64,000 nt of DNA from Halorubrum ezzemoulense DSM 17463 (lineage in GTDB: Archaea; Halobacteriota; Halobacteria; Halobacteriales; Haloferacaceae), in contig NZ_NEDJ01000001.1 in assembly GCF_002114285.1 (NCBI RefSeq), positions 62,001 through 126,000 on the forward strand, given 5' to 3'. The translations under genes and the position numbers were made by a program. This document shows positions 1 through 64,000 of the stretch, in pieces. Below the pieces are notes generated by a model. It searched no databases and was not told the origin of the DNA. It was given only the letters and a program-made list of their open reading frames with translations. Numbering within the stretch: the first letter of the stretch is position 1; the number at the start of each line of letters is the position of its first letter.

Positions 1-213
1 CCCCTCGACCTGCGGGTCGTAGCGGAACACCTTCAGCTCGACCGTGCTCTCGTCGGCGGCCGCCTTCTCCGCTTCCTCCTCCGGTCGCTGCTGGCGGCGC
101 TCGGCCGCGCGGCGCCGCTTCTCGGCGCGGCGCTCCTCGCCCTTCGAGGCCGGCTCCGTCTCGGTTTCGGCCTCGGTCGATTCCTCGGTCTGCTTCGGAA
201 TTTGCGTGCTCAT
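1..213 (-). CDS. sdhB: Succinate dehydrogenase iron-sulfur subunit, N-terminal part (runs off the window)
   Basis: Only the first 71 codons lie in the window; the gene continues past base 1. It should be the electron-transfer subunit of complex II, carrying iron-sulfur clusters between the flavoprotein and the membrane anchor. The visible part is a long charged Glu/Arg/Lys-rich leader (about residues 1-55) followed by a beta-strand start VELKVFRYDPQVEG, typical of the 2Fe-2S ferredoxin domain of SdhB. No cluster cysteines are reached. Identity rests on this motif and on its place directly downstream of the two membrane-anchor genes, 7 bases after sdhD in the same orientation. Confidence 0.85.
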   Translation of the reverse strand, partial: MSTQIPKQTEESTEAETETEPASKGEERRAEKRRRAAERRQQRPEEEAEKAAADESTVELKVFRYDPQVEG

Positions 214-220
214 TGTCGGT

Positions 221-592
221 TCAGTAGAGTCCGATGCCCGCCCACGCGTTCGCGGTGCGGATTCCCTGCGCGATCAGCACGACGCTCGCGGCGACGAGCG
301 TCCACTTGATCACTGTGCGTTTCGTGCCGGTGAGCCCCTGGTTGACCAGCGCGTTGTAGACGCCGTTGACCCCGTGGAACGTCGCTGTCACGAGGAAGAG
401 GATCATCAGCGAGTAGTAGCTCAGCTGCTCCATCCGGCCGGAGCTGGCGAGGAACGACACCTCGTCGGCGTGGTGGACGAAGTGGAGCAGGAAGAAGTGG
501 AACGCCAACACGACCAGCAGGAACACCGCCGTGATCCGCTGGAGCAGCCACATCCGGCCGCCCGACTGGAACGAGGAGTAGCGCTCGGCCAT
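221..592 (-). CDS. sdhD: Succinate dehydrogenase membrane anchor subunit
   Basis: A 123-residue protein with three hydrophobic segments (about residues 15-38, 57-78, 92-112), the size and topology of the small hydrophobic anchor of complex II. Histidines in the first segment region (FHFFLLHFVHH) and in TATFHGVNG are candidates for haem or quinone-site residues. It would anchor SdhAB at the cytoplasmic face of the membrane and help pass electrons to quinone. It begins immediately after sdhC (one base between the sdhC stop and this ATG) and is followed 7 bases later by sdhB, so the three are one transcript. The sdhC/sdhD labels are by order and size; naming of the two anchors varies between genomes. 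Confidence 0.88.
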   Translation of the reverse strand: MAERYSSFQSGGRMWLLQRITAVFLLVVLAFHFFLLHFVHHADEVSFLASSGRMEQLSYYSLMILFLVTATFHGVNGVYNALVNQGLTGTKRTVIKWTLVAASVVLIAQGIRTANAWAGIGLY

Positions 593-593
593 C

Positions 594-1019
594 TCAGAAC
601 GCCCCCGCGATGAACGTCGGCACGGACGCGACGGTGATCGCTCCGGTGAGGACCAGCGACGCGTAGAAGCTCTTGTCCTGTGCGTCCAACCCGATGCCGA
701 GGTCGGTGAGGAGGAGCCGGGTGCCGTTGAGCATGTGGAAGACGGCGACCGCCAGCAGGCCGACCTCCAGGATGCGGACGAGCAGCAGCCCCTCCAGCGA
801 GACGATCGTCTGCGTGTACACGTCGTTGCCCGCGGCGATCGCGGCTTCGCTGGCGCCGGCCGCCGGAATCCCCGTACTCAACACGGCGATGTGCGTGAAC
901 AGGTACCCGATGAGCACCCATCCGGTGAACTTGTGGAAGATCCACGCCCACATCCCCGCCTCGAACTCCCGCCAACGGCCGAAGTCCTCGATGAGGCCTC
1001 GATTGTACGACTGACTCAT
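594..1019 (-). CDS. sdhC: Succinate dehydrogenase cytochrome b subunit
   Basis: A 141-residue membrane protein with three hydrophobic spans (about 30-50, 75-100, 115-138) and the family motif [16 protein letters not shown], whose histidines are likely haem-b or quinone-site residues. A second conserved histidine lies in [11 protein letters not shown]. It forms the quinone-reducing membrane part of complex II with SdhD. It is the first gene of the sdh operon. A TATA box on the minus strand (1044-1050) lies about 27 bases before the ATG, consistent with a leaderless message. The operon is transcribed away from cspA. Confidence 0.9.
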
Positions 1020-1043
1020 ACCTAACGGTTCTGAACCGGGGTC

Positions 1044-1050
1044 GTATAGT
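1044..1050 (-). promoter_or_regulatory. TATA box of the sdh operon
   Basis: Read on the minus strand the sequence is ACTATACG, centred about 27 bases before the sdhC ATG at 1019. This is the expected spacing for an archaeal promoter giving a leaderless transcript. Confidence 0.65.
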
Positions 1051-1231
1051 AGTTACTAACACGGCGGGGCTCGCTCCCGGATCTCGGCGAGCGACGAACG
1101 CCCGCGAAACGGACGCAACGACCCGAAATGGCGAATTTTTGAACGCTCCGCGAGAGCCGGCTCGCGGCGGCGCGACGCCGTCGGACCGGCCCGTGAGACC
1201 GGGTTTCAGGGACCGCACCGTCACGGAAGCC

Positions 1232-1237
1232 TTTTAT
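1232..1237 (+). promoter_or_regulatory. TATA box of cspA
   Basis: The sequence CCTTTTATG is centred about 29 bases before the cspA ATG at 1264, leaving at most a few bases of leader. The region 1051-1231 between this box and the divergent sdh promoter holds no gene that I can support. Confidence 0.65.
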
Positions 1238-1263
1238 GTTCCACTCCCGCTTCTTCGGTCGCA

Positions 1264-1458
1264 ATGGCGAAAGGCGAAGTCGATTTCTTCAACGACACTG
1301 GCGGCTACGGTTTCATTTCGACTGACGACGCGGACGAGGACGTGTTCTTCCACATGGAGGACGTCGGCGGTCCGGACCTCGAAGAGGGTCAGGAAGTCGA
1401 GTTCGACATCGAGGAGGCGGACAAGGGTCCGCGCGCGTCGAACGTCACCCGTCTGTAA
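1264..1458 (+). CDS. cspA: Cold-shock domain protein (CspA family)
   Basis: A 64-residue single cold-shock domain, full length for the family. RNP1-like GGYGFIS (residues 12-18) and RNP2-like DVFFHM (residues 26-31) are intact; these bind single-stranded nucleic acid. The protein is acidic, as is usual in haloarchaea. Likely role is RNA chaperone or single-strand DNA/RNA binding in the cytoplasm. Monocistronic: own TATA box, and a run of five T at 1488-1492 after the stop that could terminate transcription. Confidence 0.95.
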   Translation: MAKGEVDFFNDTGGYGFISTDDADEDVFFHMEDVGGPDLEEGQEVEFDIEEADKGPRASNVTRL

Positions 1459-1487
1459 GTCGGCGACGACACCCGAGGCGAATCGGC

Positions 1488-1492
1488 TTTTT
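1488..1492 (+). terminator. Possible oligo-T terminator of cspA
   Basis: A run of five T inside GC-rich sequence 30 bases after the cspA stop codon. Archaeal RNA polymerase commonly stops at T-runs without a hairpin. There is no other support. Confidence 0.35.
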
Positions 1493-1611
1493 GACCGCTT
1501 TCACCCTTCGAGCGGCCGCTCCGGATCGCGGGCCACCGCGGGCGGTAGGCCCGGTCGGCGCCGACGGCGAAACACCCGATCCGACCCCGACCGATAGGGA
1601 TTTACCGCTCG

Positions 1612-1631
1612 TTGACTGACTAGTCAGTCAA
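1612..1631. promoter_or_regulatory. Perfect 20-bp palindrome, probable TetR operator
   Basis: TTGACTGACTAGTCAGTCAA is its own reverse complement over all 20 bases. It ends on the A of the ATG of the downstream TetR gene, so for a leaderless gene it covers the transcription start. A weak AT-rich element (GGGATTTAC, near 1598-1604) lies about 30 bases upstream as a possible TATA box. Its length, symmetry and position fit an autoregulatory operator that blocks the start site of the TetR-MFS operon. Confidence 0.8.
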
Positions 1632-2353
1632 TGAGCGACGCGCCGAGCGCGGCGGAGGAGATCATGGACGGGGTGTACAGCGCCCTCCGCGCTCACGGGT
1701 ACGCCGACCTGACGATGCAGGACATCGCCGACGAGTGTTCGAAGAGCAAGTCGCTGCTCCACTACCACTACGACACGAAGGAGGACTTGCTCGTCGCCTT
1801 CCTCGACTACGTCGTCACCGACTCGGAGGAGCGGATCGCGGCCCGCGCCGACGACCCGCCCGTCGAGCGGCTGGTCCAGTTCGTCGGGTGGTTCGTCTTC
1901 GCGCCCGACGAGGCCGACCGCGAGGCGTTCCACATCGCCCTGTTGGAATTGCGCACGCAGGGACCGTTCAACGAGCGGATCCGCGAGCAGCTGGCGCGCA
2001 GCGACCGGCTGCTGCGGGGCACCGTCGCCGACATCCTCGGGGACGGGATCGATGCCGGCGTCTTCCGCGACGTCGACGCGGAGGAGACGGCGGCGCTGCT
2101 CGTGGCCACCCTCGACGGCGCCCGGACCAGACAGATCACCCTCGCCGGCGCCGGGCGCGACGACGACGCGGCCGGCTACACCCGCGAGGTCGCAGAGGCG
2201 ACGCTCCGGCGGATCGTCGGCCCGCTGCTCGCGGAGGGCATGGAACTGCCGCCGCTCGACGAGTCGATCGACGCGCTTCGGGGCGACGCCGACCCTGACG
2301 AATCGGTCGACGACGACGGAGCGGCCGGCAGGTCCACGGACCCCGGCGAATGA
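1631..2353 (+). CDS. TetR/AcrR-family transcriptional regulator
   Basis: A 240-residue regulator with the TetR N-terminal helix-turn-helix domain: helices around residues 5-50 including YADLTMQDIADECSKSKSLLHYHYDTKEDLL, the usual pattern ending in the YHY-x-x-KEDL signature. The C-terminal half is a helical ligand-binding and dimerisation region, followed by a disordered acidic tail. It overlaps the downstream MFS transporter gene by four bases (ATGA), so the two form a translationally coupled operon. The perfect palindrome over its start codon is the likely operator. Family logic suggests a repressor released by a substrate of the transporter; the ligand is unknown. Confidence 0.92.
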   Translation: MSDAPSAAEEIMDGVYSALRAHGYADLTMQDIADECSKSKSLLHYHYDTKEDLLVAFLDYVVTDSEERIAARADDPPVERLVQFVGWFVFAPDEADREAFHIALLELRTQGPFNERIREQLARSDRLLRGTVADILGDGIDAGVFRDVDAEETAALLVATLDGARTRQITLAGAGRDDDAAGYTREVAEATLRRIVGPLLAEGMELPPLDESIDALRGDADPDESVDDDGAAGRSTDPGE

Positions 2354-3723
2354 GCCGCTTCGGGTTCGAGCGACCGCCGCCGGTGCTGCTCGCGGTGATC
2401 GCGAGCACGTTCTTCGTCGGCTTCGGCGGCGGCGTCGTCTTCCCGATCCTCCCCAACCTCGGCGCAGTCCTCGGTATCTCCGCGTTCATGGTCGGCGCGA
2501 TCCTCTCCGCGAACCGGTGGGTTCGACTCATCGCGAACGCGCCCGCCGGCGCCCTCGTCGACCGGTACGGGACCCGGACGCCGTTCGTCGCCGGGCTGTT
2601 CGTCGAGGGGGTCGCCACGCTCGGCTACGTCGTCGCGCTCGCGATGCCCCCCGCAGAGGCGCTCCGTCCACTCGCGGCCTCGCTCCCCGCGTTCGCCGTC
2701 GGCCCGTTGGTCGTCGGTCCCGAGCAGTGGTTCGCCCCGATCGGCGTCGCCGTCGCGCCCGAGACGTGGTTCCTGCTCGCGCGGGTCCTCTGGGGGCTCG
2801 GCTCCGCGGCGGTGTTCGCGACGGCGTACACCATTGCGGCCGACCTCTCCGACAGCGGTTCCCGGGGGACGAACATGGGGATCGTCCGCGGCGGGATCAC
2901 GATGGGGTTCCCGGCCGGCCTCGTCCTCGGCGGCGTCGTCTCCGCGCTCGTGGGCAACGTCGCCGCCTTCGCCGTCGCCGCCGCCTTCGCGCTCACCGCG
3001 AGCGCGGTCGCCTACCGGTACGTCCCGGAGACGCACGTCACCGGCGACCGCTCCGACGACTCGATCAGGCCGTGGGAGATCGACACCGCCGTCCCGGCGC
3101 TGACGGTCGGGCTGGTCAACTTCGGACTGATGTTCGCGTACATCGGCGCGCTGTTCTCCACGCTCGTCTTGTTCCTCGGCGCGAACGACATCTCGCTGTT
3201 CGGTCTCGCCCCGCAGGGCACCTCCGGGCTGTTCATGGCCGGAACGGTCCTCTCGGCGGCGTTCTTCATGCTCGTCGGCGGACGCGTCTCCGACACCCGC
3301 GACTCCCGCACGCCGATCCTCCTGACATTCCTCGTCGTCTCGTTCGTCGGGTTCCTGCTGCTCGCGCGGGCCGGCTCGGTCCTCTCCTTGGGTCTCGCCT
3401 GCGTTTTCATCGGCGCGGGACAGGGCGGGACGAGCGGCCCGATGATGGCGCTGCTCGCTGACCTCACCCCCGATGAGCGCATGGGGCGCGCCTCGGGAAC
3501 GAACAACGTCCTCGGCGACGTGGGGGGCGGGCTCGGCCCCATGGTGTCGCTCCCCCTCATCGAGGCGGTCGGCTTCACGCCGATCTACGCCGCCTGCGCC
3601 GTCCTCCCGCTGCTGGCCGGCGTCGTCCTCCTTTTCGGAGTCCGACGGGAGACCGGGACGTTCCTGCCCGGGCAGGCCGCGGGCGAGGCCGGCGGGAACG
3701 ACCCCGTCGCGACGGACGCGTAG
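2350..3723 (+). CDS. MFS-family efflux transporter
   Basis: A 457-residue integral membrane protein with about twelve predicted spans and the layout of the major facilitator superfamily. An acidic-basic loop LVDRYGTRTPF after the second span corresponds to the MFS motif A (GxxxDRxGxR), and VGGRVSDTRDSRTP near residue 310 is its repeat in the second half. Cotranscribed with the TetR regulator through an ATGA overlap, which suggests drug or metabolite export under substrate-responsive repression. The substrate cannot be told from sequence. The C-terminal tail is hydrophilic and probably cytoplasmic. Confidence 0.9.
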   Translation: MSRFGFERPPPVLLAVIASTFFVGFGGGVVFPILPNLGAVLGISAFMVGAILSANRWVRLIANAPAGALVDRYGTRTPFVAGLFVEGVATLGYVVALAMPPAEALRPLAASLPAFAVGPLVVGPEQWFAPIGVAVAPETWFLLARVLWGLGSAAVFATAYTIAADLSDSGSRGTNMGIVRGGITMGFPAGLVLGGVVSALVGNVAAFAVAAAFALTASAVAYRYVPETHVTGDRSDDSIRPWEIDTAVPALTVGLVNFGLMFAYIGALFSTLVLFLGANDISLFGLAPQGTSGLFMAGTVLSAAFFMLVGGRVSDTRDSRTPILLTFLVVSFVGFLLLARAGSVLSLGLACVFIGAGQGGTSGPMMALLADLTPDERMGRASGTNNVLGDVGGGLGPMVSLPLIEAVGFTPIYAACAVLPLLAGVVLLFGVRRETGTFLPGQAAGEAGGNDPVATDA

Positions 3724-3855
3724 CCGCGCTCGTCGCCGCCCGACCGGCGGGACGGGAACTCCTTCCGGCGGGGCGTCGGGACGCCGTATGCGAACCGCTA
3801 TCGCCCCCTGCCCGAAAGAACAACCGTTAAAAGTCGGCGTCGGGTTCGTACGGAC

Positions 3856-4332
3856 ATGGCTGGAACTATCGAAGCGCTCGTCCCCGGCGGGCAGGCCAAC
3901 CCCGGCCCGCCGCTCGGTCCCGAGCTCGGACCGACGCCGGTGGACGTTCAGGACGTCGTCGAGGAGATCAACGACGAGACCGCTGCCTTCGACGGCATGG
4001 AGGTGCCCGTCACCGTCGAGTACGACGACGACGGCTCCTTCACCATCGAGGTCGGCGTGCCGCCCACGGCGGAGCTCATCAAGGACGAGGCCGGCTTCGA
4101 CACCGGCTCCGGCGAGCCGCAGGAGAACTTCGTCGCCGACATGTCGATCGAACAGGTGAAGAAGGTCGCAGAGCAGAAGTCGAGCGACCTGCTCGCGTAC
4201 GACACGAAGGCCGCCGCCAAGGAGGTCGGCGGCACCTGCGCCTCCCTCGGCGTCACCATCGAGGGCGAGGACGCCCGGACGTTCGACGACCGCGTCGACG
4301 CCGGCGAGTACGACGACGTCCTCGACGAGTAA
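3856..4332 (+). CDS. rpl11: Large-subunit ribosomal protein L11
   Basis: A 158-residue archaeal L11. The N-terminal domain shows the conserved LVPGGQANPGPPLGPELGP loop, where thiopeptide antibiotics and elongation factors act with the 23S rRNA GTPase centre. The C-terminal RNA-binding domain ends with ASLGVTIEG, followed by an acidic haloarchaeal tail. It stands alone rather than with L1-L10-L12. The sequence CGTTAAAAG about 25-28 bases before the ATG is a plausible TATA box, giving a leaderless message, and a T6 run follows the stop. Confidence 0.97.
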   Translation: MAGTIEALVPGGQANPGPPLGPELGPTPVDVQDVVEEINDETAAFDGMEVPVTVEYDDDGSFTIEVGVPPTAELIKDEAGFDTGSGEPQENFVADMSIEQVKKVAEQKSSDLLAYDTKAAAKEVGGTCASLGVTIEGEDARTFDDRVDAGEYDDVLDE

Positions 4333-4335
4333 CGC

Positions 4336-4341
4336 TTTTTT
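4336..4341 (+). terminator. Oligo-T terminator after rpl11
   Basis: Six consecutive T start three bases after the rpl11 stop codon in otherwise GC-rich DNA, matching the T-run terminators used by archaeal RNA polymerase. Confidence 0.5.
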
Positions 4342-4487
4342 CCGGCTCTCCGCTTTCCGGCGCCGCTTTTGATTCCGACCCGTTACACCGCGGTCCGCGT
4401 CATCGGGGTGCGTGCCCTCCGCACCGTCCGGGTTCGGGCCGTCCGCGGAGGCGGCCACTTATGAGCGGACCGGACCGACACGTCGGT

Positions 4488-4775
4488 ATGCCGGATCTCA
4501 ACCCGATCGCGAAGCGGATCCACAACGTCCAGCCCCGACCGGTTCGGCTCGAACTCGACTCCGGCGAGACCGGCGTCTTCGAGTTCTCGTCGACGGAGTT
4601 CTTCCAGCGGGAGTTCCGCGGCGAGGGCGTCCGAACCGACGGCGACGCCGACGCCGAGTTCCGCCTGATCAGCTCCGAGGACTACGAGGACATCCTGCTC
4701 GGCCGCTCCGGACCCGACGAGGAGGGGTGGTCGATGGTCGGCGAGGTGGTCGCGGCCGAGCGCGCCGAGGGGTAG
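4488..4775 (+). CDS. Conserved haloarchaeal small protein of unknown function
   Basis: A 95-residue acidic soluble protein starting MPDLNPIAKRIHNVQP. No catalytic motif or membrane segment is visible; the middle reads as beta-rich (PVRLELDSGETGVFEFSSTEFF), perhaps a small barrel-like fold. An in-frame ATG at 4461 is possible, but CTTATGAG at 4458-4465 is a TATA-like box about 27 bases before 4488, favouring a leaderless start there. It is convergent with the usp gene downstream. I do not recognise a named family. Confidence 0.7.
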   Translation: MPDLNPIAKRIHNVQPRPVRLELDSGETGVFEFSSTEFFQREFRGEGVRTDGDADAEFRLISSEDYEDILLGRSGPDEEGWSMVGEVVAAERAEG

Positions 4776-4802
4776 CCGGACCGCCTCGTCAGCGGAGCGC
4801 GC

Positions 4803-5255
4803 TCAGCGGACGACCGTGACGGGCACCTCGGCGCGGCGCACCACGCCCTCAGCGACGCTGCCGAGGAGGACCCGCGAGAGGCCGGTCCGGCCCCGGCTCG
4901 CCAGCACGAGGTGGTCGAACGGCTCGCCGTCCTCGCCGTCTTCGCCGACCGGCTTCTCGCCGCCCGCGACGCCGAGGATCGTCTTCGTCGGGCGGCCGAC
5001 CTCCAGCCGCGTCTCGACATCCCGGTCGACTATCTCCGACACTTCGGCGAGGACCCGTTCGCCGCGCTGCTTGGCGCTCTCGTACCACTGGTCGGACGCG
5101 CCCGGGAACCCGCCGTCGGCGCCCGTCGCCGAGTCGGCGGGGTTGATCACGTGAAGGGCCGTGAGGTCGGCGTCCGGCCACTCGTCGGCCGCGAACCGCA
5201 GCGCCTCGGCCGCCTCTTCCGACCCGTCCACCGCGACGAGGATGCGCTTGCTCAT
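4803..5255 (-). CDS. Universal stress protein (UspA family)
   Basis: A 150-residue single Usp domain starting MSKRILVAVDGSEEA. The nucleotide-binding signature near the C-terminus (ASRGRTGLSRVLLGSVAEGVVRRAEVPV) matches the G-2x-G-9x-G-S/T pattern of ATP-binding Usp proteins. These cytoplasmic proteins act in stress signalling; the specific role is unknown. An upstream in-frame GTG at 5282 is less likely because the conserved beta strand begins at 5255. It is one of four Usp genes in the window, none adjacent to another. Confidence 0.92.
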   Translation of the reverse strand: MSKRILVAVDGSEEAAEALRFAADEWPDADLTALHVINPADSATGADGGFPGASDQWYESAKQRGERVLAEVSEIVDRDVETRLEVGRPTKTILGVAGGEKPVGEDGEDGEPFDHLVLASRGRTGLSRVLLGSVAEGVVRRAEVPVTVVR

Positions 5256-5393
5256 ACGCGGCGGTTCGACTGCTCCGGACAAAAAGGGCGGCGATGAGTT
5301 CGAGTCGGCGACAATTCACCGCGAGGCCGTAGGCCGGGACCGGGCGGCGGGGCAGTCGGTCGCGGAGCGCTCGCCGGCCGCGCGGCGCTCGTC

Positions 5394-7295
5394 TCAGTCG
5401 TGCCGCGTCACGCACTCCGAGAGGCCGATCAGCTCGACGGGCTCGGAGTTGTCCGGCGAGTAGACGACCATCTGCCCCTTCTCCATGTACGGCACCTTGC
5501 CGGCGAGGTTCGACGGGATGTTGACGCTGGAGATCGCGTCCTCGTCGCCGAGGTTCAAGACGATCTTCGTGTTCACCTGCTTGAACACCGACTCGGCCAC
5601 GTCCTGGGGGTCCTGCGTGATCAGGAACAGGCCCAGCCGCTCCTTTCGGCCCTGCTTCGCGGCCTCCGTGAACTTCTGGACCACCTTCTGGGCCTGGACG
5701 TTGTCGGCGTCGGCGAGGAAGTTGTGCGCCTCGTCCATCCCGACGAGGAGCGGCGTCTCCTTGATCCGGTCGCTCTCCGGGTCGTTCGAGAGCTTGTCGT
5801 CGACGAGTAGCCCCGCGACCGCGAGCACGACGATCTCCTTCTGCCGGGAGGTCGGCAGGTGGTAGGTTGGGACGACCGAGAGCCCGCCGGGGCGCACGAG
5901 GGTGTGGTCCAGCTCCGTGATCGGCTTCGCGTCCTGATCGAAGATCCCGCTCGGGACCCCGCGGACCCGCCGTTTGACCGCGTCGAACGTCGCCTCGTGG
6001 ATCCGACCGCTCTCGTGGAGCTCCTCTTTGAGCGCCGGGTCGTCGAGGTACGAGAGGAACTCGCTGTAGGTGCCCGCGTCGCCGTAGTTGTCGAAGAACC
6101 GGTTGATGAGGGTCAACAGCGCGGGGTACTGGTTGTCGTTGAGCCCGGAGCCGGCGACCAGCCACGGCATGTCCTTCGCCAGCGAGAAGGGGATCGTGAA
6201 CTCAACGCGCTCGGCGCGGTGCCCCTCGCCGGGGTACGTCGCGTTCGCGACGCGGGGCACGAGGGCGACGGTGTCGTCGTGGCCCCCGTGGGCGATCCCC
6301 TCGCCTTCCAGCCGGCGCGCGAACGCGTCGTCGAGGTCGGGGTTGTCGTCGTGCATCTGCGCGTACTCGTCCTGCGGGTCGAACTGGACGACTGCCATTC
6401 GCGATTCGCGGCCGTCGCCCATCGGGTAAGTTCGGTCGGAGTCGAGGTACTGGCGGAGGACGTTCTTCGAGGCGTGGGTCTTCCCGGAACCGGTGCCGCC
6501 GGCGACGAGCGTGTGCCGGAACGCGAGCGGGTCGCCGTCGCCGTAGTCGTCCTTGACGCGGTAGTCGACCGTCGGGGGCTCCGCCGCGGTGCGGACCTTC
6601 TCGCCCCCGACGGAGAGGTGGCCGAGGAAGACGCCGTCGTCGGGGATCTTCAGCCCCGTCTTGATCTCGGCGTCGTCGTCGGCCTCCTCGACGACCGCGC
6701 CCGGCTTCGGCACGCGGTCCGTCATCCGGCGTTTCATTCCCTCGCCCTCGCCGTAGACGACGGACATCGGCTCCAGGTCGGCGACGAACTTGTAGTCGCG
6801 CTCGGCGAACTCGTCGCGGCGCATCTGCCGGCGGGCGTGGATCTCGGTCGCGTCGTCGGACTGGAACTCCTGCGCGTACTCCAGTCCCGTGATCCGACAG
6901 AACAGCCGCTCGCCGTCCGGGTACGGGATCAGGAGGTACTTTCCGAGCCGCACCGACTCGCGGTTGCCGGTCGTGACGAACGCCTTCAGTGACGTCTCGT
7001 CTTCCTCCTCGGCCACGCGGAGCCCCTGAGAGACCGACACGACGCCGAGCCCCGCGTCGCTGCCGGCCGGCGTCGCGTCGTAGGCGGCGAACGCCTCGTC
7101 TTCCGCGTCGCCGCGCGCGTCAGCGGTCCCGGCTTCGGTCGCCGAATCACCCCCCGCATCGGCCGCACTCCCGCCGTCGGCCGCCGAGGCAACCCCGCCG
7201 TCGGCCGTGGAGTTGCCTCCGCCGTCGGCCTCGCTCGGCGCGCCGCCGTCGCCGTCACCGTCTCCGGTGAACTCGGTGAAATCCTCCAGCGTCAT
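5394..7295 (-). CDS. HerA/FtsK-type ATPase
   Basis: A 633-residue protein. Residues 10-70 are a low-complexity Gly/Asp/Ala linker with repeated ADGG-like units. Residues about 100-200 may form the HAS-barrel seen in HerA. The P-loop GGTGSGKT is at 266-273 and a Walker B LLVGMDEAHNF near residue 510, followed by a sensor region LFLITQDPQDVAESVFKQ. HerA works with the NurA nuclease in archaeal DNA end resection, but no nurA lies beside it, so this may be a paralogue with another DNA-translocation role. Start: ATG at 7295 rather than a longer reading from 7349. It is divergent from the gene at 7400. Confidence 0.85.
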   Translation of the reverse strand: MTLEDFTEFTGDGDGDGGAPSEADGGGNSTADGGVASAADGGSAADAGGDSATEAGTADARGDAEDEAFAAYDATPAGSDAGLGVVSVSQGLRVAEEEDETSLKAFVTTGNRESVRLGKYLLIPYPDGERLFCRITGLEYAQEFQSDDATEIHARRQMRRDEFAERDYKFVADLEPMSVVYGEGEGMKRRMTDRVPKPGAVVEEADDDAEIKTGLKIPDDGVFLGHLSVGGEKVRTAAEPPTVDYRVKDDYGDGDPLAFRHTLVAGGTGSGKTHASKNVLRQYLDSDRTYPMGDGRESRMAVVQFDPQDEYAQMHDDNPDLDDAFARRLEGEGIAHGGHDDTVALVPRVANATYPGEGHRAERVEFTIPFSLAKDMPWLVAGSGLNDNQYPALLTLINRFFDNYGDAGTYSEFLSYLDDPALKEELHESGRIHEATFDAVKRRVRGVPSGIFDQDAKPITELDHTLVRPGGLSVVPTYHLPTSRQKEIVVLAVAGLLVDDKLSNDPESDRIKETPLLVGMDEAHNFLADADNVQAQKVVQKFTEAAKQGRKERLGLFLITQDPQDVAESVFKQVNTKIVLNLGDEDAISSVNIPSNLAGKVPYMEKGQMVVYSPDNSEPVELIGLSECVTRHD

Positions 7296-7399
7296 GGCGT
7301 ATCCACCGGCCGCCGGGCCGAAAGCGTTTGCCCTCCCGCCGGGACGCACGGGAACCCCTCCCGCGGCGCGCTTATCCCGCTCGACCCCGTACCCGTGCC

Positions 7400-7735
7400 A
7401 TGATACTCGTTCGCGGCAGCGGAGGCGGGACGGACCTCACCGGTACGGTGTTCGAGCGCGGCGAAGAGCCGCCGGCGTACAAGGGCGCGCCCGACGAGGA
7501 CGCGCCGTACGTGTGGGTGTGCGACTCCTTCTACGAGGTCGAGAGCGGCGGCTCCCCGCTCGTCGTCGACGGCGAGGAGATCCGCGTCGCCTTCGAGGAG
7601 CCGATGCCCCGCGGGTTCGACACGCGCGACCAGGCGGTCGAGGCGGCCCGCGACCACGTCCGGACGCAGTTCGCGCGGATCGGCGTCGACCCCGATGACG
7701 CCGACATCGAGGTGACCGCGGCGGACCCCGCCTGA
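7400..7735 (+). CDS. Conserved haloarchaeal protein of unknown function (probably DUF7113)
   Basis: A 111-residue acidic protein starting MILVRGSGGGTDLTGTVFERG. The N-terminal half is beta-rich and the C-terminal half contains a helix (DQAVEAARDHVRTQFARIG). No catalytic motif is apparent. The DUF7113 label is from memory of similar haloarchaeal proteins and should be tested. The start is supported by CTTATCCC near 7371-7378, about 27 bases upstream. It is divergent from the HerA-type ATPase, with 104 bases between the two start codons. Confidence 0.65.
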   Translation: MILVRGSGGGTDLTGTVFERGEEPPAYKGAPDEDAPYVWVCDSFYEVESGGSPLVVDGEEIRVAFEEPMPRGFDTRDQAVEAARDHVRTQFARIGVDPDDADIEVTAADPA

Positions 7736-7778
7736 GTCTCGCCTCGCTTTTACCTGCCCCGCCTCGGTACGGGTCGGT

Positions 7779-8486
7779 ATGTCCGAACCGTCGGAGGACT
7801 TCGACCCCGAGTCTCGGGAGGAGCGCGAGGTCGCCGCCGAGGCCGCCGGCGACCGGTCCGATTTCCTCTCGCTGATGGGCCACGCATACCGCGGCGAGCT
7901 CGGACGGACGAGCTCGTGGCGGACCCGCATCGACCGCACGACCAACTGGGCGGTCGTGGTGACCGCGTCTCTGCTCACGTGGACCTTCTCGAGCGCGTCG
8001 CGGCCGCACTACGTGCTGCTCATCGGGCTCGTCATGCTCAGCGTCTTCCTCGGCATCGAGACGCGTCGGTACCGCACCTTCGACGTGTGGCGGTCCCGCG
8101 TCCGGCTGCTGGAGGAGAACGTGTTCGCGAACGCCCTCGATCCGGAGGGCGTCGAGCAGTCGAACTGGCGGGCGCTGCTGAGCGAGGACCTCCGCGAGCC
8201 GACGATCAAGATGCCGGCCGTCGAGGCGGTCTCGCGGCGTCTCCGACGGGTGTACGCGCCGCTCGTCTCCGTCCTCGTCGCCGCGTGGGTCGTGCGGCTC
8301 ACGGTGTTCACCGCCGCCGGAAACGGCGTCGTCGCGACGGCGTCGGTTGGGCCGATCCCCGGCGCGCTCGTGCTCGCGCTCGTCGGCGGGTTCTACGTCG
8401 TCGTGATCGCGCTGACGGTTCGGCGGGCGCCGAGACGAGCTAAAGGAGAGATGCAGGCCGCCGAGGACGCCGAGGAGTGGAAGTGA
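7779..8486 (+). CDS. DUF2270 membrane protein
   Basis: A 235-residue protein with a hydrophilic N-terminus, then paired spans near residues 47-85 (NWAVVVTASLLTWTF, YVLLIGLVMLSVFLGIETRRYR) and a second pair near 165-215. The motif FLSLMGHAYRGELGR followed by RTNW-type residues and ETRRYR-FDVWRSRVRLLE is characteristic of the DUF2270 family. Its function is unknown. GCTTTTACC near 7746-7754 is a likely TATA box. It is followed 79 bases later by the M28 peptidase on the same strand, probably a separate unit. Confidence 0.85.
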   Translation: MSEPSEDFDPESREEREVAAEAAGDRSDFLSLMGHAYRGELGRTSSWRTRIDRTTNWAVVVTASLLTWTFSSASRPHYVLLIGLVMLSVFLGIETRRYRTFDVWRSRVRLLEENVFANALDPEGVEQSNWRALLSEDLREPTIKMPAVEAVSRRLRRVYAPLVSVLVAAWVVRLTVFTAAGNGVVATASVGPIPGALVLALVGGFYVVVIALTVRRAPRRAKGEMQAAEDAEEWK

Positions 8487-8565
8487 ACCAGACGGCCTCG
8501 CGAAGCCAGACGAGGCGATCCGCGACTCCCGCAACCCCTTTTCGCTCGGGGCACTACCGAACCGT

Positions 8566-9957
8566 ATGACCGAGCTACCGGACCGCGTCGTGGGCGACGC
8601 GCGGACGAGCGACTTCGGGTGGAGCCTCCTCACGGACCTGACCGACATCGGGAACCGGATGGCGGGATCGACCGGGGAGCGGCGCGGCGCGGAGCGCGTC
8701 GTCGAGGCGTTCGAGGCGGCCGGCCTGCGGAACGCCGGGCTCGACGAGTTCGAGATCCCCGGCTGGTGGCGCGGCGACTCCTCGCTGTCGGTGTCGGGCG
8801 CGGTGGAGCGGCACCACGGGAACTCCCACGAGGTGATCGCGCTGCCCGGGACCCCGAGCGGCGAGGTGACGGCCCCCCTCGTCGACGTCGGCGACGGCAC
8901 CGATGAGGAGTTCGCGGCCGCGGGCGAGGCGCTGGACGGCGCGGTCGCGATGGCCTCCTCTCGCACGCCGGAGAGCCACGACCGGTGGATCCACCGGATG
9001 GAGAAGTACGTCGCGGCGGCGGAACGCGGCGCGGTCGGGTTCGTCTTCCGGAACCACATCGAGGGGGCGCTCCCGCCCACCGGCGAGATCGGGTACCACA
9101 ACCGACCGGGGCCGATCCCCGCCGTCGGCGTCTCGAAGGAGGTCGGCGACCGGCTCTCGCGGCTCGCCGAGACGGCCGCGGACGGCGACGGCGGAGGCGG
9201 CCGCGGCTCGGGAGCCGACCGCCCGACCGTCTCGCTCGACGTCGACTGCCGCAACGAGCCGACGACCTCGGTGAACGCGGTCGCGGAGGTCGGCCCTGAC
9301 ACCGAGGAGGCGGTGTACCTCACCGCCCACGTCGACGCCCACGACGTGAGCGACGGCGCCAACGACAACGGCGCGGGGTCGGCGCTTGTCGCGGAGGTCG
9401 GTCGCCTGCTCGCGACGGTCGAGGGCGACCTCGACACGCGGGTGCGCCTCGTCACCTTCGGCTCGGAGGAGATCGGGCTGTGGGGGGCATACCACTCGGC
9501 GGAGACGACCCCGAAGGAGGATATCGCCTGCGTGGTGAACCTCGACGGCGCGTGTAGCTCGCGGAACCTCCGCGTGGGGACGAACGGGTTCGACGGGATG
9601 CGCGAGCCGTTCGAGGCGGTCGCGGACGCGTTCGATGCCCCCCTGACGACCGGCGAGACGATCTCGCCCCACGGCGACCAGTGGGCGTTCGTTCAGGAGG
9701 GAATCCCGGCCGTGATGGCGTCGACGACGAGCGACCAGTCAGGGCGCGGCTGGGGCCACACTCACGCCGACACCATCGACAAGCTCGACTCCCGCGACCT
9801 CCGCGAGGTGGCGACGCTCGTGACCGCGGCCGTCTACCGGTTCGCGACGGGTGACGTGGGGGCGGACCACCGATCGCGGGAGTCGATCCGCGACGCCATC
9901 GACGAGGGGTACGTCGAGGAGCTGAAGACGGGCGGGCGGTGGCCCTACGACGGGTAA
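8566..9957 (+). CDS. M28-family zinc aminopeptidase
   Basis: A 463-residue enzyme of the two-zinc M28 peptidase family. Metal ligands are recognisable: H255 in TAHVDAHD, D267 in ANDNGAG, the Glu pair at 301-302 (GSEEIGLWGA) and Asp in VVNLDGA (about 327). A PA-type insert domain occupies roughly residues 85-225. It has no signal peptide, so it is probably cytoplasmic and would trim peptides from the N-terminus. A loop at 203-219 is Gly/Asp low complexity. It is convergent with the phosphatase-family gene downstream. Confidence 0.9.
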   Translation: MTELPDRVVGDARTSDFGWSLLTDLTDIGNRMAGSTGERRGAERVVEAFEAAGLRNAGLDEFEIPGWWRGDSSLSVSGAVERHHGNSHEVIALPGTPSGEVTAPLVDVGDGTDEEFAAAGEALDGAVAMASSRTPESHDRWIHRMEKYVAAAERGAVGFVFRNHIEGALPPTGEIGYHNRPGPIPAVGVSKEVGDRLSRLAETAADGDGGGGRGSGADRPTVSLDVDCRNEPTTSVNAVAEVGPDTEEAVYLTAHVDAHDVSDGANDNGAGSALVAEVGRLLATVEGDLDTRVRLVTFGSEEIGLWGAYHSAETTPKEDIACVVNLDGACSSRNLRVGTNGFDGMREPFEAVADAFDAPLTTGETISPHGDQWAFVQEGIPAVMASTTSDQSGRGWGHTHADTIDKLDSRDLREVATLVTAAVYRFATGDVGADHRSRESIRDAIDEGYVEELKTGGRWPYDG

Positions 9958-10020
9958 GCCCGGGAGGTCGACGCAAGACACCCGGCAGAGGCCGGCGTCG
10001 AGTCCGGACCGCGCGCCGCG

Positions 10021-11253
10021 TCAGTCGAGCGCCGAGGCGCGGGCCGCCGCGAACGGGACCAGCATCTCCGCCGGGTTGAGCCCGCCGTGCATCCCGACGT
10101 ACGACAGTTTCTCCGGCTCGACGTCGCCGAACCACACTCCCGAGTCGCGGTGCGTGACGATCAGGTCGCCGCAGCGCCGTCGGAACCGGTCTGAGACCGG
10201 GCGGTCGCCGAAGAGGTCGCGGTCGATCGCCTCCCGCCGGGTGAACGTCCGCGCGTCGTGGTCCGAGAGCGCTCGCCGCGCGTCCGGGACCGTTCCCGGT
10301 CGCAGGTGGAGGTGAACGTTGCGGGGGCTGCCGGACATCTTGACCGGCGTGCCGTCGGCGTGCCGTCGGAGGTTCCCCGTCACCGCCTCGTTCGCCGAGA
10401 GGTCGAGATTGGCGTCGGGGTCCGTGTTCACGTGGCCGTGGTCGGCCGTCACGAGCAGCAGCGTCCGCTCCGCGGTCCGCCGATCGACCCGCCGCAGAGC
10501 GGCGGTAACCTGCTCGCAGACGGTCGCCACCGTCTCGCCGTACGCCCGGCCGTCGGTGCCTTCGGCGTGGGAGACGTGGTCGACGTGCGGCACGTACGCG
10601 TAGACGTATCCGGGGTCGCCGCTCGCCGCGACCGCCGCCGACAGGCGCTCGCCGAACGAACCGAGGCCGTCGTAGACGTGCTGGGTCACGTCCTCGCCGC
10701 CGGCGTCGAACGGCTGGAGGCGGTGACAGTCGACCCCCGCGTCGCGCATCCGAGCGTAGAGCGACTCGCATCCGACGACCGACCCCTCGGGGACTCGCTC
10801 CGCCGCCGCGCCCGATTTCACATCCCCCCCGAGCGGCAGGAACGCCGTGTCCAACCGGGGGTCGTAGACGTTCCACCCGACGTACCCGTGTTCGCACGGG
10901 AGTCGCCCCGTCTCGAGCGTGGTGATCGCCGCCGCGGTCTCGGACGGGTAGACCGAGGTGAGCGGGGTCACCGTTCCCGCCTCGGTGAGCCGGTCGAGGA
11001 GGCCACACCGTGGACGGTGGCGCTTCCAGCCGTCGAGGCCGAACCCGTCGACGAGGAGGAGGACGACCGTGTCCACGTCCGTCTCGACGCCGTCGAACAC
11101 GTCGCTCGGGAGGGCGCGGCGGCCGCCGGCGTCGAGCACCGATCGGACGGTGTCCGGGACGTTCCCGAAGCAGTAGTCCTCGTACGCCGGGAAGAGGTAG
11201 CCGTCGCGCTGCTGACGGTCTCGAAGGACCCGCTCGATATCGTCTCGAAACAC
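10021..11253 (-). CDS. Alkaline phosphatase-superfamily phosphodiesterase/nucleotide pyrophosphatase
   Basis: A 410-residue enzyme of the type I phosphodiesterase/nucleotide pyrophosphatase branch. VDTVVLLLVDGFG gives the first metal-binding Asp, TPLTSVYPSETAAAITTL the catalytic Ser/Thr region, YVPHVDHVSH the second metal site, and TADHGHVNTD the conserved DHG motif. The final metal-binding His would be in YVGMHGGLNPAEM. The start is GTG, with no good in-frame ATG nearby; a TATA-like GGTTAAGAA sits about 45 bases upstream, implying a short leader. No signal peptide or membrane span was seen. Substrate unknown. Confidence 0.85.
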   Translation of the reverse strand: MFRDDIERVLRDRQQRDGYLFPAYEDYCFGNVPDTVRSVLDAGGRRALPSDVFDGVETDVDTVVLLLVDGFGLDGWKRHRPRCGLLDRLTEAGTVTPLTSVYPSETAAAITTLETGRLPCEHGYVGWNVYDPRLDTAFLPLGGDVKSGAAAERVPEGSVVGCESLYARMRDAGVDCHRLQPFDAGGEDVTQHVYDGLGSFGERLSAAVAASGDPGYVYAYVPHVDHVSHAEGTDGRAYGETVATVCEQVTAALRRVDRRTAERTLLLVTADHGHVNTDPDANLDLSANEAVTGNLRRHADGTPVKMSGSPRNVHLHLRPGTVPDARRALSDHDARTFTRREAIDRDLFGDRPVSDRFRRRCGDLIVTHRDSGVWFGDVEPEKLSYVGMHGGLNPAEMLVPFAAARASALD

Positions 11254-11435
11254 GGTAGCGGTCGTAGAGAGGTCCCGACGCCCTCCGGGCGGATCGTTTC
11301 TTAACCTGTCGTGAGCGTCTCGTCGGTCCTCGGCGAGCGCCTCTCGGCGTGGCCGCGAGGGGACCGGCGGGGCGGGGCGCCGGCCCCGAGTCCGGCGCGG
11401 CGGCTCGCGGACGGCTCGTCAGGCCGCCGCTCGGC

Positions 11436-11627
11436 TCATTCCTCGTCGGAACCGTCGCAGACGCCGAGCGGGAGCGACTCGGGGGCGTCGCCGTCCGCGT
11501 CGAGGCCGGCGTACGCGTCGTCGATGAGCCGGGCTAACTGCGTCTCGGGGCTCACGCCGCGGGCGGCGGCGAGGGCCGCGAGCCGCTCGTACTGCTCGTC
11601 CGGCACGGTCACCGTTCCCTCGTCCAT
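11436..11627 (-). CDS. Small ribbon-helix-helix-like protein
   Basis: A 63-residue protein. The first 40 residues (TVTVPDEQYERLAALAAARG then SPETQLARLIDDAYAGL) fit a beta-strand plus two helices, the pattern of CopG/MetJ-type DNA-binding dimers; the tail is acidic and flexible. It is probably a small regulator or an antitoxin-like protein, but no toxin partner is next to it. It stands alone with 67 bases before the next gene on the same strand. Confidence 0.6.
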   Translation of the reverse strand: MDEGTVTVPDEQYERLAALAAARGVSPETQLARLIDDAYAGLDADGDAPESLPLGVCDGSDEE

Positions 11628-11694
11628 ACGCGGCGCTCCGTCCCGAAGCTACAAAAGCGTTGGTCCGGCCCCGCTCGCGGGCGATCAGTCCGGC

Positions 11695-12435
11695 TCACGA
11701 CGAGTCGGTCCGGTCTCCCCCGTACGCGGCGTCGATCGGCTCGCCCTCCGCGAAGCGATCGAACAGCGCGTTCATCACCGACGACTCGGCGCGAGAGAGG
11801 TGCTCCCAGACGGTCGTCGAGCCGAGGCCGAGTTCGGCGGCGACCTCCTCGACGCCCACGCCGCCGCCGTGGTCGTAGTAGCCCGCGGCGATCGCGGTGG
11901 CGAGGACCTCGCGCTGCCTGTCGGTGAGCCCGTCGAGGAGGCCGGACGCGGGGAGCTGCGGCGAGCGCTCGATGGACGCGAGCTCCACGTTCCGCGCCAG
12001 TTCCACCTCGTTCCCGCCGCGTTCGAGCTCGCGCATTACCGCCGAGAGGTCGTCGTCGTCCTCCAGGTACGCCGTCCAGCGCTCGACGCCGCCGGAGATG
12101 GTCGTCCCCGTCCGGTAGTGGAGCCCCAGCCGCGAGAACCGCTCGCCGATCCCGTCCCAGTCGGCGGCCGAGATGTCGATCGTCAGTGCGACGTAGGCGT
12201 GGGCGCCCTCGATCGGCGCGAGCGGCTCGGCCGACACGATCAGGTCGAACTCGCGGAAGTCCTCGACGAACGCCGCGATCTCCGCCGCCGGACCGGTGAG
12301 CTCGGCGATCCGCTTGCGCTCGGACCCGCTGCCGGTCATCGAGGAGACGGACCGGTACCGCACCTCCGGGTGGCGCGCGCTCACCTCGCACTCCGGCTCC
12401 CCCGCGTGGTAGATCCGGAACGTCACTTCCCGCAT
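11695..12435 (-). CDS. Bacterioopsin-activator-type HTH regulator (HTH_10 family)
   Basis: A 246-residue haloarchaeal regulator. The N-terminal domain (MREVTFRIYHAGEPECEVS onward) is the sensor module usual in this family, and the C-terminal 55 residues hold the HTH: LTDRQREVLATAIAAGYYDHG followed by VGVEEVAAELGLGSTTVWEHLSRAE. Such proteins are DNA-binding regulators with poorly known ligands. ATG at 12435 is preferred because the family begins MREVTF-like; an upstream GTG start at 12462 adds nine residues. A G-rich 17-bp tandem array lies 50 bases upstream. Confidence 0.9.
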   Translation of the reverse strand: MREVTFRIYHAGEPECEVSARHPEVRYRSVSSMTGSGSERKRIAELTGPAAEIAAFVEDFREFDLIVSAEPLAPIEGAHAYVALTIDISAADWDGIGERFSRLGLHYRTGTTISGGVERWTAYLEDDDDLSAVMRELERGGNEVELARNVELASIERSPQLPASGLLDGLTDRQREVLATAIAAGYYDHGGGVGVEEVAAELGLGSTTVWEHLSRAESSVMNALFDRFAEGEPIDAAYGGDRTDSS

Positions 12436-12486
12436 GGCCGATTCGAGGTCGCCGAGGTTCAAACGGGTTCCGGACCGGTCGCGAGC

Positions 12487-12622
12487 CGTCCTCGTCGGTG
12501 GCGGCGCGGCGGCGGTGGCGGCGCGTCGGCGGTGGCGGCGCGTCGGCGGTGGCGGTGCGTCGTCGGTGGCGGCGCGTCGGCGGTGGCGGTGCGTCGTCGG
12601 TGGCGGCGCGTCGGCGGCGCGG
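12487..12622. repeat. 17-bp tandem repeat array
   Basis: About eight head-to-tail copies of a 17-base unit. Two variants are seen: GCGCGTCGGCGGTGGCG (12521-12537, 12538-12554, 12572-12588) and GTGCGTCGTCGGTGGCG (12555-12571, 12589-12605), alternating in the right half; the outer copies are degenerate. The period is not a multiple of three, and the array lies between genes, upstream of the HTH_10 gene and beyond the 3' end of the AhpD-like gene. It is probably a slippage-prone minisatellite. Confidence 0.9.
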
Positions 12623-12628
12623 GCGCGG

Positions 12629-13201
12629 TCAGTCGCTGCGCCCCATCGCGTAGAACTCGTCGTTCGGACGCATGTCCGCGACGGTCGCCATGCGGTTGGA
12701 GAGGTTGAAGAAAGCCGCCACGGAGGCGATGTCCCACACCTCCTCCGGGGAGAAGCCGGCGTCTCGGAGCCGCTGTACGTCCTCGTCAGTCACGGCCTCG
12801 GGCGACTCGGTGAGCGTGACGGCGAAGTCGAGCATCGCCATGTGGTGGTCGGAGACGTCGGCCTGCCTGTGGTTCGTGGCGAGCTGGTCGGCGAGCTTCG
12901 GCGCGCCCGCGTAGATCCGACAAAGCGCGCCGTGGCCGACCACGCAGTAGAGGCAGTCGTTCGCGCCCGACACCGCGACGACGATCATCTCGACCTCCTC
13001 CCGAGCCAGCGGCGTGTCGGACACGAGCGCGTCGTGGTACGCGAAGAACGCCCGAAAGTGGCTGGGCTTGTACGCGAACGCCGAGAACACGTTCGGCGTG
13101 AATCCGGCGTCTTCCGTCTCCTCGTCGATGCGGTCGCGGAGGTCCTCGGGGAGGTCCTCGTAGTCGGGCACGGGGAACCGTCGCATCGCGTCCTCGTTCA
13201 T
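12629..13201 (-). CDS. AhpD-like alkylhydroperoxidase (carboxymuconolactone decarboxylase fold)
   Basis: A 190-residue helical protein of the peroxidase-related branch of the CMD/AhpD family. The redox motif is GANDCLYCVVGHGALCRIY, that is Cys-x2-Cys with His four residues later, matching the AhpD proton-relay active site. A conserved EEVWDIASVAAFFNLSNRMA helix follows near the C-terminus. Likely role is peroxide reduction or a related thiol redox reaction in the cytoplasm. The start at 13201 (MNEDAMRRFPV) is preferred to an upstream reading from 13228. The stop lies directly beside the tandem array. Confidence 0.88.
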   Translation of the reverse strand: MNEDAMRRFPVPDYEDLPEDLRDRIDEETEDAGFTPNVFSAFAYKPSHFRAFFAYHDALVSDTPLAREEVEMIVVAVSGANDCLYCVVGHGALCRIYAGAPKLADQLATNHRQADVSDHHMAMLDFAVTLTESPEAVTDEDVQRLRDAGFSPEEVWDIASVAAFFNLSNRMATVADMRPNDEFYAMGRSD

Positions 13202-13337
13202 ACCCCCAAGCGCGCGCCGTGACCACAAAGCCGTTCCCCCGGACTACCCATCGCTTCGCTGCTCTCCAACGTCTCGAACGGTCTCGTCGACCTGGGCGGT
13301 TGATTTATGCGGGGGCGTGCCGTGCGTTGGCACACGC

Positions 13338-13811
13338 ATGCCCGACCCGAGCGACGCCGGTCCGGGAGCCGGCGACAGCGACCGCCGGCCGGCGCCGAGT
13401 TCGGGAGAGGCAGACCGGACGGCGGTCGTGGAGCGGCTGTACGGCGAGGTCCCCTTCCACCGGCGGCACAACCTGGAGGTGCTCGCCGTGACACCCGAGC
13501 GCGCCAGCGTCAAGCTGCCGTTCGATCCCGGGCTCGTGGGCAACCCCGACCTCGGCGCGGTCCACGGGGGCGTCGTGAGCGCGCTCGTTGACCTCGCCGG
13601 CGCCGCCGTTTTCGTCGGCGGGCGCGAGGCGTTCACGCCCACCATCGACCTCCGCGTGAACTACCTCGAGGCCGCCGGCCGGGAGCCGCTGTACGCGACG
13701 GCAACGGTTGACCGCCGCGGCGCCGACATCGGCGTGGCGAGCGTCGAAGTCGAGTCCGGGGACGCCGTCTGCGCGACCGGCACGGGCGTCTACAAGCTCA
13801 CCGATGACTGA
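13338..13811 (+). CDS. PaaI-family hotdog thioesterase
   Basis: A 157-residue protein with a disordered 35-residue leader and one hotdog domain. The signature GNPDLGAVHGGVVSALVDLAGAAVF contains the HGG motif and the Asp on the central helix typical of PaaI-type acyl-CoA thioesterases. It would hydrolyse acyl- or aryl-CoA thioesters in the cytoplasm. Its last eight bases overlap the start of the amidohydrolase gene, so the two are translationally coupled. GATTTATG (13301-13308) is a possible TATA box, slightly far from the ATG. Confidence 0.9.
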   Translation: MPDPSDAGPGAGDSDRRPAPSSGEADRTAVVERLYGEVPFHRRHNLEVLAVTPERASVKLPFDPGLVGNPDLGAVHGGVVSALVDLAGAAVFVGGREAFTPTIDLRVNYLEAAGREPLYATATVDRRGADIGVASVEVESGDAVCATGTGVYKLTDD

Positions 13812-14649
13812 GTTCCCCGTCGACGGCGTCGTGGACGCGCACGTCCACCTGATGCCCGAGCGGCTGATGGCCGCCATCCGAGAGGCGCTGGGCGAGGCCG
13901 CGGGCTGGACGTTCGACCACCCGACCGACCGCGACCGGATGGAAGCGGCACTGACCGCCGCCGGCGTCGAGCGGTACGTCGCGCTCCCGTACGCCTCGCG
14001 CCCGGGGACGGCGGGCGACCTCAACGAGTGGGTGATCGAGGCTGCCGCGGACTCCGAGATGGCGGTCCCGTTCGCCACCGTCCACGCCGGCGACGACGAC
14101 GCGGGGACCGTCGTCGCGGACGCCCTCGACGCCGGGGCCCGCGGCCTGAAGCTCCAGTTGCCGGTCCAGGGGTTCGCGGCCGACGACCCGCGGCTCGACC
14201 CCGCCTACGAGGCCGTCGCCGCCCGCGGCGCGCCGGTCCTGCTCCACGCCGGGACGGCGCCGATGTTCGAGGACAGCCCCCACGTCGGCGTCGAGCGCTT
14301 CGAGTCGTTTCTCGCCTCCTACCCGGACGTGCGGGTGTGCGCCGCGCACATGGGGACGTACGAGGTGGACGCGTTCGTCGAACTCGCCCGCGACAACGGC
14401 AACGTCTTCCTCGACACCACCTTCGCCATGTCGAGCGTGGCCGAGACGTACATGGAGTTCGACCCGGCGACGGTCGCCGACGAGACGCTGATCGAGGTCT
14501 CGGAGTCGGTCATGTACGGCTCCGACTACCCGAACATTCCGTATCCGTACGCCCGGGAACGAGAGCACCTGCTTGCGCGGGATCTCCCGGTCGAAGCGCA
14601 ACGGAACATGTTCTCTCGGACCGCGCGCCGCTTCCTCGACGGCGACTGA
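13804..14649 (+). CDS. Amidohydrolase (amidohydrolase-2/ACMSD-like family)
   Basis: A 281-residue TIM-barrel metal hydrolase. The N-terminal metal motif is VDAHVHLMPERLM; further ligands are suggested by PVLLHAGTAP, VCAAHMGTYEVDAF and the C-terminal GSDYPNIPYPY aspartate. The family includes hydrolases and non-oxidative decarboxylases; which of these applies cannot be decided. It starts within the thioesterase gene, indicating shared expression and perhaps a common aromatic or acyl pathway. The next gene (PaaK-like) is convergent, 55 bases away. Confidence 0.87.
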   Translation: MTEFPVDGVVDAHVHLMPERLMAAIREALGEAAGWTFDHPTDRDRMEAALTAAGVERYVALPYASRPGTAGDLNEWVIEAAADSEMAVPFATVHAGDDDAGTVVADALDAGARGLKLQLPVQGFAADDPRLDPAYEAVAARGAPVLLHAGTAPMFEDSPHVGVERFESFLASYPDVRVCAAHMGTYEVDAFVELARDNGNVFLDTTFAMSSVAETYMEFDPATVADETLIEVSESVMYGSDYPNIPYPYAREREHLLARDLPVEAQRNMFSRTARRFLDGD

Positions 14650-14704
14650 GCGACGATGCCGCCTCCTCGACGGCGACTGAGCGACGCCGATGCTCGGCGG
14701 GCGC

Positions 14705-15868
14705 TTAGTACCGCTCGTCCACGACGCCGGGCTCGTCGAGGTCGGCGACCAGTTCGACGGCGTCCGGGGTCACGATGAGGCGGTCGCCGAGCGCCGCGCG
14801 CAGTTCGTCGGCGTCGGCCTCGCCCTCGCAGATCACGACGAGGCGGTCGGTGGTCTCGGGCTGGGACACTTCGACGCGGTACTCACCGGTCAGTCCCTCG
14901 AAGCCGGCGAGCACCGTCTCGATGCTCTCCGGGTACACCTTCACGCCCTTGACCTTCAGCCGCTCGTCCGTGCGGCCGATGACGCCGTCGGGCAGCACGA
15001 CCGTCCCGTCCCGGACCGCGAGTTCGGCGAGGTCGCCGGTCCGGTAGCGCACAAGGGGAACCCCCGCTTTCCTGAGGTGCGTCACGACGACCTCCCCACG
15101 CTTGCCGGCGTCCAGCACCTCGCCGGTGTCCGGGTCGACGACCTCCACCACCGCGTAGTCGTCGACGACGCGGAGGCCGTCCTCGGCCGCGGTCTCGGCC
15201 GCGACGGGCATGATGTGCCGCGTACCGAAGTAGTCCACCGCGGTCGAGGCGTCGAGCGCGTCCTTGACCGCCTCGCGGCGGCCGGGGATCGACGTGAACG
15301 GCTCGCCCGCGCCGACGAACGTGTCGACCGAGCCGCCCTCGGCGCCGATCTTCAGCGCGAAGCTCGGGTTGGCCACGACGGCGTCCACGTCGTACGCCTC
15401 GATGGTGGCGGCGGCCTGCTCGGAGTCGCCGGGGCCGAGCGGGAACACCTCCGCGCCGAGGCGTTCGAGCGCCCGATGGAGCACGTACCCGGTGCCGAAC
15501 AGCTCGTAACCGAACGTGTTGACGACGCGGTCGCCGGGCTCGACGCCGGCGCGTTCGAGCACGTCCGCGTTGGCGGCGGCCTGGGCCTCGAGGTCGTCGG
15601 CCGTGTCGAACACCGGTCGCAGCTGCTCGCCCATCGGCGAGAACGTGACCATGGCTGCGCCGTCGTACAGCGACCCGCTCGGCGGCGCGGCCTCGAAGTC
15701 GGCCTCGAGCTCCCCCGCCGTGGTGAACGGGAGCGACCGGAAGTCGGCCCACGAGTCAACCGCCGTCGGGTCGACGCCCGCGTCCGCGAACTTCTCGGCG
15801 TAGAAGTCGCGGTCGGCGACCCGCTCCAACTGCTCCCCGACCGCAGCCAGTGTGCTGTCGTCGTACAT
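14705..15868 (-). CDS. PaaK-like acyl-adenylate-enzyme family protein with degenerate P-loop
   Basis: A 387-residue relative of phenylacetate-CoA ligase. The C-terminal part is conventional (YRTGDLAEL, then GRTDERLKVKGVKVYPESIE). The N-terminal phosphate-binding motif, normally SSGTTG, is replaced by FSPMGEQ in the aligned place, and the later Y-G-x-x-E adenine-site motif reads VDYFGTRHIM with no glutamate. ATP-dependent adenylation may therefore be lost or altered. It follows the ABC import operon on the same strand after 137 bases and has its own TATA box (15894-15901), so it may be expressed separately. It could bind or sense acyl-CoA or serve an unknown reaction. Confidence 0.75.
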   Translation of the reverse strand: MYDDSTLAAVGEQLERVADRDFYAEKFADAGVDPTAVDSWADFRSLPFTTAGELEADFEAAPPSGSLYDGAAMVTFSPMGEQLRPVFDTADDLEAQAAANADVLERAGVEPGDRVVNTFGYELFGTGYVLHRALERLGAEVFPLGPGDSEQAAATIEAYDVDAVVANPSFALKIGAEGGSVDTFVGAGEPFTSIPGRREAVKDALDASTAVDYFGTRHIMPVAAETAAEDGLRVVDDYAVVEVVDPDTGEVLDAGKRGEVVVTHLRKAGVPLVRYRTGDLAELAVRDGTVVLPDGVIGRTDERLKVKGVKVYPESIETVLAGFEGLTGEYRVEVSQPETTDRLVVICEGEADADELRAALGDRLIVTPDAVELVADLDEPGVVDERY

Positions 15869-15893
15869 CGCGTTAACACACGAAAAACTGGCA

Positions 15894-15901
15894 CATAAAT
15901 C
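15894..15901 (-). promoter_or_regulatory. TATA box of the PaaK-like gene
   Basis: Minus-strand GATTTATG is centred about 29 bases before the ATG at 15868. Between them is GTTTTTCGTGTGTTAACGCG, AT-rich relative to its surroundings and a possible regulator site. It shows the gene can be transcribed independently of the importer operon. Confidence 0.6.
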
Positions 15902-16005
15902 TCCGTCACGGGCGCGGCGTCGAAGTCGACCGCGTCAGATCAGACGGATCGCGTCAGGTCAGACGGGAGCGACGCGACCGTATCGCGGCGCGCGGGCCGT
16001 CGCGC

Positions 16006-17052
16006 TCAGTACGCGAACGGCCACGTGCGCAGGTACTCCTTGATCTTGCCCAGCCCGGCCAACACCCCCTTCGGCTCGACGGCGAGCACGACGATGATGA
16101 TCGAACCGAAGAACACCGGCAGCAGGGCGGTCGCGTTGGTTCCCGTGAGGTCGGCGAGGTAGTTCAGCCCGTCGTTGAGGTAGTCCTGCACGAGCGTGAC
16201 GACGCCGACGCCGAGCAGCGCCCCCCACACGCGCCCGAGGCCGCCGAACAGCAGCATGACGTAGTGTTCGAGCGTGAGCCCGAGGGTGAAGTACTCCGCG
16301 TTGATGAAGCCGATCTGGAACCCGAACAGCCCGCCCGCGACACCGATCATGAACCCGCCGATGGCGAACGCGAGCAGCTTGTTCTTGAACACGTTGACAC
16401 CGAGGACGGACGCGGAGAGGTCGTTCTCGTGGATGGCGCGGAACGTCTTTCCGATCCCGGTCCGCGAGAGGTTCAGCGACAGCAACGCGAACACTAACAA
16501 CAGCACCAGCGCGAGCAGGTACTTGTCGATGGTCGTGCCGAGGGCGCCGACCGGGCCGACGAGGCCCACGTTCGAGGGCACCGACTGGGTCGTTCCGCCG
16601 TGGATGAACGCGAGCTGCGGGTTCACGAAGAACCACTCCTCGGCGATGAACTGGAGCGCCAGCGTCGAGATGGCGATGTAGAACCCCTTGACCCGGAACG
16701 ACGGGAGGCCGAAGCCGACCGCGACCAGCGCGGAGATCAGGCCGCCGACGGCGAGCGCCGGAAACAGCCCCGCGCCGACGGCGAGCAGCCTGCTCGTGCT
16801 GTACGCGCCGATGGCCATGAACGCGCCCTGCGCGAGCACGATCTCGCCCGCGTAGCCGAGGATGACGTTGAGCCCCAACACCGCGATGGCGAAGATGTAC
16901 GCCTGCGTCAGCAGCGTCACGGTCCCGCCGCCGAGCAGGAACGGCGCGATGAAGGGGATCGGCAGCCCCAGGGCGAGCGCGATCTTCTGCGTCCGCCACC
17001 GGACGAGGCCCATCCGCGACTCGTAGTCGGTGAAGTACTCACCGCAGGGCAT
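16006..17052 (-). CDS. livM: Branched-chain-type ABC transporter permease (LivM)
   Basis: A 348-residue permease with about nine spans and the conserved LivM core (LGLNVILGYAGEIVLAQGAFMAIGAYST; GIGKTFRAIHENDLSASVLGVNV, the cytoplasmic coupling loop; MLLFGGLGRVWGALLGVG). It forms the channel with LivH. It is the last gene of the liv operon; unlike the others it is separated from its neighbour, by 87 bases after livH. The ATG at 17052 is preceded by GGGGGGTGG, a good Shine-Dalgarno-like stretch. A frame shifted by one starts at 17137 and runs into the same place, so an N-terminal frameshift cannot be excluded. Confidence 0.9.
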   Translation of the reverse strand: MPCGEYFTDYESRMGLVRWRTQKIALALGLPIPFIAPFLLGGGTVTLLTQAYIFAIAVLGLNVILGYAGEIVLAQGAFMAIGAYSTSRLLAVGAGLFPALAVGGLISALVAVGFGLPSFRVKGFYIAISTLALQFIAEEWFFVNPQLAFIHGGTTQSVPSNVGLVGPVGALGTTIDKYLLALVLLLVFALLSLNLSRTGIGKTFRAIHENDLSASVLGVNVFKNKLLAFAIGGFMIGVAGGLFGFQIGFINAEYFTLGLTLEHYVMLLFGGLGRVWGALLGVGVVTLVQDYLNDGLNYLADLTGTNATALLPVFFGSIIIVVLAVEPKGVLAGLGKIKEYLRTWPFAY

Positions 17053-17139
17053 GCGACCACCCCCCTTCGGCCGCGGCCGTTCGAGTCGTCGGTACGCCGC
17101 CGGAGCGCCGCGTGGCGCGCGAACTGTGTCCGTTCATGG

Positions 17140-18093
17140 TCAGAGCCTCTCTATCCGCTCGGTGCCAAACAGGCCGTACGGCTTCACCAGAATGACGACG
17201 AGCAGGAGGATGAGGGGGAGTATCTCCCCGAACCCCGCGCCGAAGTTGGCCTGAACGTCCGTGAACGGGACGTACACCGCCGTGCCGCCCACGAGGTAGT
17301 ACGAGCCGAGTTCCTGGAGGACGCCCACGACGATCGAGCCGATGAACGCCCCGGGGATGCTGTCGAGGCCGCCCAACACGACGGCGGCGAAGATGATGAT
17401 CCCCGTGTTCTCGATGGAGACCGCCGCCCCGCCGCTGGAGGTCGCGAGCAGGATGCCGCCGATGGCGGTGATGGCGATCGAGAGCGTCCACGCGAGCGCG
17501 ATGGTGCGCTCGATCGAGACGCCGAGCACCATCGCCGCCTGCTCGTCGCTGGCCGACGCCCGGAGGATCGACCCGGTGACGGTCTCGCGGAAGAACAGCA
17601 TCAGCACGGCGACGACGACGAGCGCGATGGCGACGGCGATGGCGTACGCCGCCTGTATCGAGGTGCCCAGCGGGAGGCTGAGCTGGCCGCCGAACGTCAG
17701 CGCCGACGGGTACGCCTGCGCGTTCTGGCCGTACAGGAAGAAGACGACGCCCTCGAGGATGCTGCCGAGCGCCAGCGTCACGATGATGACTGACAGCACC
17801 GGTTCGCCGATGAACTGGCGGAACACGACGCGTTCGAGCGCCAGCCCGAGCACGAGGCCGAGCAGGACCGTCACGAGCACCGCGGCCCACGCGGGGATCG
17901 CCGCCGGGAGCACGGTGGCCGTGCCGAAGACCACGACCCCGTACGCGCCGATCATCGCGATCTGGCCCTGCGCGAAGTTCAGGACGCCGGTCACCTTGTA
18001 GATGAGCGAGAAGCCCATGGCCACGAGCGCGTACAGCGCGCCCAGTCCGAGTCCGCTCAGCGAGATGTCGATGAACGTGACCCAGTCGACCAT
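17140..18093 (-). CDS. livH: Branched-chain-type ABC transporter permease (LivH)
   Basis: A 317-residue permease with about eight spans. Conserved LivH features: GLGALYALVAMGFSLIYKVTGVLNFAQGQIAMIGAY near the N-terminus, ERVVFRQF, ASDEQAAMVLGVSIERTIALAW (cytoplasmic coupling helix) and AVVLGGLDSIPGAFIGSIVVG. It forms the membrane channel with LivM. The ATG directly abuts the stop codon of the acyl-CoA ligase gene with no intervening base, showing strong translational coupling in the operon. Confidence 0.93.
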   Translation of the reverse strand: MVDWVTFIDISLSGLGLGALYALVAMGFSLIYKVTGVLNFAQGQIAMIGAYGVVVFGTATVLPAAIPAWAAVLVTVLLGLVLGLALERVVFRQFIGEPVLSVIIVTLALGSILEGVVFFLYGQNAQAYPSALTFGGQLSLPLGTSIQAAYAIAVAIALVVVAVLMLFFRETVTGSILRASASDEQAAMVLGVSIERTIALAWTLSIAITAIGGILLATSSGGAAVSIENTGIIIFAAVVLGGLDSIPGAFIGSIVVGVLQELGSYYLVGGTAVYVPFTDVQANFGAGFGEILPLILLLVVILVKPYGLFGTERIERL

Positions 18094-20172
18094 CTAGCTC
18101 ACCTCCAGTTCGCGGTCGTCGTCGAGGACCGGTTGGTCCACGTCGACGATGCGCATGACGCCGCGTTCATCGGACTCTCTGCCGTCTTGGTACGTGATCG
18201 TGAGCTCCATTGCTATCTCGGTGCTGCCGTCGTACAGGGCGGTCACGAGGTCGCCGTACCGGTCCACGACGACCTCGCGGCGGAGCTTCCCGGTGCGGGT
18301 GAGCTCCCCGTCGTCGGCGTCGAACTCCTTGAACAGGAGCACGAACCGCCGGATCGGGTTGTCGAGGTCCTCGTTGGTCTCGGCGACCACTCCGCGAAGC
18401 AGCTCTAAGACCGGTTCCTTCCGCGTTAGGTCGCTGTACCCCGCGTACTGGATGTCTCGCTGGTCGGCCCACTCCGCGACGTTGTCGTACCGAATGTTCA
18501 GCACCGCGGTGAGCTCGGCGCGGTCGTCGCCGACGACCATCGCCTCCTTCACGTAGGGGTTGAACTTCAGCTTCGTCTCGACGCTGATCGGCGCGACGGC
18601 GGTGCCGTCGCTCATCTCCAACACGTCGTCCATCCGGTCGAAGATCCGCACGTGGTCGTCGTCGGTGAGCGCGCCGAAGTCGTCGGTGTGGAGCCAGCCG
18701 TCCTCGAACGCCGACTCCGTCTTCTCCGGCATCCCGTAGTAGCCGGAGGTGACGACCGGGCCGCGGACGAGGAGTTCACCGCCCGGCGTGATGCCCACCT
18801 CGACGTTCGGGAACACCTCGCCGACCGTCTCGACCTGGACATCGTCGTCGCGGTGCATCGTCACGAAGCCGCACACCTCGGACTGCCCCCAGATCTGCTT
18901 GAGCGGGACGCCCATCGCGTGGTAGTACTCGAAGTGGTCCTCCCCGAGCGGGCCCCCGCCGGTGTAGACGTTCTTCGCGCGCTTCAGCCCGATCTTGTCG
19001 AGTATCGGGCGGTACGCCACCCAGTACGACAGCCAGTGGGCACCGCGCAGCCACGCCGGCGGCTCCTCGTCGTTCCTGTCGCCGATGACGTACTCGGCGT
19101 ACTTCTCGCCGATGCTCGTCGCCTTCTCGTACACCCAGCGCTTGAACCGGGTGGTGTTCTCGACCTTCGCCTTGATATCCGCGACCCACGCCTCGTACCG
19201 CTTCGGCGACGAGAAGATGATCTCCGGGCCGATCTCGCGGAGGTCCTCCTCTTCCGTTTCGGGCTGTTCGGGGAAGTTCGCGGTCCAGCCGGCGACGAAC
19301 GCGGCCGCGAGCAGGATCATCTGCTCGCCCACCCACGCCATCGGGAGGTAGGAGAAGTAGTCCGACTCCTTCGGCAGCGGGTCGATGTCGATGGCGGCGT
19401 TGGCGAGGTTCACGAGGTTGAAATGCGAGAGCCGGACGCGTTTCGGCATCCCCGTCGTCCCCGACGTGGGCGCGAGCATCGCGGTCGCCTCCGCGGGCAC
19501 GGCCTGGATCTCGGACGCGAGGTAGTCGTCGCTCACGGCCCCGGACTCGCGGCGCTCGCGGCCGCGCTCCTCGACGTCCTCGTAGGCGACGATCTCCGGG
19601 TCGCCCGGCTCGGTCTTCTCGCCGTTCTCGTACCGGAACATCCCCTTGTCGTCCCGGTAGATGATGGTCGACAGCGACGGCACGTCGCCCGAGACGAGGA
19701 GGAGCTTGTCCACCATCTCTTGGTCTTCCGCGTACACCACCTCGGGCTCGAGCAGTCGGAGCTGCTTCTCGATGTCCTCGGGCAGCATGTCCTCGTAGTT
19801 CGGGGCCGCCATCCCGCCGAGGGACTGCGCGGCGATCCACGCCCACAGCTGGTGCGGGCGGTTGTAGCCGATGGTGAACAGCACGTCCTCGTCGCCGAAC
19901 CCGTACTCCTCTAAGCCGAGCGCGAACCGCTCCATCCGGTCGTAGTACTCCTCCCAAGTGAACTCCTGCCAGACTCCGTACCGCTTCCAGCGCAGGGCGA
20001 TGTCGTCAGGATGCTCGGCGGCGTGGTCGATGAGGATCTCGGGGAGCGCCCGGTCGGAGACGATGGGAACCGACTCGCCCTCCGGCGCGGTCAGGACGCG
20101 CTCGACGGAGAGCCCCGAGTCGTCGGAGTCGCCCGACGCGACGCCCTCGCTCTCGGCGTTGTCGGCCGCCAT
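18094..20172 (-). CDS. Long-chain acyl-CoA synthetase/AMP-dependent ligase inside the liv operon
   Basis: A 692-residue adenylate-forming ligase. The P-loop LAPTSGTTGMPKRVRLSHFN, the adenine motif (IWGQSEVCGFVT), the hinge region (HTDDFGALTDDDHVRIFDRMDDV) and a C-terminal subdomain are present. Domain lengths fit long-chain or aryl acyl-CoA synthetases (COG1022 type). It would activate a carboxylic acid to its CoA thioester using ATP. It lies between livG and livH, abutting both with zero intervening bases, so the ligase is made together with the transporter. This suggests the importer brings in an aromatic or fatty acid that is activated at the membrane; the substrate is unknown. Confidence 0.93.
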   Translation of the reverse strand: MAADNAESEGVASGDSDDSGLSVERVLTAPEGESVPIVSDRALPEILIDHAAEHPDDIALRWKRYGVWQEFTWEEYYDRMERFALGLEEYGFGDEDVLFTIGYNRPHQLWAWIAAQSLGGMAAPNYEDMLPEDIEKQLRLLEPEVVYAEDQEMVDKLLLVSGDVPSLSTIIYRDDKGMFRYENGEKTEPGDPEIVAYEDVEERGRERRESGAVSDDYLASEIQAVPAEATAMLAPTSGTTGMPKRVRLSHFNLVNLANAAIDIDPLPKESDYFSYLPMAWVGEQMILLAAAFVAGWTANFPEQPETEEEDLREIGPEIIFSSPKRYEAWVADIKAKVENTTRFKRWVYEKATSIGEKYAEYVIGDRNDEEPPAWLRGAHWLSYWVAYRPILDKIGLKRAKNVYTGGGPLGEDHFEYYHAMGVPLKQIWGQSEVCGFVTMHRDDDVQVETVGEVFPNVEVGITPGGELLVRGPVVTSGYYGMPEKTESAFEDGWLHTDDFGALTDDDHVRIFDRMDDVLEMSDGTAVAPISVETKLKFNPYVKEAMVVGDDRAELTAVLNIRYDNVAEWADQRDIQYAGYSDLTRKEPVLELLRGVVAETNEDLDNPIRRFVLLFKEFDADDGELTRTGKLRREVVVDRYGDLVTALYDGSTEIAMELTITYQDGRESDERGVMRIVDVDQPVLDDDRELEVS

Positions 20173-21006
20173 CTACTCGACCCCCGTGTAGACGCGGGCG
20201 ACCTCGGGGTCGTTCGTCACCTCCTCGGGCGGCCCGCGGGCGATGACGCCGCCCTTCTGCATGACGATCATCCGCTCGGAGACGGCGGTGACGACTTCGA
20301 GGTCGTGCTCGATCATCACGAGCGTCAGCCCCTCCTCCTCGTGGAGGTCGGTCAGGAAGCGGATCATGTCGTACTTCTCGTCGAAGGTGAGCCCGCTCAT
20401 CGCCTCGTCGAGCAGGAGCACGTCCGGTTCGAGCGCGAGCGAGCGGGCGAGGTCCACGCGCCGCTGGACGCCGAGCGGCAGCGTCGACACCGTCGTGTGG
20501 CGGTGTTCCCAGAGCTCGAGGTAGTCGAGTATCTCCTCGACGAACCGCATGTTCTCGGCCTCCGTCTTCCGGCCGGTCCCGTAGTACAGCATCGCCGAGA
20601 GTACGTTCGGGCGCTCGGCGACGGCCCGGGTCGTCATCACGTTCTCTAAGACGTCCTCGCTCTCGAACAGCTCCAAGCCCTGGAACGTCCGCCCGATGCC
20701 GTGGCGCGCGCGGTAGTGTTCCGGCCTGCCGCTGACCTCCTCGCCGTTCAGGAACACCTCGCTCCCGGCGTCGGGCGTGTAGAAACCGTTGAGGATGTTC
20801 AACAGCGTGGTCTTCCCGGCCCCGTTCGGACCGACGATGGACACCCACTCGCCGTCGGCGACACCGAGGTCCACGTCGTCGACGGCGGTGATCGAGCCGA
20901 ACGTCTTGGTCACGTTCCGGCAGCCGATCGCGGCGTCCTCGGGAGAAACGTGAGTCCCGCCTCTGAGCGCCGCCGCCCGCGTCTCGGCCTCCTGATCTGC
21001 GCTCAT
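20173..21006 (-). CDS. livG: Branched-chain-type ABC transporter ATPase (LivG)
   Basis: A 277-residue ABC ATPase. Walker A is VGPNGAGKTTLLN; the signature region reads TLPLGVQRRVDLARSLA, a variant of the LSGGQ/LAYGQQR consensus; Walker B is DVLLLDEAMSGL, and the switch His is in MIEHDLEVV. It powers import with LivF. The ATG at 21006 overlaps the livF stop by one base (TGATG), which defines the start; the longer reading upstream is the livF coding region in another frame. The Leu-Pro-Leu in the signature is unusual but close to LivG sequences. Confidence 0.93.
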   Translation of the reverse strand: MSADQEAETRAAALRGGTHVSPEDAAIGCRNVTKTFGSITAVDDVDLGVADGEWVSIVGPNGAGKTTLLNILNGFYTPDAGSEVFLNGEEVSGRPEHYRARHGIGRTFQGLELFESEDVLENVMTTRAVAERPNVLSAMLYYGTGRKTEAENMRFVEEILDYLELWEHRHTTVSTLPLGVQRRVDLARSLALEPDVLLLDEAMSGLTFDEKYDMIRFLTDLHEEEGLTLVMIEHDLEVVTAVSERMIVMQKGGVIARGPPEEVTNDPEVARVYTGVE

Positions 21007-21857
21007 CAGGTCCACCTCTTGCGGATCTTGTAGTGCCTGATGTCGGTGTAGCGGGAGTCCTCGCTGGACGTGCCGAGGTAGAACTCCTTGATCTCCTCGC
21101 GCTGGACGAGATCGTCGGCCGGGTCGTGAAGCTCTATCTGCCCGTTCTCCATGACGTAGCCGTAGTCGGCGATCTCCAGGGTGCGCTTGGCGTTCTGGTC
21201 GGCGATGAGCATCGTGATGTCCTCCTTCCTGTTGATCTCCACGAGCGTCTCGAAGATGTCCCTGACAAGTTTCGGCGCGAGGCCGAGCGACGGCTCGTCC
21301 AACAGGAGCAGGTTCGGCCGGTGGATGAGCGCTCGCGCGATGACGAGCATCTGCTGTTGCCCGCCGCTGGCGTAGCCCGCCTTGAGGTCTAAGATGTCCT
21401 CCAACTGCGGGAAGTACTCGAAGGCGATCTGGTAGTCGTCCTCGTCGAACCGGAACCGGCGGCCCTCGCGGTAGAGCCCGCACCGGAGGTTCTCCTCGAC
21501 GGTGAGGTCCTCGAACACCCGCCTTCCTTCGAGGATGTGCGTGATGCCGCGGCCGACCATCTCGTTGGCGCCGTAGTTGGTCACGTCCTCGCCGCGCAGG
21601 AAAACACGACCCCGCGTGACCTCGCCGCGCTCGCTCCGCCCGATGCCGCTGATCATCTTCAGTATCGTCGATTTCCCGGCGCCGTTCGGGCCGAGCAGCG
21701 CGACGATGTCGCCCTCGCTGGCCGACATCGAGACGCCCTGCACGGCGAGGAAGTGCCGGTCGTAGACGATCTCGACGTTGTCGAGTTCGACGACCGGTGG
21801 ATCGCCGTCGCCCGCCGCGGCCGTCGCGTCCGCGGTCGTTTGCTCGTCGGTCGCCAT
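21006..21857 (-). CDS. livF: Branched-chain-type ABC transporter ATPase (LivF)
   Basis: A 283-residue ABC ATPase. Walker A is LGPNGAGKSTILK, the signature YASGGQQQMLVIARAL, Walker B NLLLLDEPSLGLAP, and the Q-loop/H-loop region ends MLIADQNAKRTLEIAD, with Gln-Asn in place of the usual switch His, as is common in LivF. It has a 25-residue acidic N-terminal extension. The start ATG at 21857 overlaps the livK stop by one base (TGATG); the GTG one codon upstream is less likely. It is the partner ATPase of LivG. Confidence 0.93.
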   Translation of the reverse strand: MATDEQTTADATAAAGDGDPPVVELDNVEIVYDRHFLAVQGVSMSASEGDIVALLGPNGAGKSTILKMISGIGRSERGEVTRGRVFLRGEDVTNYGANEMVGRGITHILEGRRVFEDLTVEENLRCGLYREGRRFRFDEDDYQIAFEYFPQLEDILDLKAGYASGGQQQMLVIARALIHRPNLLLLDEPSLGLAPKLVRDIFETLVEINRKEDITMLIADQNAKRTLEIADYGYVMENGQIELHDPADDLVQREEIKEFYLGTSSEDSRYTDIRHYKIRKRWT

Positions 21858-23152
21858 CACAGTCCGATCCAGGAGTCGCGACGGGGCAGTTCGACGCTGG
21901 TGTCGAAGCTCAGGCTGCCGTCGGTGACCTCGAACAGCCGCCCGTTCATCGTCGGGCGCCGGTCGTCCTCCGCGTAGCTGAACGGCTCAGCGAGGCCGAA
22001 CATGTCGTCGTCCTCGATGCCGAACATCCCCTGTCTGACGTTCGGCCCGGTCGTGACGTCGTTCCCGGCCTCGGCCGCGTTCTGCAGGCCCTTCAGCGCG
22101 AGCAGCGCGTGGATCACGCCGCGCACGTAGTTGAGTTGGGCGACCTCCGGGTCGTCCATGCTGCGCCCCTCGCGCTCGAAGTTCGCCTCGATGATCTCCG
22201 CGCCCCGGCCGCCGCTGTCGAGAGCGCCCTGGAACGTTCGGAACGCGTTGACGTATCGCACGCCCTCGAAGATGTCGGGCGACTGCTGGACCACGCGCTC
22301 GTCGACGGTGTAGGTCAGGCCGCACACCGTCAGGTCGGGGTAGATGTCCTGTCGGTCCTCCAAGAGCACCCGCATCGGCGCGGACGTGTTCTGGTGGATG
22401 AGGTAGTCGATCTCCTGGTCGCGGGCCTGTCTGAGCTGCGTGGTCGCGGAGTTGGCGGTCAGCGGGAGGTTGATGTCCGAGGCCACGTCGAGCCCGAGCT
22501 CCTCGGCGTACTGCTTGCCGCCCTCGACGGGCGACCGCCCGAACGCCGTGTTAGAGAAGATGAACCCGACCGTCGCCTCGGGGTCGTTGTCCGCGATCCA
22601 CCGCAGGTGGGCGCGGGCCTGGCTGGTGTAATCGAGGTTCCCGAAGAAGTTGTACGGGAACTCCTCGGTGACGAGGTTCGCGGAGTAGGACGCGGAGACG
22701 TACACCACCTCGTCGTCCGCGACGGTGCCCGCCAGCGCCTCGGTGTCGGCGGTCCCCCAGCCGATGATCAGCGGCGGCGACGACTCCGAGGTGTACTGCT
22801 GGTAGTACTGCTGGGCCTGCGGCACCTCGTAGGCGTAGTCGTTGTTCGGATGGTCGATGCTCACGTCGAACAGGTCGTTCTCGTTGATGTACGTGATGGT
22901 GTCGCGAGAGCCGATGGCCGTCGGCCGGCCCACGTCGGAAGTCGCGCCGCTCTCGTCGTATATCCCGGGCACCGTAACGGAATCGGGCATCCCCCCGCTC
23001 CCTCCGCCGCCGCTGCCACTTCCGCTGTCTCCGCCGTCCCCGCCGCCGATACATCCGGCGAGCGCCAGCGTCGCCGCTCCGGCGGCACCGCTCTTCAGGA
23101 CGTTGCGCCGCCGGTACAGCCTCGTCGGATCCCCTGTGTTATCATTTGTCAT
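21857..23152 (-). CDS. livK: Branched-chain-type ABC transporter substrate-binding lipoprotein (LivK family)
   Basis: A 431-residue secreted binding protein. It has a twin-arginine signal (RRRNVLK, residues 14-20), a hydrophobic stretch and a lipobox LAGC with the lipidated Cys at 34, followed by a Gly/Ser/Asp linker. The mature part is a two-lobed periplasmic-binding-protein fold of the leucine-binding (HAAT) type. It is the first gene of the operon livK-livF-livG-ligase-livH-livM. The substrate cannot be named; the embedded acyl-CoA ligase argues for a carboxylic acid rather than only amino acids. The divergent usp gene starts 160 bases upstream. Confidence 0.92.
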   Translation of the reverse strand: MTNDNTGDPTRLYRRRNVLKSGAAGAATLALAGCIGGGDGGDSGSGSGGGGSGGMPDSVTVPGIYDESGATSDVGRPTAIGSRDTITYINENDLFDVSIDHPNNDYAYEVPQAQQYYQQYTSESSPPLIIGWGTADTEALAGTVADDEVVYVSASYSANLVTEEFPYNFFGNLDYTSQARAHLRWIADNDPEATVGFIFSNTAFGRSPVEGGKQYAEELGLDVASDINLPLTANSATTQLRQARDQEIDYLIHQNTSAPMRVLLEDRQDIYPDLTVCGLTYTVDERVVQQSPDIFEGVRYVNAFRTFQGALDSGGRGAEIIEANFEREGRSMDDPEVAQLNYVRGVIHALLALKGLQNAAEAGNDVTTGPNVRQGMFGIEDDDMFGLAEPFSYAEDDRRPTMNGRLFEVTDGSLSFDTSVELPRRDSWIGL

Positions 23153-23312
23153 GAGTATCTACCTACCACCCAGAGCCACGTACTACATAATCATTAGGGA
23201 TGGATTCACTCGCCTGCGGGCAGTCCTTCGGTCGCCGCGGCGCTCGAGAGCATCGCGCGGAGCGATCCGGTCCGCCGAAACAGTCAAATGCGAGTGCCGC
23301 AACGACTGTCGC

Positions 23313-23708
23313 ATGTTCACTTTTGTCGTGGGTATCGACGCGGACGAGGACCGGGCCAGCGCGCAAGCCGAGACGATCGCGTCGATGCCGCTGGAGACGG
23401 ACGACGTGACGGCGGTCCTCGTTCACTCCTTCAGCGAGAACAGGGAGGGGGGCACCGTCGAACAGGTAAAGTCAGTTCGGGTCGCTCGGTCGCGACTCGA
23501 AGACGCCGGGATCGAGGTGACGCCCGAGGGGTACGGCGGCGACGCGGCCCGAGCGATCCTCAACGTCGCCGACGAGTACGACGCCGACCAGATCGTCGTC
23601 GCCGGGCGGAAGCGCACCCCCACCGGGAAGGTCCTGTTCGGCAGCGTCACGCAGAGCGTCATCCTCGACACCGAACGGCCGGTCCTCGTCTGCAGCGGGG
23701 GCGAGTAA
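23313..23708 (+). CDS. Universal stress protein (UspA family)
   Basis: A 131-residue Usp domain starting MFTFVVGIDADEDRA. The C-terminal nucleotide-binding signature is GRKRTPTGKVLFGSVTQSVILDTERPVLV, with the G-2x-G-9x-G-S pattern loosened. The start is fixed by the first beta strand, and AGTCAAATG about 27 bases upstream is a weak TATA-like box. It is transcribed divergently from the liv operon. Role unknown beyond stress signalling. Confidence 0.88.
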   Translation: MFTFVVGIDADEDRASAQAETIASMPLETDDVTAVLVHSFSENREGGTVEQVKSVRVARSRLEDAGIEVTPEGYGGDAARAILNVADEYDADQIVVAGRKRTPTGKVLFGSVTQSVILDTERPVLVCSGGE

Positions 23709-23810
23709 CCGACCTCACCCTGCTTCGCTCGCGCTGACAGGCTCGCTCGTTGGGGGGCTCGCTCGTTGAGGGTGGGGCTTCGATGTGGTCCTCGCCGTCA
23801 TGCGACGCGA

Positions 23811-23831
23811 CGGGGCGTTTTGTGCGCCCCG
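23811..23831. repeat. Short GC hairpin with T-rich loop
   Basis: CGGGGCG (23811-23817), loop TTTTGTG, then CGCCCCG (23825-23831): a perfect 7-bp stem. It lies about 100 bases after the usp stop codon and may aid termination or RNA stability. Confidence 0.45.
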
Positions 23832-24095
23832 CCTACCGAACGCCCTTCGGAGTCAGTGAACCCACCGTTCGGGGCCGGGCTACTGCGACCCGCACTGCGC
23901 GGGACTTGTGCCAGCACAGCACTAGTCGCCAATACAGCGGGATGTAGATTAACAGTTGCTCAGTATCATGTCAGTTTCCGCTCCGCCCTACTCGCTCGCT
24001 TCGGTCGCTCTCTCCTCACGGGTCGCAGGCCCGGGCGCCCGGTCGAGCGGTCGCCGCGACCACAGCCGCCGGTCGTCGGGGGCCGTCGCGATCAG

Positions 24096-24101
24096 TTTAT
24101 A
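24096..24101 (+). promoter_or_regulatory. TATA box of the box C/D RNA gene
   Basis: CAGTTTATACCC in a gene-free region; TTTATA is centred about 26 bases before the predicted 5' end of the guide RNA at 24125. Confidence 0.7.
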
Positions 24102-24124
24102 CCCGCGAGCGAGTAGATCGCACC

Positions 24125-24191
24125 GTGGTGGCGATGACGAGTCGGTTACCCCCACTGAGCCCCTTGTGATGACGGGTTTCGACCGAGCCAC
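24125..24191 (+). ncRNA. Candidate box C/D 2'-O-methylation guide RNA
   Basis: All parts of an archaeal box C/D RNA occur in order: terminal stem GTGGT (24125-24129) pairing with GCCAC (24187-24191); box C GCGATGA (24131-24137, one mismatch to RUGAUGA); box D' CTGA (24155-24158); box C' GTGATGA (24166-24172, perfect); box D CCGA (24183-24186, one mismatch to CUGA). The stem and box spacing leave a 3-base bulge, as needed for a kink-turn. The guides are 17 and 10 bases. By the box plus five rule they would address a G in TGGGGGTAACC and an A in TCGAAACCCG; the target RNAs were not identified. A TATA box is correctly placed. Confidence 0.72.
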
Positions 24192-24330
24192 CGTTTCCGC
24201 ACCCGCCAGCGGCGCGGCCGAGCCGCCCCGGAGTGAAAGTGGTCCTGAGCGACGGTGTCAAGGCGCTGTCTGGCGGTTTCGAGGCGAAGAGGCCGGGTCG
24301 ATCGGCGTCGATCGAACGCGGGGTCGCCGC

Positions 24331-25404
24331 TCAGTACGACGCGGCGCGCTTGTCGAGGCCGGCGGCCTCGATGTCTTCGCCGTCGACGGAGGTGCGGAGG
24401 ACGTCCATCCCGTCGTCGCGGTCGATGTCGAAGTTGCGGGCGTACAGATCGTCGAGCCGCTCGTACTCGGCGTCGGAGATCGGCGGCACGTCGGCGGCGG
24501 CGCTCCACTCGGCGATGTCGGCGCCGTCGCGAAACGTCGGGGTGACGGAGGCGACCTCGTCGTGCGCGAGCAGCCAGCGGATCGCGGCCTGCGCCATCGT
24601 GCGCGCCCCCTCAACGCCGTCGGGGTCTTCGAGGAAGCGGATCGCGTCGACCTTCTCCCAGCCGGTCTCGTACCACTCCTTCGGGCGGTGCGAGCGGTGG
24701 TCGCCGTCCTCGAGGACGGTGTCGGGCGTCACCTGTTCGTTCAGCAGGCCGGAGGAGTGCGGGACGCGAGCGATGACGGAGGTGTCCGAACCGCTCTCGC
24801 GGATCGTGTCCACGAAGTGGCGACCGGGCTCCTGCTCGAACATGTTGAAGACGGTCTGGACCGCGTCGAACTCCTCGTACTCGACGGCGGCGTCGCCCTC
24901 GGCGAGCCAGCCGATCGAGGGGCCGAGCGCCCAGCCGAGCGCGCGGACGCGCCCGTCGGCCTTCCACTCGCGGAGGAGGTCGCGCACCTCGGGGGTCACC
25001 TCGTCGACGTTCGCGTTGTGGAGCTGGAGCACGTCGACGTAGTCCGTGTCGAGGCGGTCCAGCGAGGCCTCGAACGCCTCGGTGAGGTACTCACGGTTCA
25101 GCTCCTTCGGGAGCTCGCCGTGACCGGCCTGCGGGTTGTCGTAGAAGTCGTAGCCGATCTTCGTCGACAGCGTCACCTCGTCGCGGCGGCCGGCGATCGC
25201 CGTCCCGATTATCTCCTCGCTGTCGCCGTGGCCGTACACGTCGCCGGTGTCGACGTAGGTGACGCCCGCGTCGAGCGCCTCCTCGACCATCCCGACCGCC
25301 TGTTCGTCCGAGCGGTCGCCCCACCAGTCGGTGCCGACGACCCACGCGCCGAAGCCGACCTCCGAGACCTCGACGCCCGAGTTACCGAGTTCGCGGTGTT
25401 GCAT
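24331..25404 (-). CDS. Aldo/keto reductase
   Basis: A 357-residue TIM-barrel NAD(P)H-dependent oxidoreductase. The catalytic tetrad is visible: Asp in YVDTGDVYG, Tyr in the same motif, Lys in LSTKIGYD and His in VLQLHNANV. The family reduces aldehydes and ketones in the cytoplasm; substrate unknown. It begins MQHRELGNSGVEVSEVGFGAW, a standard AKR start. GACACTTATCGG lies about 25 bases upstream as a TATA box. The gene is convergent with the guide RNA, leaving 139 bases between them with nothing recognisable. Confidence 0.92.
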   Translation of the reverse strand: MQHRELGNSGVEVSEVGFGAWVVGTDWWGDRSDEQAVGMVEEALDAGVTYVDTGDVYGHGDSEEIIGTAIAGRRDEVTLSTKIGYDFYDNPQAGHGELPKELNREYLTEAFEASLDRLDTDYVDVLQLHNANVDEVTPEVRDLLREWKADGRVRALGWALGPSIGWLAEGDAAVEYEEFDAVQTVFNMFEQEPGRHFVDTIRESGSDTSVIARVPHSSGLLNEQVTPDTVLEDGDHRSHRPKEWYETGWEKVDAIRFLEDPDGVEGARTMAQAAIRWLLAHDEVASVTPTFRDGADIAEWSAAADVPPISDAEYERLDDLYARNFDIDRDDGMDVLRTSVDGEDIEAAGLDKRAASY

Positions 25405-25441
25405 GCCAACCGGTTAGTGGTCGGGACACTTATCGGGCGCG

Positions 25442-25513
25442 GTCGGTCTCGGGGCGGTGGAACGGCCGGCGATCGCTGTCGGTCTCGGGGCGGTGGAGCG
25501 GGCGGCGATCACG
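25442..25513. repeat. Two tandem copies of a 36-bp unit
   Basis: 25442-25477 and 25478-25513 are near-identical 36-base copies beginning GTCGGTCTCGGGGCGGTGGA, with four differences in the second half. They lie upstream of the AKR gene and of the small membrane-protein gene on the other strand, probably a recent slippage duplication in the intergenic region. Confidence 0.85.
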
Positions 25514-25571
25514 CTCGCTCGTCTCGGCTCGTCCCGCCGCCTATTACTTGATCCCGGCTCGTCGACCGCCC

Positions 25572-25748
25572 ATGGACGACTCCCTCCGTCGGCGGCTCGA
25601 CGCCGTGATCGCCCTGCTCGGGATCATCGCCGTCGTCGCGGTCACCGCGCTGTTGCTCTCGTTCGGCAGGGCCGCGATCGCCCCGGCGTTCGTGATCGCC
25701 TTCACGGGCGTTCTCGTCGGCATATTTGCCGCCGAGGAACTGTACTGA
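25572..25748 (+). CDS. Small two-span membrane protein, unknown function
   Basis: A 58-residue protein: short basic N-terminus (MDDSLRRRLD), then two hydrophobic segments (IALLGIIAVVAVTALLLSF and AFVIAFTGVLVGIFA) and a short end. CTATTACTTG near 25540-25547 is a possible TATA box about 28 bases from this ATG, preferred over an upstream in-frame ATG at 25548. No function can be assigned. Confidence 0.65.
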   Translation: MDDSLRRRLDAVIALLGIIAVVAVTALLLSFGRAAIAPAFVIAFTGVLVGIFAAEELY

Positions 25749-25811
25749 TCGGCTGAGGCGCCGTGGTCGCACAACCGAATCCATTTGAGTGATGGCGACG
25801 AAGGAGGGCCG

Positions 25812-26723
25812 ATGACAAAGCGACACGTGTCCCTGCCCGACGGCGCCGAGGCCGGGGTCCGAGGGTTCATCGACGAGGTGGACGAGCGGCTCTCCTCGGA
25901 CGAGGACACCTGCGAGGTCGTCCGTGACGTGCTGATCGACCTCCACGGCGACCGGGAGGCGTGGGAGGCGTGGCAGAGCGGCGAATCGGTGTCGCGCGCC
26001 GAGCGCGTGCGCCTCCAGGGGTACGACCCGTGTAACGCGACGCTGGAGTCGGAGTACTACGCCGAGAAGGACGAGGAGCGCTTCCAGCGCTCGAAGCACC
26101 TCCAGTGGCTCTGGCGCCAGTTCGACGCCACACCGATGGCCGACAACGTCGAGTTCGCGCTCCGGTTCCGGCAGATGCTCGGCAACCACCTCTTCGCCGA
26201 GTGCGGCGACGACTGTCGCTTCTTCAAGGGGATCTCCGTCACCTACGGCCACAACATCGAGGTGGGCGACAACGTCGTGATCCACGACGACGTCCACCTC
26301 GACGACCGCGGGAAGCTGACGATCGGCGACCGCGCCTCCATCTCCGACGGCGTCCACCTCTACAGCCACGATCACGACATCGTCGACCAGACCGAGGTCC
26401 GGAACTTCCACACGATCGTCGAGGATGACGCCCGCGTCACCTACGACGCGATGGTCCGGGCCGGCTGCCGCGTCGGCGAGAACAGCGTCGTGGGCGCGCG
26501 ATCCGTGGTCCAAGGCGACGTGCCCGCCCATCACGTGGTCGTCGGATCGCCCGCCCGCAGTGTCCGCGTGAAGCCGGGGTGGGAGGAGGCCGCCGAGGAG
26601 ATCGAGGACGGCCGGCTCCCCGACAACCAGGACGACCGCGAGATCGAGTACGACCTCCCGGACGACCCCGAGCAGTTCGACGAGTTTCAGCGGGACCTCC
26701 CGCCGCCGAGCCCGCCGCGCTGA
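25812..26723 (+). CDS. Hexapeptide-repeat acyltransferase (maltose O-acetyltransferase-like)
   Basis: A 303-residue protein. The C-terminal half is a left-handed beta-helix (GHNIEVGDNVVIHDDVHLDDRGKLTIGDRASISDGVHLYSHDHDI, then VGENSVVGARSVVQGDVPAHHVVVGSPARSVRVKPGW). The histidines in YSHDHD are placed like the catalytic His of LbH acetyltransferases. The first 130 residues are helical and less usual. It probably moves an acetyl or acyl group from CoA to a sugar or other acceptor. The ATG at 25812 has AGGAGGG just upstream; an upstream TTG at 25785 is less convincing. Confidence 0.87.
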   Translation: MTKRHVSLPDGAEAGVRGFIDEVDERLSSDEDTCEVVRDVLIDLHGDREAWEAWQSGESVSRAERVRLQGYDPCNATLESEYYAEKDEERFQRSKHLQWLWRQFDATPMADNVEFALRFRQMLGNHLFAECGDDCRFFKGISVTYGHNIEVGDNVVIHDDVHLDDRGKLTIGDRASISDGVHLYSHDHDIVDQTEVRNFHTIVEDDARVTYDAMVRAGCRVGENSVVGARSVVQGDVPAHHVVVGSPARSVRVKPGWEEAAEEIEDGRLPDNQDDREIEYDLPDDPEQFDEFQRDLPPPSPPR

Positions 26724-26836
26724 GGGCGCCGTGCGGCCGACGCGTCGGTGATCGGAGGCGGCTTGTTCGTGGTATGATATCTCACGCCAGTATCGTTATT
26801 GGCCAGCAGCGCGTACGCAGAGGTGGTGTCGCACAC

Positions 26837-27430
26837 ATGACAGGACAACGGATACTGATGATCGTCGGCGACTTCGGGGAGGACTACGAGATAATGGTGC
26901 CGTACCAGGCGCTCCAGGTGGTCGGCCACGAGGTCCACGCCGTCTGTCCGGACAGGGAGGGCGGCGAGACGGTCAAGACCGCGATCCACGACTTCCGCGG
27001 CGACCAGACGTACCTGGAGGAGCGCGGGCACAACTTCGAGCTCACGCACGGCTTCGACGAGGTCGACCCGGCCGACTACGACGCCTTAGTCGTTCCCGGC
27101 GGGCGCGCCCCCGAGTACCTCCGCGGCTACGACGAGGTGCTCGACGCGGTGCGGCACTTCTTCGAGGCGGACAAGCCCGTCGCGTCGATCTGTCACGGCC
27201 CGCAGATCCTCGCTGCGGCGGGCGTCCTCGACGGCTACGAGATCACGGCGTACCCCGCCGTCAGGCCGGAGGTCGAGGCCGCCGGCTGCTCGTGGGCCGA
27301 CGGCGTGACGACCGACGGCAACCTCGTCACCGGGCAGGCGTGGCCCGATCACCCCGAGTGGATCGCGCAGTTCCTCGACCTGCTCGGGACCGAGATCGAC
27401 CACGAGGCGACCGCGGCGACGGCGGACTGA
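26837..27430 (+). CDS. DJ-1/PfpI-family protein
   Basis: A 197-residue class I glutamine amidotransferase-like protein. The nucleophile elbow reads VASICHGPQILAAAGVL, with the catalytic Cys followed by His, and a conserved Glu is in DFGEDYEIMVPYQAL. Members act as deglycases, chaperones or cysteine peptidases; the exact activity here is unknown. The start MTGQRILMIVGDFGEDYE matches the family N-terminus. A T5 run (27439-27443) follows the stop, just before the next gene. Confidence 0.92.
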   Translation: MTGQRILMIVGDFGEDYEIMVPYQALQVVGHEVHAVCPDREGGETVKTAIHDFRGDQTYLEERGHNFELTHGFDEVDPADYDALVVPGGRAPEYLRGYDEVLDAVRHFFEADKPVASICHGPQILAAAGVLDGYEITAYPAVRPEVEAAGCSWADGVTTDGNLVTGQAWPDHPEWIAQFLDLLGTEIDHEATAATAD

Positions 27431-27445
27431 GCCCGCGCTTTTTCG

Positions 27446-28264
27446 ATGCCGGGCCCTCGCGCCCTCGCGGTCAACGTCGCCGCCAACACGAACGAACCCG
27501 GGTTCCGGGGGTCCGTCTACCCCGACGGCTCCTTCGCGTACGTCCCGATCCCCGAGTCGGCGGCGACGCTGCCGCGCGGGCGCGCCCCGGTCGACGAGCC
27601 GGTCCCGACCTACGGCGACCTCGACCTCCCGTTCGCCGTCCCGGAGGCCCTGCGCGAGGTGCCCGTCCACGCCGACCCCGAGTTCCCGGGCGTTCACGGC
27701 CGCGAGCGCGCGACGTACGGCGACCCGCACGGGGTGAAGGCCGGGCGGATCGCGACCCTCGAACCCGGCGACCGGCTCCTGTTCTACGCGACGCTGTCGC
27801 TGCGGCCGCGCGACTGGGCCGGACCGGGCGACGAGCGCCCCGGCGACGCGGGCGCGGACGACCGCGGCGGCGCGTGGCTCCGAGAGCACGGCGTCGCCGT
27901 CGACGACGACCTCGCCCCCGACTGGGGCGCGTACCTCTTCGCGGGGATCCGGATCGAGCGCGTACTCTCGCCGGCCGAGGGCGACGGTGTCGTCGACCGC
28001 GCCGCCGCCGCCGCCGCGGCGCCGACCAACGCGCACCTGAAGCGGGACCCGTTCGACGCCCGCGTCGTCGCGGTCGGCGACCCGGACGCGTCCGGCCGCT
28101 TCGACCGGGTCGTTCCGCTGAGTGCGCCCGACGCAGGGGTGGAAGCGAACCCGATCGTCACCGACCTGTCGAGCGACTCCGGGAAGGGGCCCTGGTGGCG
28201 CCGCCCGATGGGCTTCGACGCGGCGGCGACCGCGGAGCTGCTGGCGCAGATCGACCGGGTGTGA
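27446..28264 (+). CDS. Nmad3-like (nucleotide-modification-associated domain) protein, tentative
   Basis: A 272-residue protein opening NVAANTNEPGFRGSVYPDGSFAYVPIPES, which resembles the start of Nmad3 domains (PDG followed by a PIP element). A later TLEPGDRLLFYATL and a long mid-region with HGVKAGRI keep the resemblance. Nmad proteins are predicted to take part in nucleotide base modification, but this is not proven. It contains low-complexity Asp/Gly/Ala stretches around residues 130-150 and 185-195. It begins 15 bases after the DJ-1 stop, so the two may be cotranscribed. Confidence 0.5.
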   Translation: MPGPRALAVNVAANTNEPGFRGSVYPDGSFAYVPIPESAATLPRGRAPVDEPVPTYGDLDLPFAVPEALREVPVHADPEFPGVHGRERATYGDPHGVKAGRIATLEPGDRLLFYATLSLRPRDWAGPGDERPGDAGADDRGGAWLREHGVAVDDDLAPDWGAYLFAGIRIERVLSPAEGDGVVDRAAAAAAAPTNAHLKRDPFDARVVAVGDPDASGRFDRVVPLSAPDAGVEANPIVTDLSSDSGKGPWWRRPMGFDAAATAELLAQIDRV

Positions 28265-28325
28265 GGGGCGACCGACGCGGCGCGAGGGGGCGGCGCGACG
28301 GGACGCCGCGTCCGCCGCCACCGCG

Positions 28326-28333
28326 ATTTATGA
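28326..28333 (+). promoter_or_regulatory. TATA box of the DoxX-like gene
   Basis: ATTTATGA is centred about 28 bases before the ATG at 28357, in line with a leaderless transcript. Confidence 0.55.
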
Positions 28334-28356
28334 GGCGCGGCCGCGTTGTGTGCGGT

Positions 28357-28770
28357 ATGAGCGACGACGAAACACCAGACGCGAGCGACGAGGCGACCGG
28401 CCGCGGCGCGCCGTCGCGGCTCGGGCGCGTCCTCCTAGGCGCCGGCCTCGCCGCGCAGGCCTCGGAGGACTTCCGCGACATGGACGACACGATCGAGTAC
28501 GCCGAGTCGGCGGGCGTTCCGATGCCGGACGTGGCCGCGCCGTTCGCCTCCGGCATGATGATCGTCGCCGGCGTCGGCATCGCGCTCTGGCGGCTCCCGC
28601 GGGTCGCGACCGGCGCGGCGGTCGCGTTCCTGACCGTCGTCACCGCGACGATGCACGACTTCTGGAACGCCGACGAGGACGACAAGGGCGGCGAGCGGCT
28701 CGCCTTCTTCGGCAACCTCGCGATGCTCGGCGGGGCGCTGGTGTTCCTGCGCGAGGCGTACAAGGACTGA
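28357..28770 (+). CDS. DoxX-family membrane protein
   Basis: A 137-residue protein with a polar 22-residue N-terminus and about four hydrophobic segments. The pattern RVLLGAGLAAQASEDFRDMDDTIEYAESAGVPMP, then ASGMMIVAGVGIALW and MHDFWN, is that of small DoxX/quinol-oxidase-subunit-like proteins. It may associate with membrane redox enzymes; the actual role is unknown. It is convergent with the CNNM gene, 18 bases away. Confidence 0.8.
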   Translation: MSDDETPDASDEATGRGAPSRLGRVLLGAGLAAQASEDFRDMDDTIEYAESAGVPMPDVAAPFASGMMIVAGVGIALWRLPRVATGAAVAFLTVVTATMHDFWNADEDDKGGERLAFFGNLAMLGGALVFLREAYKD

Positions 28771-28788
28771 CCGGAGTCGTGTCGCGCG

Positions 28789-29865
28789 CTACAGTTCGCC
28801 GGCGTCCAGCGGGTCCTCCAGCTGGCCCATCACCGCCTCCATGGCGTCGGTCGCGGTGAGCAGGCCGACGACCTCGCCGTCAGCGACGACCAGGGCGAGC
28901 TCCTGCGACTCCGCCTGGAACCGGTCGTAGGCGTCGCTGACGCTCGCGTCGGGGGAGACCGTCAGCGGGGGGGCCGCGACGTCCGCGAACGTCAGGTCGC
29001 CGTCGCGGAGCGCGTCGAAGCGGCTCACGATCGAGGGGGCGTACACGATCCCCTCGAAGTCGCCCCGGTCCTCGCCCACGAGCGGGAAGCGCGTGTGCGG
29101 GGTGTCCCGGATCCGGTCGAGGTTCTCGTCGACCGACGCCGTCGTGGTCAGCGAGACGATCTCGTCGGGCCGCGTCATCACGTCCGCGACGGTGACCCGA
29201 TCCACGTCGAGCGCGTTGAGAATCTCCTCGCGCCGTTCCTTCGGTAGCTCGATGTCTTCCATCATCGAGCCGAGGCGGGTGCGGAGCTGCGCGCGCGTCT
29301 CCAGCACCTCCCCTTCGGCCTCGGTCCACGACCCGGTCATCTCGACGCCGAAGAGCCCCAGCGTCGCCTTCGCGACCCAGTCGCCGAACTTGATCAGCGG
29401 CGAGATGCTCCAGGCGAACCAGTACAGCGGCCGAGCGCCGTAGTTCGCGACCTGCTTCGAGCGCTCGACGCCGAGATACGTCGGCGTCTGCTCGCCGTGA
29501 GTCAGGTGGACCATGTTGATGAGGAAAAAACCCAACAGCGAGCCCGCGCCGGCCGACGCGAGCGCGGTGTTCTCGAATATCGGCGCGAAGATCGCCGCAA
29601 GCCCCGGCTCGGCGACAATACCGAGCGCGATGCTCGTGCCGGAGATCCACACCTGGCAGGTGGTGAGGTAGAACTCCAGGTCGTCCGTCATCTCCCAGGC
29701 GCGCCGCAGTCCGGGGGTGTCCATCTCCGACTCCGGGTACTGCCGGAGGCGCGTCAGGCCGAACTCGACCGCCACGAAGTACGCGTTGATCAGGATGAGG
29801 AGGACGCCCGCGGCCACGCGGAGCGCGACCTCGGTCGGGGGCATCGTCGTCGCGAGCGGGATCAT
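28789..29865 (-). CDS. CNNM-domain and CBS-pair membrane protein (hemolysin C/CorC-like)
   Basis: A 358-residue protein. Residues 1-195 form a CNNM (DUF21) domain with three or four spans and the conserved FVAVEFGLTRLR start and MVHLTHGEQTPTYLGVERSKQVA segment. Residues 215-350 form a CBS pair (VTVADVMTRPDEIVSLTT ... LVGEDRGDFEGIVYAPSIV ... ELALVVADGEVVGLLTATDAME). Relatives carry magnesium or other divalent cations, with CBS domains sensing nucleotides. The C-terminal CorC_HlyC domain found in many bacterial members is missing or very short. Confidence 0.88.
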   Translation of the reverse strand: MIPLATTMPPTEVALRVAAGVLLILINAYFVAVEFGLTRLRQYPESEMDTPGLRRAWEMTDDLEFYLTTCQVWISGTSIALGIVAEPGLAAIFAPIFENTALASAGAGSLLGFFLINMVHLTHGEQTPTYLGVERSKQVANYGARPLYWFAWSISPLIKFGDWVAKATLGLFGVEMTGSWTEAEGEVLETRAQLRTRLGSMMEDIELPKERREEILNALDVDRVTVADVMTRPDEIVSLTTTASVDENLDRIRDTPHTRFPLVGEDRGDFEGIVYAPSIVSRFDALRDGDLTFADVAAPPLTVSPDASVSDAYDRFQAESQELALVVADGEVVGLLTATDAMEAVMGQLEDPLDAGEL

Positions 29866-29919
29866 CGTCTCCCGTTCCCCGTGCGACCCTGAAAAGGGTT
29901 CAGGCCGCGACCGACGCGC

Positions 29920-31242
29920 CTACTCGTAGTCCTCGTACGTCGGGAGCCCCTCCTCGGGCGGGAACTCCTCGACAGGCACCGTCGTCTCGTCGCCGCTTTC
30001 CATGTCCTTCACCGTGTACTCGCCGTTCTCGAGGTCGCGCTCACCGACGACCACGACCGTCTCGGCGTTGATCGAGTCGGCGTAGCCCAACTGCGCGCCG
30101 AACGAGCGGTCGGAGACGTCCTGTTCGACCACCACGTCGTCGCCGAGCGCGCGGAGGTCGCTCGCGAGCGCGGCCGCCTCGCCCCGCGTGTCGCCCACGC
30201 CGAGCACGTAGTAGTCGGTCGAGAGCTCCTCGTCCGGCCAGACCCCGGCGCGCTGGCAGAGCAGCTTGAGAGTGGCGTGGCCGGGGGCGACCCCGACCGC
30301 GGGGGTGGGCTGGCCGCCGAAGCTCTCGATGAGGTCGTCGTAGCGCCCGCCGCCGAAGACGGAGCGGGACACCTCGCCGGTGGAGTCGAAGCACTCGAAG
30401 ACGACCCCGGTGTAGTAGTCGAGCCCGCGGGCGGTCGTCAGGGACACGTCGCAGAACTCGCCCGCACCGAAGTCGGCGGCGGCGGCGAGGACGTTCCGGA
30501 GGTTCTCGACCGCGGCCTCGACCGACTCGTCGCCCGCCTCGGCGACCGCGTCGAGGTCGTCGACGGTCTCCACCCCCGCGATGAGGTCGTCGAAGTCGCG
30601 CGCGGTGTCGCGGGCGAGGCCCGCGTCGGAGAGCAGTCCGACGTACTCGGCGTCGTCGACCTTCGCGCGCTTGTCGACCGCGCGGATCGCGGCAGCGGTG
30701 TCGACCGCGTCGGGGTCGGCGGCGAGCGACCGGACGAGGCCGCCGAGGATGTCGCGGTGCGAGACGCGGAACTCGAAGTCGTCGCCGGTGAGTCCGAGGT
30801 CGGTCAGGGCGTCGGCGGCGGTCGCGAGCACCTCGGCGTCGGCCTCGGGCGCCGACGAGCCGAACACGTCGATGTTCGTCTGGTAGAACTCGCGGAACCG
30901 GCCCTGCTGGACCTGCTCGTAGCGCCAGAACGGGCGGGTGGAGACCCACTTGATCGGCTTCGACAGCTCCTGGCCCTTCTCGACGACCATCCGCGCGACC
31001 GTCGGCGTGAGCTCCGGCGTCATCGAGACGCCGCGGCCGCCCTTGTCGTCGAAGGCGTACAGCTCCTCGACGATCTCCTCGCCGGATTTGTCCACGTACA
31101 TCTCCGTCCGCTCTAGCGCGGGCGTCGCGATCTCGCGGAAGCCGTGGCGGGCCGCCGCGTCCTCGATCGCGTCGGTCACCTCGCGGCGGGCGGACTGCTC
31201 GCCGGGGTAGAAGTCGCGGAAGCCTTTGAGGCCGTCGTACAT
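29920..31242 (-). CDS. hisS: Histidyl-tRNA synthetase
   Basis: A 440-residue class II aminoacyl-tRNA synthetase, full length. Motif 1 region: ATPALERTEMYVDKSGEE; motif 2: KWVSTRPFWRYEQVQQGRFREFYQ; HisA signature: ARGLDYYTGVVFE; motif 3: FGGGRYDDLIESFGGQPTPAVGVAPGHA; the C-terminal anticodon-binding domain starts near DYYVLGVGDTRGEA. It charges tRNA-His in the cytoplasm. Start ATG at 31242 (MYDGLKGFRDFYPGEQ) matches other archaeal HisRS. The neighbours downstream on the same strand are unrelated. Confidence 0.97.
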   Translation of the reverse strand: MYDGLKGFRDFYPGEQSARREVTDAIEDAAARHGFREIATPALERTEMYVDKSGEEIVEELYAFDDKGGRGVSMTPELTPTVARMVVEKGQELSKPIKWVSTRPFWRYEQVQQGRFREFYQTNIDVFGSSAPEADAEVLATAADALTDLGLTGDDFEFRVSHRDILGGLVRSLAADPDAVDTAAAIRAVDKRAKVDDAEYVGLLSDAGLARDTARDFDDLIAGVETVDDLDAVAEAGDESVEAAVENLRNVLAAAADFGAGEFCDVSLTTARGLDYYTGVVFECFDSTGEVSRSVFGGGRYDDLIESFGGQPTPAVGVAPGHATLKLLCQRAGVWPDEELSTDYYVLGVGDTRGEAAALASDLRALGDDVVVEQDVSDRSFGAQLGYADSINAETVVVVGERDLENGEYTVKDMESGDETTVPVEEFPPEEGLPTYEDYE

Positions 31243-31345
31243 GGACGCCGGTTCGGCGAGCGCCCGCTTGAAAGCATCCCTTCGGGGCGGGACAGCCGGG
31301 ATCGGCGCGCGGTCGCGGCCGAGGGGCGGCGGCTCCGCGGGCCGT

Positions 31346-31801
31346 CTACTCGCGCTGGTACTCCTTCTGGAATCCGCGGAACTCGGTCCGGTGGGCCTCC
31401 TCGTCCGAGAGCAGCGTCACGGCGAGGTCCTCGGTCACCGGGTCGTCCGCCGCCTCCGCGGCGTCGATCAGGTCGCGGTACGTCGCGATCGCGTCCTCCT
31501 CGGCGTCGAGCACGCCGTTGATGACGGCCAACACGTCCGTCGAGTCCTCGGGCGGCTGGAGCGACTCCTGCCCGGCGGGGAACTCGGCGGAGCCGGGCGG
31601 CCGCGCGTCGAGCTGTTTGAGCCGCTGCCCGAGCTGTTCGGCGTGGCCGAGCTCCTCCTGGACGTCCTGTTTGAGGCTCTCTTTGATCTCCTCGGCCCGG
31701 ACGCCGTCGAGGACGATCGCGTTCGTCTGGTAGTTCATCACGGTCTCGATCTCGTCGGCGTACGCCGTCTTGAGCAGGTCGACGACTCGGTCGGATGACA
31801 T
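31346..31801 (-). CDS. Ferritin-like/rubrerythrin-type di-iron protein
   Basis: A 151-residue four-helix-bundle protein. Helix motifs DEIETVMNYQTN, QDVQEELGHAEQLGQRL, AEEDAIATYRDLID and LLSDEEAHRTEFRGF give the Glu/His pattern of a di-iron ferritin-like site. No rubredoxin domain is attached. It could store iron or detoxify peroxide. The ATG at 31801 is the natural start of the first helix. It lies 58 bases downstream of the PP-loop gene on the same strand. Confidence 0.87.
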   Translation of the reverse strand: MSSDRVVDLLKTAYADEIETVMNYQTNAIVLDGVRAEEIKESLKQDVQEELGHAEQLGQRLKQLDARPPGSAEFPAGQESLQPPEDSTDVLAVINGVLDAEEDAIATYRDLIDAAEAADDPVTEDLAVTLLSDEEAHRTEFRGFQKEYQRE

Positions 31802-31859
31802 GCCCGACGCTACGACCGCGGGGTCGAAAGGAGTTCCGGCGCTTCCGGGTCTGCGGGAG

Positions 31860-32453
31860 TCAGTCGGTCCGGCCGTGGACGTACGTCTGGTCGTGGTCCG
31901 GGAACACCTCTCCCACCGTGCCCTCGCCGTACTCGTCGGCGATGAGCGTCCGGAGCTCGTCCTCGTAGTCGGCCTTGGGGACCTCCTCGCTGGGTCCCTG
32001 CTGGACGTCGAAGGTCGCCCCGACGAGCTGGTCGACGGCGTGGCGGCCGAACCCGGAGAGCGGGGAGATGTAGTCGATCCCGCTTCGATCCTCGAGGCTC
32101 TGCGCCTGCGCCCGCGACACCGTGGGGACGCGGTCGTCGCGGCGGGTGCCGTCCGCGATGGCGTCGACGTCGAGCGCGGCGATGGTCTCGAGGGCGTGCT
32201 CGTGGACGCGCTGGATCCCGTTCCGGGGGTAGCCGTCCGCGACCATCGTCTCGGCGGCGCGCTCGGCCACTTCGCGGTCGAGGTCGGCCCGCTCGAACGG
32301 GAACCCGAGTTCGCCGGCCGCCCGCTCGGCGTGCTCCCAGTCGTCCGTGAGCCCGAAGCTCCCGGTGACACAGCGGACATCGTAGAACCGGTCGAGCAGG
32401 TGGGCGGCCAGCGAGGAGTCTTTCCCCCCGCTGTACAGCAGCGCGAGCTCCAT
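31860..32453 (-). CDS. PP-loop ATPase (COG2117-like, putative RNA-modification enzyme)
   Basis: A 197-residue PP-loop protein: SGGKDSS at residues 8-14 is the ATP-pyrophosphatase motif. A later IADGTRRDDRVPTVSRAQAQSLEDRSG and ISPLSGFGRHAVDQLV are typical of the archaeal COG2117 group, predicted to work on tRNA or a related substrate through adenylation. No cysteine catalytic pair is visible, so it may not be a thiolase. The start codon abuts the stop of the PDCD5-like gene (zero bases), so they form an operon. Confidence 0.82.
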   Translation of the reverse strand: MELALLYSGGKDSSLAAHLLDRFYDVRCVTGSFGLTDDWEHAERAAGELGFPFERADLDREVAERAAETMVADGYPRNGIQRVHEHALETIAALDVDAIADGTRRDDRVPTVSRAQAQSLEDRSGIDYISPLSGFGRHAVDQLVGATFDVQQGPSEEVPKADYEDELRTLIADEYGEGTVGEVFPDHDQTYVHGRTD

Positions 32454-32807
32454 CTACCGGCGGCGGATGTCGAAGCTCTTCTGTTCGGGCTGGAGCTCTT
32501 TGAGCAGGTCGCGCATCTGGTCCTCGTCGATCTGTCCCTGAATGCGTCCGCTCTGCGCCAGCGCGGCGACCTGTTTCTTCACCTTCTCGCCGAACTGCGG
32601 CTTCGACATCTCGACCGCGTTGAGGCGCTGGCGGGCTCCGTCGGTGAGGTACTGTTTCAGCACCGCCTCCTGCTGGGCCTCGGCGCGCTCTTGGGCCTGC
32701 TGTTGGGCCTCCGCGGCGTCGCCCTCGCCGCCCTGTCGCTCGCGAAGCTCCTCCATCTTCTGTTCGCGCAGTTCTTCGAGCCGCTCGTCGTCTGGGTTAC
32801 CGCTCAT
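32454..32807 (-). CDS. PDCD5-like DNA/RNA-binding protein
   Basis: A 117-residue helical protein of the archaeal PDCD5 (TFAR19) family: a long Gln/Glu-rich N-terminal helix (residues 8-55), then [40 protein letters not shown] and the C-terminal basic FDIRRR. Family members bind nucleic acid. The start [11 protein letters not shown] at 32807 is preferred to an upstream GTG at 32840. TGGTTTTTCGC on the minus strand lies about 26 bases upstream as a TATA box. First gene of the pair with the PP-loop ATPase. Confidence 0.9.
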
Positions 32808-32917
32808 ACGCACCCGTTCTCGGTCCGTGCGAAAAACCATTTCGGAGGTCGCGACCCGCGCGGAACGGCCGGAGCCGCCCGCAGAACCGTCGACGCCGAC
32901 GGGGACGGTCCGCGTCG

Positions 32918-32925
32918 TTTAAACG
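32918..32925 (+). promoter_or_regulatory. TATA box of the NMD3 gene
   Basis: GTTTAAAC, in CGTTTAAACG, is centred about 27 bases before the ATG at 32949, consistent with a leaderless transcript. Confidence 0.6.
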
Positions 32926-32948
32926 GGCCCTCGGCGTAGCCGCGGGTA

Positions 32949-34094
32949 ATGAGCGAGTCGCGGGAGTTCTGTCCGCGCTGCGGCGACCCGGTCCCCGAGC
33001 GGCGCGACCCCCTTCCGGGCGAGCCGCGCGGGCGAGACGCGCTGCTCTGCGACGACTGCTACTTCGAGGACTTCGACCTGGTCGACGCCCCCGACCGGAT
33101 CGAGGTGTTGGTTTGTTCCGGCTGCGGCGCCGTCAGGCGCGGCGAGTCGTGGCGCGACGTCGGCGCGCGCGACTACACCGACGTCGCCGTCGACGAGGTC
33201 GCGGAGGCGCTCGGCGTCCACGTCGACGCCGAGGAGGTCGAGTGGGGCGTCGAGCCCGAGCAGGTCGACGAGAACACGGTCCGGATGCACTGCCGCTTCT
33301 CGGGCGTCGTCCGCGGGACCCTCCGCTCCGCGGAGGGGACGGTCCCCGTGAAGATATCACGGGGGACCTGCGACCGCTGCGGGCGCATCGCCGGCGGCTA
33401 CTACGCCGGGATCGTTCAGGTCCGCGCGGACGAGCGCGACCTCACCCCGGCGGAGCGCGCCGAGGCGCTCGACATCGCGGAGTCGTACGTCGCCGACCAG
33501 GAGGCCGACGGCGACCGCGAGGCGTTCATCACCGAGGTGAACGAGACCGACGACGGGCCGGACATCAAGCTCTCCTCGAACCGGCTCGCGCAGAACGTGG
33601 CGACGCGGATCACCGAGTCGCTCGGCGGGAGCTTCGAGTCGTATCCGACGCTCGTCACCGAGGACGGCGACGGCAACGAGGTGTACCGCGTCACGTTCGC
33701 GGTGCGGCTGCCGAAGTACGCGGAGGGCGAGATCGTCGACCCTGAGGACGGCGACGGGCCGGTCCTCGTCACGGGCGTCTCGGGCCGTCTCCAGGGGATC
33801 CGGCTCGCGAGCGGCGCGGAGTACACGTCCGCGTTCGCGGACGCGGAGGCCCCCGACGCGACCCGGCTCGGGACCCGCGCGGACGCGACGGAGACCACCG
33901 TGGTGACCGTCGAAGACGAGAACGCGATCCAGGTGCTCGACCCCGTCACCTACGAGGCGAAGACCGTCCCGAACCCGGCGTTCGTCGACGGCGACGCCGA
34001 CGTGGTCCTCGCGTTCGAACACGGCGGTGAGGTCCACCTCGTGCCCGACGACGAGGCGGAACGGACCGCGGAGTCGGCTCGGAGCGGCAACTGA
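32949..34094 (+). CDS. NMD3-family ribosome-associated protein
   Basis: A 381-residue archaeal NMD3 homologue. Four Cys-x2-Cys pairs occur in the N-terminal third (CPRCG, CDDCY, CSGCG, CDRCG), making two zinc-ribbon units, followed by the central NMD3 domain (ISRGTCDRCGRIAGGYYAGIVQVRA) and a C-terminal beta-rich part. In eukaryotes NMD3 exports the 60S subunit; in archaea a role in large-subunit maturation is inferred. It is divergent from the PDCD5-PP-loop pair, with 141 bases between start codons. Confidence 0.92.
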   Translation: MSESREFCPRCGDPVPERRDPLPGEPRGRDALLCDDCYFEDFDLVDAPDRIEVLVCSGCGAVRRGESWRDVGARDYTDVAVDEVAEALGVHVDAEEVEWGVEPEQVDENTVRMHCRFSGVVRGTLRSAEGTVPVKISRGTCDRCGRIAGGYYAGIVQVRADERDLTPAERAEALDIAESYVADQEADGDREAFITEVNETDDGPDIKLSSNRLAQNVATRITESLGGSFESYPTLVTEDGDGNEVYRVTFAVRLPKYAEGEIVDPEDGDGPVLVTGVSGRLQGIRLASGAEYTSAFADAEAPDATRLGTRADATETTVVTVEDENAIQVLDPVTYEAKTVPNPAFVDGDADVVLAFEHGGEVHLVPDDEAERTAESARSGN

Positions 34095-34220
34095 GGGATC
34101 GCTGCGAGCCGGACCGAACGCGCTACGAGGACGGCTGGAGGGCCGTAGAACTGATCGTTCGTGAGACGGCGTCGCGAAAACCGTCGACGCGTCGGCATCC
34201 CCGACCGCGGGGGACACCGC

Positions 34221-34412
34221 TCAGTCGGCGCGGGCGGGCTGCTCGCAGCCGAGCGCGGCGGCGCGCTCGGACTCCGTTACCTCGATGCCGCGGCGTTCGA
34301 GTTGCTCGATGAATTCGGCCTCGCTGAGCCCTGCCTGTGCGGCCGCCTGCGACAGCGTCAGGGTTCGCGCACCGTACAGCGTCAGCGCACTCGACAGCCC
34401 GTTCGTGGCCAT
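34221..34412 (-). CDS. Small UPF0175-like protein
   Basis: A 63-residue protein: LYGARTLTLSQAAAQAGLSEAEFIEQLERRGIEVTE matches the UPF0175 pattern, a short HTH-like unit often found in antitoxin or regulator pairs. The end is acidic with one Cys. No toxin gene lies next to it. Its promoter is probably CCTTCATAAT on the minus strand (34432-34441), about 25 bases before the ATG. Confidence 0.6.
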   Translation of the reverse strand: MATNGLSSALTLYGARTLTLSQAAAQAGLSEAEFIEQLERRGIEVTESERAAALGCEQPARAD

Positions 34413-34553
34413 ACATCCAGTAGTCGCGTGAGGGATTATGAAGGTTACTACTTCATTCAGGCCCCTGATACACCTTATACGATATATATTGACGGACGAT
34501 CGGCTCGGAGGTGGTAATATGACGCACGCGTCGTCGTCGCTCGCCCGCAGGAG

Positions 34554-34559
34554 TTATAC
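34554..34559 (+). promoter_or_regulatory. TATA box for the 27-residue membrane peptide
   Basis: GAGTTATACGCC; TTATAC is centred about 26 bases before the ATG at 34582. Confidence 0.5.
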
Positions 34560-34581
34560 GCCTCTGCGGTCGAACGCCGAT

Positions 34582-34665
34582 ATGGACAGACAACAGCTCA
34601 TGGCGTTGTTCTTCGCGTTTCTCATGGTGAGCTCCATGGTCGCGTACGGCGTCTCGCTGCTGTGA
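34582..34665 (+). CDS. 27-residue hydrophobic membrane peptide
   Basis: MDRQQLMALFFAFLMVSSMV continues to AYGVSLL: a charged N-terminus and one membrane span. The TTATAC box at 34554 gives a leaderless start here. A second reading starts in frame at 34519 (48 residues) with GGAGGTGG five bases before its ATG and TATA-like GATATATATT at 34481-34490, so a longer form is also possible. Function unknown; similar tiny hydrophobic peptides are, from memory, conserved in haloarchaea. Confidence 0.55.
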   Translation: MDRQQLMALFFAFLMVSSMVAYGVSLL

Positions 34666-34689
34666 CGGCCGCGTCTGGATAGCGCCTCG

Positions 34690-36588
34690 TCAGCCGTCGC
34701 CCCACACGTCCGACAGCGGGTGGTTCTGCCGTCGCTCCGCGTCCCGCTCGGAGCGGGTCCGGACCGACTCGTCGTCGGTCGTTCCGCTGTCGGCGGTCGC
34801 GTCCCCGTCGCCGACCGAGGAATCGCCGTCGGCAGGCGACGAGCGATCCGAACCCCTCGACCCACCCGAGCGGCGGCGCCGCCGCCGTCCGCTCCGCGCA
34901 CCGTTCGCCGCCGACGCGTCGATACCCGCCAGCGCCGCGTCGGGGTCGAACGCCGGGAGCGACGGGGTCGTCATCGCGTCGACCTGATCGCGGAACCACG
35001 CGGGCGTGTCGGCCGCGGCGCGGTCGAAGAGGTCGAGCAGCGAGTCGTCGGCGAGGTACGTCGCGCCGTAGTCGTCCGGGGCGCGGCCGACTCGCCCGCA
35101 CGCTTGGATGACCGTGCGCAGCGCCGTCCGGTGGTACCACGCCCACTGCCCGTCCGCCAGCCGGCGGGCGACCCGCGAGTCGTTCGTGTTCCGGTACGGC
35201 GCCTTACACACCACCTGCCAGCGACAGAGGTCGCCCTTCAGGTCCAGCGCCTCCTCCATCTTCACCGAGACGAACACCTCCGGGTCCGCGCTCGCCTTCC
35301 ACGCCTCCAGTTCGGCGTCGCGGTTCTGCCTGTCGTGCCGCCTGACCCGCGCGGCGACGCCGAACTCGCCGAGCCGCTCGGTGATCCGCTCGGCGATGTC
35401 GTACGAGTGCGCGTGGATCAGCCCCTTCTCGTCGGGGTGTTCCGCCATCAGCCGGACGAGGAGCCGGGCGATCTTCGGCACCGTCTCGTCGCGGTTCTCG
35501 GACGTCATCGACCCCTGCGTCACGTCGTACAGCGGGCGGTTCGCGAGCGGGAACGTGTGCTCGACGTCAACGAGGGCGACGTCGGCGGGGTCGAGCCCGA
35601 CGCCGCGGCAGAACGCCTCCTTCGAGAGGATGGTCGCCGACAGCAGCGCGAACCGGTTCCCCCGGTCCCAGACGGTGTGCCGGAGGTACCGGGCGGGGTC
35701 GAGCGGTTTGATATCGAGGGCCGACTCCTCGCCGCCCGGCTGGTCGACGACCCACGAGGTCGGGGACTCGATGTCGCGATAGTCCTCGAGGAACCAGCCC
35801 AGTTCGCTTATGAGCTCCTGGAGCCGGTCGCGCCGGGCGACCTCCTCGCGGTCGAGCTCGGGGCGGCCGACCAGCTCGTCTTTCGCCCGGATCGCCACGT
35901 CGCGGAGCGTCTCGACGAACCGCGCGGTCCGGTCGACCGCGTCCTCCTCGGGGCCGGCGTCGGCCGCGACGTCCGGGACGCCGACGTCGTCCCACACCGG
36001 GACGCGGTCGGGCGATATCTCGATCGTCGCGTACATCTCGGCCCACTCGGCGAGCCCGTGCGCCTCGTCTATCACGACGGCGTCGCGCTTCCGGAACACC
36101 TCGGAGCCGGCGGTGCGCATGAAGTACGCTAACGTCTGTGCCGCGAAGCGGTTGCCGGACGCGATGGCCCGGTCGGAGAAGTACGGGCAGCGGTGCCGGA
36201 TCGAGCAGTCGAACCCCTGCTGGCGCGCGCAGGGCGCGCGGTTCACGGGCGTGTCGTGCTCGCCGGGGAGCACGCAGTCGTAGTTCGACTTCCCGCGGAT
36301 CACCGCGAGGTCGTCGAGGAGGTCGTCGGCCTCCACGTCGTCGATCTGCGACACCTGCGGGGTGGTGTAGTACGCGCCGGTCGCCTCGCTGGGGGCCGCC
36401 TCGCCCGCGGTCTCGGCCGCGCCCATGATCGCCCGGGCGAGCAGCGACTTGCCGCTGCCCGTCGGCGCGCGCACTAACACGACGCGGTTACCGGCGGCGA
36501 ACGCGTCGCGGATGTCGGCGAGGGCCTGCTCCTGCGCGCCGCGGAAGCTCGGGGCGGGGAACTCGGCGGGGATCCGGCTCGGGTCCAC
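34690..36588 (-). CDS. XPD/Rad3-like ATP-dependent DNA helicase
   Basis: A 633-residue superfamily 2 helicase. Walker A APTGSGKS at 41-48; DEAH box VVIDEAHGLAEWA near 172-183; four cysteines in between (about 105, 120, 128, 134) matching the iron-sulfur domain of XPD/Rad3 helicases; C-terminal helicase motifs around QACGRVGRAPDDYG. The last 80 residues are low-complexity Arg/Gly/Ser/Asp. It would unwind DNA in repair or transcription. The start is a GTG at 36588, supported by a TATA box 27 bases upstream; a longer reading into the preceding GC-rich frame is not supported. Confidence 0.9.
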   Translation of the reverse strand: MDPSRIPAEFPAPSFRGAQEQALADIRDAFAAGNRVVLVRAPTGSGKSLLARAIMGAAETAGEAAPSEATGAYYTTPQVSQIDDVEADDLLDDLAVIRGKSNYDCVLPGEHDTPVNRAPCARQQGFDCSIRHRCPYFSDRAIASGNRFAAQTLAYFMRTAGSEVFRKRDAVVIDEAHGLAEWAEMYATIEISPDRVPVWDDVGVPDVAADAGPEEDAVDRTARFVETLRDVAIRAKDELVGRPELDREEVARRDRLQELISELGWFLEDYRDIESPTSWVVDQPGGEESALDIKPLDPARYLRHTVWDRGNRFALLSATILSKEAFCRGVGLDPADVALVDVEHTFPLANRPLYDVTQGSMTSENRDETVPKIARLLVRLMAEHPDEKGLIHAHSYDIAERITERLGEFGVAARVRRHDRQNRDAELEAWKASADPEVFVSVKMEEALDLKGDLCRWQVVCKAPYRNTNDSRVARRLADGQWAWYHRTALRTVIQACGRVGRAPDDYGATYLADDSLLDLFDRAAADTPAWFRDQVDAMTTPSLPAFDPDAALAGIDASAANGARSGRRRRRRSGGSRGSDRSSPADGDSSVGDGDATADSGTTDDESVRTRSERDAERRQNHPLSDVWGDG

Positions 36589-36611
36589 ACGACGCCCTCG
36601 CGCGCTGTCGG

Positions 36612-36619
36612 AATTAAAC
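36612..36619 (-). promoter_or_regulatory. TATA box of the XPD-like helicase gene
   Basis: Minus-strand GTTTAATT is centred 27 bases before the GTG at 36588. It supports a leaderless transcript that begins at a GTG codon. Confidence 0.65.
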
Positions 36620-36745
36620 CCTCGCTTGGGCGGCGACCACGGCCGCGGGACGCCGACGAGCGACGCCGGCCGCCCCCCGACGACGGGGCGCCAGTCGCGC
36701 CCGACCCCACCACCTATTTCCCCGTCGCCCGCGGTGAGGGAAGCG

Positions 36746-36976
36746 ATGAGCGACGACGGGATCCTCGGGTCGCTGTCCGCGGTCGGCCTGTTGAGCCTCT
36801 GTTGTATCGGGTTCGGCGGGGTGGCCGGCGGGGCGGCGCTGGTCGGCGGCTCCGCGTCGGTGAGCGCGTTCGCGACGGGCGCGAACAGCGCCCGCGGCGC
36901 GCTGATCTCCGGGGTCGTCACGTTCGGGACGGTCCTCGTCGCCGCCGCGGTGATCCGGTGGCGGCTGAACCGGTGA
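36746..36976 (+). CDS. Small membrane protein, unknown function
   Basis: A 76-residue protein with two hydrophobic segments (ILGSLSAVGLLSLCCIGFGG and ALISGVVTFGTVLVAAAVI) and a basic end RWRLNR. The adjacent cysteine pair in the first span might bind a metal or be lipidated, but there is no firm family match. CACCTATTTCC about 30 bases upstream is a weak TATA box. It is divergent from the helicase gene. Confidence 0.6.
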   Translation: MSDDGILGSLSAVGLLSLCCIGFGGVAGGAALVGGSASVSAFATGANSARGALISGVVTFGTVLVAAAVIRWRLNR

Positions 36977-36997
36977 GCGCGGCCGAGCCGTCCGAGG

Positions 36998-37462
36998 CTA
37001 CTCCCGGCCGTGCCGCTCGATGTTCTCCCAGACGACGGCCATCAGCTCGCCGGTCTTCACCACGAGGTCCTCGACCGCGCCCTCGTCGGCCCCGGCCGCC
37101 GACGCGCAGCCGAGGTCGCGGATCGCCTTCGTGGCGGACACGTGGTGGACGTGGACGCGGTCGTCGCCGGCGCGTTCGTACACGACCGTGGTACAGGGGA
37201 GCATACCGGCGAGCGTCGGGTCGATCCGCAGCGCGTCGGACGCGATCTCGGGGTGACAGACGACGATCAGCGCGGTCCGCTCGGCGTCGTCGTGGCCGAG
37301 CATCCCCTCGATCATCTCGTCGAGCCGCGTGACGCGCACGGTCTCGAAGTCGGCGAGTTCGTGTTCGAGCTGGACGAACGGCACCGCGTCCTCGAAGGGG
37401 AGGTCGACGGTCGTGTGGAGCGCCTCGTCGGCGGTGGGGGCGGGGCGTGCGGCGTCGCTCAT
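36998..37462 (-). CDS. DUF302-domain protein
   Basis: A 154-residue soluble protein. The core TTVDLPFEDAVPFVQLEHELADFETVRVTRLDEMI ... CHPEIASDALRIDPTLAGMLPCTTVVYERAGDDRVHVHHVS matches DUF302, a small alpha/beta fold of unknown function found next to redox or metal genes in many prokaryotes. No catalytic motif is certain. It is convergent with the small membrane-protein gene, 21 bases away. Confidence 0.85.
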   Translation of the reverse strand: MSDAARPAPTADEALHTTVDLPFEDAVPFVQLEHELADFETVRVTRLDEMIEGMLGHDDAERTALIVVCHPEIASDALRIDPTLAGMLPCTTVVYERAGDDRVHVHHVSATKAIRDLGCASAAGADEGAVEDLVVKTGELMAVVWENIERHGRE

Positions 37463-37548
37463 ACGCCGTGGCTCGCGCGCCGCCAGCTAAAACCCGGACG
37501 CCGTCTCAACACCTGCCGCTACCTCGAACGGTGGCCGATCGGTCCGGC

Positions 37549-37600
37549 GGAGGCGGAGCGATGCGTCGACCGACGGAGGCGGAGCGATGCGTCGACCGAC
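37549..37600. repeat. Exact 26-bp tandem duplication
   Basis: Two identical 26-base copies (37549-37574 and 37575-37600) beginning GGAGGCGGAGCGATGCGTCG, in the gene-free stretch after the 3' end of the tRNA-Glu gene. It looks like a recent duplication. Confidence 0.85.
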
Positions 37601-37656
37601 GGCGGGCGGTCGAGTACGGCCGGTACTGATCGGGTTCGGTCGCATCGAGAGAGAAA

Positions 37657-37731
37657 TGCTCCGGCTGGGATTTGAACCCAGGTCATCACCGTGAGAGGGT
37701 GATATGATTGGCCGGACTACACCACCAGAGC
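37657..37731 (-). tRNA. tRNA-Glu (anticodon CTC)
   Basis: A 75-base cloverleaf on the minus strand. Acceptor stem GCTCTGG pairs with CCGGAGC (one T-G pair), discriminator A; anticodon stem TCACC/GGTGA encloses loop CTCTCAC, giving anticodon CTC, which reads GAG; the T arm contains GGTTTGAATCC. No intron and no encoded CCA. Upstream on the minus strand the sequence is AT-richer (TTTCTTACCG near 37755), a possible promoter. Confidence 0.95.
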
Positions 37732-37837
37732 ACGTCTTTCGTCGCAATTGACGGTAAGAAAGACGATTGTAAAACAGTTCCGTTTCGACGCCGCCGTGCC
37801 CCGGTTTGTCGTGCCGAGCGGACCGACGGCGGCCGGT

Positions 37838-38911
37838 TCAGACGTCGACGGCGAACGGATTCGTCGCCCCCTCGCGGTCGCCCGCGGCCGCGGCGAGCGC
37901 CGCGAGGAGGTCGGCGACGCCGTCGAGGTCGGCGGTGTCGATCACCTCTACCGGCGTGTGCATGTAGCGGTTCGGGATCGAGACGTTGAGCGCGGGGGTC
38001 CCGCCGCGCACCGTGTAGAACGCGTCAGCGTCGGTCCCGGTTCGGGTGCCGGCCGCCTGAAGCTGGACATCGACGCCGGCGTCGGCGGCCGCGTCGCGCG
38101 CGAGGTCGACGAGGACCGGGTGGTTCGCGCTCCCGCGGCCGATCACAGGGCCAGCGCCGAGTTCGACCGGCCCGCGTCGCTCGCGGTCGACGTCCGGGTT
38201 GTCGGTCGCGTGGGTGACGTCGACCGCGACGAACGCGTCGACGTCGTCGAGGTCAACGCCGACCATTCGCGCACCTTGGAGCCCGACCTCCTCCTGAACG
38301 GTGGAGACCGCGTACACCGTCGCGTCGACGTCCGCCTCGGCGGCGCGCCGGAGCCCCTCCGCGGCCGCCCACGCGCCGGCCCGGTTGTCGACCCCCCGGG
38401 CGGCGATCCGGTCGCCGACGAGGTCGCGGAGCCCGGTCGAGAACGTGACCGGGTCGCCCACCTCGACGTGGTCGCGCGCCGCGTCGGCGTCGGCGGCGCC
38501 GATGTCGACGAACTGCCCGGCGATATCCTCGTACTCCTCGTCGCCGTCACGGAGGTGGATCGCGGTCTGGCCGATCACGCCCTGAACGGGTTCGTCGGCG
38601 TGGACCGTGACGTGCTGGCCCTTCGAGACCGTGCGGTCGGCGCCGCCGATCCGCCCGATCCGGAGGAAGCCGTCGTCGAGCACGTCCCGGACGATGAACC
38701 CGATCTCGTCGGCGTGGCCGGTGACGGCGACCGTCGGCGCGTCCGGGTCGCCCTCGTGGACCGCGACGGCGTTGCCGTACGAGTCGGTGTCGACCCGGTC
38801 CGCAAACGCGCGGACGTAGTCGGTCCAGACGCGCTGGGCGGCCGTCTCGAAGCCCGAGGGGCTCGGCGTCGCGAAGAGGTCGTCGAGGAACGCGCGGCGC
38901 GTGTCGTCCAT
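37838..38911 (-). CDS. M42-family zinc metallopeptidase (glutamyl aminopeptidase/endoglucanase-like)
   Basis: A 357-residue M42 peptidase. The first metal site is VTGHADEIGF (H66, D68), then ARGVDNRAGAWAA (bridging Asp), STVQEEVGLQGA (catalytic and metal Glu), VAVDVTHATDNPD, and a final His in IPNRYMHTPVEVI. M42 enzymes form large tetrahedral particles that trim peptides in the cytoplasm. The ATG at 38911 gives the standard N-terminus MDDTRRAFLDDLFATPSPSGFE. It is divergent from the metalloprotease gene at 39042. Confidence 0.93.
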   Translation of the reverse strand: MDDTRRAFLDDLFATPSPSGFETAAQRVWTDYVRAFADRVDTDSYGNAVAVHEGDPDAPTVAVTGHADEIGFIVRDVLDDGFLRIGRIGGADRTVSKGQHVTVHADEPVQGVIGQTAIHLRDGDEEYEDIAGQFVDIGAADADAARDHVEVGDPVTFSTGLRDLVGDRIAARGVDNRAGAWAAAEGLRRAAEADVDATVYAVSTVQEEVGLQGARMVGVDLDDVDAFVAVDVTHATDNPDVDRERRGPVELGAGPVIGRGSANHPVLVDLARDAAADAGVDVQLQAAGTRTGTDADAFYTVRGGTPALNVSIPNRYMHTPVEVIDTADLDGVADLLAALAAAAGDREGATNPFAVDV

Positions 38912-39041
38912 GCTCGGTGGCTGTGGGGCGGCCGGGAAGAAAACGTCGGTGTCGGCGTTCGGCGCCGGGACCGCCGGCGAGTCCGCCGGGGCGCGGATCG
39001 GTCGACACAAGCGCTTTGAGTCGCCCGCACGTCCGGTCCGT

Positions 39042-40073
39042 ATGGACATCCTCCGAAGCGTCCGGGCCGTCGCCGAGGCCGAGGGACCGGGCGTCGTCGA
39101 CTGGGATCGGGCCGCGTCGGCCGCGAAGGAGGCCACGGACCCCGGATCGATCGCGATCTCCGACGCGGAGCGCGCGGGGTACGCCGCCGACGTTCGCGAC
39201 GCCCGCTCGCGGCTCACCGAGGTCGCCGGGATCGAGTTCGACGTGCCCGACACCGTCGAGGTACAGAACCGCCACCACTGGATCGACGCGAGCGTCGGCA
39301 CGTTCCGGCGCGTGATGGACCCGATCGGGGCGGCCGCGGCGGACCCCGGCGGACCCGACGGGACGTTCGACGCGACACCCGCGAAGCGCGGCCCCGCGTT
39401 CGCGCAGGACGTCAGCCGAGTCGCCAACACGGGGTCGATGGCGTTCGCCTTGGGCTTCCTCTCGCGGAACGTCCTCGGCCAGTACGACCCCCTCCTCCTC
39501 GCCGACGAGCCGGACGCCGACCACGGCCTCTACTTCGTTCACCCGAACATCGTCGCGGTCGCGAGCGCGCTCGACGTGGACTACCCCCGCTTCCGGCGGT
39601 GGATCGCGTTCCACGAGGTGACCCACGCCGCCGAGTTCGGCGCGGCCCCGTGGCTCCCGGAGTACCTCGAGTCGCGCGTCGAGCGCGGCGTCGAGGGGAT
39701 GGTCGGCGGCGAAGGGGGCGTGAGTCGCGGGCTCGACCCCGACGCGTTCGCGGAGCTCCAGGCCGCGATGACGGCGGTCGAGGGGTACGCCGAGGTCCTG
39801 ATGGACCGCGCGTTCGACGGCGAGTACGCGGACCTCCGGGCGAAGCTGGACGAGCGTCGAGGCGGGGGCGGCCCGGTGCGGCGGCTCGCCCAGCGCCTGC
39901 TGGGACTGGGCCTCAAGCGGCGGCAGTACGAGCGCGGGGCCGCGTTCTTCCGGCACGTCGCCGACGAGCGCGGCATCGAGGCCGCGGGCGCGGTGTGGGA
40001 GCGCGCCGAGAACCTCCCGACCGGTGACGAGCTGGACGACCCGGACGCGTGGATCGTCCGCGTCGACCCCTGA
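39042..40073 (+). CDS. Zinc-dependent metalloprotease (COG5282/DUF2342-like)
   Basis: A 343-residue protein with the zincin motif HEVTH at 191-195 in RRWIAFHEVTHAAEFGAAPWL. A second conserved region FVHPNIVAVASALDVDYPRFR precedes it. The family is annotated as zinc-dependent metalloproteases and is often noted beside coenzyme F420 genes in actinobacteria, but no such genes are here. No signal peptide was seen. The start ATG at 39042 gives MDILRSVRAVAEAEGPGVVDW. Substrate unknown. Confidence 0.85.
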   Translation: MDILRSVRAVAEAEGPGVVDWDRAASAAKEATDPGSIAISDAERAGYAADVRDARSRLTEVAGIEFDVPDTVEVQNRHHWIDASVGTFRRVMDPIGAAAADPGGPDGTFDATPAKRGPAFAQDVSRVANTGSMAFALGFLSRNVLGQYDPLLLADEPDADHGLYFVHPNIVAVASALDVDYPRFRRWIAFHEVTHAAEFGAAPWLPEYLESRVERGVEGMVGGEGGVSRGLDPDAFAELQAAMTAVEGYAEVLMDRAFDGEYADLRAKLDERRGGGGPVRRLAQRLLGLGLKRRQYERGAAFFRHVADERGIEAAGAVWERAENLPTGDELDDPDAWIVRVDP

Positions 40074-40103
40074 GCGGGAGTTGCCGCGTCGGGCCGGCCG
40101 GCG

Positions 40104-40517
40104 TCACTCCAGTTCGTACTCGCGTGCTCTGTTCTCGCCGGACCGGTCGGATAACCCGGCGGACGTTCGCTCGAACCGCTCGTCGAGGTCTTCGGTCGCG
40201 AGCAGCCGGTCGAGCCGCCGCTCGAACTCCGCCTCGTCGATCTCGCCGTTCGCGTAGCGTTCCCGCAGCGCCGCCACCGGTCGTTCGGCGGAAGGAGACG
40301 CCGATCCTGCGTCGGCATCGTCCGCGGCGACGAGCGGGAAGTCCTCACCGAGCACCACCACCAGCGGGATCAGGATGAAGAAGCCGGTGATGAAAATCGC
40401 CGGTCCGAGCGGCGCCACCGGGCTCGGGAGGAGGACGGCGGACAGCGACGTGAGCCCGAACGAGAGGATCGCGATGAGACCGATCAGCCGCTTCTTCTCG
40501 AACGTGGGGAGGGCCAT
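40104..40517 (-). CDS. SHOCT-domain membrane protein
   Basis: A 137-residue protein: two membrane spans close together (LIGLIAILSFGLTSLSAVLL and GPAIFITGFFILIPLVVVLG), then a cytoplasmic SHOCT motif AALRERYANGEIDEAEFERRLDRLLATEDL. SHOCT domains are short helical pairs seen at ends of many membrane proteins, possibly for oligomerisation. Start MALPTFEKKRLIG at 40517; the in-frame reading from 40544 adds nine residues. Function unknown. Confidence 0.85.
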   Translation of the reverse strand: MALPTFEKKRLIGLIAILSFGLTSLSAVLLPSPVAPLGPAIFITGFFILIPLVVVLGEDFPLVAADDADAGSASPSAERPVAALRERYANGEIDEAEFERRLDRLLATEDLDERFERTSAGLSDRSGENRAREYELE

Positions 40518-40620
40518 GCGCGACTGCTGTCGCCGAGGCGACAAAAACGTACTGCCGGAGTCGGTCGATTCCCTGCGGGCGACCGACGGCTATTCCTCGC
40601 GGGCGCACCCACGTGGATCC

Positions 40621-41286
40621 GTGCTCAGGTACGTGACGACGAACCCGGGGAAGGTCCGCGAGGCGGAGCGGTACCTCCCGGACGGCTCGGTGGAGCGACT
40701 CGACTTCGACTACACGGAGGTCCAGGCCGACGACCTCGGCCCGATCGCGGCCCAGGGGGCCCGGGAGGCGTACCGCCACGCCGACGCCCCGGTCCTCGTC
40801 GACGACGCGGGGCTGTTCGTCGAGGGGCTCGACGGGTTCCCGGGCCCGTACTCCTCGTACGTTGAGGAGACGCTCGGGATCGAGCGCGTCCACGAGGTCG
40901 CGAGCGAACTCGACGACCGCCGCGCCGCCTTCCGGTGTACGCTCGGCTACTGCGACGGCGAGGGGTTCGCCGCGAGCCCCGACCCCGTCGACCAAGGCGA
41001 CCGCGACGCGGCCGCGGCGGCGGGACCGGACGCGGCGGGCGAGGGCGGGAGCGACGGCGAGGGCGGCGCGGCCGGAGCCGGCGCGGAGCCGCTCCCGGTC
41101 AAGCTGTTCGAGGGGTACGTCCCGGGCCGGATCGTCGCGCCGCGGGGCGACGGCGGCTTCGGCTACGACCCGATCTTCGAACACGACGGCGAGACGTTCG
41201 CGGAGATGGACACCGACCGGAAGAACGCGGTGTCGCACCGCGGGCGAGCCTTAGAGAAGTTCGCGGAGTGGTACGCGGACCGCTGA
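40621..41286 (+). CDS. XTP/dITP pyrophosphatase (HAM1/RdgB family) with an inserted low-complexity loop
   Basis: A 221-residue house-cleaning pyrophosphatase that hydrolyses non-canonical purine triphosphates such as ITP and XTP. Motifs are intact: TTNPGK (6-11), DDAGLFVEGL (61-70), GFGYDPIF (179-186), KNAVSHRGRAL (201-211). Residues about 119-158 are an extra Ala/Gly/Asp/Glu-rich loop absent from typical members of about 190 residues. The start is GTG, placed about 29 bases after the TATA-like GGCTATTCC. It is divergent from the SHOCT gene. Confidence 0.93.
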   Translation: MLRYVTTNPGKVREAERYLPDGSVERLDFDYTEVQADDLGPIAAQGAREAYRHADAPVLVDDAGLFVEGLDGFPGPYSSYVEETLGIERVHEVASELDDRRAAFRCTLGYCDGEGFAASPDPVDQGDRDAAAAAGPDAAGEGGSDGEGGAAGAGAEPLPVKLFEGYVPGRIVAPRGDGGFGYDPIFEHDGETFAEMDTDRKNAVSHRGRALEKFAEWYADR

Positions 41287-41310
41287 GGCTCGGTTTCTCT
41301 CCCCGGCGGC

Positions 41311-42651
41311 TCAGGCCGCGTCCGCGATCGCGTCGGTGAGGAGGTCGCAGCCGAGGTCGATCTCGCGTTCGGTGACGTCGAGCGGCGGGAGGATCCGGAG
41401 GACCTTGTGGCCGCACGCGAGCGTGAGGAGCCCGCGCTCGAACGCGTTCTCCACGACCGCGTCTCGGCGCTCCTTCGTGTCGAACTCGACAGCGAGCAGC
41501 AGTCCCTTCCCGCGGACGTCCGCGACGGGGTCGAGGTCGGCGTCGCGCAGCGTCTCCTTGAACTGCCGACCGCGGACGACGGCGTTGTCCATGAGGTCCG
41601 CCTCCTCGATGGCGTCGAGCGTGAGCGCGCCCTGCGCGGAGGCGATCAGGTCGCCGGCGCCCCACGTCGAGGAGAGGCGGCCGCTCTCCTCGGGGAACAC
41701 GTCGCTCCGGGAGACGGTCGCGCCCACGCGGAGCCCCTTGGCGCTCGTGATCACGTCGGGGTCGTACGCGTAGTGGTCCGAGCCCCACATCTCACCGGTG
41801 CGGCCGACCCCGGACTGGATCTCGTCGGCGATGACCGTGATGTCGTGCTCGTCGGCGAGCGCCGCGATCTCGTCGGTGAACGCGTCCGAGGGGAAGCGGT
41901 AGCCGCCCTCGCCCTGGATCGGTTCGAGGATGAGGTAGGCCACGTCGTCCGGGTGGACGTTCCCGCGCTCTGGGTCGAGCTTCCGGCGGAGCCGGGAGAC
42001 GCCGTCGGCGAAGAAGCCGCACGAGCAGGTCTCGGGCGAGCAGGTCCGGTCGTCGCAGTACGGCACGTCCATCACGCCGCTGACCTCGGGGAAGTCGCGG
42101 CGGTACACGGACTTCGAGCGGTTGAGCGAGAGCGCGCCGAGCGTCCGCCCGTGGAACGCCCCGTCGAAGGTGATGGCGTACTTCGCGCCGTCCGAGGCGT
42201 CGTACGCGATCTTGATGGCGTTCTCGACCGCCTCGGCGCCGGAGTTCGAGAGGAAGACGGTGTCCATGTCGTAGTGGCTCGTCAGGTCCGTCAGGCGGTC
42301 CATGAGCCCGGAAGCCCCGGGGATCCCGTCGCCGGGTGAGGGGCCGCCCGCCGCGTAGAAGTCCTGCCCGGCGATCTTCAGCGGGTCGACAAGGTCGAAC
42401 TCCGCGAGCCGGTCCATGATCAGCGGGTTGTTGTACCCGAGCGGCGCGGCGGCGACGTGGCTGGTGAAGTCCATGAGGACGTTGCCGTCGACGTCGGTAC
42501 AGAACGGGCCTTCGGCGGGGGCGGTGCGGTCCCAGACGAACTCGTAGACGTAGGTGCTCGGCGCGGCCGACTCGTGGTGGTAATCGACCCACTCGCGAGC
42601 GCGCTCGCCCGGCAGGTCGGCGACGGCAGGCGTGGCGGTGTCGCGATCCAT
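41311..42651 (-). CDS. Class III PLP-dependent aminotransferase
   Basis: A 446-residue aminotransferase. The PLP lysine is K305 in VITSAKGLRVGATV; other motifs are LSNSGAEAVENAIKIAY, DEIQSGVGRTG and DGAFHGRTLGALSLN. The family includes acetylornithine, GABA and diaminobutyrate aminotransferases; the substrate is not decidable. Oddity: four cysteines within residues 199-211 (CDDRTCSPETCSC), spaced like a metal site. Start ATG at 42651 with a TATA box 27 bases upstream; a longer reading to 42828 is not supported. Confidence 0.9.
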   Translation of the reverse strand: MDRDTATPAVADLPGERAREWVDYHHESAAPSTYVYEFVWDRTAPAEGPFCTDVDGNVLMDFTSHVAAAPLGYNNPLIMDRLAEFDLVDPLKIAGQDFYAAGGPSPGDGIPGASGLMDRLTDLTSHYDMDTVFLSNSGAEAVENAIKIAYDASDGAKYAITFDGAFHGRTLGALSLNRSKSVYRRDFPEVSGVMDVPYCDDRTCSPETCSCGFFADGVSRLRRKLDPERGNVHPDDVAYLILEPIQGEGGYRFPSDAFTDEIAALADEHDITVIADEIQSGVGRTGEMWGSDHYAYDPDVITSAKGLRVGATVSRSDVFPEESGRLSSTWGAGDLIASAQGALTLDAIEEADLMDNAVVRGRQFKETLRDADLDPVADVRGKGLLLAVEFDTKERRDAVVENAFERGLLTLACGHKVLRILPPLDVTEREIDLGCDLLTDAIADAA

Positions 42652-42674
42652 GCCTCCCGGTGGCACGCGGACGG

Positions 42675-42682
42675 AATAAATT
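42675..42682 (-). promoter_or_regulatory. TATA box of the aminotransferase gene
   Basis: Minus-strand AATTTATT is centred about 27 bases before the ATG at 42651. Confidence 0.65.
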
Positions 42683-42840
42683 CGTGGCGAACGCGCGAAC
42701 GTTGGAGAAATCTCTAACTCTTGTTCGCCAGACGGCGCCTGAGACGGCGACCGGATCCGTCGGCGCAGTTGTACGGAGCGCCGCTCGGTGGGACGGGCCG
42801 TCGACCGTTGTGTGAGACTCAACACCAAGATGCGTTAGAT

Positions 42841-42847
42841 TTTTATA
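42841..42847 (+). promoter_or_regulatory. TATA box of hsp20
   Basis: TTTTATA, within GATTTTTATAGAATCG, is centred about 25 bases before the ATG at 42869. It is among the strongest TATA matches in the window, as expected for a heat-inducible gene. Confidence 0.75.
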
Positions 42848-42868
42848 GAATCGCAACCCTATAATTGG

Positions 42869-43258
42869 ATGAGTTCGAGGTGGTCAGCGATGCCCATGCT
42901 TGAGCCAGCAAACACGTGGACACAGGGACTCGACTTCCCGAGCAGACTGTTCGAATCCGGTAGCAACGACTACGAACTGTACGAGGAGGACGGCGAGTTC
43001 GTCCTGTCGGTCGAGCTTCCGGGGTTCGACCCGTCGGAGATCACCGCCTCGTGGAACGACGGCGTGCTTAACGTCGCCGGCGAACACGAGGACGAACACC
43101 GCGGGACCCGGCGGACGTACCACCGTCGGTTCCGCTTCCCGAAGGCGATTGACGAGGACGGTATCGAGGCCGAATACCGGAACGGCATCCTGACGGTGCG
43201 GCTCCCCGTGACCGTCGAGAGCGCCGTCAGCGGCACGGAGATCGAGATCGAGAGCTGA
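42869..43258 (+). CDS. hsp20: Small heat-shock protein (Hsp20/alpha-crystallin family)
   Basis: A 129-residue small heat-shock protein. The alpha-crystallin domain spans about residues 33-125: YELYEEDGEFVLSVELPGFDPSEI, then WNDGVLNVAGEHEDEH, and the GILTVRLPV element near the end that corresponds to the A-x-x-x-n-G-v-L motif. It acts as an ATP-independent holdase in the cytoplasm. The TATA box points to the ATG at 42869 as a leaderless start; MPMLEPANTW at 42890 is an alternative. Confidence 0.93.
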   Translation: MSSRWSAMPMLEPANTWTQGLDFPSRLFESGSNDYELYEEDGEFVLSVELPGFDPSEITASWNDGVLNVAGEHEDEHRGTRRTYHRRFRFPKAIDEDGIEAEYRNGILTVRLPVTVESAVSGTEIEIES

Positions 43259-43456
43259 CGCCGCCGCGCTCGGCCCGCGACCCTCGGTCTCCGAGCCCCG
43301 TAGTCGCGACGGACCGGCATCGCGCCGGGCCCCCTCCCCGCGAGTTCCGTTCCCGCGTTGTTCCGAACGCGCTCCCGTTCGTGCCGGAGCGACCGGTCGT
43401 CAAGTCGGTCGCGCCGACCCCGCACGCCTTTTACTGCCGCGCGCGACGGTCGACGC

Positions 43457-44104
43457 ATGAACCGCGACGAGTTCGCCGCCAGCATCGACCACACCGTCCT
43501 CGGTCCGGAGACGACCTGGGACGACGTGCGGAGCGTTCTCGACGAGGCCGCCGCGCACGGGATGAACGCGTGTATCCCGCCGTGCTACGTCGCCGAAGCG
43601 GCCGAGTATGAGGCAGAGCCCGCGGCGATCGCCACCGTGGTGGGGTTCCCGCACGGGCAACACGACCCGACGGTCAAGCGCGACGAGGCGGTCACGGCGT
43701 GGGAGGCGGGCGCGGACGAGGTCGACCTCGTGATCAACGTCGGCCGGCTGAAGGCCGGCGACGGCGGCGCGGTCGCCGACGAGCTCGCGGACGTCGTCGC
43801 GGCCGTGCCCGTCCCGGTAAAGGTGATCATCGAGACCGCCCTCCTCGACGACGCCGAGAAGCGCCGCGCGTGCGAGGCCGCGGTCGCCGCCGACGCCGAC
43901 ATGGTGAAGACGTCGACCGGGTTCGCCGACGGCGGCGCGACCGTCCCCGACGTGGAGCTGATGAGCGAGTACCTTCCCGTGAAGGCCTCCGGCGGCGTGG
44001 GCTCCTACGAGGAGGCGACGGCCATGCTCGACGCCGGCGCGGTGCGGATCGGCGCGTCGTCCGGCGTGGCTATCGTCGAGGGACACCCGGAGAGCGGGGA
44101 GTAA
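43457..44104 (+). CDS. deoC: Deoxyribose-phosphate aldolase
   Basis: A 215-residue class I aldolase that splits 2-deoxyribose 5-phosphate into glyceraldehyde 3-phosphate and acetaldehyde. The Schiff-base lysine is in [17 protein letters not shown], the second lysine in [15 protein letters not shown], and the aspartate in [15 protein letters not shown]. Length and motifs are complete. It belongs to deoxynucleoside catabolism. It is convergent with the transducer gene of the BMP-lipoprotein pair, which may bind nucleosides. Confidence 0.96.
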
Positions 44105-44175
44105 CGCTCGTTCGTCGGTACGCAGTCGAAAGGTCGCCCTCGCGCTCGTTCGTCAATAGCGAGCCCGAAGCAGGG

Positions 44176-46605
44176 CTAACGTTCGTCCGACGACGGGGGG
44201 CGCCCGTCGCCGTCGGCGGCGAGCCCGTCACCGGACGGCGATCCGTCGGCGTCCCCGACGGTCCCGTTCCCGGCATCGCGTCGCTCGTCGCCTCCGACCG
44301 CGTCGTCGCCCTCAGCCCCGTCGACGCCGTCGGACTCCGCGCTCTCGATTTCTTCGGGGTCGACGTCGACATCGAAGGCGGAGACCGACTCGGAGAGCGA
44401 CTCGGCCTGTCCCCGGAGCCGGTCGGCGTTCTCCGCGATGGTGGCGACGGTCGCGGTCTGCTCCTCTGCGGCGGCGGACACCTGCTCGGAGCCGGCGGCG
44501 ACCTCCCCGCTCACCTCGGCGACGTCCTCGACGCCCTCGACCGCGCGCTGCGTCGACCGCGCCTGGTCCTCGGCCGCCTCGCTGATCTCCTGAACGCCGT
44601 GGTTCGTCTCCTCGACGGCGTCGACGACCGCTTCGAGCGACGACGAGGCCTCGCGGACGGTGTCCGCCCCCTCGTCGATCCGCTCGTTTGTCTCGCGGAT
44701 GTCATCGACCGTCGCGTCGGTCTCCTCGCGGACGGTCGCGATCTGCGACTCGATCTCGGCGGCGGCCTCCTGCGTCTCCTCCGCGAGCTCTTTCACCTCG
44801 TCGGCGACGACCGCGAAGCCCTCGCCGGCCTCGCCGGCGCGGGCGGCCTCGATCGAGGCGTTCAGCGCGAGGATGTTCGTCTGCTCGGCCACGTCGGTGA
44901 TGAACTCCACCACCTCGTCGATCTCGTCCATGCGCTCGTCGAGCGCCTCCATCTGCTCGACCGCGGCCGCGGAGCGCGCCTCGATCGCGTCCATCTCGTC
45001 GAGCGCCTCCGAGGCGGCCTCGCGGCCGGACTCGCCGCGCTCCGCGGCGGCCTCGGCGGTCTCCGCGACGGACGCGGCGGACGAGGCGACCTCCTCGATG
45101 CTCGCGGAGAGGTCGCTCATCTCGTCGCTCACCTCGTCGAGGCGCTCGTCCTGACTGATCGCGCCGTCGGCGATCTCCTGAATCTGCTCGCTGACGGTCC
45201 CGCTCGCGGTCTCGACCTCGTCGGCGCCGGCCGCGAGCTCCGCGCTCGCGCCGTCGACCTCGCCGGCGAAGGCGGCGACCCGCGCGGTGGTCCGCTCCAG
45301 CTGGGCCACCATGTCGTTGAACTCCTCGGCGATCTCGCGCATCGCCTCGCGGTCCGCGTCCGGGTCCATCCGGCGCGTGAGGTCACCGTCCGCGACCGCG
45401 CCCATCACCTCGCTGTAGTCGGCCGCACGCGCCTCCATGTCGCGGGTGACGGCCTCCGCCTCCCCGCGGGCCGCCTCGGCCTCGTCGGCGGCGGTCTCGG
45501 CCTCGGCGATCCGGTCCCGGAGCGAGTCCCGCATCTCCCCGCAGCTCCTGAACCGGCGGCCGATCTCGTCGATCCGTCCGGTCGACAGGTCGACGTCGAG
45601 GTCCCCCGACTCGATCCGCTCGGCGCGGTTGCGGAGCCGCGAGAGCGGGAGCACCGTTCGAGTTCCGAGGACGGCGCCCACGACGCCCAGCGACGCGAGC
45701 GTGAGGAAGATGAGGAGCAGCACGGAGTTCCCCACGTCGTTGCGGACGGCGAACGCGGTCGACTGGTCGACGCTCGTGACGGCCACCCAGTCGGTGTCGG
45801 GAACGGAGGCGTACGCGTGGACCTGACCGTCGCCGATCCGCGTCGCGGTCGTGGCGTTGCCCTCCCGGATCGCCTCGACGCCGTCGGCGTGTTCCGCCTC
45901 GTCGACCGTGCCGTCGATGTCGAGGACGGTCTGCCCGGCGGCGTTGAGGATCATCGTCTCCTCCCCGGTGTCGCTGTTCTGGATGCGTTCGAGCTGCGGC
46001 TGGATGCGGGTGACCACGACGAGGTACCGGCCGTCGGCCCGCGGCACCGAGCTGGCGAACGCCATCACCGGGCGGTCGTTGAGCACGGGCGACCGGTACG
46101 AGCGGTCCGACCGCCAGACCCGGTCGTCCTCGCCGACCCCCTCGGGGACGTCCGCGTCGCTCCACGGCGCGTCGAGGTCGCTCGGCGCGCGCCCCTCTAA
46201 GGGGCGTTCGGTGCTGGCGACAACCCGGTCCTGCGCCGCGTCGACGAGGTGGATACTAACGATGTCCTCGGAGAGCAGTTGGTCTTTCAACAGCACGTAC
46301 GCCGGCGCGCGCCGGTCGGACCGGAGCGCGTCGGCCGCCGACATCGACCGCGTCTCGGTGCTCATCCGCTCGGTCCACGACCCGATCGCGTCGGCCTGGA
46401 GGCCGCCGGTCTCGGCGAGCTGCGTCGTCGTGTCCGACTCCACGGTCTGTTCGGTCTGGAGGTAGGTGAACGCGCCCCCGGCGACGACGACCGCCGCGAC
46501 CACGAGGAACGCCAGCGCGAACTTCGCGGCGTACCGGCGGCGCACCGCGTTCGGGAGGAGCCGCCCGACCGCGCGCACGAGGCGCTCGAACGAGTCGGGT
46601 GCCAT
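44176..46605 (-). CDS. Methyl-accepting chemotaxis transducer
   Basis: An 809-residue haloarchaeal transducer. TM1 at about 28-48 ([18 protein letters not shown]), an extracytoplasmic Cache-like sensor (about 50-290), TM2 ([21 protein letters not shown]), a HAMP segment ([26 protein letters not shown]), then a long coiled coil. The signalling tip is [44 protein letters not shown]. The C-terminus is an acidic low-complexity tail. The ATG at 46605 overlaps the stop of the BMP-lipoprotein gene by one base (TGATG), so the transducer should signal for that binding protein to CheA/CheW encoded elsewhere. Confidence 0.95.
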
Positions 46606-47765
46606 CAGTTCACCGCCTCCGGGTCCGTGGGGACCGACAGGTCGCCGGCGACGATCCGCTCGCCGGAGTCGACGATCGCGGCGCGCACGTCGTCGGGGAT
46701 CACCGGCCCGAGCGTCGTACCGTAGACGAGCGCGACGCCGTCCTCGGCGAGCCCGAGCGCCGTCGTGGAGCCGGTGGCGAGGTCGTCGTCGATCGTCTCC
46801 TCGACGGCGTCGTACACCGCGGTGCCGACCCGCTTCACCATCGACGCGAGGATCACGTCGGCGTACCGCGGGTTGCTGCGCGACTGGTCGGAGTCGACGC
46901 CGATCGCGTACCGGCCGTACTCCTGGGCCGCCTGAAACACGCCGAGTCCGCTCCCGCCGGCCGCGTGGTACACCACGTCGGCCCCCTGTTCGAACATCTC
47001 CGCGGCGGCGGCGTACCCGCCCTCGGGGTCGTCGAACGCGCCGAGGTACGTTGACAGCACCGACACGTCCGCGGTCGCGTGGTCGACGCCGGCGCGGTAG
47101 CCGGCCTCGAACTTGCGGACGAGCGGCGAGTCGACGCCGCCGACGTAGCCGACGGTCCGCTCGTCGGGGACGGTCGACCCCGCGCCGACGGACACGTCGC
47201 GGTCCGTCACCAGCCCGGCGAGGTGGCCGGCCTGGAACGACCCCTCGTGTTCGCGGAACACGTAGCTCGCCACGTTGTCGCGGTCGACGACCGAGTCGAC
47301 GATTGCGTACCGCTGGTCGGGGTGCTCGCCCGCGACCGTCGAGAGCGCGTCCGCCTGGAGGAAGCCGATACAGCAGATCAGGTCGTAGGCGGGGTCGGTC
47401 GACGACGAGAGGGCGTCCTGCGCGGTCTCGAACTCCGGGATCGAGGTCGGCTCCTCGTTCGCGAACGCCACGTCGTGATCGAGGCGCGCGCGCTGGATAC
47501 CCCGGTTCGCGGCGTCGTTGAACGACCGGTCGTCTAGCCCGCCGAGCGCGTAGATCATCCCGACCGTCGCGCTGGCGTCCGCCGCGTTCCGGATCGCGTC
47601 TCCCCCGTCGGCCTCGTCGTCCGCCGGTTCGTCGTTGCCGGTGTCTATCGACACCGAACCGGGGGCCTCGTCGCCGAGGCACCCGGCCAGCGCGCCCGCC
47701 ACAGCCCCCCCGAGACCGGCGGCGAGCCGCCGTCGAGAGAGCGTCGTGGGTCCCGTCTGCGTCAT
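46605..47765 (-). CDS. BMP-family substrate-binding lipoprotein
   Basis: A 386-residue secreted lipoprotein: twin-arginine signal LSRRRLAAG (residues 9-17) and lipobox LAGC with Cys29. The mature part matches the basic-membrane-protein/PnrA family of ABC-type binding proteins, e.g. [44 protein letters not shown] and [21 protein letters not shown]. Characterised members bind purine nucleosides. No ABC permease or ATPase is adjacent; it is coupled to a chemotaxis transducer instead. Start MTQTGPTT at 47765. Confidence 0.92.
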
Positions 47766-47894
47766 GTCGCACCGGTTTCGACCGAGGGCTAAAACGCCTC
47801 GGAGCAAATTATCAATGATAATAGTAAACCGCGCTCACAGCCCCGGCGGTCCGGTCACCACCGTTCCCCGAGGCTGAGAATCCAGTCGGACGGA

Positions 47895-47900
47895 TTTATA
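47895..47900 (+). promoter_or_regulatory. TATA box of the small membrane-protein gene at 47923
   Basis: GGATTTATAACC; TTTATA is centred about 26 bases before the ATG at 47923, supporting a leaderless start. Confidence 0.65.
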
Positions 47901-47922
47901 ACCTGAGCGCGTACGAAGGGGT

Positions 47923-48147
47923 ATGAGCCACCAACCGGGATCGCGTGGATTCGACCTCGACGCGGCGTTTAAGGCGTTCGGCGCGGTCGGGATCGCCATC
48001 TCCGCCGCGCTCACCGTGGCCGTGCTGGCGCTGACCGACCCGTTCGGCGAGTACGTCACCGCGTCGCCCGCCCTGCTCGGAACGCTGTTGTACGGCGCGC
48101 TCGTCGTCGCGGTCGGCTACACGACGTACGCCCTCCGTCGGCGCTGA
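47923..48147 (+). CDS. Small two-span membrane protein (conserved haloarchaeal type)
   Basis: A 74-residue protein with two spans (about AFGAVGIAISAALTVAVLAL and TLLYGALVVAVGYTTYAL) and a basic tail RRR. It is divergent from the BMP-transducer operon, with 158 bases between start codons. The strong TATA box shows it is likely expressed. Function unknown; no motif for catalysis. Confidence 0.7.
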   Translation: MSHQPGSRGFDLDAAFKAFGAVGIAISAALTVAVLALTDPFGEYVTASPALLGTLLYGALVVAVGYTTYALRRR

Positions 48148-48205
48148 CGGTCGCCGCGCGCTCCCCGCCGGGAGACATAAACCGCTCGCCGGCGGAGCGT
48201 GACCC

Positions 48206-48379
48206 ATGACCGACGAGCCGACCGACGCGGCGGTAGAGCGATTTCTCGACCGGGCGACGGCCGCCTTCGACGACTACGACGAGGGGTACGCCGACGCGGA
48301 CGCGACGCTCGCGATGCTCCGTACCCACGTGGACGAGCTGTCGGCGAGCGTCGAGGATCAGGCGGACGGCGAGGAGTAG
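48206..48379 (+). CDS. 57-residue acidic helical protein, unknown function
   Basis: Starts MTDEPTDAAVERFLDRATAA and continues with alternating helical acidic segments (YADADATLAMLRTHVDELS), ending in DGEE. No Cys, His pair or membrane span. ACATAAACC at 48175-48183, about 28 bases upstream, is a TATA-like box, and codon usage is like the neighbours, both supporting a real gene. It lies 58 bases after the preceding small gene. Confidence 0.6.
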   Translation: MTDEPTDAAVERFLDRATAAFDDYDEGYADADATLAMLRTHVDELSASVEDQADGEE

Positions 48380-48411
48380 GGTGTGAGACGCCGGGCGCGA
48401 AGGGGACGGGG

Positions 48412-49218
48412 CTACGGGTGGGCGCCGATCAGCTCTCGCACGCGGCCGACGTACTCCGCGAACGCGGCGTCGCCGCGGTCGCGCGGGCGCTCGACGTCGA
48501 CATCGACGACCTCGCGGACGCGGCCGGGATCGGCGGCCATCACGACGACCCGGTCGGCGAGCGTCACCGCCTCCGCGACGTCGTGCGTGACGAAGAGGAC
48601 GGTTTTCCCCGTCGACTCCCACACGTCGAGTAGCTCCCGCTGGAGCATCTCGCGGGTCTGAGCGTCCACCGCGCCGAACGGCTCGTCCATCAGCAGCAGG
48701 TCCGGGTCGACCGCGAGCGACCGGGCGATGGCGACGCGCTGTTTCATCCCGCCCGACAGCGACTTCGGGTAGGCGCCGCGGAACTCGGTCAGCCCGACGA
48801 GGTCGAGCATCTCGTCGACGCGCGCCTCGCGCTCGGCGGCCGATCGGTCGCTCCGTTCGAGCCCGAACCCGACGTTCTCCTCGACCGTGAGCCACGGGAA
48901 CAGGTGGTACTCCTGGAAGACGACGCCCATGTCCGTCGTCGGCCCCGTGACCTCGGTGCCGTCGAGGAGGACGCGGCCGTCGGTCGCCTCGGTCAGCCCG
49001 GCCACGACCCGGAACAGCGTCGTCTTCCCGCAGCCGGACGGGCCGACGAGACAGACGAACTCCCCGTCGGCGACCGAGAAAGACACGTCGTCGAGCGCGC
49101 CCACCGAGCCGCCCTCGCCGTCGCCGGAGTACGTCTTCCCGACCCCGTCGAGCGCGACGCTGGCCGCCGCGGTGGGGGGGGTCTCTCCGTCGCGTCCGGC
49201 CGCGCCGTCTCCGTTCAC
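48412..49218 (-). CDS. ABC transporter ATPase (SsuB/TauB/NrtD type)
   Basis: A 268-residue ATPase. Walker A VGPSGCGKTTLFRV, Q-loop VFQEYHLFPW, signature LSGGMKQRVAIARSL, Walker B DLLLMDEPFGAVD, H-loop VTHDVAEAV: all complete. The combination with a small permease and a lipoprotein fits the nitrate/sulfonate/taurine import family. The likely GTG start at 49218 overlaps the permease stop by four bases (GTGA). Confidence 0.92.
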   Translation of the reverse strand: MNGDGAAGRDGETPPTAAASVALDGVGKTYSGDGEGGSVGALDDVSFSVADGEFVCLVGPSGCGKTTLFRVVAGLTEATDGRVLLDGTEVTGPTTDMGVVFQEYHLFPWLTVEENVGFGLERSDRSAAEREARVDEMLDLVGLTEFRGAYPKSLSGGMKQRVAIARSLAVDPDLLLMDEPFGAVDAQTREMLQRELLDVWESTGKTVLFVTHDVAEAVTLADRVVVMAADPGRVREVVDVDVERPRDRGDAAFAEYVGRVRELIGAHP

Positions 49219-50018
49219 GCCCGCCACGCTAACGCCCTCCGTTCGACCGCGCGGAACGCGACGTCGACGAGCAGGTACATCAGGCTCAACACGAGGATGT
49301 ACGCGATCGCCCGGTCGACGCGCAGGTTGTTGCTGGCGCGGATGATCTCGCGGCCGACCCCGGGGACGCCGAATATCTCCGAGGCGACGACGGGCATCCA
49401 ACACCGTCCCAGTCCGGTCCGGATCCCGGTCATGATTCCCGGCAGCGACGCCGGCAGGACGATCGACCGGACCGCGTCGAGGTCGCCGCGGACGCCGAGG
49501 GTCCGCCCCACGTCGAGGAGGTCCTCGCTCACGCCCTCCACGGCGCCGTACGCCGCGTAGAAGTTGATCCAGAACGCGCCGACCGCGATGATGAACGCCG
49601 CGCCCCAGTCGTTGATCCCGAACCAGGCGATAGCGAAGCCGATCAGCGCGAGCGGCGGGACGGGGCGCAGGGTGCGGACGAGCGGCGCCGTCAGGTCGTC
49701 CAGCAGGCCGCTCCAAGCGAACGCGACGCCGGCGGCCACGCCGAGACCCGTTCCGGCGACGGTGCCGGGGATCCAGTGGCGGACGCTCTGATACAGCGCC
49801 GTCGTCATGTCTCCCGACGCGAGCTCGCCGGCGAACGCCCCGGCGACCGCGACCGGCGAGGGGAGGACGAACGGATCCTGGGTGAGCGAGACGGCGTGCC
49901 AGACGAGGAGGAACCCGACGACCCCCGCGGCGCCCCGGAGGAGCCGCCGCCCGTCTCCGAGCCCGACGCCGGCGAACGCGCCGTCCTCGTCGACGCGCGA
50001 TGCGGTTTCGGTCGCCAT
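49215..50018 (-). CDS. ABC transporter permease (SsuC/TauC type)
   Basis: A 267-residue permease with about six spans. The cytoplasmic coupling loop is VGRTLGVRGDLDAVRSIVLPASLPGIMTGIRTGLGRCW, with the EAA-like G...IVLPA element of this subfamily. The conserved HWIPGTVAGTGLGVAAGVAFAW segment is in the first half. Its ATG at 50018 overlaps the lipoprotein stop by one base (TGATG). It forms a homodimeric channel for the SsuABC-like importer. Confidence 0.92.
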   Translation of the reverse strand: MATETASRVDEDGAFAGVGLGDGRRLLRGAAGVVGFLLVWHAVSLTQDPFVLPSPVAVAGAFAGELASGDMTTALYQSVRHWIPGTVAGTGLGVAAGVAFAWSGLLDDLTAPLVRTLRPVPPLALIGFAIAWFGINDWGAAFIIAVGAFWINFYAAYGAVEGVSEDLLDVGRTLGVRGDLDAVRSIVLPASLPGIMTGIRTGLGRCWMPVVASEIFGVPGVGREIIRASNNLRVDRAIAYILVLSLMYLLVDVAFRAVERRALAWRA

Positions 50019-51043
50019 CAGAGCGAGTCGTACACCCCGAGGTCGAATATCTGGTCGTTCGACAGCTGTTCGTCGGTCTGGCCGTTATCGGCCGCGAACT
50101 CGGCGAACACCTGCGTCGCGTCCGTGATCTCGGCGGGGTCGGTGATGAAGTTCGACAGCGGCGAGTCGAGCGCCTTCCGCGCGCGGTCGACTGGCATCCC
50201 GATTCCCTCCTCGACGTGGCCCGCGGTCGCGTCGGGGTTCTCCTCGATGAAGTCGGTCGCGCGGACGTGCTGTTCGAGGAACTGCGCCGCGATCGGGGAG
50301 TCCCGGACCTCGTCGCTCATCAGGGTGACCGCGGCGGGCTGGCCGGGGAGGACCTCGGCGGCGGTCCGCAGCATCTCCACCGACGACCCCTCCGCCTGCG
50401 CGATGGTCGGCACCGGCTCCATGATCGAGGTGCCGTCGATCTCGTCGTTGGCAATCGCCTGCCAGACGGAGCTCGCCCCGCTGATCTCGATGATCTCCAC
50501 GCTGTCGTTCGCTGCGAGGTCGACGCCGACATCGCGGAGCCAGAAGCGCAACAGCACGTCGGGGACGCTCCCCTGTGGGAACGTGCCGAAGGTGAACGGT
50601 TCGCCCTGCTCCTCCTCCCACGCCGCGAACGCGTCGGCGCCCTGCTGTTCGAACGTCTCGTGGAACGAGGACTCGGCCATGATCCCCATCGGCTCCCGGA
50701 TGTTCGCGGCGGTCACCCGCGCGGCGATACCGCGGTCGATCGCGATCATCGCGGGTACGATCCCGAACATCGCGATGTCGATGTCGCTGCCGCCGAGCGC
50801 CTGAACGATGTCGGGGCCGTTGCCGAACTCCTGGCCGGTGACCTCGGCGTCGACCTCGGAGAAGTATCCCTCGCCCTCCATCACGTACCACTGGAGGTCG
50901 GGGTAGATCGGCATGTGCGCGACCGTGATCTCGTCGAGCCCGCCGCTCCCGCCGCCGAGGCAGTCGGCGAGGCCGACCGTCGCAGTTCCGCCCGCGGCCG
51001 CGAGGAACGACCGCCGCGACGCTGTCCGCGTTGAGTCGTACAT
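50018..51043 (-). CDS. ABC transporter substrate-binding lipoprotein (SsuA/TauA/NMT1 type)
   Basis: A 341-residue secreted protein: twin-arginine signal SRRSFLAAAG (residues 9-18), lipobox LADC with Cys28, then Gly/Ser linker. The mature protein (ITVAHMPIYPDLQWYVMEGEGYFSEVDAEVTGQEFGNGPDIVQALGGSDIDIAMFGIVPAM) is an NMT1/SsuA-like fold that binds sulfonates, taurine, thiamine-pyrimidine precursors or nitrate in relatives. The substrate is not decidable. First gene of the three-gene operon. Confidence 0.9.
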   Translation of the reverse strand: MYDSTRTASRRSFLAAAGGTATVGLADCLGGGSGGLDEITVAHMPIYPDLQWYVMEGEGYFSEVDAEVTGQEFGNGPDIVQALGGSDIDIAMFGIVPAMIAIDRGIAARVTAANIREPMGIMAESSFHETFEQQGADAFAAWEEEQGEPFTFGTFPQGSVPDVLLRFWLRDVGVDLAANDSVEIIEISGASSVWQAIANDEIDGTSIMEPVPTIAQAEGSSVEMLRTAAEVLPGQPAAVTLMSDEVRDSPIAAQFLEQHVRATDFIEENPDATAGHVEEGIGMPVDRARKALDSPLSNFITDPAEITDATQVFAEFAADNGQTDEQLSNDQIFDLGVYDSL

Positions 51044-51077
51044 ACCTACGGAAGCGGCCCCGCGGGCAACACTCTCG

Positions 51078-51110
51078 CGTCACCAGCAACGGAAGCGCGT
51101 TCCGGTGACG
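51078..51110. repeat. Inverted repeat upstream of the SsuABC-like operon
   Basis: CGTCACC (51078-51084) and GGTGACG (51104-51110) form a perfect 7-bp inverted repeat enclosing a smaller one, GGAAGCGCGTTCC. It lies 35-67 bases before the binding-protein start. A TATA-like GGTATACGG on the minus strand lies further up (near 51155-51163), so this may be in a 5' leader or be an operator. Confidence 0.5.
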
Positions 51111-51255
51111 GCGGAAGACGACAGAAGTGGCGTTTCGAGGTTTCAAAGCCCCGTATACCGGAGATACGCCGAAAACACTCGTCACCGAACGACGCAAATA
51201 TTGCTGGCGCGTGCCGCCGAGCGCTCCGGTTCCCGGTGGTCGCTCGCGGCGGCGC

Positions 51256-51477
51256 TCACGCCCCCTCGGCCGGCTCCTCGTCGAACAGCCCCAAGTCCTC
51301 GGCGACGAGGTCGGCGAGCCGGTCTTTGATCGCCGGATCGACCTCCGCGACGGCCTCGCCGCCGTGTTTCTGGTCGTTGTGTTTATCGAGCGCGTCCGCG
51401 AGGTCGTCGAGGGGCACGCGGGTTTCCGTCTCGCACTCGTCGCACACGATCGGGACGGACGGCTCGTCGGTGGACAT
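51256..51477 (-). CDS. Small zinc-finger-like protein
   Basis: A 73-residue acidic protein. Cys-x2-Cys (VPIVCDECETE) followed by a helix ending in HNDQKH (His-x4-His) forms a C2H2-like zinc-binding pattern at residues 11-40. The rest is helical and acidic. It may bind nucleic acid or a protein partner. The minus-strand box CATATATC (about 51501-51508) lies 27 bases before the ATG at 51477, supporting the start. Confidence 0.75.
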   Translation of the reverse strand: MSTDEPSVPIVCDECETETRVPLDDLADALDKHNDQKHGGEAVAEVDPAIKDRLADLVAEDLGLFDEEPAEGA

Positions 51478-51593
51478 TACGCCGACAATCGCCCGTGGCG
51501 GATATATGCCTTCGGGCGGCGGGTCGAGACGGGCGCCCGGAGCCGGCGCCGCGAACCGCCACCGTCTACTGGGGGCGCCGCGCACTGCCCGTC

Positions 51594-52397
51594 ATGGACG
51601 TTCTCGTGACGGGGGCCGCGGGCGGGATCGGCGGCGGCGTCGCGCGCTCGCTCGCCGCCGCCGGCCACGACGTGCTCGGCGTCGACCGCGACGCGGACGG
51701 GCTCGCCGACCTGCCCGAGGCGGTCGAGACCGCCGTCGTCGACCTCCGCGACGAGGCCGCCGTCCGCGACCTGCTCGCCGACCGTCCCCTGGACACCGTC
51801 GTCTCCTGCGTCGGCGGCTACGAGATCGCGGCAGTCGAGGACGCCTCGGCCGAGGCGTTCCGGCGACAGCTAGAGACGAACCTGACCGCGGTCCACGTGA
51901 CCGTCTCCGCGGCGCTCCCGACGCTCCGCGAGCGCGGCGGACGGGTCGTGGTCGTCGGGTCGATGGTCGGGTCGGTCGCGCTGCCGTACCACGGCGCGTA
52001 CAGCGCCGCGAAGGCGGGGCTCGACGGCTACGTCGACGCGCTCCGCCGGGAGGTCGCGCCCCGCGGGGTCGACGTGGCGCTCGTCGAGCCCGGTCCCGTC
52101 CGGACCGGCTTCAACGAGCGGGCGGCCGCCGCGGTCGAGGCCGCCGACGGCGACGGGCCGTACGCCGCCGCCTACCGCGCGTTCGAGGGGTACTCCCCGG
52201 CGGCCACGGACGTCGAGACCGTCGTCGAGCGCGTGGTGACGGCGACGACCGCCGACCGACCGCGAACGCGGTATCGGGTGAGCCGCCGAGCGCGGTGGCT
52301 ACCGCGGCTCGGTCGCGTCCTCCCCGACCGGCTGTACGACCGGCTCGTCCGCGCCGGGCTCCCCGGCGGACTCCTGTGGCGGCTGCTTCACCGGTGA
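51594..52397 (+). CDS. Short-chain dehydrogenase/reductase
   Basis: A 267-residue SDR with the Rossmann TGAAGGIGGGVAR (TGxxxGIG), the Asp after the second strand (GVDRD, suggesting NAD preference), the catalytic Ser in VGSMVGSVALP and the YHGAYSAAK Y-x-x-x-K pair. Start MDVLVTGAAGG at 51594. It would oxidise or reduce an alcohol or ketone; substrate unknown. The C-terminal 50 residues are basic and amphipathic, possibly membrane-attached. Confidence 0.93.
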   Translation: MDVLVTGAAGGIGGGVARSLAAAGHDVLGVDRDADGLADLPEAVETAVVDLRDEAAVRDLLADRPLDTVVSCVGGYEIAAVEDASAEAFRRQLETNLTAVHVTVSAALPTLRERGGRVVVVGSMVGSVALPYHGAYSAAKAGLDGYVDALRREVAPRGVDVALVEPGPVRTGFNERAAAAVEAADGDGPYAAAYRAFEGYSPAATDVETVVERVVTATTADRPRTRYRVSRRARWLPRLGRVLPDRLYDRLVRAGLPGGLLWRLLHR

Positions 52398-52433
52398 GTC
52401 GCGGGGCGTCGCCGCTCACCGCCGACTAGGGAA

Positions 52434-53039
52434 TCAGTCGTCGGCCGCGCCGGACGCCCCCTCCGACTCCTCCGCGTCGTCCGCGGTCTCGGCCTCGCCG
52501 GGGGCACCCCCGGACTCCGACGGCGCGTCCGCATCGTCCGCCCGCGCGTAGAACTCGTCTGGGGAGGCGTCGATCCGCTCGAACTCGCCGAAGTCGCGCT
52601 CGTGGTGGCGGATCATCTGTTCGACGATCCACGCGCTGTACCGCTCCGAGAACGCCCAGTCGGCGTCCGCGTCGTCGACCTCGAACCGGCCGTCTGTGGC
52701 GAGCGCGGCGTACAGGTGGTAGAATCCGAGGACCACGTCGCCGAAGTCCCGCGCCTCGCCGCCGATCTCGCGGCGCTTCTCGGCGAGTTCCTCGCGGCCC
52801 GCGTCGGTGAGCGCGAAGTACTTGCGGTCGGGCTCGTCCGCGCGCTCGACGCGCTCGGCGACGCCCTCCTCCTCGAACTTGTAGAGGATCGGGTAGACGG
52901 AGCCGTAGGAGGGCTCCCAGTGGCCGCCGCTGATCTCGGTTATCTCGCCGAGCAGCTCGTACCCGTATCGCGGGCGTTCGTCGAGCAGCTCCAAGACGAG
53001 GTACGAGATCAGTCCTTTCGGCGGGCCGCTTTTCCGCAT
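52434..53039 (-). CDS. PadR-family transcriptional regulator
   Basis: A 201-residue regulator. The winged-helix domain is at residues 8-85 (ISYLVLELLDERPRYGYELLGEITEISGGHWEPSYGSVYPILYKFEEEGVAERVE), followed by the PadR dimerisation helices and a disordered acidic tail. Start ATG at 53039 (MRKSGPPKGLISYL); the longer reading is not supported. It is convergent with the SDR gene, and the target genes are unknown. Confidence 0.92.
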   Translation of the reverse strand: MRKSGPPKGLISYLVLELLDERPRYGYELLGEITEISGGHWEPSYGSVYPILYKFEEEGVAERVERADEPDRKYFALTDAGREELAEKRREIGGEARDFGDVVLGFYHLYAALATDGRFEVDDADADWAFSERYSAWIVEQMIRHHERDFGEFERIDASPDEFYARADDADAPSESGGAPGEAETADDAEESEGASGAADD

Positions 53040-53603
53040 CGTCCCGACTTTTCGGGGTCGCGTCGAAAGGGTTTCGGTCACGGCGACGGCGAGCGGCGCG
53101 AGTCGCGACGACCGGAGCGGTTCGCGGGCGTCGGTGACCCGAGCGGACGGGGGCGGGTGTGATGCGCTAATAATATGAATCGCGGTGGCGGGTGCCTGCG
53201 AGCGGCCCTTGGCCGCGAGGAGCACGCGCGAGGGGGTCGGGCGCGACGAGGGCGACCGGCGGGAGCCCGAAGACGCGCCCGACGAGGCTGGGGAGGTGTG
53301 AGGTGCGGTGGCGGGCGGGACTCGAAGGGGCAGTCGGGAGGCGGCCGCAGGCGACGCGAGCACCGCAGGAACGAACGGAGTGAGTGACGAGGAGCGCGGC
53401 GAGCGTGCGGCCGCCTCCCGACTGGGGCTTCGGGATGTTCGTGCCGATCGACCGGTCATAAGAACTCACGTACTGCCGAGCGCCTGGGGCTTCGAAACCA
53501 CTGGTGCCGGCTTCGACTCGGGCACGACCGGGGACGAGCCGACGGATTACAGCGCGTCGGGACGACCCGCAAACCCCTAAGTCGCGCGGCCCGAACCCGA
53601 CGT
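53040..53603. other. 564-base gene-free region
   Basis: No credible gene. It contains a 110-base inverted-repeat element (53323-53432), an AT-rich spot CTAATAATATGAAT at 53167-53180, and at the right end the promoter of pitA (CCCCTAAG, about 27 bases before its ATG). The middle is very G-rich. It may carry a repeated element of the host genome or an uncharacterised RNA. Confidence 0.5.
53323..53432. repeat. Long inverted repeat (26-base arms with a central G/G mismatch)
   Basis: Arms: CGAAG, GGG, then CAGTCGGGAGGCGGCCGC (53331-53348); a 58-base spacer; then GCGGCCGCCTCCCGACTG (53407-53424), GGG, CTTCG. The 18-base inner arms and 5-base outer arms are perfect complements; the GGG is found on both sides and so does not pair. 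The spacer includes GAACGGAGTGAGTGACGAGGAGCG. It would fold into a strong stem-loop in DNA or RNA. Confidence 0.9.
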
Positions 53604-55172
53604 ATGGTCGAGGCTCCACAGACCGCCGAAGGGTGGTTCTCGCTGCACGACTTCCGATCGATCGACTGGGACGCCTGGCGCGAGGCACCCGAGTCTGAGC
53701 GGCAGCGAGCGATCGAGGAGGGCGAGGCCTTCCTGAAACACCGCGAGCTGGTCGCCGACGCCGAGGACGGCGAGTCGGCGCTGTTCTCGGTGCTGGGACA
53801 CAAGGCGGACCTCCTCTTCCTCCACTTCCGGCCGTCGCTCGACGACCTCTCCGCGATCGAGCGCCGCTTCGAGGACACCGCGCTCGCGAAGTTCACCGAG
53901 CGCGAGACCTCCTACGTCTCCGTCACAGAGGTGTCTGGTTACGTCTCGGACGACTACTTCGAGGAGGGCGCCGACGCCGTCGACGAGGGGCTCAAGCGGT
54001 ACATCGAGGGGAAGCTGAAGCCCGACATCCCCGACGAGGAGTACGTCAGCTTCTATCCGATGAGCAAGCGCCGCGGCGAGGAACACAACTGGTACGACCT
54101 CGACTTCGAGGAGCGCGCCGAGCTGATGGCGGGCCACGGCGAGGTCGGCAAGGAGTACGCGGGCAAGATCAAGCAGGTGATCGCCTCCTCGGTCGGCTTC
54201 GACGACCACGAGTGGGGCGTCACGCTGTTCGGCGCGGACCCGACCGACATCAAGGACATCGTCTACGAGATGCGGTTCGACCCGGCCTCCTCCCGCTACG
54301 GCGAGTTCGGCGACTTCTACGTCGGCCGGCGGTTCCCGCCGCGCGACCTCGACGCCTTCCTCGGCGGCGAGACGGTCCCGACCGGGCGCGTCCCCGAGCA
54401 GGACAGCGCCGGCCACCCGCACGGCGAGGGCGGTCACGGCGACGACGCGCACGGCCACGGTCAGGGCCACGACCATTCGGGTGCGGGCGGCGGCTCCGCG
54501 CACGGCGACCATCCCCACGGCGAGGGGGAGGCCGGCGGCGAGGGCGACCATCCCCACGGCGAGGACGAGGGCGACGGCGGGGCCTCGGACGAGGATATCC
54601 GCGGCGAGCTCGCCGACCTCGACATCTACGCCGGGAAGCCGCACGGCGAGGACGTGTACGCCACCGTGCTGTACAGCGAGGCCGACGTGGACGAGCTGTT
54701 CGACGAGGTCGAGGGGCTCCGCGGCAACTTCGACCACTACGGCACCCACGTCAAGACCGCGGTGTACGAGGGGCGCCACACCGACCGCGCCGCCGTCGTC
54801 CCGATCTGGGACACCGCGTCGGCGGCGGAGACCGCGGCGGGGTTCCTCTCGGAGCTGCCCGACATCGTCGCCCGCGCCGGCGAGGAGTCCGGCTTCGGCA
54901 CGATGGGGATGTTCTACACCGTCAAGCCCGACTACCAGACGGAGTTCGTCGACACCTTCGACGACGTGGGCGACCTGCTCGCCGAGATGGACGGCCACGT
55001 CGAGACCGACCTGATGGTGAACACCGAAGACGAGAACGACATGTTCATCGCCAGCCAGTGGAACGCGAAGGAGGACGCGATGGGCTTCTTCCGCTCCGAC
55101 GAGTTCTCCGAGACCGTCCAGTGGGGCCGCGACGTGCTCGCCGACCGCCCGCGCCACGTCTTCCTGGCGTAG
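53604..55172 (+). CDS. pitA: PitA: chlorite dismutase-like domain fused to antibiotic-biosynthesis-monooxygenase domain
   Basis: A 522-residue fusion known from haloarchaea. Residues 1-250 are a chlorite dismutase/HemQ-type domain (YPMSKRRGEEHNWYDLDFEERAELMAGHGEVGKEYAGKIKQ), with the probable proximal haem ligand His178. Residues 269-320 are a linker with twelve histidines (HPHGEGGHGDDAHGHGQGHDHS and related). Residues 335-522 are an ABM-type ferredoxin-like domain. HemQ proteins decarboxylate coproheme; the function of PitA is unproven. TATA-like CCCCTAAG precedes the ATG by about 27 bases. Confidence 0.92.
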   Translation: MVEAPQTAEGWFSLHDFRSIDWDAWREAPESERQRAIEEGEAFLKHRELVADAEDGESALFSVLGHKADLLFLHFRPSLDDLSAIERRFEDTALAKFTERETSYVSVTEVSGYVSDDYFEEGADAVDEGLKRYIEGKLKPDIPDEEYVSFYPMSKRRGEEHNWYDLDFEERAELMAGHGEVGKEYAGKIKQVIASSVGFDDHEWGVTLFGADPTDIKDIVYEMRFDPASSRYGEFGDFYVGRRFPPRDLDAFLGGETVPTGRVPEQDSAGHPHGEGGHGDDAHGHGQGHDHSGAGGGSAHGDHPHGEGEAGGEGDHPHGEDEGDGGASDEDIRGELADLDIYAGKPHGEDVYATVLYSEADVDELFDEVEGLRGNFDHYGTHVKTAVYEGRHTDRAAVVPIWDTASAAETAAGFLSELPDIVARAGEESGFGTMGMFYTVKPDYQTEFVDTFDDVGDLLAEMDGHVETDLMVNTEDENDMFIASQWNAKEDAMGFFRSDEFSETVQWGRDVLADRPRHVFLA

Positions 55173-55292
55173 CGGCGCCCGACTGGCGAGGATTTCATAC
55201 ATAGTCGGCGGCGAACCGTCGGCGTGTCCGCCGACCGCGTGCGCTTCCGCCGACCGCCGGGTTTTAGGTGTCGTTGCGGCGAACGGGTGGCC

Positions 55293-55757
55293 ATGTTCGA
55301 CACCATCGTGGTCGCGACCGACGGCTCCGACAGCGTTCAACGGGCCGTCTCGGTCGCGGTCGACGTGGCGGCGCGGTTCGACGCCGAGGTCCACGCGGTG
55401 TACGTCGTCGACGCCGGCGAGGTGGAGTCGTCGCCCGACACGGTCCGGGAGGACCTCCGCGACGCGCTCGACGATCAGGGGAGCGACGCGCTCGACCGCG
55501 TCGCGGACGCGGCCCACGACCGCGACGGCGACCTCGACGTGACCATCGAGGTCCGCGAGGGCCGTCCGGCCTCGGAGATCGACGCGTACGCTCGGTCTGC
55601 CGACGCGGACCTCGTCGCGATGGGCACCCGCGGCCGCCACGGCGAGAACCGCTTTCTCATCGGCTCCGTCGCCGAGCGCGTCGTCCGGACCTGCCCGGTC
55701 CCGGTGCTGACGGTCCGACAGCTGACCGACGAGGACCCTCGGCGGACGACGATCTGA
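55293..55757 (+). CDS. Universal stress protein (UspA family)
   Basis: A 154-residue Usp domain: MFDTIVVATDGSDSVQRAVS at the start, and the ATP-binding signature MGTRGRHGENRFLIGSVAERVVRTCPVPVLTV (G-2x-G-9x-G-S) near the end. GGGTTTTAGG about 27-30 bases upstream is a TATA-like box, giving a leaderless ATG at 55293. Stress role by family; no operon partner. Confidence 0.92.
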   Translation: MFDTIVVATDGSDSVQRAVSVAVDVAARFDAEVHAVYVVDAGEVESSPDTVREDLRDALDDQGSDALDRVADAAHDRDGDLDVTIEVREGRPASEIDAYARSADADLVAMGTRGRHGENRFLIGSVAERVVRTCPVPVLTVRQLTDEDPRRTTI

Positions 55758-55832
55758 GCGTCGCGAAGGCGACGCGATCGCCGCTCGCCGCGAGAGCGGC
55801 GGAGTTTTCCGGCTGCCGCCCGCCTCGACGGT

Positions 55833-57074
55833 ATGGACGACGACCTCATCGAGACGGGGGATGCCCCCCGGTCGCGGTACACGAAGCTGCCGGGGAAGGG
55901 CTTCTTTTACCCGGACTCGCTGGACGACGAACGCGCGGAGCGGCGGGCGAGGGAGGCGATCGAGGGCAGCGAGGCGGTCGTGATCGCCGACGGCGACGCC
56001 GACGGTCTCGCCTGCGCCGCGATGATCCGCGAGGCGTACGACGCCGCCCTCGACGTCGGACCCTTCGAGGACGCCGTCGCGGCCCGGCTCGAAGGCGAGA
56101 GCGGGAGCGACGAGCCGGACGACGAGGGGGAGGGCGACGACGACCCCCTCGGCGACGCCCACGCCGAGTCCCCGGTCGGGCTGGTCTCGGCGGGGCCGTA
56201 CTCGATCGACACCGCGCTCGAACGCGTCGAAAAGTACGCCGACGACGGGATCGACCTGTTCGTCTGTGACCTCTGCCCCGACGACTACGAGTGGATCGCG
56301 GAGCCGTTAACGGAGCTGGCTGACTCGACCGACGCGATCCGGTGGTTCGACCACCACCAGTGGGACGACGAGACCGCCGACGCGGTCCGCGAGGCCGGCG
56401 TCGACCTCGTCGTCGGCGAGTCGGACGAGGAGTGTACCGCCGACGTGACGCTCCGGTCGCTCGACTACGCCTTCGACGACCGCTGGGCCGAGCTCGCCGA
56501 GGTCACGCGCGACCACGACCTCTGGCTCAAGGAGGACCCTCGCTCCGACGACCTCGCCGACTACTCCTACTGGGCCGGCGCCGAGGAGTACGCGGCCGTC
56601 GTCGGCGCGTACGGCGTCGACCTCCCGGAGACGGTGCGGTCGTTCGTCGCGGAGCGCCGGGTCGAGAAGGAGGCGCGCATCGACCTCGCGGTCGACCGCG
56701 CGGTCACGCATGAGGTCGGCGACTGGCGCGTCGCGGTCACCTACGGCCGCTGCTCGCAGAACGAGGTCGCGGAGCGCCTCCGCGAGGCGGGGGCCGACGC
56801 CGCCGTGATCGTCAAGCCCGCCGGCTCCGCCTCGATCCGGGGGTCGGACGACTTCCGGCACGCCCACGAGGTCGCCGGCCGAGTGAACGGCGGCGGGCAC
56901 CCGCAGGCGGCGGGCTGTAAGCCCGACATCTACGACGACATGCTGGACTACGCCCACCACTGGAGCACCGAGGGACAGGCGTGTAAGCGCGTCATCCTCG
57001 CGGCGTTCGAGGCCGTCGCCGAGGAAGTCGAGGCCGAGGCGAGCGGCGCCGACGAGGCCGCGGCGGCCGAGTAG
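55833..57074 (+). CDS. DHH-family phosphoesterase (RecJ-like)
   Basis: A 413-residue DHH phosphoesterase. Motifs: IADGDADGLACAA (residues 51-63), FDHHQWDDE (DHH itself), and VNGGGHPQAAGCKPD in the DHHA1 region. These enzymes are nano-RNases, cyclic-dinucleotide phosphodiesterases or RecJ nucleases; archaeal RecJ-like proteins act in DNA replication with GINS. A Gly/Asp/Glu insert sits at about residues 88-112. Followed after 4 bases by the PfkB kinase gene, so they are likely one transcript. Confidence 0.9.
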   Translation: MDDDLIETGDAPRSRYTKLPGKGFFYPDSLDDERAERRAREAIEGSEAVVIADGDADGLACAAMIREAYDAALDVGPFEDAVAARLEGESGSDEPDDEGEGDDDPLGDAHAESPVGLVSAGPYSIDTALERVEKYADDGIDLFVCDLCPDDYEWIAEPLTELADSTDAIRWFDHHQWDDETADAVREAGVDLVVGESDEECTADVTLRSLDYAFDDRWAELAEVTRDHDLWLKEDPRSDDLADYSYWAGAEEYAAVVGAYGVDLPETVRSFVAERRVEKEARIDLAVDRAVTHEVGDWRVAVTYGRCSQNEVAERLREAGADAAVIVKPAGSASIRGSDDFRHAHEVAGRVNGGGHPQAAGCKPDIYDDMLDYAHHWSTEGQACKRVILAAFEAVAEEVEAEASGADEAAAAE

Positions 57075-57078
57075 GACA

Positions 57079-58101
57079 ATGGCCGGCATCTTCGTCGCCG
57101 GAGAGACGCTCGTCGACTTCGTGCCCGACTCCGGGGAGACGCTGCGGGAGGTCGACAGCTACGCCCACCGGCCCGGCGGCGCGCCCGCCAACGTCGCGGT
57201 CGGGCTCGCGCGGCTCGGCTCGCCGCCGGCGTTCTGGACGCGCCTCGGCGACGACGCGTTCGGCGACTTCCTCGCCGAGACGCTCGCCGCGGCGGAGATT
57301 CCGGAGACGCACGTCGAGCGCGTCGAGGGGAAGACGACGCTCGCCGTGGTGTCGCCGCCCGGCGAAGGCGGGCCGCGGTTCTCCTTCTACGGCGACCGCG
57401 ACGCGACGTTCGGGTTCGACCCGGACGCAGTCCCGACCGAGGCGCTGACGGGCGACGACGGCGCGGCGTCGCCGGGGGGCGCGAGCGCGCCGCCGTGGGT
57501 CCACCTCGGCGGCGTGGCGCTGACGCACTTGCGGGGGCGGGCGGCCACCCGCGAGCTCCGCTCGGCGGCGACCGCCGCCGGGTGTCCCGTCTCGTTCGAC
57601 GTGAACTACCGCTCCGACCTGGTGCCGCCGGAGACGGCGGAGGCGGCGTCGACCGCGGTCCGCGAGACGGTCGCCGAGAGCGGCGTCGTGCTGTGTAGCG
57701 ACGAGGACGCCGCCGCGGCCGGGCTGTCGACGAGCGAGGGCGGGGAACTGGCCCGCGACCTGCTCGCGCTCGGCCCCCACACCGTCGTCGTCACGCTCGG
57801 CCGCGACGGCGCGCTCGCGGTCAGTACCGACGACGCGCCATGGGGGGCCACGACGGTCCGGCACGACGGGTTCCCGGCGGAGGCGGTCGACGCGACCGGC
57901 GCCGGCGACGCGTTCACCGCGGGCCTGCTCTCGCGGCTCGCGGGGAGTGCCGAGTCTGAGTCCGGAGCCGACGCGGAGGCGCTCCGCGGGGCGGTCGCGT
58001 TCGGCAACGCGACCGCCGCGCTCTCGGTCCGGTCGGTCGGCGGGATGGGGTCGATCCCGTCGCGCGAGGAGGTGGAAGCGCTCCTCGCGGAACGGGAGTG
58101 A
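57079..58101 (+). CDS. PfkB-family carbohydrate kinase (fructokinase-like)
   Basis: A 340-residue ribokinase-family enzyme. Signature 1: RPGGAPANVAVGLARLG; signature 2: DATGAGDAFTAGLLSRLAG, with the catalytic Asp in GAGD. Substrate-binding GETLVDFVP and FDVNYRSDL are typical of sugar or 2-keto-3-deoxygluconate kinases. It phosphorylates a sugar using ATP; which sugar is not certain. It starts four bases after the DHH gene. Confidence 0.92.
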   Translation: MAGIFVAGETLVDFVPDSGETLREVDSYAHRPGGAPANVAVGLARLGSPPAFWTRLGDDAFGDFLAETLAAAEIPETHVERVEGKTTLAVVSPPGEGGPRFSFYGDRDATFGFDPDAVPTEALTGDDGAASPGGASAPPWVHLGGVALTHLRGRAATRELRSAATAAGCPVSFDVNYRSDLVPPETAEAASTAVRETVAESGVVLCSDEDAAAAGLSTSEGGELARDLLALGPHTVVVTLGRDGALAVSTDDAPWGATTVRHDGFPAEAVDATGAGDAFTAGLLSRLAGSAESESGADAEALRGAVAFGNATAALSVRSVGGMGSIPSREEVEALLAERE

Positions 58102-58161
58102 GAGGGAGAACGGCGGCGTCGAAGGGAAACGGAGGGGGAGCGCCGGAGAGCGCGGCGCTGC

Positions 58162-59064
58162 CTACGAGGCGGACGGCGACATCTCGATGTTGAGGCTCTT
58201 CTGGACGAGCTGGGTGAACGCCATCGAGCAGAGGAAGTACCAGAGGATCCACATTTGGATCGGGCCGACGATCCCCGTGTCCCAGGTGACGGTGCCCGCG
58301 AGCGGGACGACGAGCTCCTGGGCGGCGACGGCCGGGTACGCGGCCTCAGACCCGCGGTAGCCGATCACCCAGAACATCCAGAGGAACGCCGGAATGGTGA
58401 GGAACATGATCCACACCATCGGGCGGAACTGCTCTTTGAACATGCCGAGCTGGTCGCCCATCGCCTCCATCTGTTCTTCTTGGATCTCGTCGAGCGCCTC
58501 GTCGTCGTCGCGCTTCTCGGCCTCCTTCCGGCGCTCCTGGATGTCCTTCATCCGCTCCTGATACGCGCCCATCTTCTCCATGTCCATGAGCCCGGCGCGC
58601 AGCAGCGTCGAGTACATCCCCGTGCCGAGCGCGATGACCATGATGACGACGTAGAAGGGGACGACGTTCAGAAGGGGGCCGAGGACGACGTCGATGCCGC
58701 CGGCGATCGCGTTCCGGACCGGCGAGACCGCGTAGCCGACGAACGCGCCGAGCGTCGCCAGCCCGGCCAGCTTATCCCACTTCGACCAGGAGGTCGTCTC
58801 CGGCGTCTCAACGTCGCCGCCGCCCGAGTCGTCCTCCATCCCGGCCTCGATGTCGTCGCGGTCGGCAAGCGCGAAGCCCTCCTCGCCGTCGACGAGGATC
58901 TCCTTCTCGATGAGCCGGCCCCACTGTCCGCTGGTGATCTGGTCGCGGACGTCGACCCAACGCACCTCGCCGCCGCTAGCGTTGTCGAGGACGGTTTCGA
59001 TGGCGTCCCGCATCTCGCCGTCCTCGCGGACCAGCGAGCGGACTCGCCGTTCGACTTTGCTCAT
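58162..59064 (-). CDS. DUF106 membrane protein (Oxa1/EMC3-related)
   Basis: A 300-residue protein. Residues 1-85 are a soluble acidic N-terminal part; then spans at about 100-115, 128-148, 225-248 and 270-290, with the cytosolic charged coiled coil MKDIQERRKEAEKRDDDEALDEIQEEQMEAM between the second and third. DUF106 is the archaeal relative of Oxa1/YidC and EMC3, which insert membrane proteins. Archaeal DUF106 genes often sit with secY and adk; here adk is adjacent on the same strand, 120 bases upstream. Confidence 0.9.
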   Translation of the reverse strand: MSKVERRVRSLVREDGEMRDAIETVLDNASGGEVRWVDVRDQITSGQWGRLIEKEILVDGEEGFALADRDDIEAGMEDDSGGGDVETPETTSWSKWDKLAGLATLGAFVGYAVSPVRNAIAGGIDVVLGPLLNVVPFYVVIMVIALGTGMYSTLLRAGLMDMEKMGAYQERMKDIQERRKEAEKRDDDEALDEIQEEQMEAMGDQLGMFKEQFRPMVWIMFLTIPAFLWMFWVIGYRGSEAAYPAVAAQELVVPLAGTVTWDTGIVGPIQMWILWYFLCSMAFTQLVQKSLNIEMSPSAS

Positions 59065-59184
59065 TAGCGGCCGGTTAGCGGTCGACGGTTAAGAACCTTG
59101 TAGGATCGTCGCTCGGTCGGCCCCCGGCGCCGGTCGGACTGGCACCCGGCCACGCGGCGGATTGGCTCCCGGCCACGCGGCGGA

Positions 59185-59808
59185 TTAGCTCTCGACGACA
59201 TCGCGGATCCGAGCGAAGACCTCGTCCGGGGTCGCCTCGCCGTCGACCTCGACGAGGACGCCCTCGTCGCGGAAGTGGTCGATCACGGGCTCGGTGTTGT
59301 CGTAGAACACGTCGAGCCGCTCGCGGGCGGTCTCTTCGGTGTCGTCCTCGCGCTGGATCAGCTCGCCGCCGCACTCGTCGCAGACGCCCGGCTCCTCGGG
59401 CGGCTGGAAGTCGACGTGGTAGTTCGCGCCGCAGTCGTCGCAGACGCGGCGCCCGGTGAGCCGGTCGACGAGCACTTCCTCGTCGACGTCGAGGAGGATG
59501 ACGGCGTCGAGGTCGGTGATCTCCGAGAGGTACTCCGCCTGATCGAGGTTGCGCGGGTAGCCGTCGAGGACGAACCCGTCGGCGTCGCCGATCGCGGCCT
59601 CGACGATCTCGTTGACGACCGGGTCCGGCACCAGCTCGCCCGCCTCCATGAACGAGCGCGGCGTGCCGTACTCCGTCTCCATGTCCTTGTTCGCGCGGAG
59701 CGCGTCACCGGTCGTGACGTGCTCGACGCCGTACGCGTCGGCCAGCTTCGCGCTCTGTGTCCCTTTCCCGGCACCCGGCGCCCCCAGCAGCAGAATTCGG
59801 TGACTCAT
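59185..59808 (-). CDS. adk: Adenylate kinase
   Basis: A 207-residue adenylate kinase: P-loop GAPGAGKGT at 9-17; AMP-binding [13 protein letters not shown]-like [16 protein letters not shown] domain with four cysteines ([25 protein letters not shown]), a structural zinc site; [14 protein letters not shown] conserved. It converts ATP plus AMP to two ADP in the cytoplasm. It is followed by the DUF106 gene, as in many archaea. Start at 59808 ([12 protein letters not shown]). Confidence 0.97.
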
Positions 59809-59858
59809 ATCGGAGCGGTCGCGGGCCGCCCCTAAAGGCTTGAAGATTCCGGCCAACC

Positions 59859-60455
59859 CTACTCGTCGGCGTCGGACTCGTCGGGGGTCGCGGACGCGTC
59901 TCCCTCCGCGGCCGTCTCCCCGTCGGCGCGCAGCCGCAGCCCCATCTCCAGCTCGAAGCTCTCGGCGTCGGAGGTCTCGAAGCCGATCTTCTTGTACAAG
60001 GAGACGGCGGCGCGGTTCCACCGCTCCACCGTGAGCCACACCTTCTCGACGCCGTTCGCCTGCCCGTGGCCGAGCAGTCCGCGGATGAGGTGGGTGCCGA
60101 TCCCGGCACGCTGGTACTCCTGATGGACGAAGATCGCCAGCTCGTAGGCGTCGCCGTCGGGGACGAGCGTCGCGTGGCCGGCGGCCGCGTCGTCGCACCA
60201 GGCGATCACGTTGTAGCAGTCGTCGGCGAGGATAGCGTCGAGCCACTCGCGGATGCGCTCCTCGCCGCCGGGCGGGATCCCCTGCGCGCGGTCCGCCGGG
60301 TCGAAGGCGTCGTACATCTCGACGAGCGACTCCCTGGCCGCCGGGTCGCCCTCGTACGGCCGGACCTCGATCCGGCGGTCCTCGCGGTCGGTGAACGCGG
60401 TCGGCGGCGGCGGGAACTCGTCCGCCACCGCGTCCGGGTAGCCTCGGTCGCTCAT
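59859..60455 (-). CDS. GNAT-family N-acetyltransferase
   Basis: A 198-residue protein with the GNAT fold: motif A is [24 protein letters not shown], with R-x-x-G-I-G/A for acetyl-CoA, and motif B is [18 protein letters not shown]. The last 25 residues are an acidic tail. Substrate unknown. Its start overlaps the stop of the usp gene by four bases (ATGA), so the two are one coupled transcript. Confidence 0.92.
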
Positions 60456-60820
60456 CTGACCAGCGTGACCGATGTCTTGGCGTTCAACAGGACGAACTCC
60501 GCGATCGACCCGATCGTGATCTTCCCCATCGGACTCGTGTGTCCGCCGCCCAAGACGATCTCCTCGAACCCCTCCGTCTCGGCGATGTCCACCAGCCGAC
60601 TCCCGGGGTCGCCCTCGACGCGCCGCACCTCCGCGTCGATCGCCGCCTCCTCGACCGCCGCCTCGGCGCGCTCGACGACCTCGTCGGGGGACACTGAGGA
60701 GTCCTCGTTGTCCACCACCGCGATCGTCAGGTCGTCGCTCGCGACCGCCGCGCGCTCGACCGTCCGGTCGAGCGCGCGGAACGAGTCGTCGCTGCCGCCG
60801 ATCCCGCAGAGCACCTTCAT
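60452..60820 (-). CDS. Universal stress protein (UspA family), coupled to a GNAT acetyltransferase
   Basis: A 122-residue Usp domain starting [20 protein letters not shown]. The C-terminal signature [30 protein letters not shown] keeps the G-S element but lacks one glycine of the ATP motif, so nucleotide binding is unclear. The start at 60820 is chosen over a reading at 60847. The GNAT gene follows with a four-base overlap; GNAT-Usp coupling might mean acetylation control, which is only a guess. Confidence 0.87.
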
Positions 60821-60910
60821 GCCCAACCCCTCCACGCGACGGTACAAAAGTGGATCTCCGAGCGGACCGCCACCGACAAGGCTTTTGTTCGCCCGCGGAG
60901 TGTCGCACGT

Positions 60911-61621
60911 ATGAGCGATCCCTCCGGCTCGACGGCCGACTCGGCCGACGGGACCGGCGACGCCGCCACGGACCGGTCACCCTCCGACGACGACGGCGAC
61001 CCCGATCCGCACGCCGGCGACGAACCGGACGCGGAGACGACCGCCGGGGCGTCGGGGGCGTCCGGAGACGAGGCGGACGCGACCGACGACGTGCCGCGGG
61101 ATGTCCGCAAGTACGAGCGGTTCAAGAAGATGGACGGCGCGCGCTACGAGCGCGTCAACGAGTTCCTCCGCGACCGGACGTACATCACCGCCCGCGAGTG
61201 GGCGATCGCCCGGCTCTGCGCCGACTTCCGGACGGAGACCGGCGTCGAGATGACGAAGATCGGCGAGAACCTCCCGGAGCTCATCCCCTTCATGACCGAC
61301 ACGTACACGCCGCAGGCGGTGAACCAGGCGCGCTACTCTTTCGAGGAGAAGGTGACGAAGGCGGGGGCGACGTTTCTCTACGGCGCGATGTCCGGGTTCT
61401 TCACCGCCGAGGACTTAGACGAGATGATGTACGAGGTGACCGAGGTCGCGAAGTTCCTCCTGGAGGTCGAGGGCGTTGACCTCGCCGTCGCCGACGAGTT
61501 GGAGGCCGAAGACAGGATCAGCGAGGTGATGCGCGAGGTGCGAGCCTCCTCGGCCGACCTCCGGGGCGAGGAGGTGCGCTGCCCCGAGTGCGGCCACGTC
61601 CACGAGCCGGCAGAAGAGTGA
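60911..61621 (+). CDS. DUF5806-family protein
   Basis: A 236-residue haloarchaeal protein. The first 60 residues are disordered acidic; then RKYERFKKMDGARYERVNEFLRDRTYITAREWAIARLCADF and a helical core to about residue 200. Near the C-terminus RCPECGHVHEPAEE has a Cys-x2-Cys knuckle. The DUF label is tentative. The function is unknown; a regulatory or nucleic-acid role is possible. It is followed after two bases by the histidine kinase gene, so they are cotranscribed. Confidence 0.75.
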   Translation: MSDPSGSTADSADGTGDAATDRSPSDDDGDPDPHAGDEPDAETTAGASGASGDEADATDDVPRDVRKYERFKKMDGARYERVNEFLRDRTYITAREWAIARLCADFRTETGVEMTKIGENLPELIPFMTDTYTPQAVNQARYSFEEKVTKAGATFLYGAMSGFFTAEDLDEMMYEVTEVAKFLLEVEGVDLAVADELEAEDRISEVMREVRASSADLRGEEVRCPECGHVHEPAEE

Positions 61622-61623
61622 CC

Positions 61624-63333
61624 ATGGACCACTTTCCGGAAGCGATCAACGCGACGCCCGACCCGACCCTCGTCGTCGACGGCGACGGGGTCGTCCACGC
61701 CGGGACGCCGAGCGTTGAGACAGTGTTCGGGCTCGATCCGGACGACCTCTCCGGCCGAGCGATCGGCGACGTCTTCGAGGATCCGACCGAACTGGACTGG
61801 GGACGCGTCGCGTCGCCGCCCTCCGTCGCCGACCGAGACGGCGGCGAAGCGGGCGCAGCCGGAGACGCGGAGGGGGTTGCGCCGGGGGGTGCCGAGGGGA
61901 GCGCACCCGGAGACGGCGAGGAGAGTGCCCCCCTTGGCGGCGAGGAGGCGAGAGCCGAACGAGACGGGTCTCGACACGACGTGACGGCGCTGATCGAGAC
62001 GACGCGCGCCGGTGAGGCGCGGTCGATGGCGGACGGGTTCGAACTGGCCGTGCGCCGCGGGGACGGCGTCCTCGTCCCGGTTCGGGTCAGCGTCGGCCCG
62101 ATCGAGCTCGGTGGCGACCCGTACGCGGTCGTCACGGCGATCGACGTCACGAACGAGCGAACGCGGCGGCTGGCGCTCCAGCGCCGCACGAAGACGCTCG
62201 AATCCCTCCACGAGGCGACCAGAGAGCTGCTGAAGACGACCGACAGGGAGACGGCCGCCGAGGCGGCGGTGTCGTACGTCGACGACGTGCTGGGCCACCC
62301 GATCGCCGCGATATGGCTGTACGACGAGCGGGAAAACGCGCTCGAACCGATCGTCTGGACGGACACCGCGGACGACGTCGTCGGCGAGCATCCGACGTTC
62401 GCGGCCGACGAGCCGAGCATCACCTGGGAGGTCTTCGAGAGCGGCGAGCCGACGTACGTCGCGGACGTCCACGACGACCCCGACCGCCACAGCGACGACG
62501 CCACGATCCGGAGCGAGCTCGTCGTCCCGCTCGGGCGGTACGGCGTGTTGAACGTCGGCGCGACGGCCCCGGAGGCCTTCGACGACTCCGACCTCGCGGT
62601 GGCGCGCATCTGGGCGGCGACGGTGACGATGGTGCTGGTCCGCATCGAGCGCGAGCGGCAGCTCCGGCGGCGCGAGGCGGAGATCGCGCGCGAGCGCGAC
62701 CGGTTAGAGGAGTTCGCCAGCCTCGTGTCGCACGACCTCCGAAGTCCGCTCAACGTCGCCACTGGAAACCTCGAGATCGTCACGGAGCGGCTCGCGGAGG
62801 AGTCGGTCGACGTGGAGGAGCTGGGCGCGGTCGAGCGCTCGCTCGACCGGATGGACGTGCTCATCGAGGACCTGCTCGCGCTGGCGCGGCAGGGCGCCAG
62901 CATCGACGAGACCGAGCCCGTCGCGCTGCCCGACCTCGTCGCGGAGTGCTGGGAGACCGTCGACACCGAGTCGGCGACGATCGCGGTCGAGACGGACGCC
63001 GTCGTCGCCGCGGACCGCAGCCGCCTGCGACAGGCCCTCGAGAACCTCATCGCCAACGCGGTCGCCCACGCCGGACCCGACGTGGCGGTCACGGTCGGGG
63101 CGCTCGACGACGGCTTCTACCTCGAAGACGACGGCCCCGGCGTCGACCCCGGAGACCGCGGAGAGGTGTTCGAGGCGGGCGTGACGACGGACCACGACGG
63201 GACCGGGTTCGGACTGAAGATCGTCGCCGAGGTCGCGGAGGCGCACGGCTGGGCGGTCGAGCTCGCCGAGAGCGAGGCCGGCGGGGCCCGGTTCGAGTTC
63301 CGCGGCGTCGACCTCGACCCGGGCGACGGGTAG
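61624..63333 (+). CDS. PAS-GAF sensor histidine kinase
   Basis: A 569-residue cytoplasmic histidine kinase. A PAS domain (1-180) is interrupted by a Gly/Glu/Pro-rich insert at about 65-118; then a GAF domain (205-340), a HisKA segment with phospho-acceptor His370 (EEFASLVSHDLRSPLN), and an ATPase domain with N box LENLIANAVAHA, G1 DDGPGVD, and G2 GTGFGLKIV. No receiver domain is attached and no response regulator is near. It starts two bases after the DUF5806 gene, which may be its partner. Confidence 0.93.
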   Translation: MDHFPEAINATPDPTLVVDGDGVVHAGTPSVETVFGLDPDDLSGRAIGDVFEDPTELDWGRVASPPSVADRDGGEAGAAGDAEGVAPGGAEGSAPGDGEESAPLGGEEARAERDGSRHDVTALIETTRAGEARSMADGFELAVRRGDGVLVPVRVSVGPIELGGDPYAVVTAIDVTNERTRRLALQRRTKTLESLHEATRELLKTTDRETAAEAAVSYVDDVLGHPIAAIWLYDERENALEPIVWTDTADDVVGEHPTFAADEPSITWEVFESGEPTYVADVHDDPDRHSDDATIRSELVVPLGRYGVLNVGATAPEAFDDSDLAVARIWAATVTMVLVRIERERQLRRREAEIARERDRLEEFASLVSHDLRSPLNVATGNLEIVTERLAEESVDVEELGAVERSLDRMDVLIEDLLALARQGASIDETEPVALPDLVAECWETVDTESATIAVETDAVVAADRSRLRQALENLIANAVAHAGPDVAVTVGALDDGFYLEDDGPGVDPGDRGEVFEAGVTTDHDGTGFGLKIVAEVAEAHGWAVELAESEAGGARFEFRGVDLDPGDG

Positions 63334-63363
63334 GCGGGCGGAGGCGCGGGCCGAGCGCGCCCG

Positions 63364-64000
63364 TCAGTCGTCGGCGGGCGCCGCGCCGGCCGGGTCGAGC
63401 CCGTCGCCGTGACCCGGGACGGTGCCGTCGTCGTTCCAGCCGCGGAGCGCGTAGTACTCGGAGAGCGCCGCGTCGAACCCGTCGATGGCGTCGGCGTACG
63501 GGAGCGTGTCGTCGCTCCGGTCGAAGCCGCGGGCGTTGTTGAACGCGCGCTCTAACTCGACGACCCGGGCGCCGAGCGACTGGAGGTCGTCGTAGTCGGC
63601 GTCGAGCAGCGCCGCGAGCCGGTCGTCGGTCACGGTTCCCCGCGAGAACTTACAGACCACCGCCGAGTCGAGGACCGCGTTGCGGTTCTCCTTCGCGACG
63701 AGCTTCGGCGGCTTCCCGTCGAGGCCCTGCGGGTCGAACGCCTCGTCGGGGTCGACGAGCGGGTACTCGTACGGGTAAAACTCCCCGTACATGTGGTCCG
63801 CGCCGCGGTTCGCGGTCGCGAACGCGAGTCCCTGCCCGTTGAGCGCGCGGCCGTCGTGGCCGGAGAAGGCCATCCCCTTGACCGTCCAGTCGTCCGCGCC
63901 GAACTCCTCGTGTGCGCGGTGGACGCCCTCCGCGAGCTTGTCGCCGACGCCCTCGCGATAGGCGATCTGCTCGACGAGCGAGCAGACGAGGTCCGCGTTG
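63364..64000 (-). CDS. Aldehyde ferredoxin oxidoreductase, C-terminal part (runs off the window)
   Basis: About 211 residues of the C-terminal region of the AOR family are inside the window, ending at 63364. Recognisable are LVCSLVEQIAYREGVGDKLAEGVHRA and KGMAFSGHDGRALNGQGLAFATANRGADHM. AOR is a tungsten- or molybdenum-containing enzyme that oxidises aldehydes to acids with ferredoxin. The ligands to the cofactor are mostly in the missing N-terminal part. The gene is convergent with the histidine kinase. Confidence 0.85.
   Translation of the reverse strand, partial: NADLVCSLVEQIAYREGVGDKLAEGVHRAHEEFGADDWTVKGMAFSGHDGRALNGQGLAFATANRGADHMYGEFYPYEYPLVDPDEAFDPQGLDGKPPKLVAKENRNAVLDSAVVCKFSRGTVTDDRLAALLDADYDDLQSLGARVVELERAFNNARGFDRSDDTLPYADAIDGFDAALSEYYALRGWNDDGTVPGHGDGLDPAGAAPADD

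Follow-up and report, generated by a model that had tools for sequence, protein, structure and literature searches.

A Bmp-family lipoprotein paired with a halobacterial transducer: a candidate nucleoside chemoreceptor in Halorubrum ezzemoulense

BasB-BasT and CosB-CosT are haloarchaeal pairs of a binding protein and a chemotaxis transducer; the ligands are branched-chain amino acids, methionine and cysteine in the first and compatible osmolytes in the second. Signals are given for only eight of the 18 halobacterial transducers, and Htr6 has no listed signal (Schlesner et al., 2012; PMC3579733). The pull-downs of the same study recovered Htr6 and CheA together with OE2170R, described there as a "putative periplasmic substrate binding protein"; according to the authors, such experiments cannot prove direct contact within complexes.

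Here we analyze a gene pair, bmp and mcp, in a 64,000-nt stretch of DNA from Halorubrum ezzemoulense DSM 17463 (the window; Table 1). The pair belongs to the BasB-BasT/CosB-CosT kind, which is already known; what is new, as read from sequence, is a Bmp-type member for which a nucleoside ligand is predicted.

Table 1. Features of the bmp-mcp locus, in window coordinates
Feature	Position	Strand	Description
deoC	43457-44104	plus	TIGR00126, 191 bits; neighbor outside the system
mcp	44176-46605	minus	ATG start, 809 aa; two-transmembrane halobacterial transducer (Htr)
MCP signaling domain	44512-45021	minus	residues 529-698; PF00015, E 9.3e-43
Extracellular dCache sensor domain	45739-46461	minus	about residues 49-289, between two transmembrane helices
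One-base overlap TGATG	46605-46607	minus	bmp TGA stop / mcp ATG start; sequence reading
bmp	46605-47765	minus	ATG start, 386 aa; BMP/PnrA-family substrate-binding lipoprotein
Tat-type signal SRRRLA and lipobox LAGC	47679-47735	minus	lipidation at Cys29; read from sequence
NMT1-type ABC transporter	48412-51043	minus	own substrate-binding protein, permease and ATPase; about 0.65 kb upstream of bmp

The gene pair and its distribution

In family profile searches the bmp product matches PF02608 (Bmp) with an E-value of 2.6e-58 over residues 68-379 (profile positions 3-298 of 301), and the mcp product contains HAMP and MCPsignal domains. These matches confirm the first-pass annotation, which had described, with correct coordinates, a BMP-family lipoprotein gene adjoining a chemotaxis transducer gene. 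The one-base overlap that it had reported is equally plain: at the junction, ...AACTGATGGCA..., the A of the bmp TGA is also the A of the mcp ATG. The RR motif and the lipobox recur in nearly all of the bmp orthologues listed.

We searched 391 Halobacteria genomes with Bmp and with the sensor half of the transducer and read 60 loci. Bmp lies directly upstream of a same-strand MCP gene in at least 40 of these genomes, one locus each, from five families (f1, f2, f3, f4 and f7), and nearly all orthologous pairs are joined by a TGATG or ATGA overlap or by a gap of a few bases. Recurrence on this scale argues that the layout is not due to chance, and bmp and mcp are a real two-gene unit. The divergence of Bmp correlates with that of the MCP across the pairs (r 0.95), a value that carries no evidential weight because shared descent predicts such a correlation.

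A few loci are more elaborate. One f4 genome has a Bmp-MCP pair followed by a second lipoprotein gene, LivK/Peripla_BP_6-like by eye, and a second MCP gene (L107:5897-9087, plus strand), which by eye has the look of an array of binding-protein/transducer pairs. At two other loci (L088:3115-8086 and L111:3142-8155, both plus strand) a tandem of two MCP genes comes after Bmp, and the product of the distal one shares only about 38% identity with the window transducer.

A Bmp-MCP pair is also present in a Halobacterium genome whose bacteriorhodopsin is 100% identical to an H. salinarum query over residues 3-262. Its Bmp (PF02608, 6.4e-52) and its transducer share 58% and 55% identity, respectively, with their window counterparts. 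The same contig carries another same-strand MCP gene, plus an opposite-strand MCP gene followed by a lipoprotein gene. The published H. salinarum table runs OE2168R (Htr6), OE2170R, OE2189R (Htr4), OE2195F (Htr18), OE2196F (PMC3579733). Because gene order and strand pattern match this table, we infer, from these rather than from locus tags, that the Halobacterium pair is OE2170R-Htr6 and that the window pair is its orthologue. For the lipoprotein gene after the presumed Htr18 gene (L121:4478-5728, minus strand), which would be OE2196F from its place in this order, a Pfam search at E 0.01 gave no match.

Nucleoside sensing had been called an undescribed specificity for an archaeal chemoreceptor. 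OE2170R and Htr6, the orthologues by gene order, had already been seen together, and no ligand was assigned to them there (PMC3579733). Our literature search, with subscription journals mostly outside its coverage, found neither an archaeal nucleoside chemoreceptor nor later work on Htr6.

The ligand pocket and two lineages of Bmp

Pocket residues named from nucleoside-bound BMP structures (PMC13325309, PMC7093131) were mapped by alignment onto the window Bmp. They correspond to D79, F82, N83, D157, F219, F244, D291 and K311, each kept in 38-39 of the 39 sensor Bmps aligned, and to V290, which is likewise invariant or nearly so among them. The aromatic cradle and the ribose contacts (F82, F244, D157, D291 and K311) occur in all 39; F82 and F244 are the equivalents of BmpA Phe27 and Phe176, residues whose mutation abolishes binding. 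In the transporter Bmps the pocket is the same, except that a few have Tyr or Trp in place of Phe244. Asp27, which contacts the base from loop 2 of PnrA, is absent from the window Bmp, where Ala73 takes its place. Nearly all aligned haloarchaeal Bmps, sensor and transporter, have Ala at this position, and the others have Ser or Gly; with the Asp replaced in both kinds, the base preference of haloarchaeal Bmps is unreadable. The role of the loop-2 Asp differs even between PnrA and BmpD (PMC7093131), so its loss gives no ground against BMP/PnrA membership.

An AlphaFold model of the window Bmp (pLDDT 95.4) has as its best structural neighbors Lbp with guanosine (Z 38.4), TpPnrA with inosine (37.2) and BmpD with adenosine (36.2), and pneumococcal PnrA is also among the closest structures. 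Together, sequence and model suggest that the window Bmp probably has a nucleoside-type pocket, with a nucleoside as the predicted ligand. RfuA, which binds riboflavin (Z 33.9), and AtzT (Z 31.1) have the same fold and rank below the nucleoside-bound structures. Their existence, and the replacement of the loop-2 Asp by Ala, would suit a binding-protein-dependent chemoreceptor for something other than a nucleoside, be it a nucleobase, riboflavin or some further small compound that a BMP-fold protein binds. We regard this as unlikely: all 39 aligned sensor Bmps keep both stacking Phe as well as the Asp and Lys that contact ribose, the nearest structures by sequence as well as by fold are nucleoside-bound, and a transporter paralogue with the same pocket belongs to a NupABC-type operon. 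In Thermococcus, operons of this type are used for nucleosides, and the BMP-type NupDABC system there supports nucleoside-dependent growth (PMC12628685).

Genes for NupATP, NupB and NupC lie downstream of Bmp in each of the 21 loci read that lack a linked MCP gene; NupB and NupC were found at none of the 40 MCP-linked loci read. The separation extends to descent. Maximum-likelihood analysis places the transporter Bmps in a clade of their own (99/99) and groups the core sensor Bmps, that of the window among them, in a second one (98/90); the sensor and transporter labels require two changes on the tree vs 20.7 when shuffled. Eight more divergent MCP-linked Bmps fall outside the core sensor clade, though also outside that of the transporters, and a single origin of the sensor group is for this reason unproven. 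Both kinds coexist in the window's genome, where a different contig carries a NupABC operon with its own Bmp. One binding-protein family, with the same pocket in its sensor-linked and transporter-linked branches, is thus common to transport and sensor systems. Loss of the loop-2 Asp was considered as a sensor-specific pocket difference and rejected, since both groups proved to share the loss once all sequences were aligned. Positions that do differ between the groups, among them R80, R94, R296 and R300, lie outside the pocket columns tested and, judged from the alignment, may mark a docking surface.

The sensor domain, the proposed mechanism and the flanking genes

The extracellular part of the transducer gives a weak match to dCache_1 by HMM and a firm one by AlphaFold and structure search. 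The model of the sensor domain (pLDDT 81.5) resembles dCache chemoreceptor domains in the PDB with Z of about 18 (Mlp24, CtaA and PctA) and Foldseek E-values to 1e-9; McpH is also among the neighbors (Z 16.6). A PDB profile search for amino-acid or purine dCache motifs matched mainly the TM/HAMP part of the sensory rhodopsin II transducer, and for the purine motif Y-R-W-F-D/N of the distal pocket no reliable residue-level alignment of the window sensor to McpH was obtained. Across the pair family the dCache domain is conserved at 67% vs 70% for the cytoplasmic signaling domain, which is unusual for a sensor domain; near-equal conservation is compatible with a fixed protein partner.

In bacterial chemoreceptors, dCache domains make direct contact with ligands such as amino acids, purines and uracil (PMC11245519). 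The dCache domain of the window transducer could itself sense the ligand, with Bmp as a co-expressed uptake protein for a NupABC transporter encoded elsewhere, and the window's genome does have such an operon at another place. Several observations make this arrangement quite improbable. The distant operon has a Bmp of its own, from the separate clade; OE2170R copurified with both CheA and Htr6 (PMC3579733); the purine-binding class, dCache_1PU, is reported only from bacteria (PMC11245519); and in place of the RPWY stretch of amino-acid dCache domains the window transducer reads LDAPW, a comparison made by hand reading with no structural superposition. Delivery of the ligand by Bmp is favored by the conservation of the pair and by the copurification reported for OE2170R.

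We therefore return to the binding-protein-dependent chemoreceptor with a nucleoside ligand, which we consider a likely description of bmp-mcp, its ligand, docking and attractant response all being predicted. The lipoprotein would be exported by the Tat pathway and anchored outside the membrane. Its cleft between two lobes would bind a nucleoside, probably any of several ribo- or deoxyribonucleosides, and close. Closed Bmp would then dock on the dCache domain of the transducer, translated together with it, and the signal would travel by way of TM2 and HAMP to the tip in the cytoplasm, where control of CheA through CheW would switch the archaellum. CheA was found in each of the 40 pair genomes, and archaellins in the window's genome.

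A functional link of the pair to deoC and deoxynucleoside catabolism is very hard to credit. deoC does adjoin mcp at all 13 Halorubrum pair loci long enough to show it, but the two genes are convergent, tail to tail, and every one of the 52 Halorubrum genomes searched has deoC. For the 26 pairs from other genera, no deoC was seen within the stretch read. Among 20 Halorubrum loci that lack the pair, 15 have deoC followed at once by the small gene found past the pair's other end in the window, and neither bmp nor mcp stands between them. The same NMT1-type transporter usually lies beyond that small gene in the pair-less loci. The contiguity of deoC and the small gene in these relatives means that the pair was gained or lost there as a two-gene unit, and the neighborhood is therefore uninformative on the ligand.

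These findings bear on several claims of the first-pass annotation. It had read the adjacency of deoC as evidence for nucleosides, an argument that does not survive for a convergent core gene of Halorubrum whose adjacency is confined to that genus and which is contiguous with the far-flank gene where the pair is missing. Of the lipoprotein-transducer-deoC layout, the Bmp-MCP part is conserved well beyond the window and the deoC part in Halorubrum only. Separation of the pair from deoC in all relatives, which was to speak against nucleoside sensing, is found outside Halorubrum and not within it; outside the genus it only removes one supporting argument. A nucleoside-sensing pair had been proposed: the pairing of a substrate-binding protein with a transducer and, by sequence and model, the nucleoside-type pocket stand, and the argument from deoC does not. 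The core interpretation of the pair is probably right, on grounds other than deoC. It had also been stated that no permease or ATPase is nearby. Taken literally this is incorrect, given the NMT1-type transporter, which is kept in Halorubrum relatives with or without the pair; it is true of cognate NupB and NupC at the pair loci.

Significance and comparison with known systems

We lean towards a broader proposal, that a widespread Htr6-type class of archaeal chemoreceptors senses extracellular nucleosides through a dedicated PnrA-type lipoprotein that docks on a dCache transducer. The nucleosides sensed would probably come from DNA and from cells that have died. In brines, both nucleosides and DNA serve as nutrients. 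Haloarchaea also possess a pathway dedicated to the degradation of nucleosides (PMC9700705), and in combination with these nutrients it would make nucleoside taxis fit haloarchaeal ecology. The main added value of the analysis is a predicted ligand class for Htr6, an orphan receptor of a model archaeon, together with a dedicated sensor lineage of BMP proteins; the link between the window pair and Htr6 gives the orphan receptor a specific and cheap test. If the proposal is true, this would be, to our knowledge, the first PnrA-type protein in chemotaxis rather than transport and the first archaeal nucleoside chemoreceptor.

Among described systems, OE2170R-Htr6, as assigned by gene order and strand, resembles the window pair in having Bmp immediately upstream of the transducer; it differs in genus and genome neighborhood and has no deoC. 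Pairs that we take to be BasB-BasT and CosB-CosT were found in the same H. salinarum genome with the same layout. The resemblance to these two systems that had been proposed holds: in each, a lipoprotein substrate-binding protein gene lies directly upstream of a two-TM Htr gene, and the window pair has no cognate permease or ATPase. BasB-BasT also has the same kind of short overlap (L178), and BasT likewise gives a weak dCache match. The binding proteins belong to different families, Peripla_BP_6 for BasB, OpuAC for CosB and Bmp for the window. PnrA/TmpC of Treponema, PnrA of pneumococcus, BmpD of Borrelia and Lbp of Clostridium share the BMP fold and the conserved nucleoside pocket with the window Bmp; they serve ABC transporters, whereas the window partner is a chemotaxis transducer, and the loop-2 Asp is Ala in the window. 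McpH, of the dCache_1PU class, is likewise a chemoreceptor with a dCache sensor, but it binds purines directly, whereas the ligand of the window transducer is predicted to arrive by way of its binding protein.
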